Assembly: GCA_947179485.1 (NCBI GenBank)
Contig: OX359246.1
Coordinates: 31,124,001 to 31,188,000, forward strand
Direction: 5' to 3'
DNA length: 64,000 bases
Source of the DNA: Allacma fusca
Lineage: Eukaryota > Arthropoda > Collembola > Symphypleona > Sminthuridae
The position numbers and the translations under genes are program-made. Positions 1-64,000 of this stretch are shown piece by piece. Below the pieces are notes generated by a model, which saw nothing but the letters and a program-made list of their open reading frames with translations, searched no databases and was not told the origin of the DNA. How positions within the stretch are numbered: position 1 is the stretch's first letter; each line of letters opens with the position of its first letter.

Positions 1-912
1 AATTTCGGAACATTCTTTTTGATTCCGTCATTGAATCGGGACAAAACCGGAACATGAGCACTTGTACCGATAATATCGGGACCGGGACGGTTCAGAGCAT
101 CGGTACGAAAAATGTCCCATATAATTTATTTCACCGGAAAGCGGAATTGTTCTGTTCCGTTCCGAACCGATCCCGGTACAATTTCTGAAGTGTCGCGCCA
201 TCGTTCAACTAGAATGGAAACACATTTCTTATCGCTCTGGCTTGTAAGCAGTTTTTTGCCAAAATAACGAAATTGGATGAACACAGTTAGATTTAATTTA
301 CGCAAATGCTTATATGTAATGCGAGTATCGTTTTCCATGAAAATCAACAGAATTACTAATTTTGTTTAATAAACATGGGCATGGGCGATTTTTCTTGAAA
401 TGAAAATTCTGAAATCGAAATTATTAGCAGCAATGAAGCAAGCTTGCAGGAAATTAACACTGTTAGGCCATTGAAGTCCACACGCTACAAATATTTATTG
501 CTAAAAAATAATTAATAATAATTTTATAATACTGCACAGTAGTTCTTTTTATGTGGCCTAATTATTATTTAATATTATTTTATATAATTAAATAATAGCA
601 TTCCCTAGCATCCAATCTATTAAAAGTATATCATGTATATTAAGTTTTCAGTAATTTGTACACGCGTTTCATGTATATGTTGTGAAAAATTCCGGGATAT
701 TTCGGAACGGAACGGGTTCGGAACGGAAAAACTAGCATAATACGGAACGGAACACAACCTGTAACGGAAAAAATACTTTACTCCTTTGTTCCGAACGGTG
801 TCAGTTCAAATGTTCCGATGTCCCGACAGCCGGAACGGAACCGGGAACAATATTATTTGTAGGTTTCGGAACGGAACGGAATTTCGTACGGAACAAAAAT
901 GTTGAACACGTT
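1..912. mobile_element. hAT-like non-autonomous element, left side cut by window edge
   Basis: Arrays of a degenerate GGAACGG/CCGTTCC motif occur at about 1-185 and again, mostly in the opposite sense, at about 685-900. A unique AT-rich core without a coding frame lies between them. The right end probably finishes in TTGGAAGCTCTA near 910. The left terminus and target duplication are outside the window, so the hAT assignment rests on resemblance to the better-bounded elements at 22.5, 29 and 61.9 kb. Confidence 0.5.
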
Positions 913-970
913 GGAAGCTCTACCATAAAGGTTAGTTCTGCCTATCCGAAATGATTGATGCATGTTTCTG

Positions 971-1215
971 GCAGGGCTGTCACGGGCTTAAATACCGATA
1001 CTTTTTTTATTGAGATACGAAGGAAATATTTGACACAGATCTACTTTCTATTTACTTATATTTTTTACTAGATATTCACGACTTTAAATAATTTTGGCGA
1101 GGATTTTTCGGATATTAATTCCGATTCGAATTCTATCTAAAAACCGGGTTTTAAGAAAAGAATTCGGATCGTGAGTATCGGAATTCAAAAATTCTATTTG
1201 GATTCCGATTGTACA
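971..1215. mobile_element. Fragment resembling a hAT end
   Basis: It begins with CAGGGCTGTC, close to the end CAGGGCTGG of the element at 28969. AATTCCGATTCGAATTC-like palindromic motifs follow. No matching right terminus was found, so this is an end fragment or a degraded copy. Confidence 0.3.
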
Positions 1216-1300
1216 ACCATTGATCTAATTTTCTATGCTCACAAATATTTATTGAAAATGACTACTGGAATACAACCGAGAGTCAAAGTTTTTGGGGTAA

Positions 1301-1781
1301 GGGGTCATTCTTTTATTACGTCATCACCAAAGGGGGGAGGGGGGACGAGAAGATATGACGATGATGAAGGTAGGAGGGGGGGGAGGGTTTAATAGAAATG
1401 ACGACAGTAACGTCATCCGCGGGAAATTTAAATTTTTACTGAGCTTATTTCTAAAAAACTAAAAGCTAAAGCTGAAAAAAGCTGAAAGTGAGCTGCGTAG
1501 ACTGCAGTCTATTCACAGTACTATTAATTGCATGAGTGAAACGTATTGGATTCGACGTGTTTAGACTCCTTCATATTAATACGAAACAAAACTGTTCCAC
1601 GTGATATTGTCACCGGCAAAACATGTGCCACGGGTGTATCAGTGGTTACTGATGACGTAATAAAAGGAGGGGGAGGGGGGTGTAAACAGTCGATGATGAA
1701 CATGATGATGTTCTGGACAAGGGGGGAGGGGGGGGGTAAAAATATGGCAAAATTTTGATGACGTAATAAACTAATGATCCC
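1301..1781. mobile_element. PIF/Harbinger-like MITE with TAA target duplication
   Basis: Terminal inverted repeats of about 26 bp match at about 22 positions and share the core TTATTACGTCATCA at both ends. They are flanked directly by TAA at 1298-1300 and 1782-1784, the 3-bp TWA duplication typical of PIF/Harbinger. The interior carries several G-rich runs beside further TGACGTAAT copies and has no transposase. The short frames through it are low complexity and not genes. Confidence 0.6.
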
Positions 1782-2004
1782 TAAGGTGAAATAAATTCGA
1801 AATACGATATCCAGTCCTGGTATCTGGGTTTTTAAATACTACGCGAGGACGCATTTGGCATTTGCAAAAAATCAGATTGAATTTGAAAATTCCAAAAATA
1901 TTTACAAGATTTAGGTAAATATCACGATAATATACCCATTAAACAATTCAGACTTTCTAGCGTTTTATGGATTCTCAGCTTCTTGGATCTTACTAGCAGG
2001 AAGG

Positions 2005-3245
2005 GGGTCTCACTAAAACACTGAACTACTGAACCACTGAACTACTGAACTTTACCCTAAAACACTGAACTACTGAACTCTCTAACTACTGAACCACTGA
2101 ACTGCTGAACCCCAGTTGCTGAACCCCAACTACTGAACTGCTGAACCCCAACTACTGAACCACAACTACTGAACCCCAACTAATGATCTCCGAAACACTG
2201 ACCAGAACTGACCTGCTGACTGTTGATCTCTTCCAAAAGACTTTCTGGTACTGACTGATGACCAATTAAATAACAACGAACACTAACATACCTAATTTCA
2301 GTTTACGTAGCATACTTGAAAAAATTTACATCCATAGTGTCTTGTGCATAGCATGCATATTATTTTAGGATACAGACGGGTAGGTCTGTTTTAAATTATA
2401 CTGTATTTCACGGGGAACTATATTTCACGTTTTGTAATTCAAAGCGCACACCTTAAAAACAGCCTCATGAAGCAATGTATTTATGCAAGAAAAATGAGAG
2501 CTATTTAGTACAAATCGTTAAATGTTAGGAATTGGTTTGCTAGAACAAATTGACAATTGAGCGGGACACGGGGGACACGTTATACAATTGCCCCCGCTTT
2601 TATGGAATCACAACTTTTTCCTAACTTTTGCTAATTGTAATTAATTGTATTTACAAAATTTGAATCAACCTATTTCTTCTCAACAAATATGCTTACACAG
2701 TGTTGCAAAATAACGTTCTCATCGTACCACACCCAAGTAGGAGTACGTATTACTTGCATACTTGTGGAGATCAGTTCATACAGCGCTTGGCTATATATTT
2801 GTACTATATATTTTATGAGACCTCAAATTTACAAAAGCATGTCTAGGGAGTTCAGCAGTCACCATGTCAGTTCTGGCCAGTGTTTTGGGGGAGGTCAGCA
2901 GTCACCATGTCAGTTCTGGTCAGTGTTTTGGGGGAGGTCAGTAGTCAGTGATTGAGTAGTTAGGGTTCAGCAATTCAGTAGTTATGGTTCAGCAGTTCAG
3001 TAGTTGGGGGTTCAGCAGTTCAGCAGTTGGGGTTCAGCAGTTCAGTATTTGGGGTTCAGCAGTTCAGTAGTTGGGGGTTCAGCAATTCAGTATTTGGGGT
3101 TCAGCAGTTCAGTAGTTGGGGGTTCAGCAGTTCAGTAGTTGGGGTTCAGCAGTTCAGTAGTTGGGGTTCAGCAGTTCAGTAGTTGGGGTTTAGGGTAAAG
3201 TTCAGTAGTTCAGTGGTTCAGTAGTTCAGTGTTTTAGTGAGACCC
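2005..3245. mobile_element. Foldback element with 9-bp target duplication
   Basis: The outermost ~50 bp at each end (starting GGGTCTCACTAAAACACTG) are near-perfect inverted copies. Both arms continue as degenerate arrays of ACTACTGAAC units (plus strand on the left, reverse complement on the right). The direct repeat GCAGGAAGG flanks it at 1996-2004 and 3246-3254. Long repetitive inverted arms with a 9-bp duplication fit foldback or Mutator-like elements. No transposase frame is present. Confidence 0.8.
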
Positions 3246-3597
3246 GCAGGAAGGGATCGCAACGTGTCCCGTATATCACGGTCACGGACTAAAATCGCAT
3301 ATCCTAATGACCTCAAAACTTCTCGTCCTCAGGCTTTGAAACTCCGTGGCACATCTACAGTACAAGCCAATCACACCATACAATAAAAATATGACTGACC
3401 AATGGAATGAATGTCCAAGTCTCGCGTGCGGACTCTTTGCACATGATTACAAGTAGCAGCCCAAGGGCTTACACCAAGGTTTGCACCCAAATGGGACGTG
3501 TACAAAGTACATTATGAAAATAAATGTGTTGGTTGTAAAACCTTCCATTGAGAAAATAACATCAGACTAAAACGACCAAGCAAAAAGAGGACATGTA

Positions 3598-3905
3598 CAA
3601 ATTACAACGTCAAAATAAATGCATGGCATGAGCATACAATTTTTCATTGCAAAAATTACACCAGACTAAGAACCCAAAATACATAGTGACACTATATGCT
3701 ATTAATTACTTTCAAAGTGTGGAATCCCAGGGTTTGTGCATATTCCAAAGCCAAATTACAACGTCAAAATAAATGCATGGCATGAGCATACAATTTTTCA
3801 TTGCAAAAATTACACCAGACTAAGAACCCAAAATACATAGTGACACTATATGCTATTAATTACTTTCAAAGTGTGGAATCCCAGGGTTTGTGCATATTCC
3901 AAAGC
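3598..3905. repeat. Exact tandem duplication, 154 bp x 2
   Basis: Positions 3598-3751 and 3752-3905 read identically base for base. It is either a very recent duplication or an assembly artefact. No coding potential is seen in the unit. Confidence 0.95.
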
Positions 3906-6900
3906 ATTCGAATTAGTGCGTGACTTGATTTATTTAACGTAACTTTCACAAAATACTCTAGTTTTCCTTCAGCTTTACTGAATATCATATTTATTGCTCT
4001 ATGATTATTTTGTTAATGCTAATGACTCCATAAAGGCATCCTGTAAAAGTTGCTAATCGAAGTAAAACCACCTTCATAAGCAATTGTCCAAATCATTTCT
4101 TACTAATATATACGAATTTTGAGGTTTAAGCTTTCCATTCCGTATTAATTAATTATCTTATGTTCATGACTCCAGAAAGGCATCAACTCAACGACAACAT
4201 TATTCAACGTTGTATGTTTAAGTACTTAAACAAAATCCTTTCTTTACAGGGGTTCCTTCGGGAGCTCTTTAGCTTTAAGTAAGCCCAAGCTCAAGTAACT
4301 GCCCCTATGAAGCGAAAATGTTGCTTAGTAGTTCGAAACGTTGCGTTGCTGCGAATGAAATGTAATCCTTGTGTTAAAAAGGGAATTTTTACCCCGATCT
4401 AATATGTTACGTATATTAGTTTTAATTCATCTAAGTACCATATTTTGACGATGTTGAAAATTAAATTTTTACTCTCTCTCCTGCACGCACTCTTACTGTT
4501 TTCCGAGCACCAATTACCACCAAGGTCAAATAACAGGCTTATACATATTGTGATGCATACATATTTTACGTTGGCGAAGCCGATGGCCTTGTATGCTAGT
4601 ACAATCATAATTTAGTATGCCAGAAATATTTCAAATTTGCCTGTGAAAGATACGCTGTAGTCAAACTACAAGGACACATGGACTGACTATATACTGCGAA
4701 CACCGACGTACAAGCAACCCCGCTGAAACCTTTATAGATTCAATAGACATGCTACCCTTATTAAAAATGAATCTAAAATTTTTGCTGGTAACTACTGAAC
4801 ATTCTAATATTCACTGAATGGGGAGGAATTCTTCAACCAATCTTATGAATAAAACTAGGATTGTTAACCCGTGTATGTAATATATGACCTCAAATCTAAA
4901 ATTCCTATGGAAATAATGTCCTTTGCCGTTGTAGCAAGTAAAATGAAAATCAATGTTACGCTTCATTTCTGGTTAACTATTACCCGGGGGAAGAACGGGT
5001 GATTTTATATTAAAAATAAAGATAATGTTTGATCTTTTATCGACGATTGGAATTGTCGGTTTCGGTAATTATTTTAATATTTAATAATAATATGGAAAAT
5101 TTGAGTTTTTCGGTAACTACACATGCATGCGTGTATAGAATTGTTCACCAACAATTTTGCAAAGTAGTTGAACTGACAAATAATTAACGATTGCCAAATT
5201 ACGCGAATACTCAAAATCTCAAATGTCGTTGAAGTACTTGTTGTGGAAAACATGCGGAAGTCAAAATCAACTCCGCTAATAATTGCTTAATGTTCAAATA
5301 TCCACCGAGTGAGGAGCAATACTCCAATTAGTGAATTAAAGTAGGACGGACCAGACGAATTTAGGTAGTAAATTTGAAGAGTGAAATGACTATATTGCCA
5401 CTGTAGCAAGACAAATATACACCCATCAACGCGATACTTCGGGCCATCTCATTGACTGTTCCTCCCGTTTGCAGAACGGGGTAGGGCTCAACTAGCTAAT
5501 TGAGAATTTCGTAAGACAAAAGATTACATTCCTTTACGTTACATAAAACATTCCATCGGCTGGGATAACGCCATATCAGTTATGAAAGAACCAAATCATT
5601 TATTAAGGAAGATTAAGGAACGTTTAATAATCCAACAATCCAACAAGAGTCTGATGAACGTCAATGATGGTTTTTTATTAGACGTTGAATGGAAGCCTTT
5701 GATTTCACAAATTATAACTTCTTTTTAAGGAAATATCCATTCCTCAAAAATTTAATTTTTTAAAAAAATTGTATTTTTTCTCAATTGTGAAAATTATTTC
5801 TCACTCGCTTGTTAGTGCCTGAAGATGACAGTCTGTTAGATGTCGAAAGCTTGCATATAATTTAGCTTGTTTAATAAAGTTAACCACGTAAGCCAAAGAA
5901 TGGAATATATTAGACAAAAGATTATTTATTTATTCAGAAAGAAATTGCTATCAACAAGGGATAGCTATATTCCTATTTTCAAGGTGTAAAAATACATTTA
6001 TCTGTCCTACCCCTAGTCCGTAGAACGGTTAAAAAAGCTTTCTTTCAATCTATTAGCGCCAAAAGTAGGGAGTGGCCACAGAAGTAGGACAATGGCAATA
6101 CATTCTATTGAAAATGAAATGTTTGGAAGCAACTATTTTTTCTCCTTCAAAATTGGAATTTATACAAAACTAAACGTTGATGCTTTGATTTTTCCGTAAA
6201 TCTAAAGGGCTATCAAATAAACCACCTGATTACCGCATCACTCATTTGTACCGAATATTGCGCAGGAAGCAAGAAGATGAAGGCTGGTTTCGGATATGAA
6301 TGCCAAATAATGACAACGAAAAATTCCAAATTATATGAAATAAATTATTGGGATGGTTTATTACGATTTTTGAAATCTTTGGAAAAAATTGACTAAAATA
6401 ACAAATTATGAGAATCGAATTTTTTACCATTTTATGAACTTTGGGGGAGAAAAGGTATTAGTGCTCTATTTTCGGTATTACAATGAAACATACATGGTAA
6501 TTTGTTATATTAATGCTGGTATTTCTGCGCAGTTTGATTGGCTAAATATATACTTAGTAGAACCCACGATAAGTTTCCTTAAGGGGAGAAGTTCAAACAA
6601 GCAATGCGTTGTTAGTAAACAATATCTTCCCTAAAAGGTTCCTCATTAATGTGTCCAACCGGACAATAATCTATAATTAGGGATAAATTATTTCAACTAG
6701 ATAGATAAAATATGTTGATTCTGTAATCAAGTGTCTCAGAGGAAACGTTTGCGGAATTTTTGCGAGAATTATGTCAGTCATTATTATGCTGAGGAATCCC
6801 AAAGGACCAACCTGTTCTGCCATCAACTTACAAGATCTAACAATAAGTATAAGGAATCATGACGTCTCAGTTATTTCGTAATATGCTTTCAGTATATATT

Positions 6901-7989
6901 CACAAACGCACGATTGCCTTGGAATGTCCCTGTTCAATCTTTGCCATGTTCAAGTAATGCGTCAAGACAAGTATAGCAATGGACCCGGGAAAATAAGACA
7001 AGTCCAGGGGACAAAATGGTGCTTGTTATTCAGTCTAATGTCGTTTGTTGTTTATGCCCGTTTTACCAATTAAACTCCATTAGAAAGCCTCCTGACCTAA
7101 ATTAGTAAATAAATATTTCAATGGTATGTAATTGTCTGCATGTTGCTAATTCTGACAACGTCAGGCAGCTGACTAGCTGACAAGGCAAAATATACTGTAG
7201 TTCATCGTCTGATTGAGAAAGGGAAATAAAAGCGCTAGCATTTGGATAGGATTGTTATGACATACTATGTATGTACATATGTGTATGCGTATTAATTAAA
7301 TTGTCAGTACAGTAATTGGTTACGAAATACCAACTGCTGCTACGGGATGAAGAAACATAAGTATTAATGTATGTACATACATATGTACATGATACGAACG
7401 AGACTACGCTGTGTGCTAGATTGACGAACAATAAAATATATTTATACATAATTCAGTATATTTTAAACTATTTTTTTAAAAGGGTGAAAGGTGTATATAC
7501 ATTACATCTCACCCCACCCTATCTCAATAAGCACATGAATTCCCCTATCCCTAACGTATAAAGTCCCCTGCCTTTAACGCATAGTTTGTCCATAATTTCT
7601 ACCTTATTCCTAATATATTTAGAAAGTATTCATATGCTTTCTGGTGCGATGCAATTCAATTAAGACATAACGCGGAATAATAATTGGATGCACTCACCCG
7701 TGAGGTTATAAGACCTGAGGTAATATCCGCCAATAAATCATCTACCTATCGATTGATACAAGAAGCAAGTAAAACAATAGAGCTGTAGAAATAAGAGCTT
7801 TTGATTTTTCCATTTTGTCCTGGACGATCTGTTATGAAAACATTTTTTCAAAACGCAGCGCTTGGAGTAAAATTTATGGGAGGTTCATTTCTTGGGTCAA
7901 AATTTTCCTAAAAGACCTAAGCATGTGAGATGAAACGAAAAAAAAATGCTTAGTTTTATAGCTTTTACCGGAAGAGGTTGCGTGGACAA
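3906..7989. other. Gene-poor AT-rich stretch
   Basis: Only short, unsupported reading frames are present. Noted within it: a palindromic cluster of TATGTACATA motifs at about 7255-7395, and two segments (about 4300-4350 and 5805-5871) containing CGAAA-type motifs reminiscent of retroelement-borne hammerhead sequences. No supported gene. Confidence 0.6.
5805..5871 (+). other. Possible hammerhead-ribozyme-like core
   Basis: The order CTGAAGA (5819-5825), a GACA...TGTC hairpin, GAAA (5845-5848), then GCT...AGC matches the conserved CUGANGA / stem II / GAAA / stem III order of minimal hammerheads. Such motifs are known in Penelope-like retroelements. I could not build a convincing helix I, so this may be a decayed copy or chance. 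Confidence 0.25.
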
Positions 7990-7998
7990 TTAGTTTAG

Positions 7999-8912
7999 CG
8001 TGTCCGGTCCACTGCCGCCCAAGCAACTGCCACAAGAGCAACTGCCACGCGGAAAACTGCCACAAGAACAACTGCCACAAAAAACTGCCACTTTACTACC
8101 TGCCAAACTTACCTACTGCCACTTGTGCAACTGCCACTTTTACCATCTGCCACACTTACCTACTGCCACTTGGGCAACTACCCGAAGCTCACTATCATTT
8201 TCGGAGCTTACACTGCATTTCCGGAGCTTACACTGCATTTCCGGAGTTTACACTGCATTTCCGGAGCTTACACTGCATTTCCGGAGTTTACACTGCATTT
8301 CCGGAGCTTACACTGCATTTCCGGAGTTTACACTGCATTTCCGGAGCTTACACTGCATTTCTGGGGCTTACTATCATTTTCAGAGCTTACTATCATTTCC
8401 GGAGCTTACAATCATTTCCGGAGCTTACTATCATTTCCGAAGCTTACTATCATTTCCGGAGCTTACTATCATTTCCGGAGCTTATTATCATTTCCGGAGC
8501 TTACTATCATTTCCGAAGCTTACTATCATTTCCGAAGCTTACTATCATTTCCGGAGCTTACTATCATTTCCGGAGCTTACTATCCTTTCCGGAGCTTACT
8601 ATCCTTTCCGGAGCTTACTATCATTTCCGGAGCTTACTACCATTTCCGGAGCTTACTATGCATTTCCGGAGCTTACACTGCATTTCCGGAGCTTACTATG
8701 CATTTCCGGAGCTTACTATCATTTCCGGGGCTGCTCTATACATATGGTTTTAGGTGGCAGATGGTAAAGTGGCAGTAGGTAATGTGGCAGTTGGTACGTT
8801 CAGGGTTTTCGAAGCGGGTGGCAATAATTATTGTGGCAGTTGTCCTTGTGGCAGTTCTCCGCGTGGCAGTTGTCCTTGTGGCAGTTGCTTGGGTGGCAGT
8901 AGACATGTAACC
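7999..8912. mobile_element. Foldback element built on ACTGCCAC repeats, 9-bp target duplication
   Basis: The left arm (about 8010-8175) repeats AACTGCCAC units and the right arm (about 8755-8905) carries the reverse complement. The order of variant spacers, such as CCCAAGC and GCGGA, is mirrored between the arms. The direct repeat TTAGTTTAG flanks it at 7990-7998 and 8913-8921. It is the same architecture as the element at 2005 with a different motif. It has no transposase. Confidence 0.75.
8185..8735 (+). repeat. Tandem repeat, 19-20 bp unit (TTACTATCATTTCCGGAGC)
   Basis: About 28 units make up the loop region of the foldback element. The first block uses a 20-bp variant (TTACACTGCATTTCCGGAGC) and the later block the 19-bp variant. 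The long overlapping frames here come from the repeat and are not genes. Confidence 0.9.
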
Positions 8913-9277
8913 TTAGTTTAGTCGTTCAGTTGCGTCTTGAGCTCAAGAATTTACATTAATAAAATGCTGCAAAAAACCTGACGGGGGAAGTGAATGAATA
9001 TTGAATTCTTATAGCTAACTCGGAACTCCTTTACTATAATAAACTCCTTTGATAAAATAAATCATAAGAACATGAAAGTTTTTACCCCAATCAAGTTTAT
9101 GGCTCAACATAAAATTCAGAAATGAAAATCGCAAAATAAATCTCTTGTTCCTTTAGATTTTTATTATTTGTAGAATTGTGTATGTATGTATATAATTATG
9201 TACAAGCGTATTGAATTTGGGAGGCTCATAACATTATGCTTTATAGAAATGAGTATAATGTCAAGAACTTATTATTC

Positions 9278-12116
9278 CTATAACCTGAGCGGGTTTGCAT
9301 GAGCTACACCATTTTCGGCACATATTGCCCCAGCAATATTCGATAAGTCTTTGTAAATTTGAAGATTTTTGGAGCCCTTGGTCTTGCCTAGGTTTACTTT
9401 GACACGCTCCACGGCCTACAACAAAAAAGACAAAAAAGGAGAGCATTAAATCAATTCCCCATTGGTAAGGACAGTCACATTTGCATATGTACGGATTAAG
9501 ATTTTGAGATTTACCTCATTACACCAAACCTTTGCCATAAGGGTTTCATGGGCTGCGGAAGGATGCTTGTTTTGGATGGCTTGGGACGCTCTAGAAAGAA
9601 CCGCTGCCATACAGAAAGTATCAATTGCTGCTTCTGCGAGACGATTTAGAACAAACTGCTCCTCCACAATGCCTTTACCATGTTTTATTAGCACTTCTTC
9701 GACGGTTTTCCCAAATAGATTCACGCTCTATTTTTTAAGGTCAAAAGACATGTATCACAAAAAATGCACATATGAAATTCAAATAATTGTATGTGAAAGT
9801 CCTATTAACATAAATAGAATATTTAAAAATATGATCCGTCAGTAATTACTTGTGAGCACAGTTCTGCTTGAGGTCCTAGACTTGAATGAACATGCGAGCC
9901 CAGTTGATTTGCGGTAGGCCCCACAGATTTAAATAACCTTTTACTAGCCTCACTGAACACCAGACCGAAATTAGCAGTTGGATTTTTCAAAGCTTTCTGA
10001 AGTTCTTTCAAGTGTGATCCAGCATGCTGAATTCCTTCATAACAACAAGCATTGACATTCAAATAAAATAAAAACTGGAGTTGTTTAACAATATATGTAC
10101 CTACGAAACGCTATGCCGAACTGCACAGTATGTAATAGATTAAATCTAAAATTACAATTTCTACGAGCAAACCTGTTAAAACAATAAAAAGTCTCAGAAT
10201 GTCATTTGTTCCTTCAAAAATCCGGAAGATTCGGAGATCTCGAAGTACTTTCTCCAGTCCGGAACCCTTCATGAATCCCATCCCACCCATAATTTGAATA
10301 GCTTCATCTGTGACGTTCCAAGCTGCTTCTGATGCAAAAATCTGGTAAAAAAATAATCGACGAAAAGTGCAAACTCTAGCCCTCGGTCTTTTAGCAGTTT
10401 GATTTATAAACAGAAAAAATTTTGGTGAAGTATAACAACCTTGCTAATTGCAGCTTCAATTTGAAAATCTTGAAATCCTCGATCCATATTGGCTGCCACC
10501 AAATAAGCCACACTTTCAGTGACGTAATGTAAAATGGCCATCCTTGCTAGTTTTTCCTGAATCGCACCATAATTATTGATTTTCCTCCCGAATTGGGTTC
10601 GGTTCACTGCAAAATCCGTTGCTTTGGCGATGGAAGCTCTCATTGTTCCGGACAGTGCTGCCCCCATGCCGAAGCGACCGTTGTTGAGGATGTTCATAGC
10701 CACCTAAGGTCCCAAAAAAATAAGTATTTATGTTTATAAAACTTTACTTCAAAATGTTTTCTAATTTCAGCAAATATTTCGCCAAAAGAAGCCTTTAAAA
10801 TATATCTCCTATAACCTTGAATCCTTGGCCAACTTCCCCCAAAACATTTGCCGCCGGGACTGGAGTATTGTCAAAGTAAACTTCCGCAGTGTTGGAACAT
10901 TTAATACCCATTTTTTTCTCGGGTGGGGAATTGCTCACTCCTCCAAACGACCTCTCAACAATGAATGCCGTAACGGCATCTTTCTTCCCCCCAGATTTTT
11001 TATCCTCGACTTGTGTTTGTGCAAAGACGGTAAAAACCTCCGCCGTTCCCCCGTTACTGATCCAGATCTTGTTCCCATTGAGAAGCCACGTTCCATCTGG
11101 TGATAAAGTAGCCCTGGTCCGAATGGACCCGGCATCACTCCCACTAGAGGGCTCTGTGAGTGCAAAAGCGGCTATATGCTCCCCAGTGGCTACCTTCGGC
11201 AGGTACTTTTGCTTTTGGTCAGGGTTACCAAATAAGAGGATACCCTTTCCAGCGGGAAAAATTACATCAATATGTTATAGCAAAATTATAGTCATTACTG
11301 GATCAATGTTTCAATTTCCCCGTATTTTATTCCTCGTACCTTAAAACCTATGGACTGATGAGCACCCAAAGTAATACCAACCCCAAGGTCGTGTTTCCCT
11401 ACAATTTCTACCAAACGGGCGTACTGTGTGTTGGACAATCCTACACCGTTTAAATCCGTGGGGACCTACAAACATCAAAACATATACTTTTGGATTTCCT
11501 TCCAATTTTGAATTTTCATAAAAAAATAAAGTTTTAATTTGGTAAATAATCTTAATGTCTGTAACTATTACCCTTCTGTAATAATTATTATCTGTAATTA
11601 TATTTTATTGTCTATTACCTGTAATCCAAAAGCCCCAAGTTCTTTCAAGCCTTGTAGAGTATCATCAGGGATTTTCTCTTCTGTGTCATTTTTGGCGGGG
11701 TCATTTGATTCCTCGAAGAACTTCTCAGTCGCTGGGACGATCATTTCCAAGGTCTCCCTCTGATCTGCTGTCAACACATCTGGGTATGGAAATACTTGAT
11801 CTGGCTTCACTTTCCCACGGAACATGTTCACAGCAAAGGACTGGGACTCTGCAGCCCTGGATGAGGTACTTGTTGAGAAAGCAGCGCCATGCCTATAAAA
11901 AATGTAACGGTATGAAAAATAGATACATGATTTATTAATAATTATTGCTTCCATTTTTTTAATAAAAAATTCGTATGAATAAATCCCAGGTCTATAGTTA
12001 AATAATTCAAAATTTTTGGACTCAAAATGTTACCTGTATCCGTTCCCACCCGTGGCAGCTAAGCACCTCAAATTATTTAGCACTTCTTGTGCTAGTTTAC
12101 TTTGGTGCTTGAGCAT
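9278..12116 (-). CDS. ACADVL: Very-long-chain acyl-CoA dehydrogenase, mitochondrial
   Basis: It catalyses the FAD-dependent first step of long-chain acyl-CoA beta-oxidation at the mitochondrial inner membrane. Nine exons give 626 aa: 12034-12116, 11619-11892, 11340-11465, 10816-11244, 10440-10703, 10173-10341, 9850-10034, 9515-9727 and 9278-9415. All junctions are GT-AG and in phase. The first ~45 residues are basic and Ser/Thr-rich, like a transit peptide. The acyl-CoA dehydrogenase N, middle (with [14 protein letters not shown]) and C domains follow. The expected catalytic glutamate is about Glu435 in [13 protein letters not shown]. The extra C-terminal membrane-associated domain of VLCAD (exons 7-9) is present, separating it from short- and medium-chain enzymes. 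Length is close to that of animal VLCADs. Two donors (GTTATA, GTTGTT) are weak but required by the frame. It appears intact. Confidence 0.95.
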
Positions 12117-13579
12117 TTTCAAGGTGTGGTGTTAAATAGTTGAGAGGGTCAGTCTAAAAATAATAGTAATAAATAAGAGTTTTAGACCATTATTTAAAAT
12201 ATTCCTCTTCAAAAATTTAATCAACACCCACAATAAATTACTGTAGATTTACACAAAAAAATATATGTGCAATAATAAAGTATACACACTTTGTTTATAC
12301 AAATAAAGGACAAGACAAACCTATAGTTACGTAGGAAGAATCCACTGGAGCTAAAATCTGAATCAGCTCAAAATTATCACAGAGAAAAATTCCCCTTTGA
12401 GTCTCAAATCCCAAATAAGTAAATATACAAAATGTGTGAGCTCAAAAACTGGAAGGAGCAACAGTTTGTAACTGATTCGGATGAATTATTCAATAGTGTG
12501 AAAGTGCATGTAGCACAGCCAAAATTGAAAGTAGAGTAAAACAGAGTCTCAGCCTGCCTCAGCTTACATAGAATTACAGAGCTGTCTATGAATGAGAGGA
12601 ATACTTTCCCATATGAAGATTGGACGCCCTCCAAGTCATGACGACAACATTTTGGACTTTGGCATGTGGAGGATTCAAAGATCATTTGTTTATATGCACT
12701 TGCACGAGTCTCTCTGTAATTATACCGGGAACGTTACCCGTCCTATACGCATTTTGGGGTTTTTGGGATCTTATTCACCGAAGAGTGAACTTTGGTCTAA
12801 GGCACATATAACCACATACGGTTATTAATACGCACTGATAGCACCTTGACTATACGTATGTATATGCCCAAAGCTGTATATGTATCCTATGTACTGTACA
12901 TATATAGATTGGAGATGCAAAATGTCTTCAAGGTAAACGCTGTTTAATGATTCAGAAGTCAATGCTACAGCGTAGTTTATGTAGAGACTGGATTCGGAGT
13001 GTAATGTTTTTAGAACTTCCAGCATCCGGTACTTTTTTTTATCATCTTTACTTGCGATGCGTTTCAAAGTGCAAAAAAAACAAATACCCGCAAATGTATA
13101 CACATTTTTTGGCAGTTTCTTGAAGGCGTGGTGGGTGAAGTACACAAACGCAGATGCATGTTCGGACTATACAGGATGAAGGATTCATTTGATCTTGTGT
13201 GCTTCCAAATTTTACGGGTTTTGTTCATACCCTATAATTATTACTGTATTATGAATTGCTCCAATTTTTTTATTAGAGTTGAGTGGCGGAAATTCCAAGA
13301 CAAAATGATTCCCATTGAGTTTTCTATTATTTGTCTAGCTCAGAAAATAATCACCCTGCAGGTTTTATGGTACATTATTTGTACATATCTGAATCATACA
13401 AAAATTAATCAGCCTATTGCAGTAGGAGTTAAAAATCATTTTTAATGTACTTTTTATTTGATCCGCTTTAAATTCATGTCCAAATTTGGAGAACTTGGTA
13501 AAGTTTCAATTGTGAGTTCTAATGTCAAAGGTGATTAGAATTCAATTATTCACAAGACCTTATATGTAATTATATGCAA
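12117..13579. other. Intergenic, VLCAD promoter side
   Basis: Upstream flank of the dehydrogenase and downstream flank of the next minus-strand gene. Only short unsupported frames. No element with clear ends seen. Confidence 0.6.
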
Positions 13580-15788
13580 TCAGTCAAAAGAAATTTGTTT
13601 CACCCCCGAGGGAGATTTGACATCAATACGGTAACTCAAGGCTTTGCTACGAATCCGACTGTAGGAGTTGTCAAAGGTGAAGATGTAGTCACCGGGTTGG
13701 TCACAAGTAATCGTACCCTCTTGCAAATTCACATGGGAATCCACTTTTCCCTTCTCAATGTACGCCTTTCCGTCCCGAGTCACCCCAAAAGAAATGTCAT
13801 ATTTTTCTGTCTTGAAAGCCCAGGATATGGTGCTGTTCCCTTCATCTACTCCACAATTCAAATCCAGCTTATCCCCTCCTGGGATGGTCACTGCCATAAA
13901 AACTGACTCGTCGTCATCTTCATCCTCTTCATCTATATATAGTGCGTGGAGAGTCTCACTATTGGTTCCCCCGAATTTAGGGGGTAGGATTCCTGCAGGC
14001 AGCTCTTTTAACATTTCCTTTTTGTAAATGTCAGGGTTTGTTCCGAAAATTTTAAATTTATTCGCAGTTTTCGGTCCTAGGATAGGTTTCACCAGAGTAA
14101 ATGCAGCCGAAAATGCCCGCCCGGCTAGAGATACATACATAATTATGGGAGGAGCAAATAGGAATAATTTTGTAAACGACAGATTTAAATACAATGGATT
14201 TTTTAAATTATGATTACTACCATTAGGAATGAAGAATCTTTTCACGGATTCGGGATGATAGGCTTCAAATTTCTTTGCGATTTGAAGCAAAGTATCTACA
14301 ACTGGAATCATTTTTAAATTTGAAGGATGATACACTTGAGTTCCATGGGACGATACGTTCTTAGCCAATTATAATAATGCTTACCTATTAAAGATGAAAA
14401 GGTGAGCAAGGATAGGTTGTAGGTATCAATGATGACAACAAATTGAGTGGTTGGGATGCCCTCTGGTGTCAATTTATCAATCATTGTGTTTTCGATTTCC
14501 TCGTACAGCCTATCCACATATCTGATAACATCACTGGCCAAACCGAGCTCGGAAAGTTTCCTGCAGTTCCATCTGTTGAATGGGACGAATATAACTGAAA
14601 AATAAGGAAATTGATGTGATGCGTATAGGAGATAAAGAATTTCGAATATTATCCCATGCGTTTTAAAAATTCCATTCAAATTTGACTAATTTTGATTTTG
14701 GTTATTGATTTGGTTACCGGGAGAATTTTCGCTATCTACTCCAAGGAACTGATAAGGAGCCATAGTTCTTACATCTTCCGGAGGTTCCCATAAAAGAATA
14801 TTGTCAATGTTATCCTTTCTCCGGTATTCCAGATACTGCAATAACAACAAAATAATTAGTCATAATGGACGTGCCGTTTCCTCAAAATTTGTTTCATTTT
14901 GATTATGATAGGTCCTCACGTTTGAAAGCGTTGCTTTAGCTCCGTCCAAATCATTGCCTCGAGCTTACCACAAATCCAAATACAAAGTCTCAAGTTAAAG
15001 TAGTAATGATTATAAATAATTAATAAAGTATCGCTGGCGTAAATTGAATTGTCAGATACGGTAAGTTACTTAAATAACCTCTAAGCCAGCGAATAAGGAA
15101 GTAATCAGATCGTTGAGATTCGGATAGTTCCAGGTCCGAGATATGGTTCCGAAACTAGATTTATAAGATTGGATTGAATTTGAAATTCTAATAAAATTCA
15201 ATTCTAAATTTGAAAGTAGATATTTAGTCATATGCATTCAAAAATAAATATCCGGAAGAACTTTTAGGGATCTACTTTTGCTTTTTACAGACGTTCCCCA
15301 TAAGTTCAATATGGTTATGCAAAAATATACCAGATTCATGTAAAGCTTCACCAGAAGTTCTTTATTACCAAAACTTCACCAGAAGTTCTTTATTACCAAA
15401 ACTTCACCAGAAGTTCTTTATTACCAAAACTTCACCAGAAGTTCTTTATTACCAAAACTTCACCAGAAGTTCTTTATTACCAAAACTTCCCAGAAGTTCA
15501 TTCTTGTCAAACTTTCACCAAAAGTTCAATTTTGCTTTGCAAAAATGCACCAGATGTTCAAGTTTGCTTAAAAAATGAAACCAAAAAGCAAAGTCATATT
15601 GCAAAACTCACCAGATGTTTACCTTTCTGTTGTATATATTTCCCCGGAAGTTCACTTTTACCCAGGAGTTCAGTTTGAGGCTGTCTCTCACTTACAACTA
15701 GTGACTAAACCATATCAATTTTTCGGGAAAATTAAATAATAGTTACCTTCAAAAGTATGGAATGTTCTTGATCATTAATAGTACCCAT
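13580..15788 (-). CDS. CRAL-TRIO/GOLD domain SEC14-like lipid-transfer protein, copy 1
   Basis: Seven exons give 371 aa: 15747-15788, 15079-15154, 14920-14963, 14718-14835, 14385-14594, 14221-14301 and 13580-14124. Residues about 5-65 form the CRAL-TRIO N helix region (FLIRWLRARGNDLDGAKATL), about 80-245 the lipid-binding CRAL-TRIO fold (ending LPPKFGGT), and about 270-365 a GOLD beta-sandwich (ITCDQPGDYIFTFDNSYSR). SEC14L-type proteins bind hydrophobic ligands and move or sense them at membranes; the ligand here is unknown. There is no signal peptide, so it is probably cytosolic. A near-twin with identical exon lengths lies 710 bp upstream at 16499-18602. An acidic run (DEEDEDDDE) sits between the two domains. 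Intron 1 carries a 28-bp tandem repeat. The start was chosen because it matches the exon 1 length of the twin. Confidence 0.9.
15340..15500 (-). repeat. Tandem repeat, ~28-bp unit containing ACTTCACCAGAAGTTC
   Basis: About five nearly identical units, each with an imperfect palindrome (ACTTC...GAAGT), lie in intron 1 of SEC14-like copy 1. Degenerate half-units extend to about 15690. Confidence 0.9.
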
Positions 15789-16498
15789 TGTGACGGTCCC
15801 GTTTTACCAGCAAATTTTACAGACGGAAAAGGTGGATGACACTGGTAGGAACTCATTTCCAATGTCCCCCTTTATAGTTTACATCTTTTATTACATATTG
15901 TATGTATGTCGCCGAGCTGTGAAAAAAACCTTCTATAAAATTGTACGATTGACTGCTCTTCGTGCCGAAGATAATGGAATCATTTCAATATAGCAAATCC
16001 TCGATTGACGTCTGCTTGAATCGGTTTCCTTTGAAATGTTTTGCAACAATAATAATTATTATTGTGAGTAATTATTCAATTAAATGAAAGTTCCCGGATT
16101 GTTGGAGCACAATACTAAACCTAATGTCAACATTCTGAAATGACCTTGTAACCCTCAACTTTGAACGATATCTGATAATTGAAAAAGTTTTATTGGTAGA
16201 ATGTGTACAGTATTACGATTACGTAAATAGAAGGAAATAAATGATTTAGAATGATGAGTCTAGAATGGAACAATAATTATTGCAAATTATTGAACATCAG
16301 CTAATTGAAAATACCTTTCACGGGGTTCCACCAAATCCATGCGGGGAGAACTGTACTAATAATTGCTGTGTTCAAAAATTATACTAATTTAGAAACATTA
16401 TTTATTTTAAATAAAACAAGTAATAATTGAATGTGCTTTCATTCAAATTTCCAATGCTATTATTTTACTGGTACATAGTAGTAAGACTGAATGGGAAG
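15789..16498. other. Intergenic spacer of the SEC14-like tandem pair
   Basis: 710 bp that must hold the 3' end of copy 2 and the promoter of copy 1. No distinct motif recognised. Confidence 0.6.
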
Positions 16499-18602
16499 TC
16501 AGTCAAAAGACATTTGTTTCACCCCCGACGGAGATTTGACATCAATACGGTAACTCAATGTTTTGTTCCGAAGTCGACTATAGGAGTTGTCAAATGTGAA
16601 GATGTAGTCACCGGGTTGGTCACAAGTAATCGTGCCCTCTTGCAAATTCACATGGGAATCCACTTTTCCCTTCTCAATGTACGCCTTTCCGTCCCTCGTC
16701 ACCCCAAAAGAAATGTCATATTTTTCTGTCTTGAAAGCCCAGGATATGATGCTGTTCCCTTCGTCAACCCCAAAATTAAGTACGAGTTTCTCACCCCCTG
16801 GGACGGTCACATACAGGAATAATGGTTCGTCATCTGTCTCATCGTCCATGTCAATCTTCGCCAAATCCTCTGCCTCCACATTGGTCCCACCATACAGAGG
16901 AGGTAAAATACTTGCGGGTAAATCTTTTAACAGGTCTGCTATATACTTTTCAGGAGTATTCCCGTAAATTCGCAGTTTTTCGACTGTTTTTTGATCCAGG
17001 ATTGGCTTGACCAGAGCGTACACAGCTGAGAATACACGTCCGGCTGGAAAGAATTAGCAATATTTAATTACTCATTCAAATGTTAAAAGGTCACTCCAAA
17101 GTTAGCGAATTCTTTCCATTGGAGATCAATGAAAATCAAGCCTACGATTACTTTAGCCTATTGTAATGACAGTTTGTAGATCAGAATACATGCATATATG
17201 GTCCCGCAAGGATCAAAACATGACAAGAAACTCATACTTTCAAAATCTCACAAAACTTTATTGTAACAAGAGTAATTTGGATTTATTACCGTTGAGTATG
17301 TAGAATCGTTTTACAGTTTCAGGGTGATAGGCCTCAAAATTTTTTGAGCCTTGCATAAAAGTATCTATGACTGCAAAAAAAAAAAGGATTTTCAGGTTGA
17401 ATAGAAATTAATAATTAGCATATGAAAATAAGCTTGTCCATTTTAAAGAATTTTCGCAGTGTTTCATTCTACCATAACTTTGGTGCATGGATGTTGGTAC
17501 CTCGAATATTTGAGAATGCCATCATGGAGAGTTTGTCAGCATCAAAAATATACACAAACTGAGAGACGGGAAGCCCCGCCGGGGTTTTTCTTCCAGCCAT
17601 GATCACCTCAACTTCTTCATATAGCCGCTCAACGTACTTGAGGTATTCATTGATGAGACCTGCCTCAACGAGCTTTTGTATCTTCCATTTGCCGAAAGGG
17701 ACGAGCAGAACTATTTTGTAAATTAAGTGAAAAAGTACAGCATTGAGTAATAATTACTTTATAGCTGGATTTGAAAGTACTATCATTTCTAGTAAGAGTT
17801 AAAAATCTAAATAATAATATTAATCTCAATTTTATTTTTATATTATAATAATTACAAACGCATCCCCGGAACAAGTATGATTTTGGGAATGTTCTCAGAT
17901 ATGTTTCCAATATATTTGAGCCCCAATTTAGACTAAAATGTCTTTTAAGGAGATTTTTGTATTGTAAGAGAATCATATTAGTCACATGTTTAAATTACCT
18001 GGAGAATTCTCATAATCAAATCCTATAAGTTTTGATGGTGCCAGAGTTTTCCATTCTTTTGAAGGCTCCCATGATAACAGATTATCAACATCCATTCTCT
18101 TTCTGTAGTCAAGGTACTAAATTATATTTTAAAATAAATAGATATCACTTTCCAGGATTTAATTAAATGTGCTGTTATTACATATACAGATAATACATAT
18201 ATATACATGGATTTATATGTGCAGTCAGGATTACGTTTGATAGCATTGCTTTAGCCTTCTCCACATCATGGTCCCGAGCTTCATTCCAAAAATTAATTAT
18301 CACATAATTTCGCCTCTAAATTGTTTCTTATATTTTATATAATAAAAATATTTTAAAGAAAAAATATAATGACATAGTTCTAACCTCGAAGCCAACGTAA
18401 TAGGAAGTGATCCGTTTGCTGGGAATCTTTCAGTGGGAAGTTTGAAATTCTATTTCTAAACTATGGGAAAAGGAATTTTAGTTATCTACATTTCAGTCAA
18501 TTCATGACGGTTCATTTTGTGCTATCAAAATTTCCTACAGTATTTAATGAAAATCTTTACCTCTTCTAATAACACATGCTCTTTTTCACCAATTCCTGCC
18601 AT
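16499..18602 (-). CDS. CRAL-TRIO/GOLD domain SEC14-like lipid-transfer protein, copy 2
   Basis: Seven exons give 371 aa: 18561-18602, 18385-18460, 18235-18278, 17999-18116, 17501-17710, 17290-17370 and 16499-17043. Every exon has exactly the length of its counterpart in copy 1 (42, 76, 44, 118, 210, 81 and 545 nt), so the pair arose by tandem duplication. The same three regions are visible: CRAL-TRIO N (DHFLLRWLRARDHDVEKAKA), the lipid-binding fold, and a C-terminal GOLD domain. The first ~285 residues have diverged strongly from copy 1, whereas the last ~85 are almost identical, suggesting conversion. The role is inferred as intracellular lipid binding or transfer. It appears intact. Confidence 0.9.
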
Positions 18603-19711
18603 GTTGCATGGAGTTAGGAAAAAAATAAGGCATGAGTATAATCATAAGTATGTATATACATATAATTATATTATACTATTTAAAGCCACTCCTGTATGTT
18701 TATGAAACGCTGATGCTTTTAACTTTGTGATTTTATTGTCCATTGTATTTCGCCACTTTTGCAAAAAGAACTTTAAAATACGGATTTTCCTTTGTTAATA
18801 AATACAATTATGCGAATGATTGAATTTATTATTTTTAATTAATTTTGTAGAACAAAATTAATTTGTAATATTTATTAACGAGTAGTATTTCAATAATTAG
18901 ACAAATATAGGGTCCGGCATTGACATGTCCCGGCCTTCGAAGGCTACCCTTCAAAGAAGTTTTCATTGTAGGCAGCTCAGCGATTTTTCAGTCCACAGAG
19001 AAGGAATATGGAAGGTGCGCAGATTTTTTTCCCGAAGGTTGAGGGAAGGCTTCATAAAATTTGTGAAAATGGTAGGCGAATGAAGGAGGGTTAGATGTAG
19101 CCTTCGGATGTAATAAAGGCTCCATGTGGATGATGCCTGATGCATAAAATACAGGGCAAAAGTTTGAACGTTGCTAAATATTTCCACGAACCTTTATTCA
19201 TACGTGACGATATATACTATTGATCAAACTTCGTTTTCAAAATTAATGCATGTCTTGATACCACTTTTATAACCTATATTTTTTGTATTTCTTGGTGAAA
19301 TTTACCTATAAGTAATTTTCACCAAGTATTTTCGAAATAGTATTTTGGGACACGGCGATCAAACTCGTGGACAGTACTATGTACTTAGCTTATAAGGTAC
19401 TAAACAATATTCTGAGAAGTAATAATATGAAGGAAAGAGCAATCAAGGTTATAAGACTTATTGTTAATTCGCTCTTGCTAAAACTCAATCGAATAAATAT
19501 TCGAGGTCGTTATATTATTTTATTCTTTTATTTCACGATATTATTTTACGGACAAACTCACGAAACCCGGAAATTGTAGGGATATGCTAGGTTCCATAGA
19601 TATCCTGTACACCCGTGCCGAGCACTGATTCAAACACAACGTCAAGTCTAATTCCAAGAAAAGGAACTAAATCTAACCCATTCCGCTAGTTAGTGTTTGA
19701 CATTTACATTG
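18603..19711. other. Intergenic with AAGGCTTC-type palindromes
   Basis: Between about 18930 and 19140 are several inverted copies of CGAAGG/CCTTCG, perhaps a degraded element. Near 19610 a CCGAGCACTG end resembles the end at 24690. No supported gene. Confidence 0.4.
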
Positions 19712-21586
19712 TTAGTTACAACTGACAAAAGCTTGTAAGCTAATTTCAATGACCAATATAATAATTCCCAATACATTTCCACACCCGAAGAGTCGAAACA
19801 TAGCAGGGGCCTGTGGGTTATTCCATGTGAACAGGTGACTTGAACCTTTCCGCTTCACTTTCTTTCCGGATACCAATTTGCCGTAGTAATATGTTAATTT
19901 TGCTTCGTAGTAGTTCTCTCGTTCCTTCCTCCATATGGCGTCATACAAACCAAACATACCTGATTCCAGAAAAACTTGCAGACGTTTAAATAAGCTTGTA
20001 CGCATTGGTGTCAAAAAACTCCAACCCATAGGATACACGACGAATTTCTCCTGTCCTTTGTGACATCTGATTTGTAATGAAAGCATTGGCAAATACTTGA
20101 GATAAGCGTCGACTTTCTGTTCGTATCCCATTAGTGCTCGTTTCGGTTTCCAAAGGAGGTATTCTGAAATAATTTTCTCATTATTAATTTCCGTGATATC
20201 GGCAGTTAATTTTAATTCCTTCATATAACTTAGCTCCTGAAATGGGCCTGGGATTTTCGTTTTGGCCATCATAGGAAACAAGGAGCCTGACTTCCTCACT
20301 ACAAGTCGGTATTTTTCTTTGGCTAGCGCACTAAAGGTTTTGATGGTTTCTTCTTTGACAGGTGAGACCAGTAGACTTTCAATGTGTGATGTGTACTCCA
20401 CACTGATTACAAAAGCCATGGAACACCATAAGATATACCAAAATAACTTTCGGGTACGAACTCTTCCACCCTGACATAATAACGGGGTTGCAACAATTAT
20501 AATGGATTCAATGAAGGTTCCTTTGTAAATTATCCACAACAATGTGGACATAATGAACAATGTGAAAACCAAGAAAATCCACACCGTTGCATTAATTGGA
20601 TATAGTATTGCAGCTAGATTTGAATTAAATAAAGATGTAGAATTTGAGCAGTACAGAAAATAGTGCGGTGAATCAAATGTACGGATTGTTCTCGCGAGTG
20701 CAAATGAAACAAAATCTGTTTGGTAACTTTGAGCGTAAATAGTGGGATACTTCCAATATCTTGTTTTTTTAACATAATCTATAATATATGAAACATTTAG
20801 TTGGCTCGCCATTTCCAAAATGATTTTCATCTTTACGATTATTGTTCCATACATGCGTGGATAACACCGCCCTAATCGAAGGTCCAGTAATGTTAGATCG
20901 TTAGCGTCCACATTGATGTTTTTTAGGTCATGATGATCGTTGAGCGCTATCGGCCACCCATTGAGAGAATACTGTCGATCGAAAATGTTTCTGTTATTAA
21001 CTTCCCGTTTTATACAAGCTTCAACTTGGTTTTGACAAAGTGTTTGCAATACAAATGATTTAATTATTCCGTAATAATTTTGTTGTTTTTCAAGCTCTAG
21101 AATGATATTATTGTCCGCTAAATTTTTCAAAGGAGGTAAAATACTACTTTCTGCACTAAATAAATCTATACATGTAAGGAATGACGGGTAAGTTGAAGTT
21201 TTTAGTAATATGATGCTGTCTGTTTCTTGGTTAAAGTAAAATGAGCTTGTCAAGTAAAACGGGGGATATTCAAATTTACCACCCCTGATTTTAATTTTAG
21301 TGATGTGAATTCTCCCGTTCGTTTTGAAGCTGAACGGTATATTTTCACCAAAGAAATTTTTACCAACTAAAGTCTTTATGATTAAGGATTTTCCCGACAA
21401 GAACAGTAGTTGACAGAGGAAGTTTGAAAATAATTTGGACTCACTTTCATGGTATACAATTTCAAAATTTTTCAGACTATCGAACAAGTCCAATAGAGTC
21501 GTGTATCTTGAGTTTTGTGGGTGAACGAAGGTAGTAAAACTACAAATATAAGCAACTACGAGTAATATAACTAGCCGGGTGATCAT
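19712..21586 (-). CDS. Divergent ionotropic receptor (IR), intronless
   Basis: A single 624-aa frame. Residues 1-23 form a signal peptide. A long extracellular region follows. A hydrophobic span near residues 330-355 (NATVWIFLVFTLFIMS) would be M1, a second near 378-398 (FWYILWCSMAFVISVEYTSH) corresponds to the pore-distal helix, and a last helix lies near 600-620 (GIIILVIEISLQAFV). The order of signal peptide, N-lobe, three-helix channel with S2 lobe, then M3 is the topology of arthropod chemosensory IRs. Overall sequence is highly divergent, as expected for the divergent IR class that mainly serves taste or contact chemoreception. The ligand cannot be predicted. The intronless structure contrasts with the three-exon IR at 26278-28487. 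It could also be a non-functional relative, but the frame is uninterrupted. Confidence 0.8.
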   Translation of the reverse strand: MITRLVILLVVAYICSFTTFVHPQNSRYTTLLDLFDSLKNFEIVYHESESKLFSNFLCQLLFLSGKSLIIKTLVGKNFFGENIPFSFKTNGRIHITKIKIRGGKFEYPPFYLTSSFYFNQETDSIILLKTSTYPSFLTCIDLFSAESSILPPLKNLADNNIILELEKQQNYYGIIKSFVLQTLCQNQVEACIKREVNNRNIFDRQYSLNGWPIALNDHHDLKNINVDANDLTLLDLRLGRCYPRMYGTIIVKMKIILEMASQLNVSYIIDYVKKTRYWKYPTIYAQSYQTDFVSFALARTIRTFDSPHYFLYCSNSTSLFNSNLAAILYPINATVWIFLVFTLFIMSTLLWIIYKGTFIESIIIVATPLLCQGGRVRTRKLFWYILWCSMAFVISVEYTSHIESLLVSPVKEETIKTFSALAKEKYRLVVRKSGSLFPMMAKTKIPGPFQELSYMKELKLTADITEINNEKIISEYLLWKPKRALMGYEQKVDAYLKYLPMLSLQIRCHKGQEKFVVYPMGWSFLTPMRTSLFKRLQVFLESGMFGLYDAIWRKERENYYEAKLTYYYGKLVSGKKVKRKGSSHLFTWNNPQAPAMFRLFGCGNVLGIIILVIEISLQAFVSCN

Positions 21587-21762
21587 TTAGTATCTAGCGT
21601 CAATTATGTCTACGTAACGTTCATCGTTTGCGGTAAATTTCCGAAACTCGTTTTAAACTGAATAAAAATTTTAGTCGAGTCATTTAAAGGTAGTCAACTA
21701 GACAGTAAAATAAAGAGGACAACTTCCATCTAGGAATTTTTATAAACTGTTGGACCGTTAAT

Positions 21763-22052
21763 TAGAATCTACGCGGTGGAAAATGTAGAATTATACCGGA
21801 TATTAAGTTTATTTGTTTATATGCAATGTGTAGGCAATACTATTAATGCATTAATTTTTAAAGTGTTTAGTAAAACACGAACGTATAAGGTAATATTGAG
21901 AGCAACTTTTAATTTAAAGCAATCACTTCGGATAGAATATATATATATAATATATATATAAATATATATATATTTATGCATTGCCTACAAGCAAACGTCG
22001 TGATCTGTCCACTCATGATCGGGTTGAGATTCTTTATGAGTGTTGGAACCTG
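21763..22052. repeat. Duplicated non-coding block, copy A
   Basis: Shares long collinear similarity with 24701-24939: TAGAATCTACG start, GTAGGCAATACTATTAATGC core and TACAAGCAAACG near the end. Copy A has an extra (AT)n run at about 21938-21972. It lies just upstream of the first IR gene. Confidence 0.85.
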
Positions 22053-22502
22053 GTCCAAAGTCCCCGACATTAGCCTTCCCAGCTGAAAAATTTTAATTTG
22101 TCAATTTTTTGACCTCCATTAAAAGTGTCCGGGATTTTGGAAATTTTCCCTAGGCGTTAAAGACATCCTATTTGAATTTTTTGAAAAAATTATTTAAGGC
22201 ATTTTGTGATTTTTTTAATAAACAGTGACGAAATTCAAATCCTACTACCCCAAAATAATAACTTGCTGAATGAAATGAAATGTATTCTCGCTAATTGGAA
22301 TTGGGACGAATTCTTTATTACTAAACTCTCCATAACTTGCTTTTCAACTTGGAGAACAAGAAAAATTTTTTTTCCGGCTAATCGAACTCTGTGTATAGAA
22401 AATGTTATACAGAAAAATTGAGTTGATCATAATTTTTCCAAGTCAAATATTGCGGTTTCAGGAAATAAATGTGGGAGGCAATATTGAATATTCATTTTAT
22501 AT

Positions 22503-23684
22503 TAGACATGTTCATACCGTTCTTGTTTAAAATACCGTAATTACCGTTACCGTAAAGTGGAAAAACTCCGGTAATATTTTTAAGGTACGGTATCGTAAAT
22601 TAATCCGATTATGGTAAAAACACGAATATAAGTCGATTTTTATGGTATGTGTGTAAAGATATGAAGTAAAAAATCCAACATCAGTTATTCAACAATCAGT
22701 TTAGCGTCTTTGATGTCAATTAATGTGAGAGTATTAAATGTGCAGAAATTCCTTTTAAATTTACTGTAAGCTAGTTTGAAAAAAAATCAAATTTCCTTTT
22801 TTACATTCGTATGAAAAATATGAAAATCATAAAATATAGAAAACGATACTGAATTCTTCGATCTATCTTCTAGTAATTTTTCCTAAACTAAATCTTTACC
22901 GAATTCGGTCGTACTTACATTAATTTAGGAAGTGACTTCCCATCTCCTTCTCATAACAGGTGAAGTGCCATCATGCCGTCAGACCGACTCAAAAAATGAC
23001 TCCAAACACTTGAATTACTAGACGCACGACTTGGTTTAGATTCTTAATAAGGGAGCGTACACAAATTACGTCACCCACAGGGTGGGTAGGTAGTTGCAGT
23101 AATTGGTGACCAATAATGACATTGTAGTGGGGTTCACATCAGCAAAGATGACGCCACCAAAATTTTCCGCCGTTTTTGAAGGTCCCTTACATTTTTCGCT
23201 TGTATTATGATGACGCGAATATAAAAGGATAAATTCATTCCTGAATTCAAAGCGCAGAACCAAACGATTCTATTACACAGCAAGTTTGTCTGTCTAGTGA
23301 CATCATCTCTGTACAGGGTGGGTGGATTCAGCAATAAATGACACATGGTGATGATGGGATGGGAGGGTCTGAAATATCTTCCTTTTTGGGTGACGTAATT
23401 TGTGTATGCTCCCTAATCAGTTCGATTAAGTTTTGTTTCCATTTTGACACTACACACAATCTTTATTGTCGAACGAATTCCTTTCATTTTTGAGTTTAAC
23501 TCTTTTTAATGAAAATTCGAGTATGTAACACCACAATTTTATGAGCCTTCCGCTGGATTGACGATATCGTATGGAGTTACGATATCGCTTCAAAAAACCG
23601 AGAATTATCGTACCTAAACCGTACCTAAATTTTTTACGGTAATTACGGTATTACCGTACTACGATACCGTAGTTGACATGTCTA
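22503..23684. mobile_element. hAT non-autonomous element, 8-bp target duplication
   Basis: The ends are TAGACATGT and its inverse, flanked by the exact 8-bp duplication TTTTATAT at 22495-22502 and 23685-23692. Inside each end lie clustered ACCGTAATTACC-type motifs (about 22520-22630 and 23565-23675). The interior has no transposase and carries a second inserted element at 23051-23413. Confidence 0.9.
23051..23413. mobile_element. PIF/Harbinger-like MITE nested in the hAT element
   Basis: Inverted ends of about 28 bp (inner part ACACAAATTACGTCACCC) are flanked by TAA at 23048-23050 and 23414-23416. The ACGTCA core resembles that of the MITE at 1301, but the outer bases differ, so it may be a different family. 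Non-coding. Confidence 0.7.
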
Positions 23685-23692
23685 TTTTATAT

Positions 23693-24414
23693 TACAGCTT
23701 TATAAAACAAACATTCGTAAACTGTCTCTCACATTTATGAAGCCCGAGACGGAGATTTTCGAAAAATGCAGGCAAAATAGGACTAAAATGCAACCCCATG
23801 GAAGTTTTGAACGCCAAGTTCAGATGTCTGTCAAGTTCTTTTAACATCAAAATTATCAAGATTAATCAAAGGGACTGAAATATAAATATTGCGTGCAAGG
23901 AATGATATTTTTCATTCTAAAATGTTATAAATATTCAGCTCAATAAATACTCAAAGTGTCATAAATACCCAGAATTGAAAATGCTCAAATTGCCTGCATA
24001 AAATGCCTTGGCGTTTTCAAATGGGCAACCCTGGGTACTTGTAACGTTAAGAAATGGATCTGCTAATAAATGTATATTTATTCCGATTTTATCTCGTAAT
24101 ACGTCGTAATCTTCAAATAATTGTAATGTTACGCTCCCAATGAAGCTAATTAAATTGAATCCCAAGAACCTCCCTCTTGAAATTCTTCGTTGATGAGCTT
24201 CACTATTTAAGTCGATAAACAGATGATTTCACTGACTCTACGCTCTATTTCTTTATTAGATTCCTTGGATGAATTATTAGAAGCGTTAGATTGCAACTAC
24301 CACGTAATCATAAATGAGACGAAGCCACTTGGCTCTGTCACTAACGCAAGTATCTGTATACTACGAAATAAGCAACTCCACGGTTGGTAGGTCTTATTGT
24401 TAGCCATAGTAATC
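23693..24414. other. Spacer between elements
   Basis: AT-rich sequence with no convincing frame, lying between the hAT element and the GGGTACC array. Confidence 0.5.
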
Positions 24415-24700
24415 CATCCCATCACGAATCCTTGAAGTACCCAAAAATACTCGGGTACAGCACCCACGGGTACAGGCATTTTACATAGTGATACCCGTAC
24501 CCATTGGGTACTACCCGATTGCTACTGAGTGGGTACCCATACCCGTACCCGTACCTGTACCCACTTTATTGCCTAAAATCCAGAGTACTCGGGTAGTACC
24601 CGCGTACTTGCCAGTACGCAACTTCTGTACCCGGGTAGTACCCATACCTGTACCCGTACCCATTTACCCGAGTATTACCCGTACCCAGTCCGAGCACTGC
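24415..24700. mobile_element. Array of GTACCCGTACCC motifs, probable hAT-like end
   Basis: Dense direct and inverted copies of GGGTAC/GTACCC. The right edge ends in CCGAGCACTG directly against the duplicated block at 24701. A left terminus and target duplication were not found. A related but separate array lies at about 52295-52530. Confidence 0.45.
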
Positions 24701-24939
24701 TAGAATCTACGTGCTGGAAAATGTAGAAAAACCGGATATTATACGCAATTTGTAGGCAATACTATTAATGCATTAATTTTTAAAGTGTTCACTAGAACAC
24801 GAACAATATAAGTTAATATTGAGAGCAACTTTTAATTCAATTCAATCACTTAGGATTTAAAATATGTATTGCTTACAAGCAAACGCCGTGATCTGTCCTA
24901 TCATAATCGGGTTGAGTTTCTTTGTGGGTGCTGGAACTT
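24701..24939. repeat. Duplicated non-coding block, copy B
   Basis: Partner of 21763-22052, in the same orientation about 2.9 kb away. Its left boundary coincides with the end of the GTACCC array. Confidence 0.85.
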
Positions 24940-26277
24940 CGGAACCACCTCGCGTGTATTTGCGCGGGAAATCGCAACGACATTACCCGTATTGGCTTAT
25001 GCCTAATCTAATCAGGGTCTCTTTCTCTCTCACTCAAAATTTCCTGTGTTAAACTCCATAAAATCTTTATTTTTTTCTTGCGTTTTATATGCAGATGTCA
25101 GTCGTATTCGGTTTTAATTTATTTGGAATCGATGCGGTGTTCCTTGAACTTGAAACTTGAATAATGAAGTCTCAGTAACTCTCCGGATTTAAAAAATCAA
25201 AATCTAGCCTTCATATTGTGGAAATATTTATTGAGATATTATTTTTGAATGCTCCGCCTAGATGTAATTAGGGTATGAAATTTGGAATTTTTTTTAGTTA
25301 TTATTGTACGGTAATTAATTGTTGGTGGGGTATTTGAATCCACCAATTTTTGTATCAAAATATCAACATTTCTTTTCGCCGCGAAGAAATCATCGGAGAC
25401 TTGTCCCACCCCCTACTTAAAAGGATGAAAACAAATTTCTTGGATTAATTCACTGGAAATGTACACAATTATGTTGATTATGGCTAAATTTATTTTGAGA
25501 TCAGACAAGAATTTTAACGGACTGGTAGTTCAGGTACGTACTTATGTTTGAATAACAGCTTACAATTTTGCATGGTTATCCATAACACGCATTTTCTCTT
25601 CCTGTCCTGCACCTCGTGCTATCATATCAGTTCAATAAATTAATATTGCTTTAATGGAGGTTTAGCATAGTATTCATGAAAAAAATTGAATTAGTTCTTA
25701 AACGAATTCACTTAATTAAGTAAGAAGCAAAACAAAACGCCCTTCAGCAACTGCCACTTATTGCAAACCTTTAGTTTACGATTAGTTGCAGTTGCATGGG
25801 TATGTGACTGCTTAAAATCGTACCTGTAATCCCTTGATGCAACTTCATGAGGTGTCAGATTATTTACAAATCGACACAACCATATGATGCAGTAAACTGC
25901 ACTATCTACCCTCACGTTCTCCTCCTCACGAGCATTATACACTGTAAAGTATTAAATGTTAATTTCATGATAAATTCCTAACCAGTAGGATTTTAATTGT
26001 AAAAAATTCCTATCAGATTTTCAGCACGGTGCAGAAGAAGCAATAATTCCCATATTTTTGAACATTTTTTGAAAGTACTATTAAAAACCCGTGACCATTA
26101 GAACAGCAAATACAGTTATATGTTCAGATTATTTATCCTCTTACATTTTATAATGAATACATGACTCTACTCAAAACATGTCGGTTAGATCTGTAAATAA
26201 TGGTCCATACATCAAAGTATAGCAAATTCTTTCGCGAATTCTTTAATATTTCACTTGACGTCCTAACACACATTTAA
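24940..26277. other. Intergenic, downstream of second IR gene
   Basis: No supported gene or bounded element seen. Confidence 0.55.
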
Positions 26278-28487
26278 TTACATTAAAATCCAAAAACGTG
26301 ATATTTTCCCAGCTTTTGAGACTCCGCATCTTGTCATGCATGCTTCGCAGAAGAAGCAGAAAAGTGCGATCCCTTCACCTATTAAAATAATCATCACCAG
26401 CAGGTGATTAACTTGGTCATTACCAGTGTCACGTGCTTCAACGCCTTGATACACCCTTTTTGTTGGGGCAAATCCAATAGCATTTTCTTTCCCTTTTTGT
26501 ATAGCCTTTGCCTCAACATTGTACTGCCAATGTTTGTACATTCCAGCAGTTTCCAAGGCACATGTTAACTGGTTCAGGGCATCTGTTTCAAAAAAGTATA
26601 TTAATATTTGAATCTATGTTTAATGCATTACAATTTGCTGTGCTTCGTTTAAGCACTCTGTCTGGCATTTACCTGCTAAAAAGGGGTAGTGTTTACTGAC
26701 TGCACTTGAGACCGCCGACGGGAATAGATTTTCCTTGGAAGTGATGTACATTTTCCTTTTTTTAACATCTACAAGAAAGTTAACGCCAATGTTTTCAATG
26801 ATCCCCTTAAATGCTAGGCAGGCTTTTTCTCCATCAAAGATCAACTGAAAACACTGAGTGTAGAAACGTAAATCAACATTAAGACATAATTTTTGCCACT
26901 ATTATACAGATATTTCATTAAATAAACACACATTTAATTAAAACGTACATCAGGATCAAAGTACCCATACTCCTGAGCCCTTTCTGTGATTTTCTTGCTC
27001 ATGTTATTATTAAGGGCCAAAAACGAACTCTCAATGACTCCGGTCCAAAACACAGCTCCGATTTCATAGTTAGACTCCGCAAGTTCTGCAAAGGTTGAAG
27101 GGGGTTGCTTGGTGTACGGAAGAGCAATCATCTCAATGAGTTTCGACTCATAAGCACACATTGGAACAATCAGCATTAGGAACCAATTCCCAAGAACAAA
27201 TCTGGTCAAGTTGTCTTTTACATTTTTTAAAAGGATCTGAGAATCAAGTCCGTTTTGATTTAAAATGGGTTTAACAATAGCAAATAAAGTTAATCGACTA
27301 ATGTGTTCTGGGAGGATGTTCTTGGCAATGGTGCTCTCATCCGCAGCTGGTGTGAAATGTTTTCTTTTCTTCAGAAGCCTCAAAATGTCAAGTAATTTCA
27401 TTTTCCTTTTGACTTTAATTACAAATTCAAGGGCAAAGAAATTAATGATGACACAAGTGAACAAGTTGAGCCAAACTACCCAAGTCAAGGGTTTTGTTAA
27501 TTTTAGCAAGGAATTGATTGTCAACCTTTTGGGGGGAGCTGTAATGAAAACCACCCTCTCAAAATAAATAGGCGTCATGGGAAAAAGAAACTGGATATTT
27601 TCTGGTGAGGTTTTAACAATTGTGGAGATTGCAACAGTCCCTTCCAGAAGTGGTTGGACATAATCATCCCATTTCCCTTCCTCATCCTGACCATCCCTTG
27701 GTAGGGAAAATACAGTTTCAAGCTCTAGCGTCGCATTAAATAAAAGCGAGAGCTCATAAATATTTGGGGCTGTCAAATCCGCCCAAACTCCTGTATTTTT
27801 GAATTCTTCCAGTCCCTTGTCACAAATAGCACATACTTTCGCAACCATGGGGGATAATTCCATGTCCAGGAATTTTTTATCAAATGTGATTTCATGAATT
27901 TTCTCGCTTCCATTCTGACAGCTCTTGACGTGAATGAGCTGGCTTATTACAGCATTTCTGACAAAAATGTCTGAGGTTTGATTTCCTTCAGAAAACAAAA
28001 TGACATGTAAAAGAAGAGTTGTGGATTTTGAAAATTCCAAGAGATTCTCGTAAGTAGTATTTAATTTCAGGAGAGGGAAAATGAATAAGAAATATCCCTT
28101 CAAATGGTAGTTTGGTAAGAAACCTATCCATGAATTGGGATTTAATTCAGTTTGATCCAGAATAATTGGTTTCAAGATTATTGGGCAGGGCTGGTGAAAC
28201 TTGAAGGTGTGTCGTAGGCTAAAGTTTAAGGAATTGTGATCTTCGTATATCGTGATAATTTTACTGTCAAGGGTTTTGCTGTCGTAACCGATATTTTGGG
28301 AGAATTCAAAATTGAAACTTTGAGAGTAAAAGAGAAGAAATTCAAAATTCAGACAGTCGTTCCGAGGAGTTTCCAAAATTTCTCTTTCAAGCGAACGCAA
28401 ACAATGAGACAAACAGGTATCTGAATGTGCTGAAGTAAAGGGGTTAGAAATTATTGAAAGAAGCAAAAAACTAACTAATGATGACAT
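26278..28487 (-). CDS. Ionotropic receptor (IR), three exons
   Basis: Exons 26949-28487, 26673-26844 and 26278-26582 give 671 aa. The upstream frame extends to 28586, but I start at the Met of 28487 because a clear signal peptide (MSSLVSFLLLSIIS) follows. The N-terminal lobe carries several cysteines (DTCLSHC). A ligand-binding S1-like stretch lies near residues 250-345. M1 (WVVWLNLFTCVIINFF) lies at about residues 355-380, a further hydrophobic helix (WFLMLIVPMCAYESKLIEM) near 455-475, then S2 and a final helix in exon 3 (LLVMIILIGEGIALFCFFC), followed by a short cytoplasmic tail. This is the ionotropic-receptor topology. The residues that bind glutamate in canonical iGluRs are not evident, so a chemosensory role is inferred. 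Exon phases are consistent throughout. Confidence 0.85.
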
Positions 28488-28968
28488 TCTCGGTAGAAAT
28501 TGACTTCGAAGACTCCAGACACTCCGGCTGTATGTAACGCAAAATCCCAGACCTGGTTTCATTACGTAAGCAGCTTTATGCGTCACTTACCAGTGATTTA
28601 TTATTTTTCATAAGTGTAAAAGCATCTAAGAAAATCTGAAAATAGAACAAAGACGAGATTTGTGTTATGTGATGTTGACACGCTATAACGAATGGAATAA
28701 TACAAAGATTTACTGAAATGCTTGTTATTTATCAGTTGTCTGCATTATTGGTTTTCATATTGGAATACAATAATTGTTATTTTGCTACTTACATATACTA
28801 AATATGTCTAGCACTGAAAATATTTGAGGTTCATGTACCTCGTGAGACGTTCCATTGCTGTATTTATCCTTGACATTGGTCTCCTGAATTGACTGTAATA
28901 CCGTAGTCATTAATTATACATAATTATTGCCAAGTAGTGTACTGACATGATGTATTCTCTCCGTCTTT
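28488..28968. other. Upstream flank of second IR gene
   Basis: Presumed promoter region. No distinct motif recognised. Confidence 0.5.
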
Positions 28969-30645
28969 CAGGGCTGGAGTATTCGAAATATATGGATACA
29001 ATTCCGATTAAGATTAATTCCAGGAATCTAATCCCAATTCAAATGTATTTGTGCTGTAAAATGGAAATTCGTGTCTGATTTATACAAATATTTCCTATAA
29101 ATTCAAGTAATTATAATTCCAATACTTTAGGCATTAAATATCAATACCTGGAGCTACTAGAGCCCCCAAAAATATCATTACTTTACAGGGTGGCTTGATT
29201 TAAATCAAGATTTAAATCACTTGATTTTTTTCAAATAAATCATTGATTTAAATCAAAATTGACTCTTCAACTTTTGCGGTTAGGTAAAATTTAATTTTAC
29301 GTCTCTAAACGTTGTAAAACGTGGATTTTTTTGTTTTTACAAATTTTTGGTATAAAACCATTTTGGATTTTGATAATTTTCAGGGTAATTTGGACACGTT
29401 GACATATTGATTATCTGTCAAGCTGTCAAAGTGCCATAAAATTTGGATATGAGTGAGTTTTGAAGTATTGTATAATACAGATACTAGAGCTTCTGCTGGG
29501 GACAATTGTTATGCCCCACAGAAGATTCCGCCTCGTTTCAAAATCCAGGGACAAAAATGAATATCCCAATCCCGTCCTGAAATAACACGGAGACTATATT
29601 TACATCCCGAAAATGTCTCGTCCCTAACAGAAACTCAGTAACTACAAAAACATCCCGATATCCAATCTTTCTAAAAGTACCGTTTAAAGTTGAAAGATTT
29701 GAAAGTGAATTTTGCATTTTTTAAATGTTACTCTTGTACGGAGAGATATTCACACTTGTTTAAACGGTATATTCCCAATTTGCAAATAATTTTTCTGTCC
29801 CAACATACTCTACCATCCCATCCCGAAACACTGTATATGCACACACTGTGCACATTTTATATAATTACATATAAATATATTTATGTATACATAAATCAAT
29901 AAAAATCCAAATGAGACAGCTGGTATCTGTCCTACACAGCGTTTGGCTTCAAAGACAACTTAATTCGGAATTGTTACAATATAAAAAATACTGTTGATCT
30001 TTGGAATTGGCCTTTAACCAGCTTTTTATTTCATATTAGGTAGCTGACTTGCCTTTTTAATTTTCTCTCAATACATTTGATTGATTGTTCAAGTTTCATT
30101 GGGGCCAACAGTGCACAATATTATTAGGAAAATTAAAATCCAAAAATTTGTATGGAAATTCTATCGTACTATAAAATTTTGAATTTAAATCATAAAATAT
30201 TGATTTAAATCAAAAAAATCCGATTTAAATCAAATAAATCTGATTTATTTGATTTTTTTTTTAAAAATCAAACAAATCAGCAACCCTGTTACTTTATAAC
30301 TAAATTTAAGCCAGAAAATGTCTAAATTACGTAATTATGAATGCAAAGAAGCCACATGCTATGCCAGACGCTATGTTATGGCTGGGTAAAAAACTTATTT
30401 TGTTTGTTTCAATTTACAAGGGTAGCTTTAATAATCACAGGTTTTTCCGATATCTAAGCATTGGATACAATATTCAAATATATCTTGAACACTAATAATT
30501 GGAATACAGATATTTCTTTTCGATTTAATATGGATTTAAATACTTCAAGAAATATATTCAAGAATGCCAATTCCGACAAAAATATTAAAAAATAATAATG
30601 AAATACCGACTCCAATTCTAATTCCAATTCGAATGACCAGCCCTG
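28969..30645. mobile_element. hAT-like element (outer), interrupted by another hAT
   Basis: Ends CAGGGCTGG and CCAGCCCTG are flanked by the 8-bp direct repeats CCGTCTTT and CCACCTTT, which match at 6 of 8 positions, as expected for an older insertion. Subterminal regions are rich in ATTCCAATTC/GAATTGGAAT-like motifs. Without the nested element and its duplication it would be about 570 bp. Non-coding. Confidence 0.7.
29186..30288. mobile_element. hAT element (inner), exact 8-bp target duplication
   Basis: Begins CAGGGTGGC and ends GCAACCCTG, flanked exactly by TTACTTTA at 29178-29185 and 30289-30296. Arrays of the palindrome GATTTAAATC fill both subterminal regions (about 29195-29255 and 30185-30275). 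No transposase frame. It sits within the outer element and is therefore younger. Confidence 0.92.
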
Positions 30646-30653
30646 CCACCTTT

Positions 30654-31325
30654 GCAGTTTTATTGCTAGGCATACAAATTTGTTTTGACAGTAACTATAA
30701 GTATATCAATTGAGAAGCCATTCATTTTATTTCATGGAACACAATTAATCCCTCTCTTGGACAGTACCCCGTCAGAGCCGAATATTCCATGGAAGCAACA
30801 TCAGTAGATACATATCGTTGCTGAACAGGAAAAATGGTCTAAGTGCCTTACAAAAGTATGCACACATAGACCGTTTTGCCACTTCAACCACGATATGGTG
30901 TGTACTGGATTGAAATATTTTTTTTGTAATAATTATTGTTGCACTTTAATTATAAAGAAATGAAATAAAGCTGCTAATTGAAAATAAATAACACAATCAT
31001 ATTTCACCCGTAAGAGGCCAGACCCAGGTCATTTCTCACACCGAAAAAGCCATGGGGAATGGCTAAGATATAAAGAAAGTTCCACAAGACAACCTTTCAC
31101 TATTCCGACAAAATTACTCAGCTAGCCACATATATGGGCGGATGCTTCAAATATCTATCTCTTCTGAAAACATTGTCAATACATAATAAAACATTTGTCC
31201 TTTTAAATTTTACACTTGAGGGCTTATACTTTGACAGAAATTTGCTGATCATGTAAAAATGAATAAAAACAGTGATCGAATATATTAAGCACTCCTTCAG
31301 GAATGCCCTATTTCTAATACAGAAG
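30654..31325. other. Upstream flank of first F-box gene
   Basis: No gene seen; presumed promoter region of the gene starting at 31326. Confidence 0.5.
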
Positions 31326-33841
31326 ATGGATTTTGCAGAAGAGAAAAACGACACGGCTTCTTCCACACAGTCAAATTCAAAGCGCCAGAAAATTCACAAG
31401 CCAGAATTTACTCAAGCCGTTGGAGTAATTGATTTTAATCATTTAAAAGAAATTTTATTGCACTATTTGAAAAAGTGCATAACTTTTCGCATTTTTCTCT
31501 TTGCAGGATGAGCTTAAAGCATTGGCGCTACTCTCGGAAAAAGTATTCTCCATACCATTGGTAAAATCATCAAGATATATCCGTAAAATTTATTATTGTG
31601 AAACATTTCCCACAATTTTGATAGGGAAAGTCCTGGGACAAAGTAGTAATTGATTTTGACTGTATGTTTTTCATGTACAGATTCTGAAGCAAATTTTAAA
31701 TTACCTCCCAAAACGTCAGCTACTACATACAGCATTAGTCAATAAAAATTGGAATTTCTTCTCTCGGGAAATCCTCCGTAGTCATGAGAGCAGTCTGGCC
31801 AACTTGAATATTTATACATGCGAAAAACTCACATTTATCAGTCGTTTCCTTCAAGGCTCCGAAAATTTGCCATATAATGGAATATCTGTCACGATCCTCT
31901 CCTACGAATGTCAATGCGCCCAAGGAACTTCAAATTCTGACCTTTCAGAGAGAACAAATAAATTACTGAAGAATGTCAACATCAAATACTTGACAGTTCA
32001 GTATGAGCGAGCCAAGACTTGTGTCCTAATGGAGTTTATCCGGGAAGTCCTAAGTAATCGTTCTGGGTCATTGGAGGGACTTACGCTCAAAGGAGTGCCT
32101 TCAGGAGCACCTGTTTTTTCCGAAACTTTCGGGTTAAAATTGGAAGGGTCTGGTTTGCCTAATTTAAGAGTCCTCCGATTCCCCTCCCTGTACTCAGACT
32201 GTCCTTTCCTGGACGTCAATTTATTGAAACAAGTCCCAGTGAGTGTAATTAAAGAACTGGTCCAAGCTTCACCAAGACTTCAACATCTTTATGGGACCTG
32301 CTCCACTGAGTCCTTAGAATTTTTGTTCCCTCTCAAAAATACTATTTTAAATGATTTGATTTTCCAGCCTTTAGTGGATCCACTGGACTCAGTATTAAAA
32401 TTGGCTTTAGCGGAGCCTAAGCTAAAACGATTGCGATTCTCGACACGGATCCATGCGGATAATAGTCCCAGATTTGATGAGATGACCGGATCTCAAGTTG
32501 ACAAAGTTGCTCAAATTCTGACACTTTTGCTCCAGTCCAGTCAAGATACTTTGGAAACTTTTTCTGCAGATAATTTGGACTTGTTACTTATGGCGCACAA
32601 GTGGAATGTTCCGGCTCTGAGGAATGTCCGGGAATTAAATCTGACTCAAGTCATCAGCTATATTTACGACGTGGAGGGATACCCGACTCTGTGTAAATTT
32701 GAGTGGGACAGATATTTCCCTAATTTGAACCAAGTCTGGGTAACTGACAGCTACTTCATTACGGATGATTACATCCGGGACTTTTATATAAGTCCGGCGA
32801 TTAGACAGAGTCTTGTGAATTATTCCTGTGGAACTGTTACTAAAATTACCATTGAGGCAACCTGTTACCTTCGGGAAGAGGAATTTGATTTAACATCTTT
32901 GAGAGTTTTATTTCCCAATGCGAAAGAACTTGTTGTGGACTACAATACACGCTTCTATCCCATTTTTGCTCATATCTTCACCGGTTGGAATGATCTGGAA
33001 AGGCTTATCATCAAATTTCGGAGACTCGAGTCAATATATTTTAACATTGATGATTATTTCCTGGGGGTGAGTAAGGAGGAGGTGAAATTTATATCCAGAC
33101 ACATTGACCAATTGGATTCTTTGGAGATTGTGCCACAGTATCCTTGCCTTCTCAGTTTTCCAAGTAAGTTACAGTCAAATATAATTATTAATATGAAGTT
33201 ATCTGAATATCAGGTTATGAGATTCAAGGTGTGTTGAAGTTACAAGATTCCGTTTATTTTTATTGTTCTATAGAACTCACCAAGCTGGAAGTCCATCTGA
33301 AACATGACGGATACCTTTGCAATGGGTACGTTAAACCTAGGAATTCCATATTTATTTCCCAGTTAACACCGAAATGTGTATTCCACCGACTTCCCAACTT
33401 GGATGTTCAAATTCATCGAAGGCTATGCTGTGAGAAAGATTCATGTCGTAAGTAACTGAAGTATCCTTAATAAAATAATAATTTAATAATAAAGTTCGAT
33501 CTTGCTACAGAATTCCCTCAAAGCAAGAAAAATTTATTCTTATTACCACCAATTTTTACAAGGAGGAATTATTAAAGTTGTGCAAAGCAGGAATGTGAAT
33601 GCTAATTTGTATCCCAATAAAGAAAACGCACTTATACAGATCAAGGGTACACTGTGTGTGTGTGTACATTCCGATGAGTGAAATATTTCAGATTAATAAA
33701 TCTGAGACATATATCTATTGACATTGCTTTTATTCACACTATTTTATTTTTATTGCAGACTTGGCCCTCAATCACCTCAAACCATTTGTCTCAGTCGTGA
33801 ATAGGAAAGATTCCGAATTTTTGCGGACATCAAAGGACTAG
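31326..33841 (+). CDS. F-box protein with LRR-like C-terminal region, paralog 1
   Basis: Five exons (31326-31424, 31507-31560, 31681-33163, 33274-33447 and 33759-33841) give 630 aa. Residues about 42-95 read as an F-box, with VFSIPLILKQILNYLPKRQL followed by ALVNKNWNFFSREIL. Intron 2 splits the F-box after SIPL. The remaining ~530 residues form irregular leucine-rich repeats (for example SVIKELVQASPRLQHLYG), the typical substrate-recognition arm of FBXL-type SCF ubiquitin ligase adaptors. An SCF role is therefore inferred through binding of SKP1 by the F-box; the substrate is unknown. The N-terminal ~35 residues are Lys/Ser-rich and probably disordered. Its closest neighbour is the paralog 1.1 kb downstream. 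AATAAA occurs about 125 bp after the stop. Confidence 0.85.
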
Positions 33842-34979
33842 TATACAGTGCAGTGTGTTCAATATTAGTAATAATTGTCCTGTATTTTTCCATTATCATT
33901 TTATGTACCTGTAAAATATTGCATGCTAGGGGAGACGTGCAAGCAACATTTTTTAACACAAAGTCATAATAAAAGTTTTTAAAACTTATTTATACTTTCG
34001 CAATTGAAATGCTAGATCCATTATATTATATACATATGTGTATATCTGCAGATACTATTAATTATTACACAAAAGAGCATTCAGCTCTTTTTAAAAGGTT
34101 TGTGCACGAGTTATAACCTGCAGAATTTCCTTTTAATAGCTCAACGAAATTTGCTACCGGAGTACACTCCTCGTAATAGTATTCTTGTTCCCTGTGAAGA
34201 TACAATAAAATTAACTAAAGATACAGTTTCGAATAAAACTACATAACTTAATCTACATGGACTCTCACTAATGAACAGCGTATCTTTTAATGTGCATTTA
34301 GTTGTTCATTTATTCCAAGGTTTAATTGAAAACTGTCAAAGTTATGCTTAACTATATGAAGATCATTGACCGTTTTGCCCAGTTTTTACGAACCCTTTAT
34401 GCATTATATATATTTTATCTGTGATATACTGTAAAATATAACAGACATTGAAATTAAAATATTTTTTAAGCGGTGACCATTATATTGTAAATATTTGGTC
34501 ATCTCGGTACTGAAAAAATGCGCAATATTATTAGCTGACAGATTACGATGTTTTTATTCTCTTAAAATTTCTTTCAGTGTACAAAAAACCTAAGGATAAG
34601 CCTTGAAGCAGGTTTGTTTTTATGCAGTGTTGACAGCGGGAATTTTAAATCTTTTGTTTTGACAGTTTGGACATCGGACAGTTGCGCATCTTTCTCCAAG
34701 ATAAGATGATAAAAAGGGGCACATATACGCAAATGGGGGAAACAGTAATTATTTGATAAAAATCACCTACTAACAATAACTGTTGAGTATTTTTTTCAGA
34801 CTGTCATATTTTTCAAGTTGGGTATACATCCTTCAAAAATGCCCAAATTTGATGTGAGGATTAATGCAACCCTTTAAACACTAAAAATTGGGAATTAAGA
34901 AGCAACTCATTATTTTTCAATGCTCATTTTACATTTAACATAAGAAATTAGTATCAGGTCATTCAACTCCTTAATCCCA
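33842..34979. other. Spacer between tandem F-box genes
   Basis: Holds the 3' end of paralog 1 and the promoter of paralog 2. AT-rich, no other feature recognised. Confidence 0.6.
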
Positions 34980-37268
34980 ATGTCTGACCCGGCGGATTTT
35001 GATGAGACTCCCAGTCCTGGAAAAATGAAACATCCCAAAATTTGTAACGAAGATTCTGGCCAGGATGAATTTGTAAGTTGAAATGAAATCACTGACTTTA
35101 TTATCACAAGGCTTTAAAATACTAACAATTGTTTACTAAAATAAAAATTCGTGTTTATAATAGACAAATTCTGCAAGAGCTCTGATCCTTGCCGAACAAG
35201 TGGTCTCAATCCCATTGGTGAGTAAACAATTTTGGCAATTGGGCTTTTTTTAGTAAATAATGGTCGATCGAATACGGGCGCTCTTGAATTTTTTTTTCTT
35301 ACAGATTTTAAAGAAAATTTTGCAGCGTCTTCCAAAAAGAGAGTTATTGAACACTGCCTTGGTTAGCAAACATTGGAATTTCCTCTCTCGTGAGGTCCTT
35401 CGAGCAGTGAAGAACAGTCTTGCCACTTTAAATGTAATTATGTGTGGGGATCTCACATATTTGGACTCATTCCTCCTAAAATCCAGAAATATCCCCTTCA
35501 ATGGACTACACTTGACAGTTTCGGAGTGTGAATGCACTGGTAGCGGGACTTTGTACGTGAGCTTGTCCAACGCTGCCACTTATTTGCTCACAAAAATAAA
35601 AATAAAATATTTGACAGTTGAATTTGAGGAAATGAAGACTAAGCCCTGTGTTTCGAAATATTTCCTTAAAGAAGTGATTACGAAACGAGGCCGGTCATTA
35701 GAGGGTTTTAGCCTGAAAAGAGTCCCTCCAAGGAGTACCACATTCTCAGAAATTATTGGGACACCTCTAGAAGGGCGATTCCTACCGAATGTGAAGTTCC
35801 TGAAATTCCCTACGTGTGATTTACTGAATTCCACGTGCAAGCCCATGCCCAAGACCTTTGTCCAGGAATTGGTTCAAGCTTCGCCCAAGTTGCAGAAATT
35901 GTACGGGACCATCATCACACAATGCTTGGAGTTCCTCTTACCCATGAAATTGCACAATATCCTGGAAGATTTTAATTTCCAACCCCTACTTGACCCCTTG
36001 GATCTGGTTTTGGAATTCGCATTGCAGGAGCCACAATTAAAACGGCTAAGATTCTCAACCCGACTGAACGATGAGACTGCTCCCGTGTTTCATGAATGGA
36101 TTGACTCGGACGTGAGAAAAGTTGGGAATATTCTGGATATGTTACTCAAATCCAGTGAGCACAGTTTGGAGAGTTTGTGTGCGGATAATTTGGATCTCCT
36201 CCTGATGACTCAGAAGTGGGGTGTGCCTGTTTTAAAAAATGTTACAAAATTGTACTTGCAAGAAGTCAGCGGGTACGTCCACAATGAGGAAGGATTCCAA
36301 ATGCTTCATAAGCTGGAATGGTCCAAGTTTTTCCCCAATTTGAAGGAAGTCTGGGTGACCCAAACATGCTCCATGGAGAACTATGACAGGGAATTTTACT
36401 TGGGAAGAGATTTACAGCAGAGCCCCGTTCAATATACTTGTGACACCGTTACCAAATTTGTAGTAGCACAAAATTCCTACACGCAATTAGCCCCATTGAT
36501 AAATTTTGCGTCGCTCAGAAATTTATTCCCAAATGCAAGCTCACTATTTGTGGATCATGGGATTCAAAATTTTAGGTTGTTTAGTAATTTATTGGCGGGA
36601 TGGCCTAATTTGACTACTTACATTTGTAAATTCGAAAAACTTGACTCGATTTTTAACTTCGATGATTATTTTGTTGGGGTGAGTAAAGAGGAAGCAAAGT
36701 ATTTGTTGAGAAATATTGAAGAGCTTGAAACCCTGGAAATAGTACCGAAGCATTCTTGTCTCCTTCATTTATCACGTAAATTTTTACAAATTGTTTCCTA
36801 GTTAATTGTAAATATATAATTTTTTTTTACAGGAACCCCTTGGAGAAACAATGTTGTCGTATTGTCTCTTTTAAATCGAAAGTATACTGTACAATGTATT
36901 TATTTAAATTTCAGAACTGACAAAACTAGAAATTCATCTCAAGCACAACAGATCCTCTTGCAATGAGGCTGCTCCAAGAAGAATCACAATGTTTGTCTCC
37001 CGTCTGACTGGTCACTGCGTGTTTTCAAGGATGCCGAATCTGACCGTGGAAATTCATCGAACCATTTGCACTGCTGACTTGGGTTGTCGTAAGTCATTAA
37101 ATTTATTTGAGTCTTACTTATAATTATTTTTAATTGAAAGAGATTAGATTATTAAACTCAACTATTTATTTTTTAATTCTACAAAATTTTATTTTTTCAA
37201 TAGATTTGACTCTTAACCACCTAAAGCCATTTGCTGTGCTGGTGGATCGGGACGATGACCGTTTCTAA
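34980..37268 (+). CDS. F-box protein with LRR-like C-terminal region, paralog 2
   Basis: Five exons (34980-35072, 35164-35217, 35305-36775, 36915-37088 and 37204-37268) give 618 aa. Exon 2 (54 nt) and exon 4 (174 nt) have the same lengths and phases as in paralog 1. The F-box spans residues about 40-92 (VVSIPLILKKILQRLPKREL, then VSKHWNFLSREVL), again split by intron 2. Family landmarks in the leucine-rich arm include KWGVPVLKNV, ELETLEIVPKHSCLL and the terminal NHLKPFAVLV. Head-to-tail arrangement with paralog 1 indicates tandem duplication. SCF adaptor function is inferred from the F-box. It appears intact, with all junctions GT-AG and in phase. Confidence 0.85.
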
Positions 37269-38440
37269 AGAGATGGATTTATTTCCACTACATGTCTCAG
37301 GGTATCCAAGTATTCGTAGAGCTATTTTCAGAAGCCTAGTTGCAATAGATATGATCAACGCTATAAGATAGCACGCTAGAAGGGAATTCATTTTTACAAT
37401 ACAAGACAATCAGGATTAGAGAAGTAGTTTTGTATCCATTAGTTATAATTTATCCAATTTAGTAATTATTACAAAAAAACTGATCGTAGTGTAATAGTAG
37501 CTCTATAGTAAAATATATATATGGTATAAAAGATTTTGATTGCATACATGTTTAAGATTAGGTTTGAGTGTTAATGAAACTACAATATAAAGCAGGAATT
37601 CCTGTGTAAATTTCATCTTGAGCTTATAATAATTAATTCTTTAATATTAAAAAAAATCATGTATTATGTAGAAAAAATTATTTAGTTTTACTACAATTCA
37701 TGGCTAGCTCCATCTTATTGCACCAAATCTTTAAATTGTTTGTAGTAGTAGGTAGTTAACATATTAAATCGTTAGCATCACATTAGGCTAGATATGATAC
37801 TAAATAATGGGTGAAAAGATTATATGATGAATTTCCTCTAAAGAATTTCCTACAATATTACAGTACAAAGAGAATGGCAAAGTTGATAGGATACGTACTT
37901 CCTTGTGTTCATCCTAAATTTAGTTGGAACTATATTTCACTCATTTAAAGTTTTAAGCAATAAAAGAGGTTAAATTGCGTCGAAGGTTTCCCTTAAATCT
38001 TCAAATACTGCGCAACTGCGCCAACTTTCTTTCCAAGCCTAGCAAACTTTTTATATAAATAGCAAGTCAATTAGGAAGTAGCAGTTTCGCAAGATCTGTC
38101 TTGTCTGTATGTAGACTTTTGAAATATAGTTTTGCTGTAGTAATATATTAACAATCAGTATATTTTATTGAATACAATTTTTCCAAAAAAATTAATAAAG
38201 GTAATACTGTTATTGGACGATGATTTCTGTGGTCCTAGCTTTGTCGTTATATAATGAAATTGTGATGGCACATTTAAATGATGAAGGTATTTCCCCGTCT
38301 TTTAAAATATTTTTGTAATAAATAAAAATAAAAGTCAAACGATTTTTTGAATAGTTTTACAATTATTTATTTGCCAGAGGCTCTTCTTCACATTGGCCTT
38401 TTCCACCATAAATCTTCAACAACTTGTTGGACGACAATTT
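37269..38440. other. Convergent intergenic region
   Basis: Lies between the 3' ends of F-box paralog 2 and the prolyl 4-hydroxylase gene. AT-rich; no supported gene. Confidence 0.6.
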
Positions 38441-41171
38441 TTAATGCTTCTCATACGGGAAAACGTATCCACGGTTGCGATCACGAGAACATTTTCGAAC
38501 CTTGAATTGATCGTTAATTCTGATCCATTTATTGGCCACTAAAAGAATCAAGTTTTGCATAATTTATTAACAACAATACGAGCTTAAAATAAAGATAATT
38601 AAAAGGGGAGGAAATATACACATACATATATGTATATGTAATACGAAGAAATTATTTGTAAATGGTCACAGGCCACTGTAACTGAGAAGAATCGACATAT
38701 TTTTTAAAAATTAAAATTGCTATCACAAAATGCATCCATAATTTTAATATCATTGGACCCAATGACTCACCCCATTTTTCTCCTAACACAACGGGGCAAG
38801 CACCATGATAGGTTCTTAAGTCTGGGGATCCATCACTCAGTACATTGTGCCAAACAACGGCAGAACCTTTCACAGGTTTTGCAACAGCATTTGCCTCCGT
38901 GAATACTGTGTATCCTCCAAATTCTGGCTCTAATAGCTTTCAAATAAAGAAAAATAGCCTTATTTCACATTTCTTTAGAAACGTTCTTTTAGAATTCCTT
39001 TCAAATAATTATGTTCACATATAATTATACATAGAACATAAAGGTCGCGACCCTTCCTCCACGAACATTCTTAGGGCTGGGATCGAACTACAATAATACA
39101 AATTGAATCATAATTAATTAGTCCAGGCCATACAATGCTCTGCTGTAAATTTTATTTTGTAAACTCAGAGTGAACTAAAATTGTTTCCCACTTACGTAAT
39201 CAATATGAACATCATAATGACCACCGAAGGCATACGCTGCCACTTGGAGATCTTCCCCAGCTGTTTTAGCCGTCACACTCAGTCCCGTTGCTAATTGTAT
39301 TACTTCTGGAAGGATTTCCAAACCAGGCACTTCCCGTTCATCGAATTTCGCCCCTACGGATGTTCGAGTAGAAACGATTTTTTTTGCATTTATTCCAGAT
39401 CGTTTTGCATCTTTAACAGTAGACCGTTGAAAAGAATGTTTCACAAGATTTTCCAATATCTGAATTTTCCCATCAGTCAGAATATCATAAATTTGGTAGA
39501 TCTGAGGGTCTCTTGACAATAATTCCATTTTAAGGGGGGATATTGTCCAGTACAAGTTAACTTTAGTTTCGTAGAAGCACTTCATGGGATTTTCATCCTT
39601 CTTGCCATCCGCTATCTATAATCAATAACATCCCCACACAAATTACGAAGGTTGTTTCTCAATAAGTGGATAATTGTTCAAGAAAATTACTCCGTACCTT
39701 CAGAGAACCCTTTGAGCACATTTCCCAAAATCTTATACTAAATCCAAATTGGGATTTGGGGTACTTCGATACTTCCCTTCCTAAAAGCATCCGTTGAGAT
39801 TGGAGTGTATCCGATAGATTATTAAACCGTTGACGAGGCAAGAGCTTCCGGTTGTAAAAATGGGGGTCGAATTCCCAACGGTTATTGAAGAAATTGTCAT
39901 GCTGGATTAAAATACAATAAAATTGTAAAAGTTAATTAGTTAGTTAGCTTCAAGTTTAAAGGAAGTATACAATAAAATTATAACATTCCCAAACTATAGT
40001 GTTATTAAGGGTTAACAACTTTTTGTAAACATTTTAAACTGGGAATGAGCACTCAAGAGTTGTACCTTTTCAATGGATAATTGTAAAGCTGCTTGAATTA
40101 AGTTTCCATCCATTGTTCTATCTTGAGAAGATTTCATCAGGGCAACTTCCAGCCATTCGATGGATAATATATGGAAATTGTTACGTGATGCCCAAATCCC
40201 AAGTTGATAGCAATGCACAGTGTGTAATTTTGTTCCGGTGTTAATTCCCGAAATAACTCCATCTGCAATCTTTAATCTCACTGGTCACGTAAGTGCTCCT
40301 TAATTGTCTTGATTATATAAACATATGCTTCAATCGATATTTTAGCTCTATTTAAATGAAGGATTTTGAAGAATTTTGGAAAAAATTAACAATTATAAAT
40401 TGATAAGTAATGATTTACAGTTTTGGGATTCAAGTCGTAGACGTACTGAATGCGAAGTAGTCCGGACATGATTTCATGAACGTCATCCTGACTCAAGCGT
40501 TCGTTGCATGAAAGTGCTTCCATTATTATTTCCGACACACCTATAATAATTAAATTTTACGTCATATCAGTTTTAGTATTTAGTTTTCAAATTGAGACCC
40601 AATAATACATTGGAATTTCCATTTAACTACCAAATATTTACAGAAATTCTGCGTTTATTTTTTAAATAAGTTCCAAAGGTGTCAAACCTGATAACCCTTC
40701 TAATTTTTCCTTCAAATCCTGTAAGTGGTTAACGATCCTGTGCAGGAACCGATACGCTGCTATTGGGTTTCTTGTTATTGTCCTGACAAGTTTATCCTCA
40801 TTATCGTTATAATGACCCTCCAAATACATCACCGTATCTTTGAAATCTGCTATGTAGCTAAAATAACCGAAATTTTTTTGGCACATTTCAATTGATGTGT
40901 AAGATTTGAACGGAATTCAGAATGTACAATAATAGCTACTTATTTTAGAATCTTACGACAAGGCAAGATCCGCAACATATTTTGGCAGTAACTGCTTTCC
41001 CACGAGGTCCTCCAACTTCTGTATGACCTTAATATCAGACTCGACCAATGATTTTAACTCCGTAGGATTCAATACAATCCCTTGAGTTGGTAGGGTTTCA
41101 TTTCCATTACCAATGCTTAAAATTAGAATCAACTGGAAAAGAATTTCACTCACAGCCGTATGAAATTTCAT
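38441..41171 (-). CDS. P4HA: Prolyl 4-hydroxylase subunit alpha
   Basis: Hydroxylates prolines of procollagen-like chains in the endoplasmic reticulum with Fe(II), 2-oxoglutarate, O2 and ascorbate, normally as a tetramer with protein disulfide isomerase. Nine exons give 551 aa: 40957-41171, 40688-40857, 40419-40540, 40066-40269, 39698-39901, 39196-39615, 39031-39087, 38771-38936 and 38441-38538, all in phase. An N-terminal signal peptide (ILFQLILILSIG) is followed by the P4HA N-terminal domain (about 25-165), the TPR-like peptide-binding domain (about 170-240, IADGVISGI to LIQAALQLSIEK) and the dioxygenase domain. Iron ligands are His442 and Asp444 (HID) and His508 (YHGACPV); Lys518 (GEKWVANKW), ten residues after His508, should bind 2-oxoglutarate. 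Spacing matches animal P4HA. The exon 4 acceptor is unusual but is the only in-phase choice. Neighbouring the fasciclin gene, it suggests matrix biology, although proximity may be chance. Confidence 0.95.
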
Positions 41172-41866
41172 TTTGAGGAAGGGAAATCAGTAAAAACTTA
41201 GTTTTTCTCTATTTTCTAATGAACGTGGGAAGGTCGGGGTGATGCACAAAAAATACATATTCAGATTGTCTCGGATTTACTAATTATTATACGCAAGCAA
41301 TTTAATACCAGATTATTGAAGCATAATGGGAGTTACCTAACCAAAATGCCTAAATGCACTCTTATTAAGTATCATTGACGAAATACAATGCTCACACGTG
41401 TATGCATATAAATCAATGAGCAAATATTAATGAATGAGTTTGTGCCCAAATGAACTTTATATTGTAGGTGACCGCTTGAATGCATTTAAAAATTATTCTA
41501 ATATATATTATAAAAGCCTCCACATGTTGCAAGTAAGTAGGTTACAGACACATTGAAATGTTCCGTGGATCCAAAGTTCAATTACTAGTGCCATCCAAAA
41601 TCTTTGATTTACAAAACTTTCGAATGGAGTATTCCAATCTATATTTATTTCCACAAATACGAATATTTTTGCACTGCAGCAAAATATTTACTGCAACTTT
41701 CCATGAAGATGTTTTGATTACACAGTAAATTCAAACATAGGTAGCTGCATTGTAAGACGAAACTTTATGAGCTATTATTCTTAGGAGTCAATCATAAAAA
41801 ACTAAAAGGAATATGTGCATTTGTTTGGTAAGCAGAAGACTAGACCCTCAAATAGTCCAGATAACG
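41172..41866. other. Spacer between fasciclin 3' end and P4HA start
   Basis: Both genes read leftward; this must hold the P4HA promoter and the fasciclin 3' UTR. Nothing else recognised. Confidence 0.55.
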
Positions 41867-44800
41867 TTACTCGCCAGTGAATAACTGCAAAAACAAAACA
41901 AAAATAATTAAATTGAACATAGCTGAAGGCATCATTACAAGAAACTAAATTAAACTTACAGAATCAACAATATGTACAACTCCATTAGAAGCTGTCAAGT
42001 CGCAAGTTGTTATAGTAGCTGTACCAAAGCTGACCTCTCCCTTACTATCCCTGGACACCGGTACTCTGTAACCACTCAGGGTTTCCACTCGTTTGGGGTA
42101 GTACCATTGCTTAGGGAAAATCCCAGCGCAACATAAAGTTCCTGAAACCCCCAAAAAATTATTTATAAATTACGCATAATTACATATATACCTACAATTG
42201 GAAGCATCTTATATTACACTATAGAGTTATATTGCCAAATTTAAAGGACAAACCTGACATTATGTGAGACTTCACGAGCTTCTCTGCTGCTTTGCCAGGT
42301 GTAAGAAGCTCATCAAAGTCTGCCCTCGGTAATGCATAAAAGGCAGCATCTGTTGGAGCAAATAATGTCATGGGACCGTCCTCCCTCAACTTATCGATGA
42401 ATCCATTTTGCTACACACAAATCTCATTCATTAACTGATCCCAATTTACTGATGAATGCTATCCGGAAATTCTACTCACAGAAACGAGACGATTTAAAAC
42501 ACTGAAATCCGTCCTTGTCCTCAGAACTTGTGCAATATCAATATCCGCTGGGCTCAAAACCCTGTCAACTGTATGAATAATCCCATTACAAGCCATATCA
42601 TTGAGCTTAGTTAGACGTCCACATTGGGCTGTTACTTCGGATCCTGTTCCGACCGGGAGCTATTTTATAATTATATACATATAATAGCATGTAATTAATA
42701 TTTTTGCTAAAAATATTTGTTAAATAAATAGCTATAGCGTTTTAAGGGACAATACATGCAACAGCCCTTTTTTACAAATTAAATTACAAAATTTAAGCAT
42801 ACATAAATGCCGATCTCAATACTAAATATTCATATTTGCACTTACGTCTGAATACATATTAATTCGAATGGAAGCTCCCCGCAGATCCGTGGATAGTTTT
42901 TGCTCGTCCGTAAAATAGCAAGATTCTGTCCCAGGAGTGGCAATATGATACTTGAGAATTTTCTTAAGTTTCTGTGAAATTGTTGAAGGGAAAAAGTTGA
43001 GAATTTTTGCTATAACAGCTTACCTATATAAATGCTTGCAAATGCATATTGCCTAAATTACAACCCATACAATTACCTGGGGATCACGTTCGATCTCCTG
43101 CGTGAGGCTTTCGAAGGCTTCATTAGTCGGAGCGAATATGGTAGCGTTGCTGTATTGGTCTAGTGATATTCCAGATTGTTGAAGATATGTCATGAAAGTT
43201 GTGAGGTCCGCATTTTCGAGGCTTTTTGTAAGCGACCCGTCTGTGTAATTATATTGAGGTAATAATTAGCGTACGATATTACCAAATTTTTGTTTTAATA
43301 AACGTACCTTGGGGGGATAGTAAGACTCCTTCAATCACTTGGATGACACCATTGGTTGCCATGACATCGGCTGAAATGACCTTACTGCCATTAATAGACA
43401 GATCTTTGTTAGTGTGGCGCTCCACATTCATAATCCCATGATTTAAGTTACGGATTTGGCCACTCTTCAAAAATACGGACGTGCAAAATGTGACGGGCAC
43501 AACGTGATTGCGGATTATTCCTAAATTGACAGAGCAGCGTAGCTTTGACAGATGTTAACAAAAATGTGCCTTTAAAAAAGTGTTTAGTTTATTTACTTTG
43601 AAGGCATGGATCGCCAGTTTTTAATCTGGAGAGAAAATCCGGGCCTAGTTTGTTTAGAGCGTCATTTGTGGGAGCAAATAAGGTCAAGTGTTGATTGCTG
43701 TCTCTGAAAGTTTCTAGGAGATCGCTCTTCTGGATTACTGTTACAATTATTAAAAAATTGCATAGATTGTTATTTGTAGATTTCGATTATTTGGGGTTTT
43801 TTAATAGTGTAAATACTTTACGTGATAGAAATGTTGAGAGTCTTGTGTCTGTGGAGACGATGTCGAACAAAGACTGAGTCACTGGGGACATCATGCGGTC
43901 AATCATATGTACTACCCCGTTGGAGCATCTGTGATTCACGGAAGTCATTCTAATGCAGTTTGCCGTGTAGACTGTCTCCCCTTTAACTAGGAAATGGTTC
44001 ATGCGAATGACGCTGGCAGGATTTTCACTATAAATCATTTTTTCATCTACGAAATCTTGGGTAAAAATGTTCGTTTCAACCATGTGACTTAAAACAAAAT
44101 CACGGACGTCGATGTGATCATTCATTGCTAATGCTGTTTCAGTTACAGTTGTTGTGGGATCTGTGGGCCTTACAGGAGGACGATCGTAGGGACGTTCAGT
44201 GGAGCGTGCGAACGAAGGCTGGGTTGGAAATTCAGTGGTGCGTTCATCAGGACGCTGTTGCCTGCGTTCATCATGACGTTCGTAATTTGTACGTTCATGT
44301 GTACGATCATCGGGATGTTCTCGTGTGCGGTCCCCGGGACGTTCTTGTGTTCGGTCATCGGGACGTTCTCGTGTTCGGTAATCGGGACGTTCACGTGTTC
44401 GGTCATCGGGATGTTCTCGCGTTCGGTCATCGTGACGTACTGGGGTACGATCATCAGGACGTTCTGGGGTACGATCATCGTGACGTTCTGGGGTACGATC
44501 ATCGTGACGTTCTGGAGTACGATAATCGTGACGTTCTGAGGTACGATCATCGGGACGTTCTCGAGTTCGGTCATCGGGACGTTCTCGCGGTCGGTCATCG
44601 GGACGTTCTCGCGGTCGGTCATCGGGACGTTCTCGGGCGCGATCATCATGTCTTCTTTCATGGGTGCGATCTTCTGGACGTTCGTGTGTCCGATCATTGT
44701 GACGTTCTGGGGTACGATCATCGTGACGTTCTGGGGTACGATAATCGTGACGTTCTGAGGTACGATCATCGGGACGTTCTCGCGTTCGGTCATCTGGACG

Positions 44801-47800
44801 TTCTGGTGTGCGGTCATCGGGACGTTCTGGTGTTCGGTCATCGGGACGTTCTGGTGTGCGGTCATCGGGACGTTCTGGTGTTCGGTCATCGGGACGTTCT
44901 CGTGTTCGGTCATCAGGACGTTCTCGTGTTCGGTCATCGGGACGTTCTCGCGTTCGGTCAACGGGACGTTCTCGCGTTCGGTCATCGGGACGTTCTCGCG
45001 TTCGGTCATCGGGACGTTCTCGCGTTCGGTCATCGGGACGTTCTCGCGTTCGGTCAACGGGACGTTCTCGCGTTCGATCATCGGGACGTTCTCGCGTTCG
45101 GTCATCGGGACGTTCTCGCGGTCGGTCATCGGGGCGTTCTCGGGCGCGATCATCATGTCTTCTTTCATGGGTGCGATCTTCGGGACGTTCGTGTGTCCGA
45201 TCATTGTGACGTTCTGGGGTACGTTCATCGTGACGTTCTGGGGTATGATCATCGTGACGTTCTGGGGTATGATTATCGTGACGTTCTCGAGTACGATCAT
45301 CATGGCGTTCTTCGGGACGTTCATTTGTGCGGTCATTGTGACGTTCGGTTGTGTCGTCTTCATGTCGGCGATCATCTGGACGTTCGTTTGTGCGGTCTTC
45401 ATGTCGGCGATCATCCGGACGTTCGTGTGTGCGGTCTTCATGTCGGCGGTCATTGTGACGTTCGTTTATGCGGACATCGTGACGTTCGGTTGTGTGGTCT
45501 TCATGTCGGCGATCATCGTGACGTTCGTTTGTGCGGTCTTCGTGTCGGCGATCATCGTGACGTTCGTTTGTGCGATAATCAGGCTGTTCATATGCGCGAT
45601 TAGACCTTTCATTTGCATGGTCATCAGGACGTTCTTCTGTACGCTCATCTGTTCGTTCTCTCGAGCTTCTTTCATAAGGAAGTTCAAACGTACGTTCATC
45701 GGCTCGTTCCTCAGGTCGTTCAGTAGGAGTCTCATAAGGGTGCTCATAACGACGTTCATCCTGGCCATGTCTATCCGCGCGGCCGTAAGGATTCTGAGAT
45801 GCTGGGTATTCAGAAGGTCTCGCTGTGGGGTTTTCAGAAAGCCGTTCCCCCGGATTTTCTTCGGGGTGCTCGATCGATTCTTCCGTGCTTTCCGATTCAC
45901 CATTCATCCCAAGCATATTACGCTCCCATTCGTCGTTTCCAAAATCCATCACCATTTCCTCAGTCCCGCGATGAGAGCAAGACGCAGACGAGAAGCAACG
46001 CGTTCCTCGGTACACAACGGCGCCACTACTTTCATCACCTTCACTTAAGTCCGGCAAAGCCAAATCCTGACTTCGTCGGATCCTTCTCCTGCTCCTTACC
46101 GATGCTGATAGTGCTTCCTGTATTCAAATATCTTTCAAATATTACAAAATTTTTCAAAACAAAAGCACACGGTAATGCTAGATAATATTTCTAATTTATT
46201 TATACTCTCGACTTATGCTTGGACAAAAAGTGTTGGACAGCCTCGTCCGTCGGAACAAATACTGTCATAGTTTCAGTTTCCAACTTTTGAGTCAAATTTG
46301 CGGACCTAAGGAGTCGCAAAAACTCTGTAGCACCCAAATCCTCAATCGTTTTTCCCACGGTATTGAAACTACCTTAAAAGAAAAAAAATATATTTTTATG
46401 TATTTACGTAAAAATAACTTCCCTTGGCCTTACTTCTTTGACACTCCTGGGCCCTGGCGTTAAGTGTGAATCCAGAGCAGCATTCGTATGTTGTGATAAG
46501 GACTGTTGTCACTCTCGCGCCTTCTGTCCGATTTACGCATGTGCGCTTGTTCCCAGCTTCTTGGCAAGTGGAACCTTGGATAGGGGATCTTCGGTAATCA
46601 GCCCTTTGATCGCCTTGAGTTACCGAGTTGGAACTACTGGGTAAATTTTCGTCGCTCTCCAACCGCTTCGTACACACGTTGGACCTTAAAAAAAAGATCA
46701 CCTTAGCCGATTTAAAGACCCAGCTTTAATCAATTACATTAGCTTAGGAGATATCACTAACCCCTTCCACCATGGTGTTTGTGCAGGGAGGAAATAGTTC
46801 CAGCCAGGGTAGCTGCTTCCTGTAACCACAGTGAGTTTAAATAATCAAAACGTATATCATTTACAGTACTTGGAACTATAAACATAAATAGGAGTTTGTC
46901 GTCACAATTTCTCCAAAGCCATGTATTCTTTCAAGACCAGTATACAATCCCCAAGGTTCCTGGAAATAATTAAATCTGTTACATTTATTTTTCGAAGCTA
47001 CTTCGAATAATTACTTGCGTCAATGTATCCTTGACGAGTAACCAGGAAAGGGGCTCCATGGACCACGGTTGGGTATCTTCTAATTCCAGGGAGTCGATAT
47101 TGTGGATAGCGTCCGGACTCAACAGCTAGAAGATCCCCAGGATGTCTTTCCTGCGAAGGAATTAGGAAAAGAAACCATTATAAAAAATGTAATTTATATA
47201 ATTACTATAATAAACATATAAATTACACAAATTTATTAGCGTAAAATCGTAGAGTCCAATTCTATAAGTGAAATGGGTTTCAAGGTCAAGTTTTGGGCTA
47301 AAACTGGATGACGGGGATAAATTTAGTCGGGAAGAGTTTAGAAGATTCCCTTGAGATGGCAGACTTTGAACTAACGACAGCTCGCAAATACTTACACAAA
47401 AATTGTCAAATTATTTCCCACGCACAGGAAGCGGAAATCTTTGTCTATTACCAGCCATTTTAGTGCTCTTTGCAATGCGCTAAAAACTAACATGTGACAC
47501 GTGAATACAAAGCTGCGGACATCAATTAGAATATAATTTCTTTTAAATCTCATTCCCGTGACCTGCTTTTGAAAGTCAAATTGTTCGTGGGAAAATTATT
47601 TTTAGTAAGTTTTAGGATTGTTTTCCTTTTTAACCGAATTTTTAAATGCAACCTTCAATTCAAATGAAAAAAATTTGATTGGTAGGAAAGTCCTGGGTCG
47701 AAAAGAAAGAAATAGTAAGGCAAATCTTCAAAGCAATTCTTTGCAAACAAGGCAAATTCTTGTACATGTCGGTGTCATATTTAAGCACAATAAAAACTCA

Positions 47801-48209
47801 TTTAAACAAAATCATAATGGAAGGATATTTTTACACTGAAGTCCACATGGTATCTCAGGGCTCCATTTCCGTTGACAGCGCTTGCTCCTCCAGAGTAGGG
47901 ATTATTTCCACCCCCAATAAATCTGCAAGGGAACCGGACGTATTTTAGTCAAATTTGTTTCAAATCTCATTCAACTGTTAAAATGTGCTATTTGACAAAG
48001 TTATGAGACAATAACGTTGTACTGATTGTAAATTTAAATCGTAATAAAATCCCTTACTGAACTAGTGGGCCTTGAACTCCGTGCTGACCAGGGGATGACT
48101 GAAAAGACTGAGGAGTGAATCCATTTTGAAACAATACATTTGGGGATGTAGGAAGAGCCTCAATTGAGCCAAATAGTAAGAATGAGAGAAAAACTATTAA
48201 TTTTTCCAT
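41867..48209 (-). CDS. EMI plus four-FAS1 secreted protein (periostin/TGFBI/midline-fasciclin type) with giant charged insert
   Basis: Fifteen in-phase exons give 1442 aa: 48058-48209, 47835-47922, 47015-47150, 46762-46819, 46434-46684, 46206-46372, 43822-46117, 43597-43737, 43308-43520, 43077-43240, 42846-42971, 42480-42659, 42254-42410, 41960-42141 and 41867-41884. Features in order: signal peptide ([15 protein letters not shown]); Gly/Tyr/Pro-rich linker; Cys-rich EMI-like domain, about 148-228 (TTYECCSGF); first half of FAS1-1, about 229-284 ([14 protein letters not shown]); an Arg/Asp/Glu/Pro/His-rich insert, about 300-945; second half of FAS1-1 ([11 protein letters not shown]); then FAS1-2, -3 and -4, each with an (F)AP-T-(N/D)-A motif and N-G-(V/I)-(I/V)-(H/Q) near its end. 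FAS1 proteins mediate cell-matrix adhesion. The insert is open, in frame and absent from typical family members. The N-terminal exon chain is less certain than the rest; one possible extra exon (about 46900-46959) breaks the phase and was left out. Confidence 0.85.
44270..45590 (-). repeat. Coding 24-bp tandem repeat (ERPDDRTR unit)
   Basis: About fifty 24-bp units encode variants of the octapeptide ERPDDRTR ([25 protein letters not shown]) inside exon 7 of the fasciclin gene. Looser units extend to about 45800. A higher-order duplication is visible: the distinctive [20 protein letters not shown] block occurs at about 44610-44690 and again about 0.5 kb away near 45120-45200. Because the unit is a multiple of three, all six frames stay open for long stretches; only the minus-strand frame joining both FAS1 halves is the gene. 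Confidence 0.93.
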
Positions 48210-51200
48210 ATTTGCGGAGCAAAACTCCTTGTAGACACCGATCAGCTAAGATCGTAGGAATGAGTAGATACTAATCAGGATAATAGAATGTGTATGTATT
48301 GACCATGGATAGACTTCCTTAATGTTTCGTGTGTTGATTCTCAAGTTTTAAGAGGAATATTGACGGACGTTTAACTATCATAAGCCGACAGTCTCAGGAC
48401 AGATACGCATAAAGTAAAGGATAACCTCTGATAGGCGTTTCAGCACAAGCTGATTGCACACTCAGATCATTCATTACAGCTCTTCTAGTTTTTAATCAGG
48501 GCCACTTTAATTTTCACAAGCAAAGGCATTTATTTATTCCTACACATTTCAATAGTAGACACACTATTACACTTTAGACAGGACAAGGTAATAATAACTT
48601 GAAACCTTATCGAAAAAATGCAACTTGACACATGTACATTTTCAAGGATTGTAGTTTATATAATTTTATATATATATATATATATAGATATAAGGAATCT
48701 TGAATAATAAAGCAAGTTCTTTACTTACTTGTTGTAAGATACAAAAATAATGACTTGCACGTCTAAGCGGGACCACTGTAATATAATACTATTTTGTACA
48801 AGTCGTATAGTACTGCTGTATCAGTGTAGAGTAATCGTATGTATGTACATACTAGAACATAATTACATATATGACAAAAACAACTTTCCTAGACATTAGA
48901 ACATTGCAAGAAATATAATTAACATATTGTTTTTCATTATTTATAGGTATGCTCCGTAAAATGCATAGAGCATGAGAGAGCATAGCACAAGATCTACTAA
49001 ACATTTTCAGTAGAACATTATTCCGATAGATTATCTACATATACACGAGTGAAGACATCATTTTAGAGAAGGTATAATTTAAAAAAATTGTGATTTGCCG
49101 AAAAACGTTTACAAAATTATCTCTTATCATTTAAAAGAATTAACTACTGTATGTTGCATTTTCAAATACGAATGATGTTGAATCCATCAGCTTTGAACCA
49201 CCAATTGTAAATATTGCTTTAGAGATATTGGGAAAGTTGTGGAACAAAGAAATCAATGGAAATTACAAACCTACATTTTTTAATCATTGGTAAAGGCTAA
49301 TTGCTATAACATATTATTGGATGAAACTAATTTACATGAATATTTGAAGAATTTTGTCATGCAAAATCCAGTAAACCAATTTTTGAATGATTTCGAAAAA
49401 TCGTTTAAACTCTTTTAGGAGCAGAATGTGTAATTATATGTTTTAGCAAGAATAATTAGAAAATTAACAATTAACCCTGTCAATTAGCAGAGTGCTTCGA
49501 GCCTCAACAGATAACAAATATATTTTTCCTGTGCTTATCCAAATCTACAAGAAGTGTTTTGATACAAGATGGCAAAATGTGGACAATAATGTGTCTCATT
49601 ATTTGACATACTTACATACATGTTATGAAGAAGTTCTAGTCTCATAAGCAATGAACTCTCCAATATTTTATTTGTTAGACTATTTGAAATATTGATTTAC
49701 TAGTCTATCAACCTGTTGGTCTCTATGTATTTTAAATCGCTAGCGTTATCGTGTTGCCTTGCCAGTATTTTAAAGTTGCAAGTACAACACATACATCGGG
49801 TTATTAATGTCATTTACAGTAGCAATTTATCAGTGGTTATTTCCAAACGGCAGATTTTTAAATACGCTTTTCAGCTTTAACTATTACATAATTATATATA
49901 CGTACCAACAGCTTAATGTCGGGACAGCATTAGTGTAAAGAATATATATGCACTATTATTTTGAATCACGCCTCCTAGTCGCTTCATTCTGCATGAATGT
50001 AATAATTACGGTTAGTCTAGATTCAAACTTTTTTTGGCCTTTCCTAAGACGAAATAAAAAACAAACATGATGCTAAAAGAATTCCCCCCATGATTTACAA
50101 AATTGTTTTCCAGACTTTTCAAAATATGGTTCATTCCGTCAGAACAAAATTCTTACTATGTACAGGGGTTAAATATGTGGAGCAAAGTCAGGATTTTTCT
50201 TGGAAGATGCCAAAAGAAAATGTCAAATTTTAGCTAACATGATTTTAGCTTATAGAGCAATCAAATAACTTTTCAATGAGCTAACATACACCGAGGTGTG
50301 CCCTGCAAAACTAAAAGTTATTACAGTTTTTTAAATGTAGTTCGAGGCCTCAAAATCGGTTTTTTCATGAAATTAGTTACTAAACTCACGGATAAATTAT
50401 TTAAGAATACATTAAAATTTTTGAAAATTATTCTTTTGTAAGGTCCCGTCTAACCACCAGTAAAAGCCTTACGCTGTAAAAGTTTGACCAAATCGGTTCT
50501 AAAATGCCGAAAATGCCAAAAACTCCTTGTATATAATGCCAGGATTTAAAAATGTCCTTTTTCGACAGAAATTTATAGGAAAATTAAAAATCTGAAGGCT
50601 CAGTATATTTATGTCATTTTAGCTCGCAGTTATATTTTTCAATATTAGCAATATATTGTATTATGCAGACATTTTTCCCGTTATTTGTTTGTATATACCG
50701 GTAATTCTCCTCATCGTACGATTTACCCATTATTATTTTTATTAGCATTAAATTTTCTCCCTATTCGACTTTCCAATGATACATTTTCCTACTGTTTGTC
50801 CTATCATTCATTTGATGAAAGCTAAGTATATGAACCATGGTTAATAGATAGCCAACCCGGGAGAAATACAAAATTCTCATTACATTAGAACTAGATTGAT
50901 ATGTATGGCTTTTAAAATAATTCGGACTGACTTTAAAGTAGAGGAACATCCAAATAAGGATGTTTAAGTAATTTTATTACCATGCGTTTGTGCCTGCTAC
51001 TGAATACAATGAGCTTGACAGATGCTATATGCATAATTGATAATTATACATAATTACACATATCAGCTTCGAAAGTTGTTTTTGCCATTTTCTGAATGCT
51101 CAGATTCAGATGAAATTCAGACTCACCCTATGAAATCCAGTGAAAGAAGCCCTATCTTTTTATTACGGAAAGGAAAATTTTTAATTACGCATTATTAGCA

Positions 51201-54200
51201 CTAGTCCCATTTTGGAATTTCAAATCCATCATCCATCCATTTCATATCCATTTCAATAACTAACTTAATTGCTTTCATCGTGATCCAGGGGAGCGCTTAC
51301 AATATTCTTGTCAAAATGTCAGTACTACTATCAAGCTGTAAGCAAAAAACTAGGCGTACATATAATTTCCATTGAATTCAAATACGATTTTTTAGGACCG
51401 GGAAATTGACGGAATTGAACTGCCTTTTCCAATATCCACTAAACTGTGATTCGACTTTCTTTCACGAAAAATTTTGTCTCACAAGGCTATTGCATTTCTT
51501 GGCGGTGTCTGGAGTTTGTAAAAATGTGTACCTTTCTCCACCTAACACTAGCTCTGTTGGGCCAAGCCTTCTTGGGTTTTGGGTGCTTACAGACAATCAT
51601 CCTATCGGAGGAGGAGACCCTCCCTCAGAAAACATTACTGGGTTTATATCACTGGAATGTATGTACATGGTCCTAAATGTGAGCTTTGTATACTTTCGGA
51701 TTCCATTATTTGCTCATGAATAATGAATTAATTATTATCTCCATGAATTTTCAAGGTAATTTTGCTATGGTACATGAAACTTTATCTTTAGAACAAAATC
51801 TGACTTTACATAAATCTTTGTTTTGACAATTGAAAGAGATGAGGAAATGTCAAACCATGGGATTTTGGTACGGGTACATCATTTGCTATCTTTTTCGGAA
51901 GCACGACAAATTTAATAGGTTGTACTCCCAATCCTGACTCACTAAGACTGCTGACATCTATGTATGTCAAGTGAAGTTTATTATAATTTTGGACGAAATT
52001 GCTTGTGGGATTCTTGGTTTCACCGATGCAGGAGAGCCTGTAGTCCTTTTCATATTCGAAGCGGATCCTTAAGGATGCTTCTACTTCGCCTACAGATCTC
52101 TGTTACTAACTATAATAGACGCCAGATTTTCCAACACAGTCATTTAATTGTCACAATTCGTACATGACATCTTGAACGAGTACATGTGTACCTCTACTAT
52201 ATGTAACACGCGGGTGACGCCCATCTGTCCATCTGTAAAAAATGGTAATTGCTGTGATGTAAATCATTACGTTGAATCGTTTACAGTAATTCTTTATAAA
52301 GTACCTGATTGGGTACAGGTACGTAGGAAAATGTTTCAGGTACAGGTCCATATATTGGGTATATTTTGGGTACGGGTAAAATTCAGGTACAGGTACGCAC
52401 TACTTGCAAAATAATCAGTTCCAGGTACCAACATTTATTTAATGGGTACTTTTAATCAGGTACGGGTTTGGGTACGATTTTTACCGGTACCCACTATTTG
52501 GGTCCAGGTCCAGGTACAGCATTTTTGTACCCATGCGATGCACTGCAGAGAAGGATTCGAGGACATTTTTTCCAGAGAGGTTATATTTTCCAGTGACTTG
52601 GTTATTCAAAAGTCAGCTGATTGTTTATATTTTTCCTCCAACCAAAAGAAGACATTTCGAAGAATATGCTTTTCTGATATGTTTTTCTTGCCCTTGAAAC
52701 ACCTTTTGACCTTTCTACCCCCAAAAACTAACATCGTGTTTCAAGGATGTGTCGTTAAATGTGATCTCCTTTAAATGGAACTGTACCACAAAGTGAGCAA
52801 CGGTGATATAACACTTTATTAAGGGAGCAGATTATTATAAGAGTATGCCTGAATCGAAGAAGACAAAAAAAAAACAAAACGGACATAGTCTTAAGTAAGT
52901 TTTTGGTTTTATTTTTCTTACATAGGTGAAGTCTTACCACGATTTTCCTTTTAGCTGCAAAACCTTGCTCCACATTTTTCTTTCTTCAACTTATAAGGTA
53001 TTGAGGTATTCGATAAAGTTAGTGTCTGTTATTTCTTTCCCCGTATCGTGCTGCAAACAGGAGTCAATTTTTTACATTTGAAATTTGATTAGGTAAAAAT
53101 TTCATAAATCCCAAAAATTACTCCTGAATTATTCATCACCTTCCCAAGAGTTTTCATAGCAGTGAAGTTGAAATTAAACAGTTCTGATTATTAATTAAAT
53201 TTCAGTGAGATTAAATATTTTGCCAATCGAACGTTAACAAATTTAGGAAAATGTAAGAAAATTGTGTACATAATGTAGGGGACTTTTGTTTTTGTTTTTT
53301 GTATCAGGTCACACCTCACTCCCTTATTAGGTTTAACAAGGGAGCAAGAACGTGCTCAGTAACATTGTATGTAATATGTCCTTTTTAAACGGGATCTTCT
53401 ATGAAAATAGCTTCTAAAATTTATCCAACGACATGGTATTTGGAAACGAAGTGTGCAACTTAACAAATTGCATCTGCGTATGTACACGGCAGGAATTGTA
53501 CAAGCAACCAACCAGGCATGCGTATTGTAAATTGTGAGATTGCATAATGTGTATGTATTTACATTATGGATAATACATACATGAGAAATACCCAGATTTG
53601 TCCCCTGTAAAAAGTTTCAGTTGCAAGTACTACAACCTTGAACAATATTGTATTTATTTATGTATGTATGTGAGTTTTAATGCGTTACAAATACATGCGG
53701 TATACAATCATCTTTTTGCTAGTCTTCCTTTCAAACGCGTACAAAAGGAAACGGGATCCAGAATCTATATTTGACGTAATCAATTTGTATAATATTTAAT
53801 GTAAAAAAAAACATTTTGTCTTGGATTTTCAAGCCTATAATTATTAACTCTATTTTAATAAAATCATGCGAACTACAACACAAACAATACAGAGTCCAAG
53901 GGTCAAAGGTTATAACAATCCGTCATATTTACAAGTCATGCATTGAATACTTTTTAAACTTCCAAACTCACATCGCAATTTTCCTTTGGGATGTTTCGGC
54001 AGGAATTCCTTTTTCTTAACTATACACGTGCATACACTCATGAGTATACACAGGGAGTGTAGCTTGTGTTCATACACCCTAACTTTAATTACTTGGGAAC
54101 GAGAGCTAATTCCCTGCAAAAAACACTTCCCATAATGTCAATAATTAACTTTATTCCAAACTACACGTGATGTTCAAACATACCCACATACTCTCCAAAC

Positions 54201-54507
54201 TGTATTTCATTTACTGGAAGTTTTGTGGGTTCTTCGAATAGTTTGGTTATGCGTCTCTAAACCTCATAAAGGAATTACCACTGGTTTACCTTGACAAATA
54301 TTAATTCCAATTTTAAACCCCGTCAGTTTCCTACGAAATCTCAATAATTCTCCCACGAGTCACTATCTCCTTTAAACAATAAAGCCATGCTAGGAGTTCC
54401 ATAAACCAGCCCCAGTTTTAACTTAGAAGCCAAGCTTTGAGTGTTGAAGTACTACTGTAATAATATTCTAATAATTATACATACTGACAAAATAGAAGTA
54501 GCATATA
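48210..54507. other. Long gene-free interval
   Basis: More than 6 kb of AT-rich sequence with no convincing coding region. It includes a (TA)n run near 48668-48688, a degraded repeat at about 50080-50220 related to sequence in F-box paralog 3 intron 2, and the GGTACAGGTACC array at about 52295-52530. Decayed transposon remains are likely but not assignable. Confidence 0.55.
52295..52535. mobile_element. GGTACAGGTACGGGT motif array, probable hAT-like element end
   Basis: Degenerate GGTAC/GTACC motifs cluster in both orientations. The right edge, CCCATGCGATGCACTG, resembles hAT-type termini (CAGTGCATCG when reversed). The left edge and target duplication were not identified. Non-coding. Confidence 0.4.
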
Positions 54508-55489
54508 ATGAATCAATCAGTAATTATTTCAAGTTTTTTTATTTTCCTGTGCTTACATCAAACTCCGGCCCAAAACCTGTCTAAATCAGAGCCAGCGAAA
54601 GATCCAAAAAGGTTTGTGTTCCCCTTTGATTAAAGTTGGATTTCAGAAGATTGGAACATTTATTTTGATTTTTGGGACATGTTTACGCATATGTACGTAT
54701 ACGTGGTAAGGAATGTGAAGATATAATTTGAGTACGTATTTTTTAGGCTTTGCCCACAAGGTCACTTGTATTTCAATGGGACTCGAACGTGCTATATTGC
54801 AGGGGAGAAGGGTCCCTGCCAAGGGTCATTGATGGCTGTAGAATCCCCTAATAATGATGAATTTGGAGACTGTACATGTAAAATTTTCTCACATTTGGGT
54901 TTGCATTGTCAAACAAGACCTGCAGTGCATTGGAGTGACTCTCGCTGTTATTTCATATTTGACCAGGTAATAAATAACACATAAGGCTCCTGCTGTACTG
55001 ATGAGGTCCTCCTCCCGCAGTACTTAGATTTAAAAAATCTGAGATTTCTGAAGAACCATAATTTTAATAATTGCTAAATCTGAATTTATAAATTGACAAC
55101 TCACGGTTGAATTGTAGGGTCCGTGTCGAACTGACGAATGGCTTGCCGTTAGTCCTTGGGCTCCTCCAAAATGTGAACAAATCCCATGCCTGGACTTGTA
55201 CCATGCTCAAACTCCCTTGAATTATTCCCGTTATGAGGAAGCAAGTGCAGTTTTTGTGTTTGGGTTCAAGAACAGTTGTTACATCACGGGGACCCAGGCA
55301 TTCTGTCCTAAAGGTCACTTAGCTGTTTTTGCTGCCGGGAGTGACATCCCCAGTTGTAGGAAGCGAAAGGACATTTGCTACAATTTGCCTTTTTATACCC
55401 ATCCAGAAGCTGGGACCTACGAATGTGAAGATGGGACTGAGAGTGATGGTCATGGAGGTTGCCTGCCCTCCATGTCTGACTCTTACTGA
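54508..55489 (+). CDS. Secreted cysteine-rich protein, DUF4789 type
   Basis: Three exons (54508-54611, 54747-54966 and 55118-55489) give 231 aa. Residues 1-22 form a signal peptide (SFFIFLCLHQTPAQ). The mature part is cysteine-rich, and its two halves share a pattern: LCPQGHLYFNGTRTCYIAGEKGPC in the first and NSCYITGTQAFCPKGHLAV in the second. CPxGH-L and GPCxxxEWLAV are characteristic of the arthropod DUF4789 family, whose function is unknown. It is probably extracellular and disulfide-stabilised. Exon phases agree (AG|G, then phase 0). It stands alone between two long gene-free intervals. The family call is made by motif recognition only. Confidence 0.8.
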
Positions 55490-56769
55490 ACTCCCATGAG
55501 GAAAAAATAAGAGAATTCAATCCTACTATTTAAAAAAGTGATTATGAGTAATTACACAATATCCTTTCACATTACATGTATAATAAAACATGTTTACATT
55601 TTGTACAGTCATTACATCCGTATAACCTATTCCAGCAGAGCCTGAAAGAAATTAAATTATTACAGGTGGGAAAAATGTTATCCCAGGAAAATATTTACAA
55701 CGACCAATTTTTCCTTCATCCCTTCATTTATTCTTTTTTATACACAATTAAACCAAATTAAAAATCTTTTGTGACTTTATTTTTAGGAAAATATATTTTG
55801 TTCCTTGATTTGCAAAAATAATTTTATTTTTAACATTTAACCCAAATTATGATGAGTATGTATGTACGTACATAGTTTTAATCACTCTACAATAATTATT
55901 GTACACATGTATTTCATTTGTCAATTCAATTTACAGGGTCTTATCGTCACTTCTTAAACTTACCCTATTTTACAAATTATTATTAATAATTGTACTCCTA
56001 AAAAAATTTTTAAAACCATTTTTTGCTTTTACAAATACAAAAGTTTGTTGTAGAAGATTTTAGCCATTGGACATTAAAATATCTCAACTGGTTATATTTT
56101 TAATTCTGGGTCCTAATATAAGGTTTGATTGGAAATAATCTTAATGAAATAGTTTTTGATAAAAACGAGTCGATTGTATTCAGAATTTAGTTTTACAGCC
56201 TAAAGGCTGCTATTAACAAACTTCAAAAGCCAATAAAAAAATAGTACCTTAAGATTATAACACACAATAATTTTTTTAAGGGTATGCATTTTAATTAAAT
56301 TACTAGACCAAGTCATTTTGAATGTCGGCTAATTTGAACACTGAGAATTCCTGATTTTTTAAAAATTGACAATCCTTGAAAAACTTCCTTGCGTCCACAT
56401 CCATCGAGAAACGCTGAGGAGGTCCTTGGGAAGTGAAGCAACGAATTGGGAGCAACCGCGCCCTTTTTGAGTTCAAAATAAAATCCACATTAAAAATTCA
56501 GATCGAATACAAGATGAACAAAAAACAGTGAATCAAATCAATTAAAATTACTTTTTTAAACCTTTAACATTATAGTAGGCCAAATAGTTAGATTAGTGCC
56601 TCAAAGCGTTAAATAGATTTAAATATTTTTTAATATTTGGCGTAGGAATCCTTTAAATTTATGCTTCCAATAGATAGCTATTGTAACTATGAAATGACAC
56701 ATACGCTCCATATTTATTACACCCCATAAAAATTGATAGAGATATTGTTATTAATTCTAATAATTCCCA
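55490..56769. other. Intergenic, upstream of third F-box gene
   Basis: AT-rich, only short frames. No bounded element seen. Confidence 0.55.
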
Positions 56770-59700
56770 ATGTCTTCAGAGTTGGAAAGTGAATCTGAAA
56801 GGGAGAGGGGAATTAAACGAGCAAAATTGAGTAATGAAGCTTTAGAAGAAGGCCCCATATATTGTGACATTGATAGTGTAAGTTTACAAAATATTTTATG
56901 AATTTTGAATTGAGTTGAGTGGGAAACAAGTTGAAGAGAGTTAAAAAAATTATTGTTAATTGGAATTTTTTATTTGTTTGCAGAAACATGAAAGATCTGA
57001 AGAGGAACGATTGAGCGAGCAAGTTTTTTCAATACCGTTGGTACGTAATTGAATGCGTATTTTGATTTGAGTATTTTTTTCAGCAAAACTTTATCTTTTT
57101 GGGATTATGATAAATTTGGTAATTGATTTATATGGTATGGTATGATTACAATAGTTTTTGTGTGTACTTACGTCAAAGGACTTGTTTGAATGTATGTATT
57201 GCCAGGGTGATAAAACATTTTTCTCTGTCGCAGACCATGGAAGGGACAGAAATTTTGTGCCCTATTTTGTGGGAAAATTTCTTCCAGATTTTTCAAAATT
57301 TGTTCCATCTTTGTAGCTTAAACAAATTTGGAGGTTGCGTTCATCAACGAAGTGGGGCAAAGTCAGGATTTTATAAACAAGATTTAGTTGTGAGTCGAAG
57401 TTAACCTTTTGCAGAAAAGGTTTTAGTAACAAAGTTAATACTGAAGATTATCAAATCATATCTAGATTTTGACCTTTGTGACCCTTTCCAATTCAACGAA
57501 ATCTCTCTCAGTGAACTAATCCTATTCTACAAAATTTTGCTAGTATTACATCTATCTATTAATATTATATATACAATATTTTGTCAAAGCTCTCTATTGC
57601 AACCGGTGTCTAAACTGTTCAACTTTGGGATGTCTTGTTGTGCTCATCTGAAATCCGTGGAAATGCTACAAGCGAGCTTCAAATTGTACTTTTGGAATTT
57701 GAGTAGACATTCAGAAACTTTCAAAATTTCAGCTTTTGATTTTCCTCCACTTCCTTGAATACTGTATCCAGAGTTTTTGAGCTATAAGGATGGAATGAAA
57801 AATCTGGAAACAGATATACTACAAAAGGGGAAAATGAATATTTTTTATCATCGAACCTTTTATGAGCTAGGGGCGAGTGTTTAGGTACCCTGTAATTTTG
57901 ATTGTGAAATGTGATGTTTGTATTAACTTGTTTTATGTTGGTTAAGATATTGAAAGAAGTTCTGAAGTATCTGGACACACAAGACCTGTTGAGAACGTCT
58001 TTGCTGAATAAACACTGGAATTTTTTCTCCCGAGAAGTCCTCCGTGAAAGTAAAAATTGTCTGGCAATTGTGGAGGAAGAGAATTCGTGCCGTGATTTGA
58101 AAAAGTTGAATGCCGTACTTTTAAACTCAGGGACGGTCCCGTTCAATGGACTCTCTATTTCTGTTCCATGGAGCGATCGAAATCATCAATGCACAATATA
58201 TGCGGACATGTCCGAATTATTGAGCAACATCTTGGGAAGGATTAATATAAAGTATTTGTCAATAGATTGTGAGCAAGGTTCCAATTGTATTTCTGTAGAG
58301 TGTATTCGAGAGATTATTCAAGAAAAGGCTAGTTCATTGGAAGGGTTGTGTTTGGACAAACTACCGTACTTGACACGTAGTTTCTCGGAATTCATCGGAT
58401 TGGATCTTCAGGGTCCGTGGTTGCCAAATGTGCGACTCCTGGAATTTCCCTACGAATTACAGGAAGATGATATGCCTGAGAGTGTGATCAAGGAGCTGGT
58501 CGAAGCATCACCGAAATTGCAGAAACTGTATGGCAACATAAATACGGAATGTTTGGAGTTTATAGTACCTTTAAAATTAGCCCAAGCTGTTAAAGAGTTT
58601 CATTTCAGGCCTACGATCAATTCGCTAAAGACTTGTTTAGCTTTTTGCCTGGAAAACCCCAAGTTAAATAAATTTAGGTTCTCAACTTCCGAAGAAGATG
58701 ATGAAGATGGGACTATGTTTAGTGAATGGAGAGAATCTTGTCAAAATGATGTGGCTAGGATTGTAAAGCAATTGTTAATAAGCAGTGGGGAATGTTTGAC
58801 TAAAGTTGCTTTCGACCATTTGGACCTGATACATATGACGAGTCAATGGAATATCCCTGCTTTGAAACAAGTTGCTCACTTGAGTTTTATGTACAGTAAT
58901 GGTATTGATAATAGGGAAGGATATGACACTTTAAGAAAGTTGGAGTGGGAAAAGTATTTCCCTAATTTGAAAGAAGTTTGCGTGACAAATCTATCGTTTG
59001 ATGATATGGAGAGGGACTTTTATATATCTGATGCATTTCGGGAGGGCAATAGTCAGTTTGTTTGTGAGTCCGTGAAAAAATTTTGCTTGACGTGGTCAAT
59101 GCACTTTGTAGATGCACGGCAAATTCAGATGTTCAAAACCATTTTCCCGAATGTGAAAGAATTTTATTTAAAACAGAGTCGGCAGTTTGTCGCTCTTTTA
59201 AATGAACTTTGGACTGCGTGGAGTGATCTGGAGGCTATTTATATGTCAGTTGACATGAGACCATCTTGTAGCAACTATGATTCCGTGATTTTGGGCATGA
59301 GGAAAGAAGAGGCGACCTATTTGCTAGAAAATGTTGAGGACTTAGAATCCCTACAGATTGTCTCTACCAAACCTTGTATTTTCAATTTACGAAGTAAGTA
59401 AAATGAGGCTCACTCTTATATCACCTGGAAATTGTTTTCCTAATGTCATTTCTAGTGTTTAACTGCAAATATTTTTTTTTGTTTTAGAACTAAAAAAGTT
59501 TGTGATACATTTCAACCATAATGGAGTACCTTGTCTCGGGAACCGGTCTACCTCAGATTCTATCTTTCTGTCTCGTTTAACTGGTCAGTTGGCATTTTCA
59601 AGGATGCCGGGGTTGGTAGTGGAAATTGATCGGGATCTTTGCAAGGCTAAGGATAACTGCCGTAAGAGTGATATTCGTAGGCAGTCCAAAATATTCCTTG

Positions 59701-59814
59701 TTCAAAGATGTGTAAATTGTAATTTATTTTCATTTTTACACAGATCTGGCTTTCAATCACCTAAAACCATATGTCAAATTTGTGGAGTGTGACGATTTCT
59801 GCGTATCGTTTTGA
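56770..59814 (+). CDS. F-box protein with LRR-like C-terminal region, paralog 3
   Basis: Five exons (56770-56877, 56984-57040, 57947-59393, 59488-59661 and 59744-59814) give 618 aa. The layout matches the pair at 31.3-37.3 kb: a Ser/Glu-rich first exon, a short second exon ending SIPL, a large third exon, a 174-nt fourth exon and a short last exon with NHLKPYVKF. The F-box spans residues about 45-100 (FSIPLILKEVLKYLDTQDLL, then LLNKHWNFFSREVL). The arm holds irregular leucine-rich repeats (VIKELVEASPKLQKLYG). Intron 2 is 906 bp against about 90-120 bp in the paralogs and contains unrelated sequence. Its acceptor (GTTGGTTAAG) lacks a good pyrimidine tract, so splicing there deserves checking. 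SCF ligase adaptor function is inferred. Confidence 0.82.
57041..57946 (+). other. Expanded intron 2 with repeat-like sequence
   Basis: Contains a stretch at about 57230-57375 (TTCCAGATTTTTCAAAAT and GGGCAAAGTCAGGATTT) that resembles 50100-50200. The complementary phrase GCTGACTTTGCCCCAC occurs near 60485. It looks like remnants of one dispersed repeat family inserted into the intron. Confidence 0.5.
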
Positions 59815-61937
59815 ATATCAATTAGCAGTGTTTACAGAAATATTACTATACTACACATAGGCTTCATCCTGTGCATATCCGTATGTGACTGTAGTCTGCA
59901 TGAACGGTGCCAAAGTAACTAATTAATCTGGGAATCAGCTTTAATTTTGTTTCTATATATTGTTGTGACGTAAAGATTGTACAAATATACACATTTAAAC
60001 GTGCACCTTAAGGAGTGAACATAAAGAATAACACTTTTAGAACTTAATATTTATTAAAAGTATTGCAGAAATCCAATAACGCAGAAAGAATTATATGTAT
60101 AAAATCTAAAAGAATTTCCGTATTTTTAAATACAAACAACATCTGAAGCAGTTTTCAGAGCCGTCTTGGATTTTAATTACTATTCCAGTAAGCTTTTAAA
60201 TTCCGTACCTGAGAAGTTTAAATGATTTTGCCCGCCGAAACAGTATTTTTGTGACAGAAAAAAAAGTTGCCAGTTGTGCTTGCATAGGACGCCAAAAAAC
60301 CTTTCACACACCCTCGGGGTACAAAAGCAGAAACCATAAAAAAGATCATTTCCCCGATGTTTTTAGCAAATCATTTATATCAAAAATTTGAAAGCCTAAA
60401 ACTTTTTAGTACAATTCTCAAAATTGCTTTCAATTAAGGAGTAAACATTTTTACGCTTTCAGAATTTCACTACTTGCAAACAATGCTGACTTTGCCCCAC
60501 ATCACTGGACGCAGCACTAAACGTTTTTGGTCTAGTGGGATATATAGCAATATAGGAAAAAACATTTGTTAACACATACATACATGGGAGAAATTAATAT
60601 GTTTCACCATACCTCCTTAAATGGCTTAGCGGTAATGTGGCAAGGTTTTTGACAACCTGTGCATAGGTTCACTTTTCCCCAGCATGAGCATGTAATATGG
60701 TCTAGTTATGTACAACTGTATCTGTTACATATTCGTAGGTATGAAACGTTTTTGTCTCAGAATCCTTTAAAAAAATCTGAAGCTGTGTAAGACAACAAAT
60801 TAGTAAATGATTATAATTTTCGGTTTTTGTGACATTAACTTCAATCTTCAAATAAGAAAACATTACCAGGGATCCTTCCTGCTTATTGCTTAATTATAAG
60901 GACCATGTGGCAGTAAGAATTTAAATATAACAGGCTTGCCTATATACATAGCTCTGTTTCGTATGCACAACGCTTGAGGATAGCACATCTGAGGAGGTGA
61001 GGTGCAAAAAAAAGTTCATTTTGCAAAATTTTAACTGGAGAAAACCAAAAACAAATCTCAAAACCAAGCGATTGAGAATTACAAGCTTGCAATTTTGAAG
61101 TGTATTAACATGCTGTGTTCTCTCTATATATAAATTGTAAAACTTTCGCTCATGTAAAAACATGAATGTATCATTTGAAACTATTGAAATTCAGAAAATA
61201 TCACCAATAATTGTGATTAGTTGCCTAGATTAAGTGTATGTAAAACACTATCGATGTAATTTTATCTCCGCTTGCTTCAATAAAATTGTACATGCAGAAG
61301 GGGCTCACTCCCGGAACAATAAAATCGGACTACGTGATGTATTGTCACACAAGTTCTAATACTCGGGATGCAATACTTCCGGGCAATGAAAGTTTTCGAC
61401 AAAAATGAACTTATTCCAGTTTATAACAAACTTCATCAGACTTTTTGAGACAAAGCTTTTATGAGAAAGGAAAGGTAAAGAACATCGTTGGTAATTAACT
61501 TTAATTTTTTTCACCAACAATTAAATGTTGAACTTATTCTAATCTGCACCAAACTTAGTTTTCATACATACATAAAATATGTTTCCATATATTCTATAAA
61601 AATCGGCAGCAAGCATCCGAAAAATTAAGATTTTTCTATAAAACTGCCAATATCATCTTACACTATCAAACACTTTGATTATACTATCTGATCTAAACAC
61701 TAAACCTATACGTCATTCAGTTAAAATTAAATTGGGAAGGAAAAATAGATGAAAAAGTAATGACATGTAATCAATGATATTCAAGGACATGCATGACAAC
61801 TTATATAATACATATTTTTTACAACTGATTTACTAGGTAAACTCATTTCCATTTGAGTAAGTTATATTTAACGTAACGATGCTAGTGAACATTAAAACAA
61901 TATCTTGTACCTTTGTATCTGGCTGACAATTAATTGT
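59815..61937. other. Intergenic
   Basis: No supported gene. One short match to the dispersed repeat of intron 2 near 60485; otherwise AT-rich sequence. Confidence 0.55.
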
Positions 61938-61945
61938 GTATTTGT

Positions 61946-62380
61946 TAGGGATGCCAATGGTCTGGTCCGGACCATTAATAATGGTCCGTTATTGGTCTGG
62001 TCCGGTCTGGTCCTAGACTTGTATGGTCTGGTCCGGTCTGGTCTAACACTTGGACCAGACCAGATACAATTGGTCCAGCTTCAGGACCAGACCAGACCAG
62101 ACCACAGGACCATGGTCCCAAAAGTACGCAAAATAAAAATTTATGAGTTAACGAAATCCTGTGGAACAAATTAAAAATGTCATTTCTGAGGATAAAAAAA
62201 ATTTGACTGGATAAAATGTGATTATTCAATTGCTCTGAATGGTTTTCTGGACCATGGTCCGGACCATGGTCTTTGGTCTGGTCTGGTCCGAAAAACTGGA
62301 CCAGACCAATGGTCTGGTCTGTGCTTTGGACCAGACCAGTTTCATAAAATCTGGATCAGACCAGACCATTGGCATCACTA
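61946..62380. mobile_element. Short hAT MITE, exact 8-bp target duplication
   Basis: A 435-bp element with ends TAGGGATGCC and GGCATCACTA whose inverted match extends through CAATGGTCTGGTC. It is flanked exactly by GTATTTGT at 61938-61945 and 62381-62388. Both ends are packed with GGTCTGGTCC and GGACCAGACC motifs around a ~100-bp unrelated core. No coding capacity. Confidence 0.93.
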
Positions 62381-62765
62381 GTATTTGTGAATCATCGAGA
62401 TGTACATGATTTAGACTGGAATAACGCAAAACATAATTATGTATAGTCATGAATGGAACTCATGTACTGGATTATGGTGGTCTAGTAATACTGATTTCTG
62501 GGTACTGACAGCAAGATACCAAGCATATTGGGGATATAACTCGTAAACTTCACAATTGAATGAAAATTTGGAGTGAATAGTTTCAAACAATTTCCAGTTC
62601 GTGTCAGAGCGTTTGATTGGAATGTTTACAATATTATTTACCTTACTAGTGGAGTCAAATAAATTCCAGTATGTAAATGTTGTAATATTCGTTAATACTG
62701 CTTATTAGATTTGCTGTTTAACATCAAGAAATATTAGCATTCGCAATTTTCTTAACTCCTTGAAG

Positions 62766-63652
62766 TTTAACAAAAGTTTCTCTCGCCCATTTGAACCTGA
62801 TACCAATGACAAACCAATGGAATATCCACATTTCGAACAAAGACAAACATGTGACTATAAGTGTGGACTATTTGGAACGAACTGGGGGTTTTTAGGGTGG
62901 TGTTAGCCCCCTAGTAAAATAGCCTTGTCCGTACGTCCGAGTGTCCTTCCGCACGATTACTCAAAAGCTACTGGTCCGATTTCAATGACATTTTTTATGG
63001 ATTTTACTTGTGTCAAAAGTAAGGCTGAGTTTGTATTTGGTTGAAATCGGCCAGATAGTTTTTGAGAAAACAATTCTTGAAATTTTGGATTTCACGTCAA
63101 ATGACGGCCGTTATCTCCAAAACTATTGAATGTATTTCAATGAATTTTTTTGTGAGTATTGCTTATGTAAATAGTAATGTTTATTGCCTATGTGGTTGAA
63201 ATCGGCCCGGCAGTTTTTTCGGAATCTGAAATATCGAACTTCAAGTCAAATAACAGTTATTTCTAAAACTAATAAGTCGATTTCAATGAATTTCCTTTAG
63301 TATTGTTTATTGCCAATGTATCGGCCCAGTAGTTTTTTCGGAAACAAATCTGAAATTTCGAACTTCAAGCAAATGATAGTTATCTCTAAAACTACTGAAT
63401 CGATTTCAGTTAAATTTTTTGTGAATATTGCTTATGTTCATAAATCGTAATGGTTATTGACAATGTGGTTGAAATCGACCCGATTGTTTTTCGAAAAAAA
63501 CTCAAAATTCATCATACTTTGACGGCGGTAGCTGAAGTCTCAAATTATCGCGTAGCGAGGATTTTTTCCTATACTTTCAATTTGGAAAATTTGGGAGTAG
63601 TTAGAAATGTCCCTATTAAACCTTGTATTTTCAATTTACGAAGTAAGTAACA
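62766..63652 (+). pseudogene. F-box family relic, interrupted by a repeat
   Basis: 62766-62835 matches the part of paralog 3 exon 3 near 58797-58866 (CCATTTGAACCTGATACCAA, then CAATGGAATATCC). 63585-63652 matches the end of the same exon and its splice donor (CCTTGTATTTTCAATTTACG, then AAGTAAGTAA, as at 59373-59402). The ~750 bp between is unrelated repetitive DNA where about 500 bp of exon would be expected. Stops and indels break the frame. It indicates a former fourth family member downstream of paralog 3. Confidence 0.75.
62895..63545. repeat. Diverged repeat units inserted in the F-box relic
   Basis: Starts near GGTGTTAGCCCCCTAG and holds about four diverged units sharing ATTTCAATGAATTTTTT and TTGAAATCGGCCCG. 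Probably a transposon-derived or satellite-like insertion; family not identified. Confidence 0.6.
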
Positions 63653-64000
63653 TCCCAAGTAGCATTTTGAATCGGATATATGGTGGAAAAGTTACGGATT
63701 AGTGGAAATCAGTTGGCGACGGAAACATACAAAGAGCCGCCGAATCTCCGATGCATTAATATTGTTGGCATTTAGCGTTTAGCTGACGGATTTACTCCTA
63801 CAGATTTCCGCCTTTTTTCCAAATATAAAACTCATTGTCGTTTTGCCAGCAACCAAAAGATAGCTTTTCTCTTCCTGAAATAAACTGCTATTTATGCAAA
63901 GAATTGGCCGTTAGCAACGTACATACATAGAGTGTACGTACGTACAATGTGAATTCCGTTCATTTCCATTTGCAACAGGGGGATATCCTTGGAGCAGACC
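63653..64000. other. Window end, nothing recognised
   Basis: 348 bp without a supported gene or repeat. Confidence 0.5.

What the first reader, a model, noticed from the sequence alone, without database searches (positions are those of the whole stretch)
43822..46117. A ~640-residue charged tandem-repeat insert sits inside the first FAS1 domain
Seen: the exon upstream encodes only the first half of a FAS1 domain, and the second half resumes after about 650 codons of [12 protein letters not shown] repeats in one open frame. Known: periostin/TGFBI/midline-fasciclin proteins carry an EMI domain and four FAS1 domains without such an insert. Inferred: an extended, zwitterionic disordered loop projects from an adhesion module and could bind polyanions or other matrix components, or the tract may be a fast-expanding coding minisatellite.
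Basis: partly seen in the sequence, partly recalled or inferred. Interest (0 to 1): 0.85.

Follow-up and report, generated by a model that had tools for sequence, protein, structure and literature searches.

The report
Charged repeat loop inside matrix protein
An invertebrate-type gene for a secreted matrix protein of the periostin family carries a roughly 650-residue, mostly repetitive charged stretch in the middle of its first folded domain, probably a long floppy loop grown from a coding minisatellite; an unusual variant of a familiar protein rather than a new kind of system.

Summary
On the minus strand a hand-built 14-exon model (1,437 codons, no stop, 13 of 13 introns GT-AG) encodes a TGFBI/periostin/midline-fasciclin-type protein with four FAS1 domains. 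Exon 6 matches FAS1 profile positions 3-44; exon 7 (46117-43822, exactly the finding) resumes at 48-123. Between lie about 650 residues: Arg 25%, Asp+Glu 31%, no lysine; 491 form the repetitive tract. The open frame alone is weak evidence. Better: the GAACGT anchor keeps one codon phase (50 of 50), codon-position bias is modest but present, and skipping exon 7 gives a stop. In-frame cryptic introns removing the repeat are not excluded. The unit with up to 3 mismatches occurs 22 times in the assembly, all in this exon. Three other FAS1 exons scanned are uninterrupted. Best reading: a disordered, nearly neutral polyampholyte loop grown by minisatellite expansion, with a furin-type motif at its edge. 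Polyanion binding is untested. No transcripts, orthologs or species name were available. New variant of a known kind.

The parts
48058..48209 (-). Exon 1: start codon and probable signal peptide ([18 protein letters not shown])
   Evidence: Splice model; signal peptide judged by eye, no predictor run
47835..47922 (-). Exon 2
47015..47150 (-). Exon 3
46762..46819 (-). Exon 4
46434..46684 (-). Exon 5: cysteine-rich EMI/CROPT-like segment (SNVC...YECCSGF...CQ)
   Evidence: weak colinear alignment with periostin 5yjg and TGFBI; no EMI match in Pfam
46206..46372 (-). Exon 6: first half of FAS1-1
   Evidence: Pfam Fasciclin profile 3-44
43822..46117 (-). Exon 7: six FAS1-side codons, the whole insert, the second half of FAS1-1
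44150..46099 (-). Insert, residues 291-940 (650 aa); boundaries chosen by me
46073..46096 (-). RSRRRIRR: holds the only two R-x-[RK]-R motifs of the modelled protein, at the N-terminal edge of the insert
45977..45997 (-). CFSSASC: the only two cysteines of the insert, in its non-repetitive N-terminal part
44237..45709 (-). Repetitive charged tract, residues 421-911; 8-residue unit consensus ERPDDRTR, 13-residue variants towards its N-terminal end
44161..46038 (-). Best-looking of several possible in-frame cryptic introns (GTGATG...CCCACAG, 1,878 nt) that would remove the repeat; not supported, not excluded
43597..43737 (-). Exon 8: first part of FAS1-2
43308..43520 (-). Exon 9: rest of FAS1-2
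43077..43240 (-). Exon 10: first part of FAS1-3
42846..42971 (-). Exon 11: FAS1-3
42480..42659 (-). Exon 12: end of FAS1-3, start of FAS1-4
42254..42410 (-). Exon 13: FAS1-4
41960..42141 (-). Exon 14: end of FAS1-4; the terminal exon downstream was not identified

Best explanation
A real coding insertion in a secreted matrix protein of the TGFBI/periostin/midline-fasciclin type. A 24-bp minisatellite just inside the 5' end of an exon, next to an intron, expanded in frame so that about 650 residues now sit in the FAS1-1 loop between the 'FVPTDEA' segment and the 'DFVLSHMV' helix. The FAS1-1 fold closes around the loop (inferred), which stays disordered, hydrated and electrically almost neutral. 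It most likely acts as a long polyampholyte spacer or brush beside the N-terminal cysteine-rich module, changing how densely the protein packs or aggregates (inferred; I give 35-40% to any selected function of this kind). Shown: gene model, split domain, composition, absence of the unit elsewhere in the assembly at up to 3 mismatches. Inferred: transcription, translation, disorder in the cell, mechanical role.
For: One continuous 1,437-codon reading over 14 exons; I placed the borders by eye, and 13 of 13 introns read GT-AG. Profile 3-44 before and 48-123 after the insert. Exon 7 GC 0.525 against 0.296 over the 13 introns. GAACGT, the unit's start, lies in the coding phase in 50 of 50 places in the exon. 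Among the 43 eight-codon units (12 units of other lengths left out), third codon positions hold 91 of 161 variant copies. Relative to the consensus, 15 of 20 possible synonymous changes are seen against 24 of 52 replacement or stop-type changes (Fisher one-sided p 0.025). No stop in 491 repeat codons although 148 single changes would make one. Skipping exon 7 gives TAA as the very next codon. Charged fraction 0.63 and kappa 0.022, below 200 of 200 shuffles. Three of three other FAS1 exons scanned lack the insert.
Against: No transcript evidence. Repeat copies are not independent; by distinct states the third-position excess is 18 of 39, p 0.066. The antisense frame whose third positions coincide scores alike (0.58 against 0.63). 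Several in-frame GT/AG pairs could remove the repeat. Unit lengths are whole codons by construction, as I cut units from the protein. Disorder rests on composition and a single-sequence model with mean pLDDT 36.9. The match of the cysteine-rich segment plus first FAS1 half to periostin is weak (best stretch i-E 3.3). No ortholog was available, so nothing shows that the insert is conserved.
Confidence: 0.6

Rival explanations
1. Neutral expansion: the loop tolerates a turning-over minisatellite, its length is arbitrary, and the insert has no selected role beyond keeping frame and solubility. Shares the coding insertion with the best explanation but not the function.
For: Neighbouring equal-length units are 71-100% identical, and a stretch of units recurs 21 units further on, as unequal exchange would give. 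Tandem repeats that encode disorder are a trend of long internal exons (abstract of PMC12457776). Two other FAS1 genes in this assembly have unrelated long repeat frames.
Against: Modest sign of codon-level constraint. Charge mixing is tighter than in 200 of 200 shuffles, though the repeat unit itself explains that.
Confidence: 0.35
2. The repeat is spliced out of most transcripts through a cryptic intron within exon 7, so the usual protein has an ordinary FAS1-1.
For: Donor AAG|GTGATG (7 of 9 consensus positions) and acceptor CCCACAG are in matching phase, and removing 44161-46038 keeps frame. Two other donors of equal score and four further acceptors have the same phase.
Against: That stretch is GC-rich and open throughout, unlike the gene's 13 modelled introns (GC 0.296 in all, 61-684 nt). 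The acceptor's pyrimidine fraction is only 0.57. Codon-position bias within it.
Confidence: 0.12
3. The insert makes FAS1-1 a cleavable, two-chain module: a furin-type protease cuts at RSRRRIRR and the polyampholyte becomes a new N-terminal tail on the rest of the protein, altering aggregation or dimerisation. Compatible with the best explanation.
For: The only R-x-[RK]-R motifs in 1,437 residues lie within residues 292-299. The Arg-rich tract holds 3 RxxR against a shuffled mean of 40 (minimum 26 of 1,000) and 8 dibasic pairs against 41 (minimum 28), so such a cut would spare the tract. Drosophila MFAS is essential for dense-core granule aggregation (PMC12361456, passages).
Against: No cleavage data. 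The rarity of RxxR follows from the spacing of the repeat unit and need not be selected. Basic runs can be fortuitous.
Confidence: 0.2

Closest known systems
TGFBI, periostin and Drosophila midline fasciclin (MFAS)
   Same: Cysteine-rich N-terminal module, then four FAS1 domains; colinear with TGFBI 158-628 (E 3.7e-63). That insect MFAS has four FAS1 domains is from PMC6032426 (passages).
   Different: 650-residue insert inside FAS1-1; the two TGFBI chains printed residue by residue and the periostin and TGFBI chains show no counterpart. No RGD in the modelled protein, whose last exon is missing.
Teleost periostin 13-residue repeat exon (PMC2824660, passages)
   Same: An exon of the same protein family lengthened by in-frame tandem repeats that do not run into the introns.
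   Different: C-terminal, outside FAS1; 13-residue unit PSITKVTRVIEGE predicted as beta strands. Here an 8-residue charged unit inside FAS1-1. No sign that the repeats are homologous, not tested further.
Long internal exons built by tandem repeats encoding disorder (PMC12457776, abstract)
   Same: Long internal exon, tandem repeat, disorder-type composition.
   Different: There a general trend over eight eukaryotes; here the repeat splits a folded domain.
Nacrein/N66 carbonic anhydrases with NG repeats (PMC6599672, passages)
   Same: Secreted matrix protein that combines a folded domain with a low-complexity repeat of variable length.
   Different: Other fold and chemistry; the passages put the NG repeat at the C-terminal end, so this is a loose analogy only.

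Membership tests
TGFBI/periostin/MFAS family | Four FAS1 domains | tested here: met
   Pfam Fasciclin: the exon 6 half, plus four stretches in the post-insert protein (second half of FAS1-1, then FAS1-2, -3, -4). FAS1-1 is split and the terminal exon was not found.
TGFBI/periostin/MFAS family | N-terminal EMI/CROPT cysteine-rich domain | tested here: inconclusive
   No EMI match in Pfam at E<=1. Periostin 5yjg: sequence E 0.00071 summed over weak stretches, the one covering residues 60-132 with i-E 3.3. YECC motif by eye.
TGFBI/periostin/MFAS family | Colinear similarity along FAS1-1 to FAS1-4 | tested here: met
   5nv6 residues 158-628 aligned, E 3.7e-63 (query with most of the insert left out).
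TGFBI/periostin/MFAS family | Signal peptide | tested here: inconclusive
   Hydrophobic N terminus of exon 1 by eye.
TGFBI/periostin/MFAS family | Uninterrupted FAS1-1 (usual in known members, not a formal requirement) | tested here: not met
   650 residues between profile positions 44 and 48.
Teleost-type periostin repeat exon | 13-residue repeat C-terminal to FAS1-4 | tested here: not met
   8- and 13-residue charged units inside FAS1-1; paper passages.
Tandem-repeat long internal exon encoding disorder | Long internal exon with tandem repeats | tested here: met
   2,296 nt against 58-251 nt for the other 13 exons; arrays.
Tandem-repeat long internal exon encoding disorder | The repeat encodes disorder | tested here: inconclusive
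   Composition fits; model without secondary structure in residues 1-670 but mean pLDDT 36.9.

The most novel reading that the evidence does not exclude
The insert turns a FAS1 domain into a tunable, protease-gated module: minisatellite length sets the size of a neutral polyampholyte brush, and a furin-type cut at its edge releases or re-orients it, so that variation in repeat number would tune aggregation of a midline-fasciclin-type protein in granules or matrix.
Probability: 0.1. Interest if true: 0.75.

Novelty: new variant of a known kind. Interest (0 to 1): 0.45.

Why it matters
A 650-residue stretch inside a folded adhesion domain tests how much disorder a FAS1 fold can take and still close, and would give a natural length series if the array is polymorphic. 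The fly relative MFAS drives aggregation in secretory granules and human TGFBI forms deposits in corneal dystrophy (PMC12361456, passages), so a natural variant with a long charged loop could help show what limits such aggregation. How often repeats sit inside rather than between domains was not surveyed here.

Tried and rejected
Exon skipping as the usual state: rejected for a working protein, since exon 6 joined to exon 8 reads ...KSR then stop. Repeat as a separate gene: not supported; both FAS1 halves join through one frame with matching splice phases. Repeat as a dispersed sequence: not supported. The DNA unit with up to 3 mismatches has 22 matches in the assembly, 22 of 22 in this exon; the non-repetitive flank matches only itself, 1 of 1. 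At protein level, 81 matches at E<=10 were listed (150 of 183 candidates scored); the seven best lie in this exon, then come two readings of one stop-laden satellite on C9 (best E 2.4e-11), a Ser/Thr/Asp/Glu-rich frame on C8 (E 1.2e-6) and weaker ones. The C9 satellite also has a 24-bp unit and shares 15 of 24 bases and a 9-base run with this unit in the best register; 5 and 6 of 5,000 shuffles reach that, uncorrected for its having been picked from a whole genome. It is a single local array (12 matches, 12 of 12 on C9). A common origin is left open.

Codon selection: suggestive only. The synonymous differences inside the four units common to the two repeat blocks (2 of 2) are no test, because I located the blocks by those units' protein identity; the flanking units differ by replacements as well. 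A candidate exon at about 46959-46876 was left out of the model because joining it gave a stop or a wrong phase (by eye). A viral-contig scan with a post-insert piece found no relative, and an exact 29-base repeat pattern had 0 matches in genome contigs; those collections are not animal genomes and say little. Springtail identity: a DIOX_N search, meant as a lead to isopenicillin N synthase (reported from Collembola, listing), gave 9 matches; I followed only the best one, and it resembles an ethylene/succinate-forming-type enzyme far more than isopenicillin N synthase (E 2.6e-142 against 5.7e-29) and has no NCBIfam match, so this settles nothing. Literature: no insert inside a FAS1 domain was described in the titles and abstract openings listed by searches (open-licence papers only; some lists were cut at 15 or 20). 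No fold search was run, because the model was too poor.
Full report
What is there. The window lies in a 392.7-Mb, 91-contig assembly of an unnamed organism. On the minus strand, 48209 to 41960, fourteen exons join into one frame of 1,437 codons without a stop. I placed the borders by eye from the three-frame translation, so the model is a fit and not a blind prediction; 13 of 13 introns read GT-AG. The order is: hydrophobic N terminus, a cysteine-rich segment with a YECC motif, four FAS1 domains. The terminal exon was not found. Exons are numbered in the order; the repeat is in exon 7.

The split domain. Pfam Fasciclin covers profile 3-44 in the exon before the insert and 48-123 in the tail of exon 7. 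The cysteine-rich segment and first half align in order with periostin 60-132, but weakly (i-E 3.3 for that stretch). From the insert's C-terminal edge on, the protein aligns with TGFBI 158-628 at E 3.7e-63. The insertion point is therefore the loop between FVPTDEA...SKHKSREALSAS and [14 protein letters not shown]. In FAS1-3 of the same protein an intron falls within about seven alignment columns of the intron before exon 7, about where the insert begins. The insert starts six codons after its own 3' splice site, which suggests, without proof, that it grew from the 5' edge of the exon.

The insert. Residues 291-940: Arg 25%, Asp 16%, Glu 15%, Pro 10%, Thr 10%, His 6%, no Lys, against 30 Lys in the other 787 residues. 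The absence of lysine may follow from codon make-up: the repeat uses 134 CGN and 8 AGR arginine codons, and CGN is two changes from AAR. The tract 421-911 has 63% charged residues, net charge per residue -0.05, and kappa 0.022 by my simplified calculation, below 200 of 200 shuffles (minimum 0.072). RSRRRIRR stands at the N-terminal edge of the insert. RxxR (3 against a shuffled mean of 40) and dibasic pairs (8 against 41) are rare in the tract, a consequence of the unit's spacing.

Is it coding? The long frame alone does not prove it, since the period is a multiple of three and other frames are open for hundreds of codons. In favour: GAACGT lies in the coding phase in 50 of 50 places in the exon; variation is concentrated at third positions (91 of 161 variant copies; n = 43 eight-codon units of 55, the 12 of other lengths left out); synonymous excess p 0.025; GC 0.525 against 0.296 in introns; skipping exon 7 gives an immediate stop. 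Against: copies are not independent, 18 of 39 distinct states gives p 0.066, and the antisense frame with matching third positions scores alike. Whole-codon unit lengths are no evidence, because I cut units from the protein. Several in-frame GT/AG pairs inside the exon, the best-looking being 46038-44161, leave a cryptic intron open.

Turnover. Neighbouring equal-length units are 71-100% identical. A stretch of units recurs 21 units further on; its four central units, by which I found it, differ by two synonymous changes, and its flanks also by replacements. TRF places this repeat's arrays wholly inside the exon. This fits a coding minisatellite that has turned over recently.

Comparison within the genome. 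The 24-base unit with up to 3 mismatches has 22 matches in the assembly, all in this exon; the reversed control has 0. The non-repetitive flank matches only itself. A single 24-bp non-coding satellite on C9 shares a 9-base run with the unit; whether it is related is open. A search with the cysteine-rich segment and first FAS1 half finds this gene and, barely, the first FAS1 exon at C1 3.59 Mb (E 0.093). That exon, the similar one at C1 3.52 Mb and one on C12 are uninterrupted (profile 3-93, 3-90 and 3-97): 3 of 3 scanned, out of 11 FAS1 matches outside this gene. A YECC-type segment precedes the first; the second was seen only in part. Two FAS1 genes at C1 27.16-27.18 Mb have their own 824- and 853-codon frames rich in Pro/Gly and ANANAQ-type repeats upstream of FAS1. 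Long repeat exons thus recur among FAS1 genes here, with other sequences and positions.

Structure. AlphaFold2 on exon 7 alone, single sequence, gave no helix or strand in residues 1-670 and some in the FAS1 half, at mean pLDDT 36.9. This agrees with disorder but is weak.

Interpretation. The best-supported reading is a disordered polyampholyte loop in the first FAS1 domain of a secreted matrix protein, made by in-frame minisatellite expansion. Its role is inferred: a spacer or brush, perhaps limiting the aggregation seen for the fly relative MFAS (PMC12361456, passages). Neutral expansion is a serious rival. Furin-type cleavage at the insert edge is an attractive, untested addition. Polyanion binding has no support beyond arginine content.

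Known context. Teleost periostin has another in-frame repeat exon in the same family, at the C terminus (PMC2824660, passages). The FAS1 review (PMC6032426, passages) mentions low-complexity regions beside or between FAS1 domains; the passages shown name none inside one. Repeats encoding disorder are a recognised trend of long internal exons (PMC12457776, abstract). I therefore call it a new variant of a known kind.

Limits. No transcripts, no orthologs from other species, no named organism, a hand-built gene model and a single-sequence structure model.

Noticed in passing
L012:4053-6527 (-) and L013:164-2725 (+), assembly C1 27.16-27.18 Mb: Two neighbouring FAS1 genes with 824- and 853-codon frames of Pro/Gly-rich and ANANAQ-type repeats upstream of FAS1; no Pfam match at E<=0.01 in these frames.
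   Followed up: partly
L009:5528-5911 (+): The periostin-like paralog at C1 3.59 Mb appears to end in a Gly/Asn/His-rich tail after its last FAS1 piece.
   Followed up: no
L023, assembly C9 36.3187-36.3190 Mb: A local 24-bp satellite with stops in frame shares 15 of 24 bases and a 9-base run with the window's repeat unit; not corrected for genome-wide selection.
   Followed up: partly
window 38652-41186 (-): The next gene on the same strand looks like a prolyl 4-hydroxylase alpha subunit: of five pieces scanned, one matches P4Ha_N (E 4.2e-4) and one 2OG-FeII_Oxy_3 (E 0.014), both below the curated cut-offs; one gives unrelated weak matches and two none.
   Followed up: partly
window 46876-46959 (-): A protein-like open stretch ([26 protein letters not shown]) in an intron does not fit the chosen frame; possibly an alternative exon.
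   Followed up: no
window 55118-55486 (+): An open frame matches DUF4789 (E 1.8e-6, above the curated cut-off).
   Followed up: no
L030:1489-2490 (+), assembly C8 38.23 Mb: A 334-residue intronless 2-oxoglutarate oxygenase frame, best PDB match an ethylene/succinate-forming-type enzyme (E 2.6e-142); horizontal acquisition or contamination not tested.
   Followed up: partly
window 8182-8732, 15342-15527 and 3598-3905: Tandem arrays of 19 and 28 bp and a perfect 154-bp tandem duplication.
   Followed up: no
L025, assembly C8 47.64 Mb: A frame of 1,557 codons with Ser/Thr/Asp/Glu repeats and a Lys/Gly/Asn-rich part.
   Followed up: no
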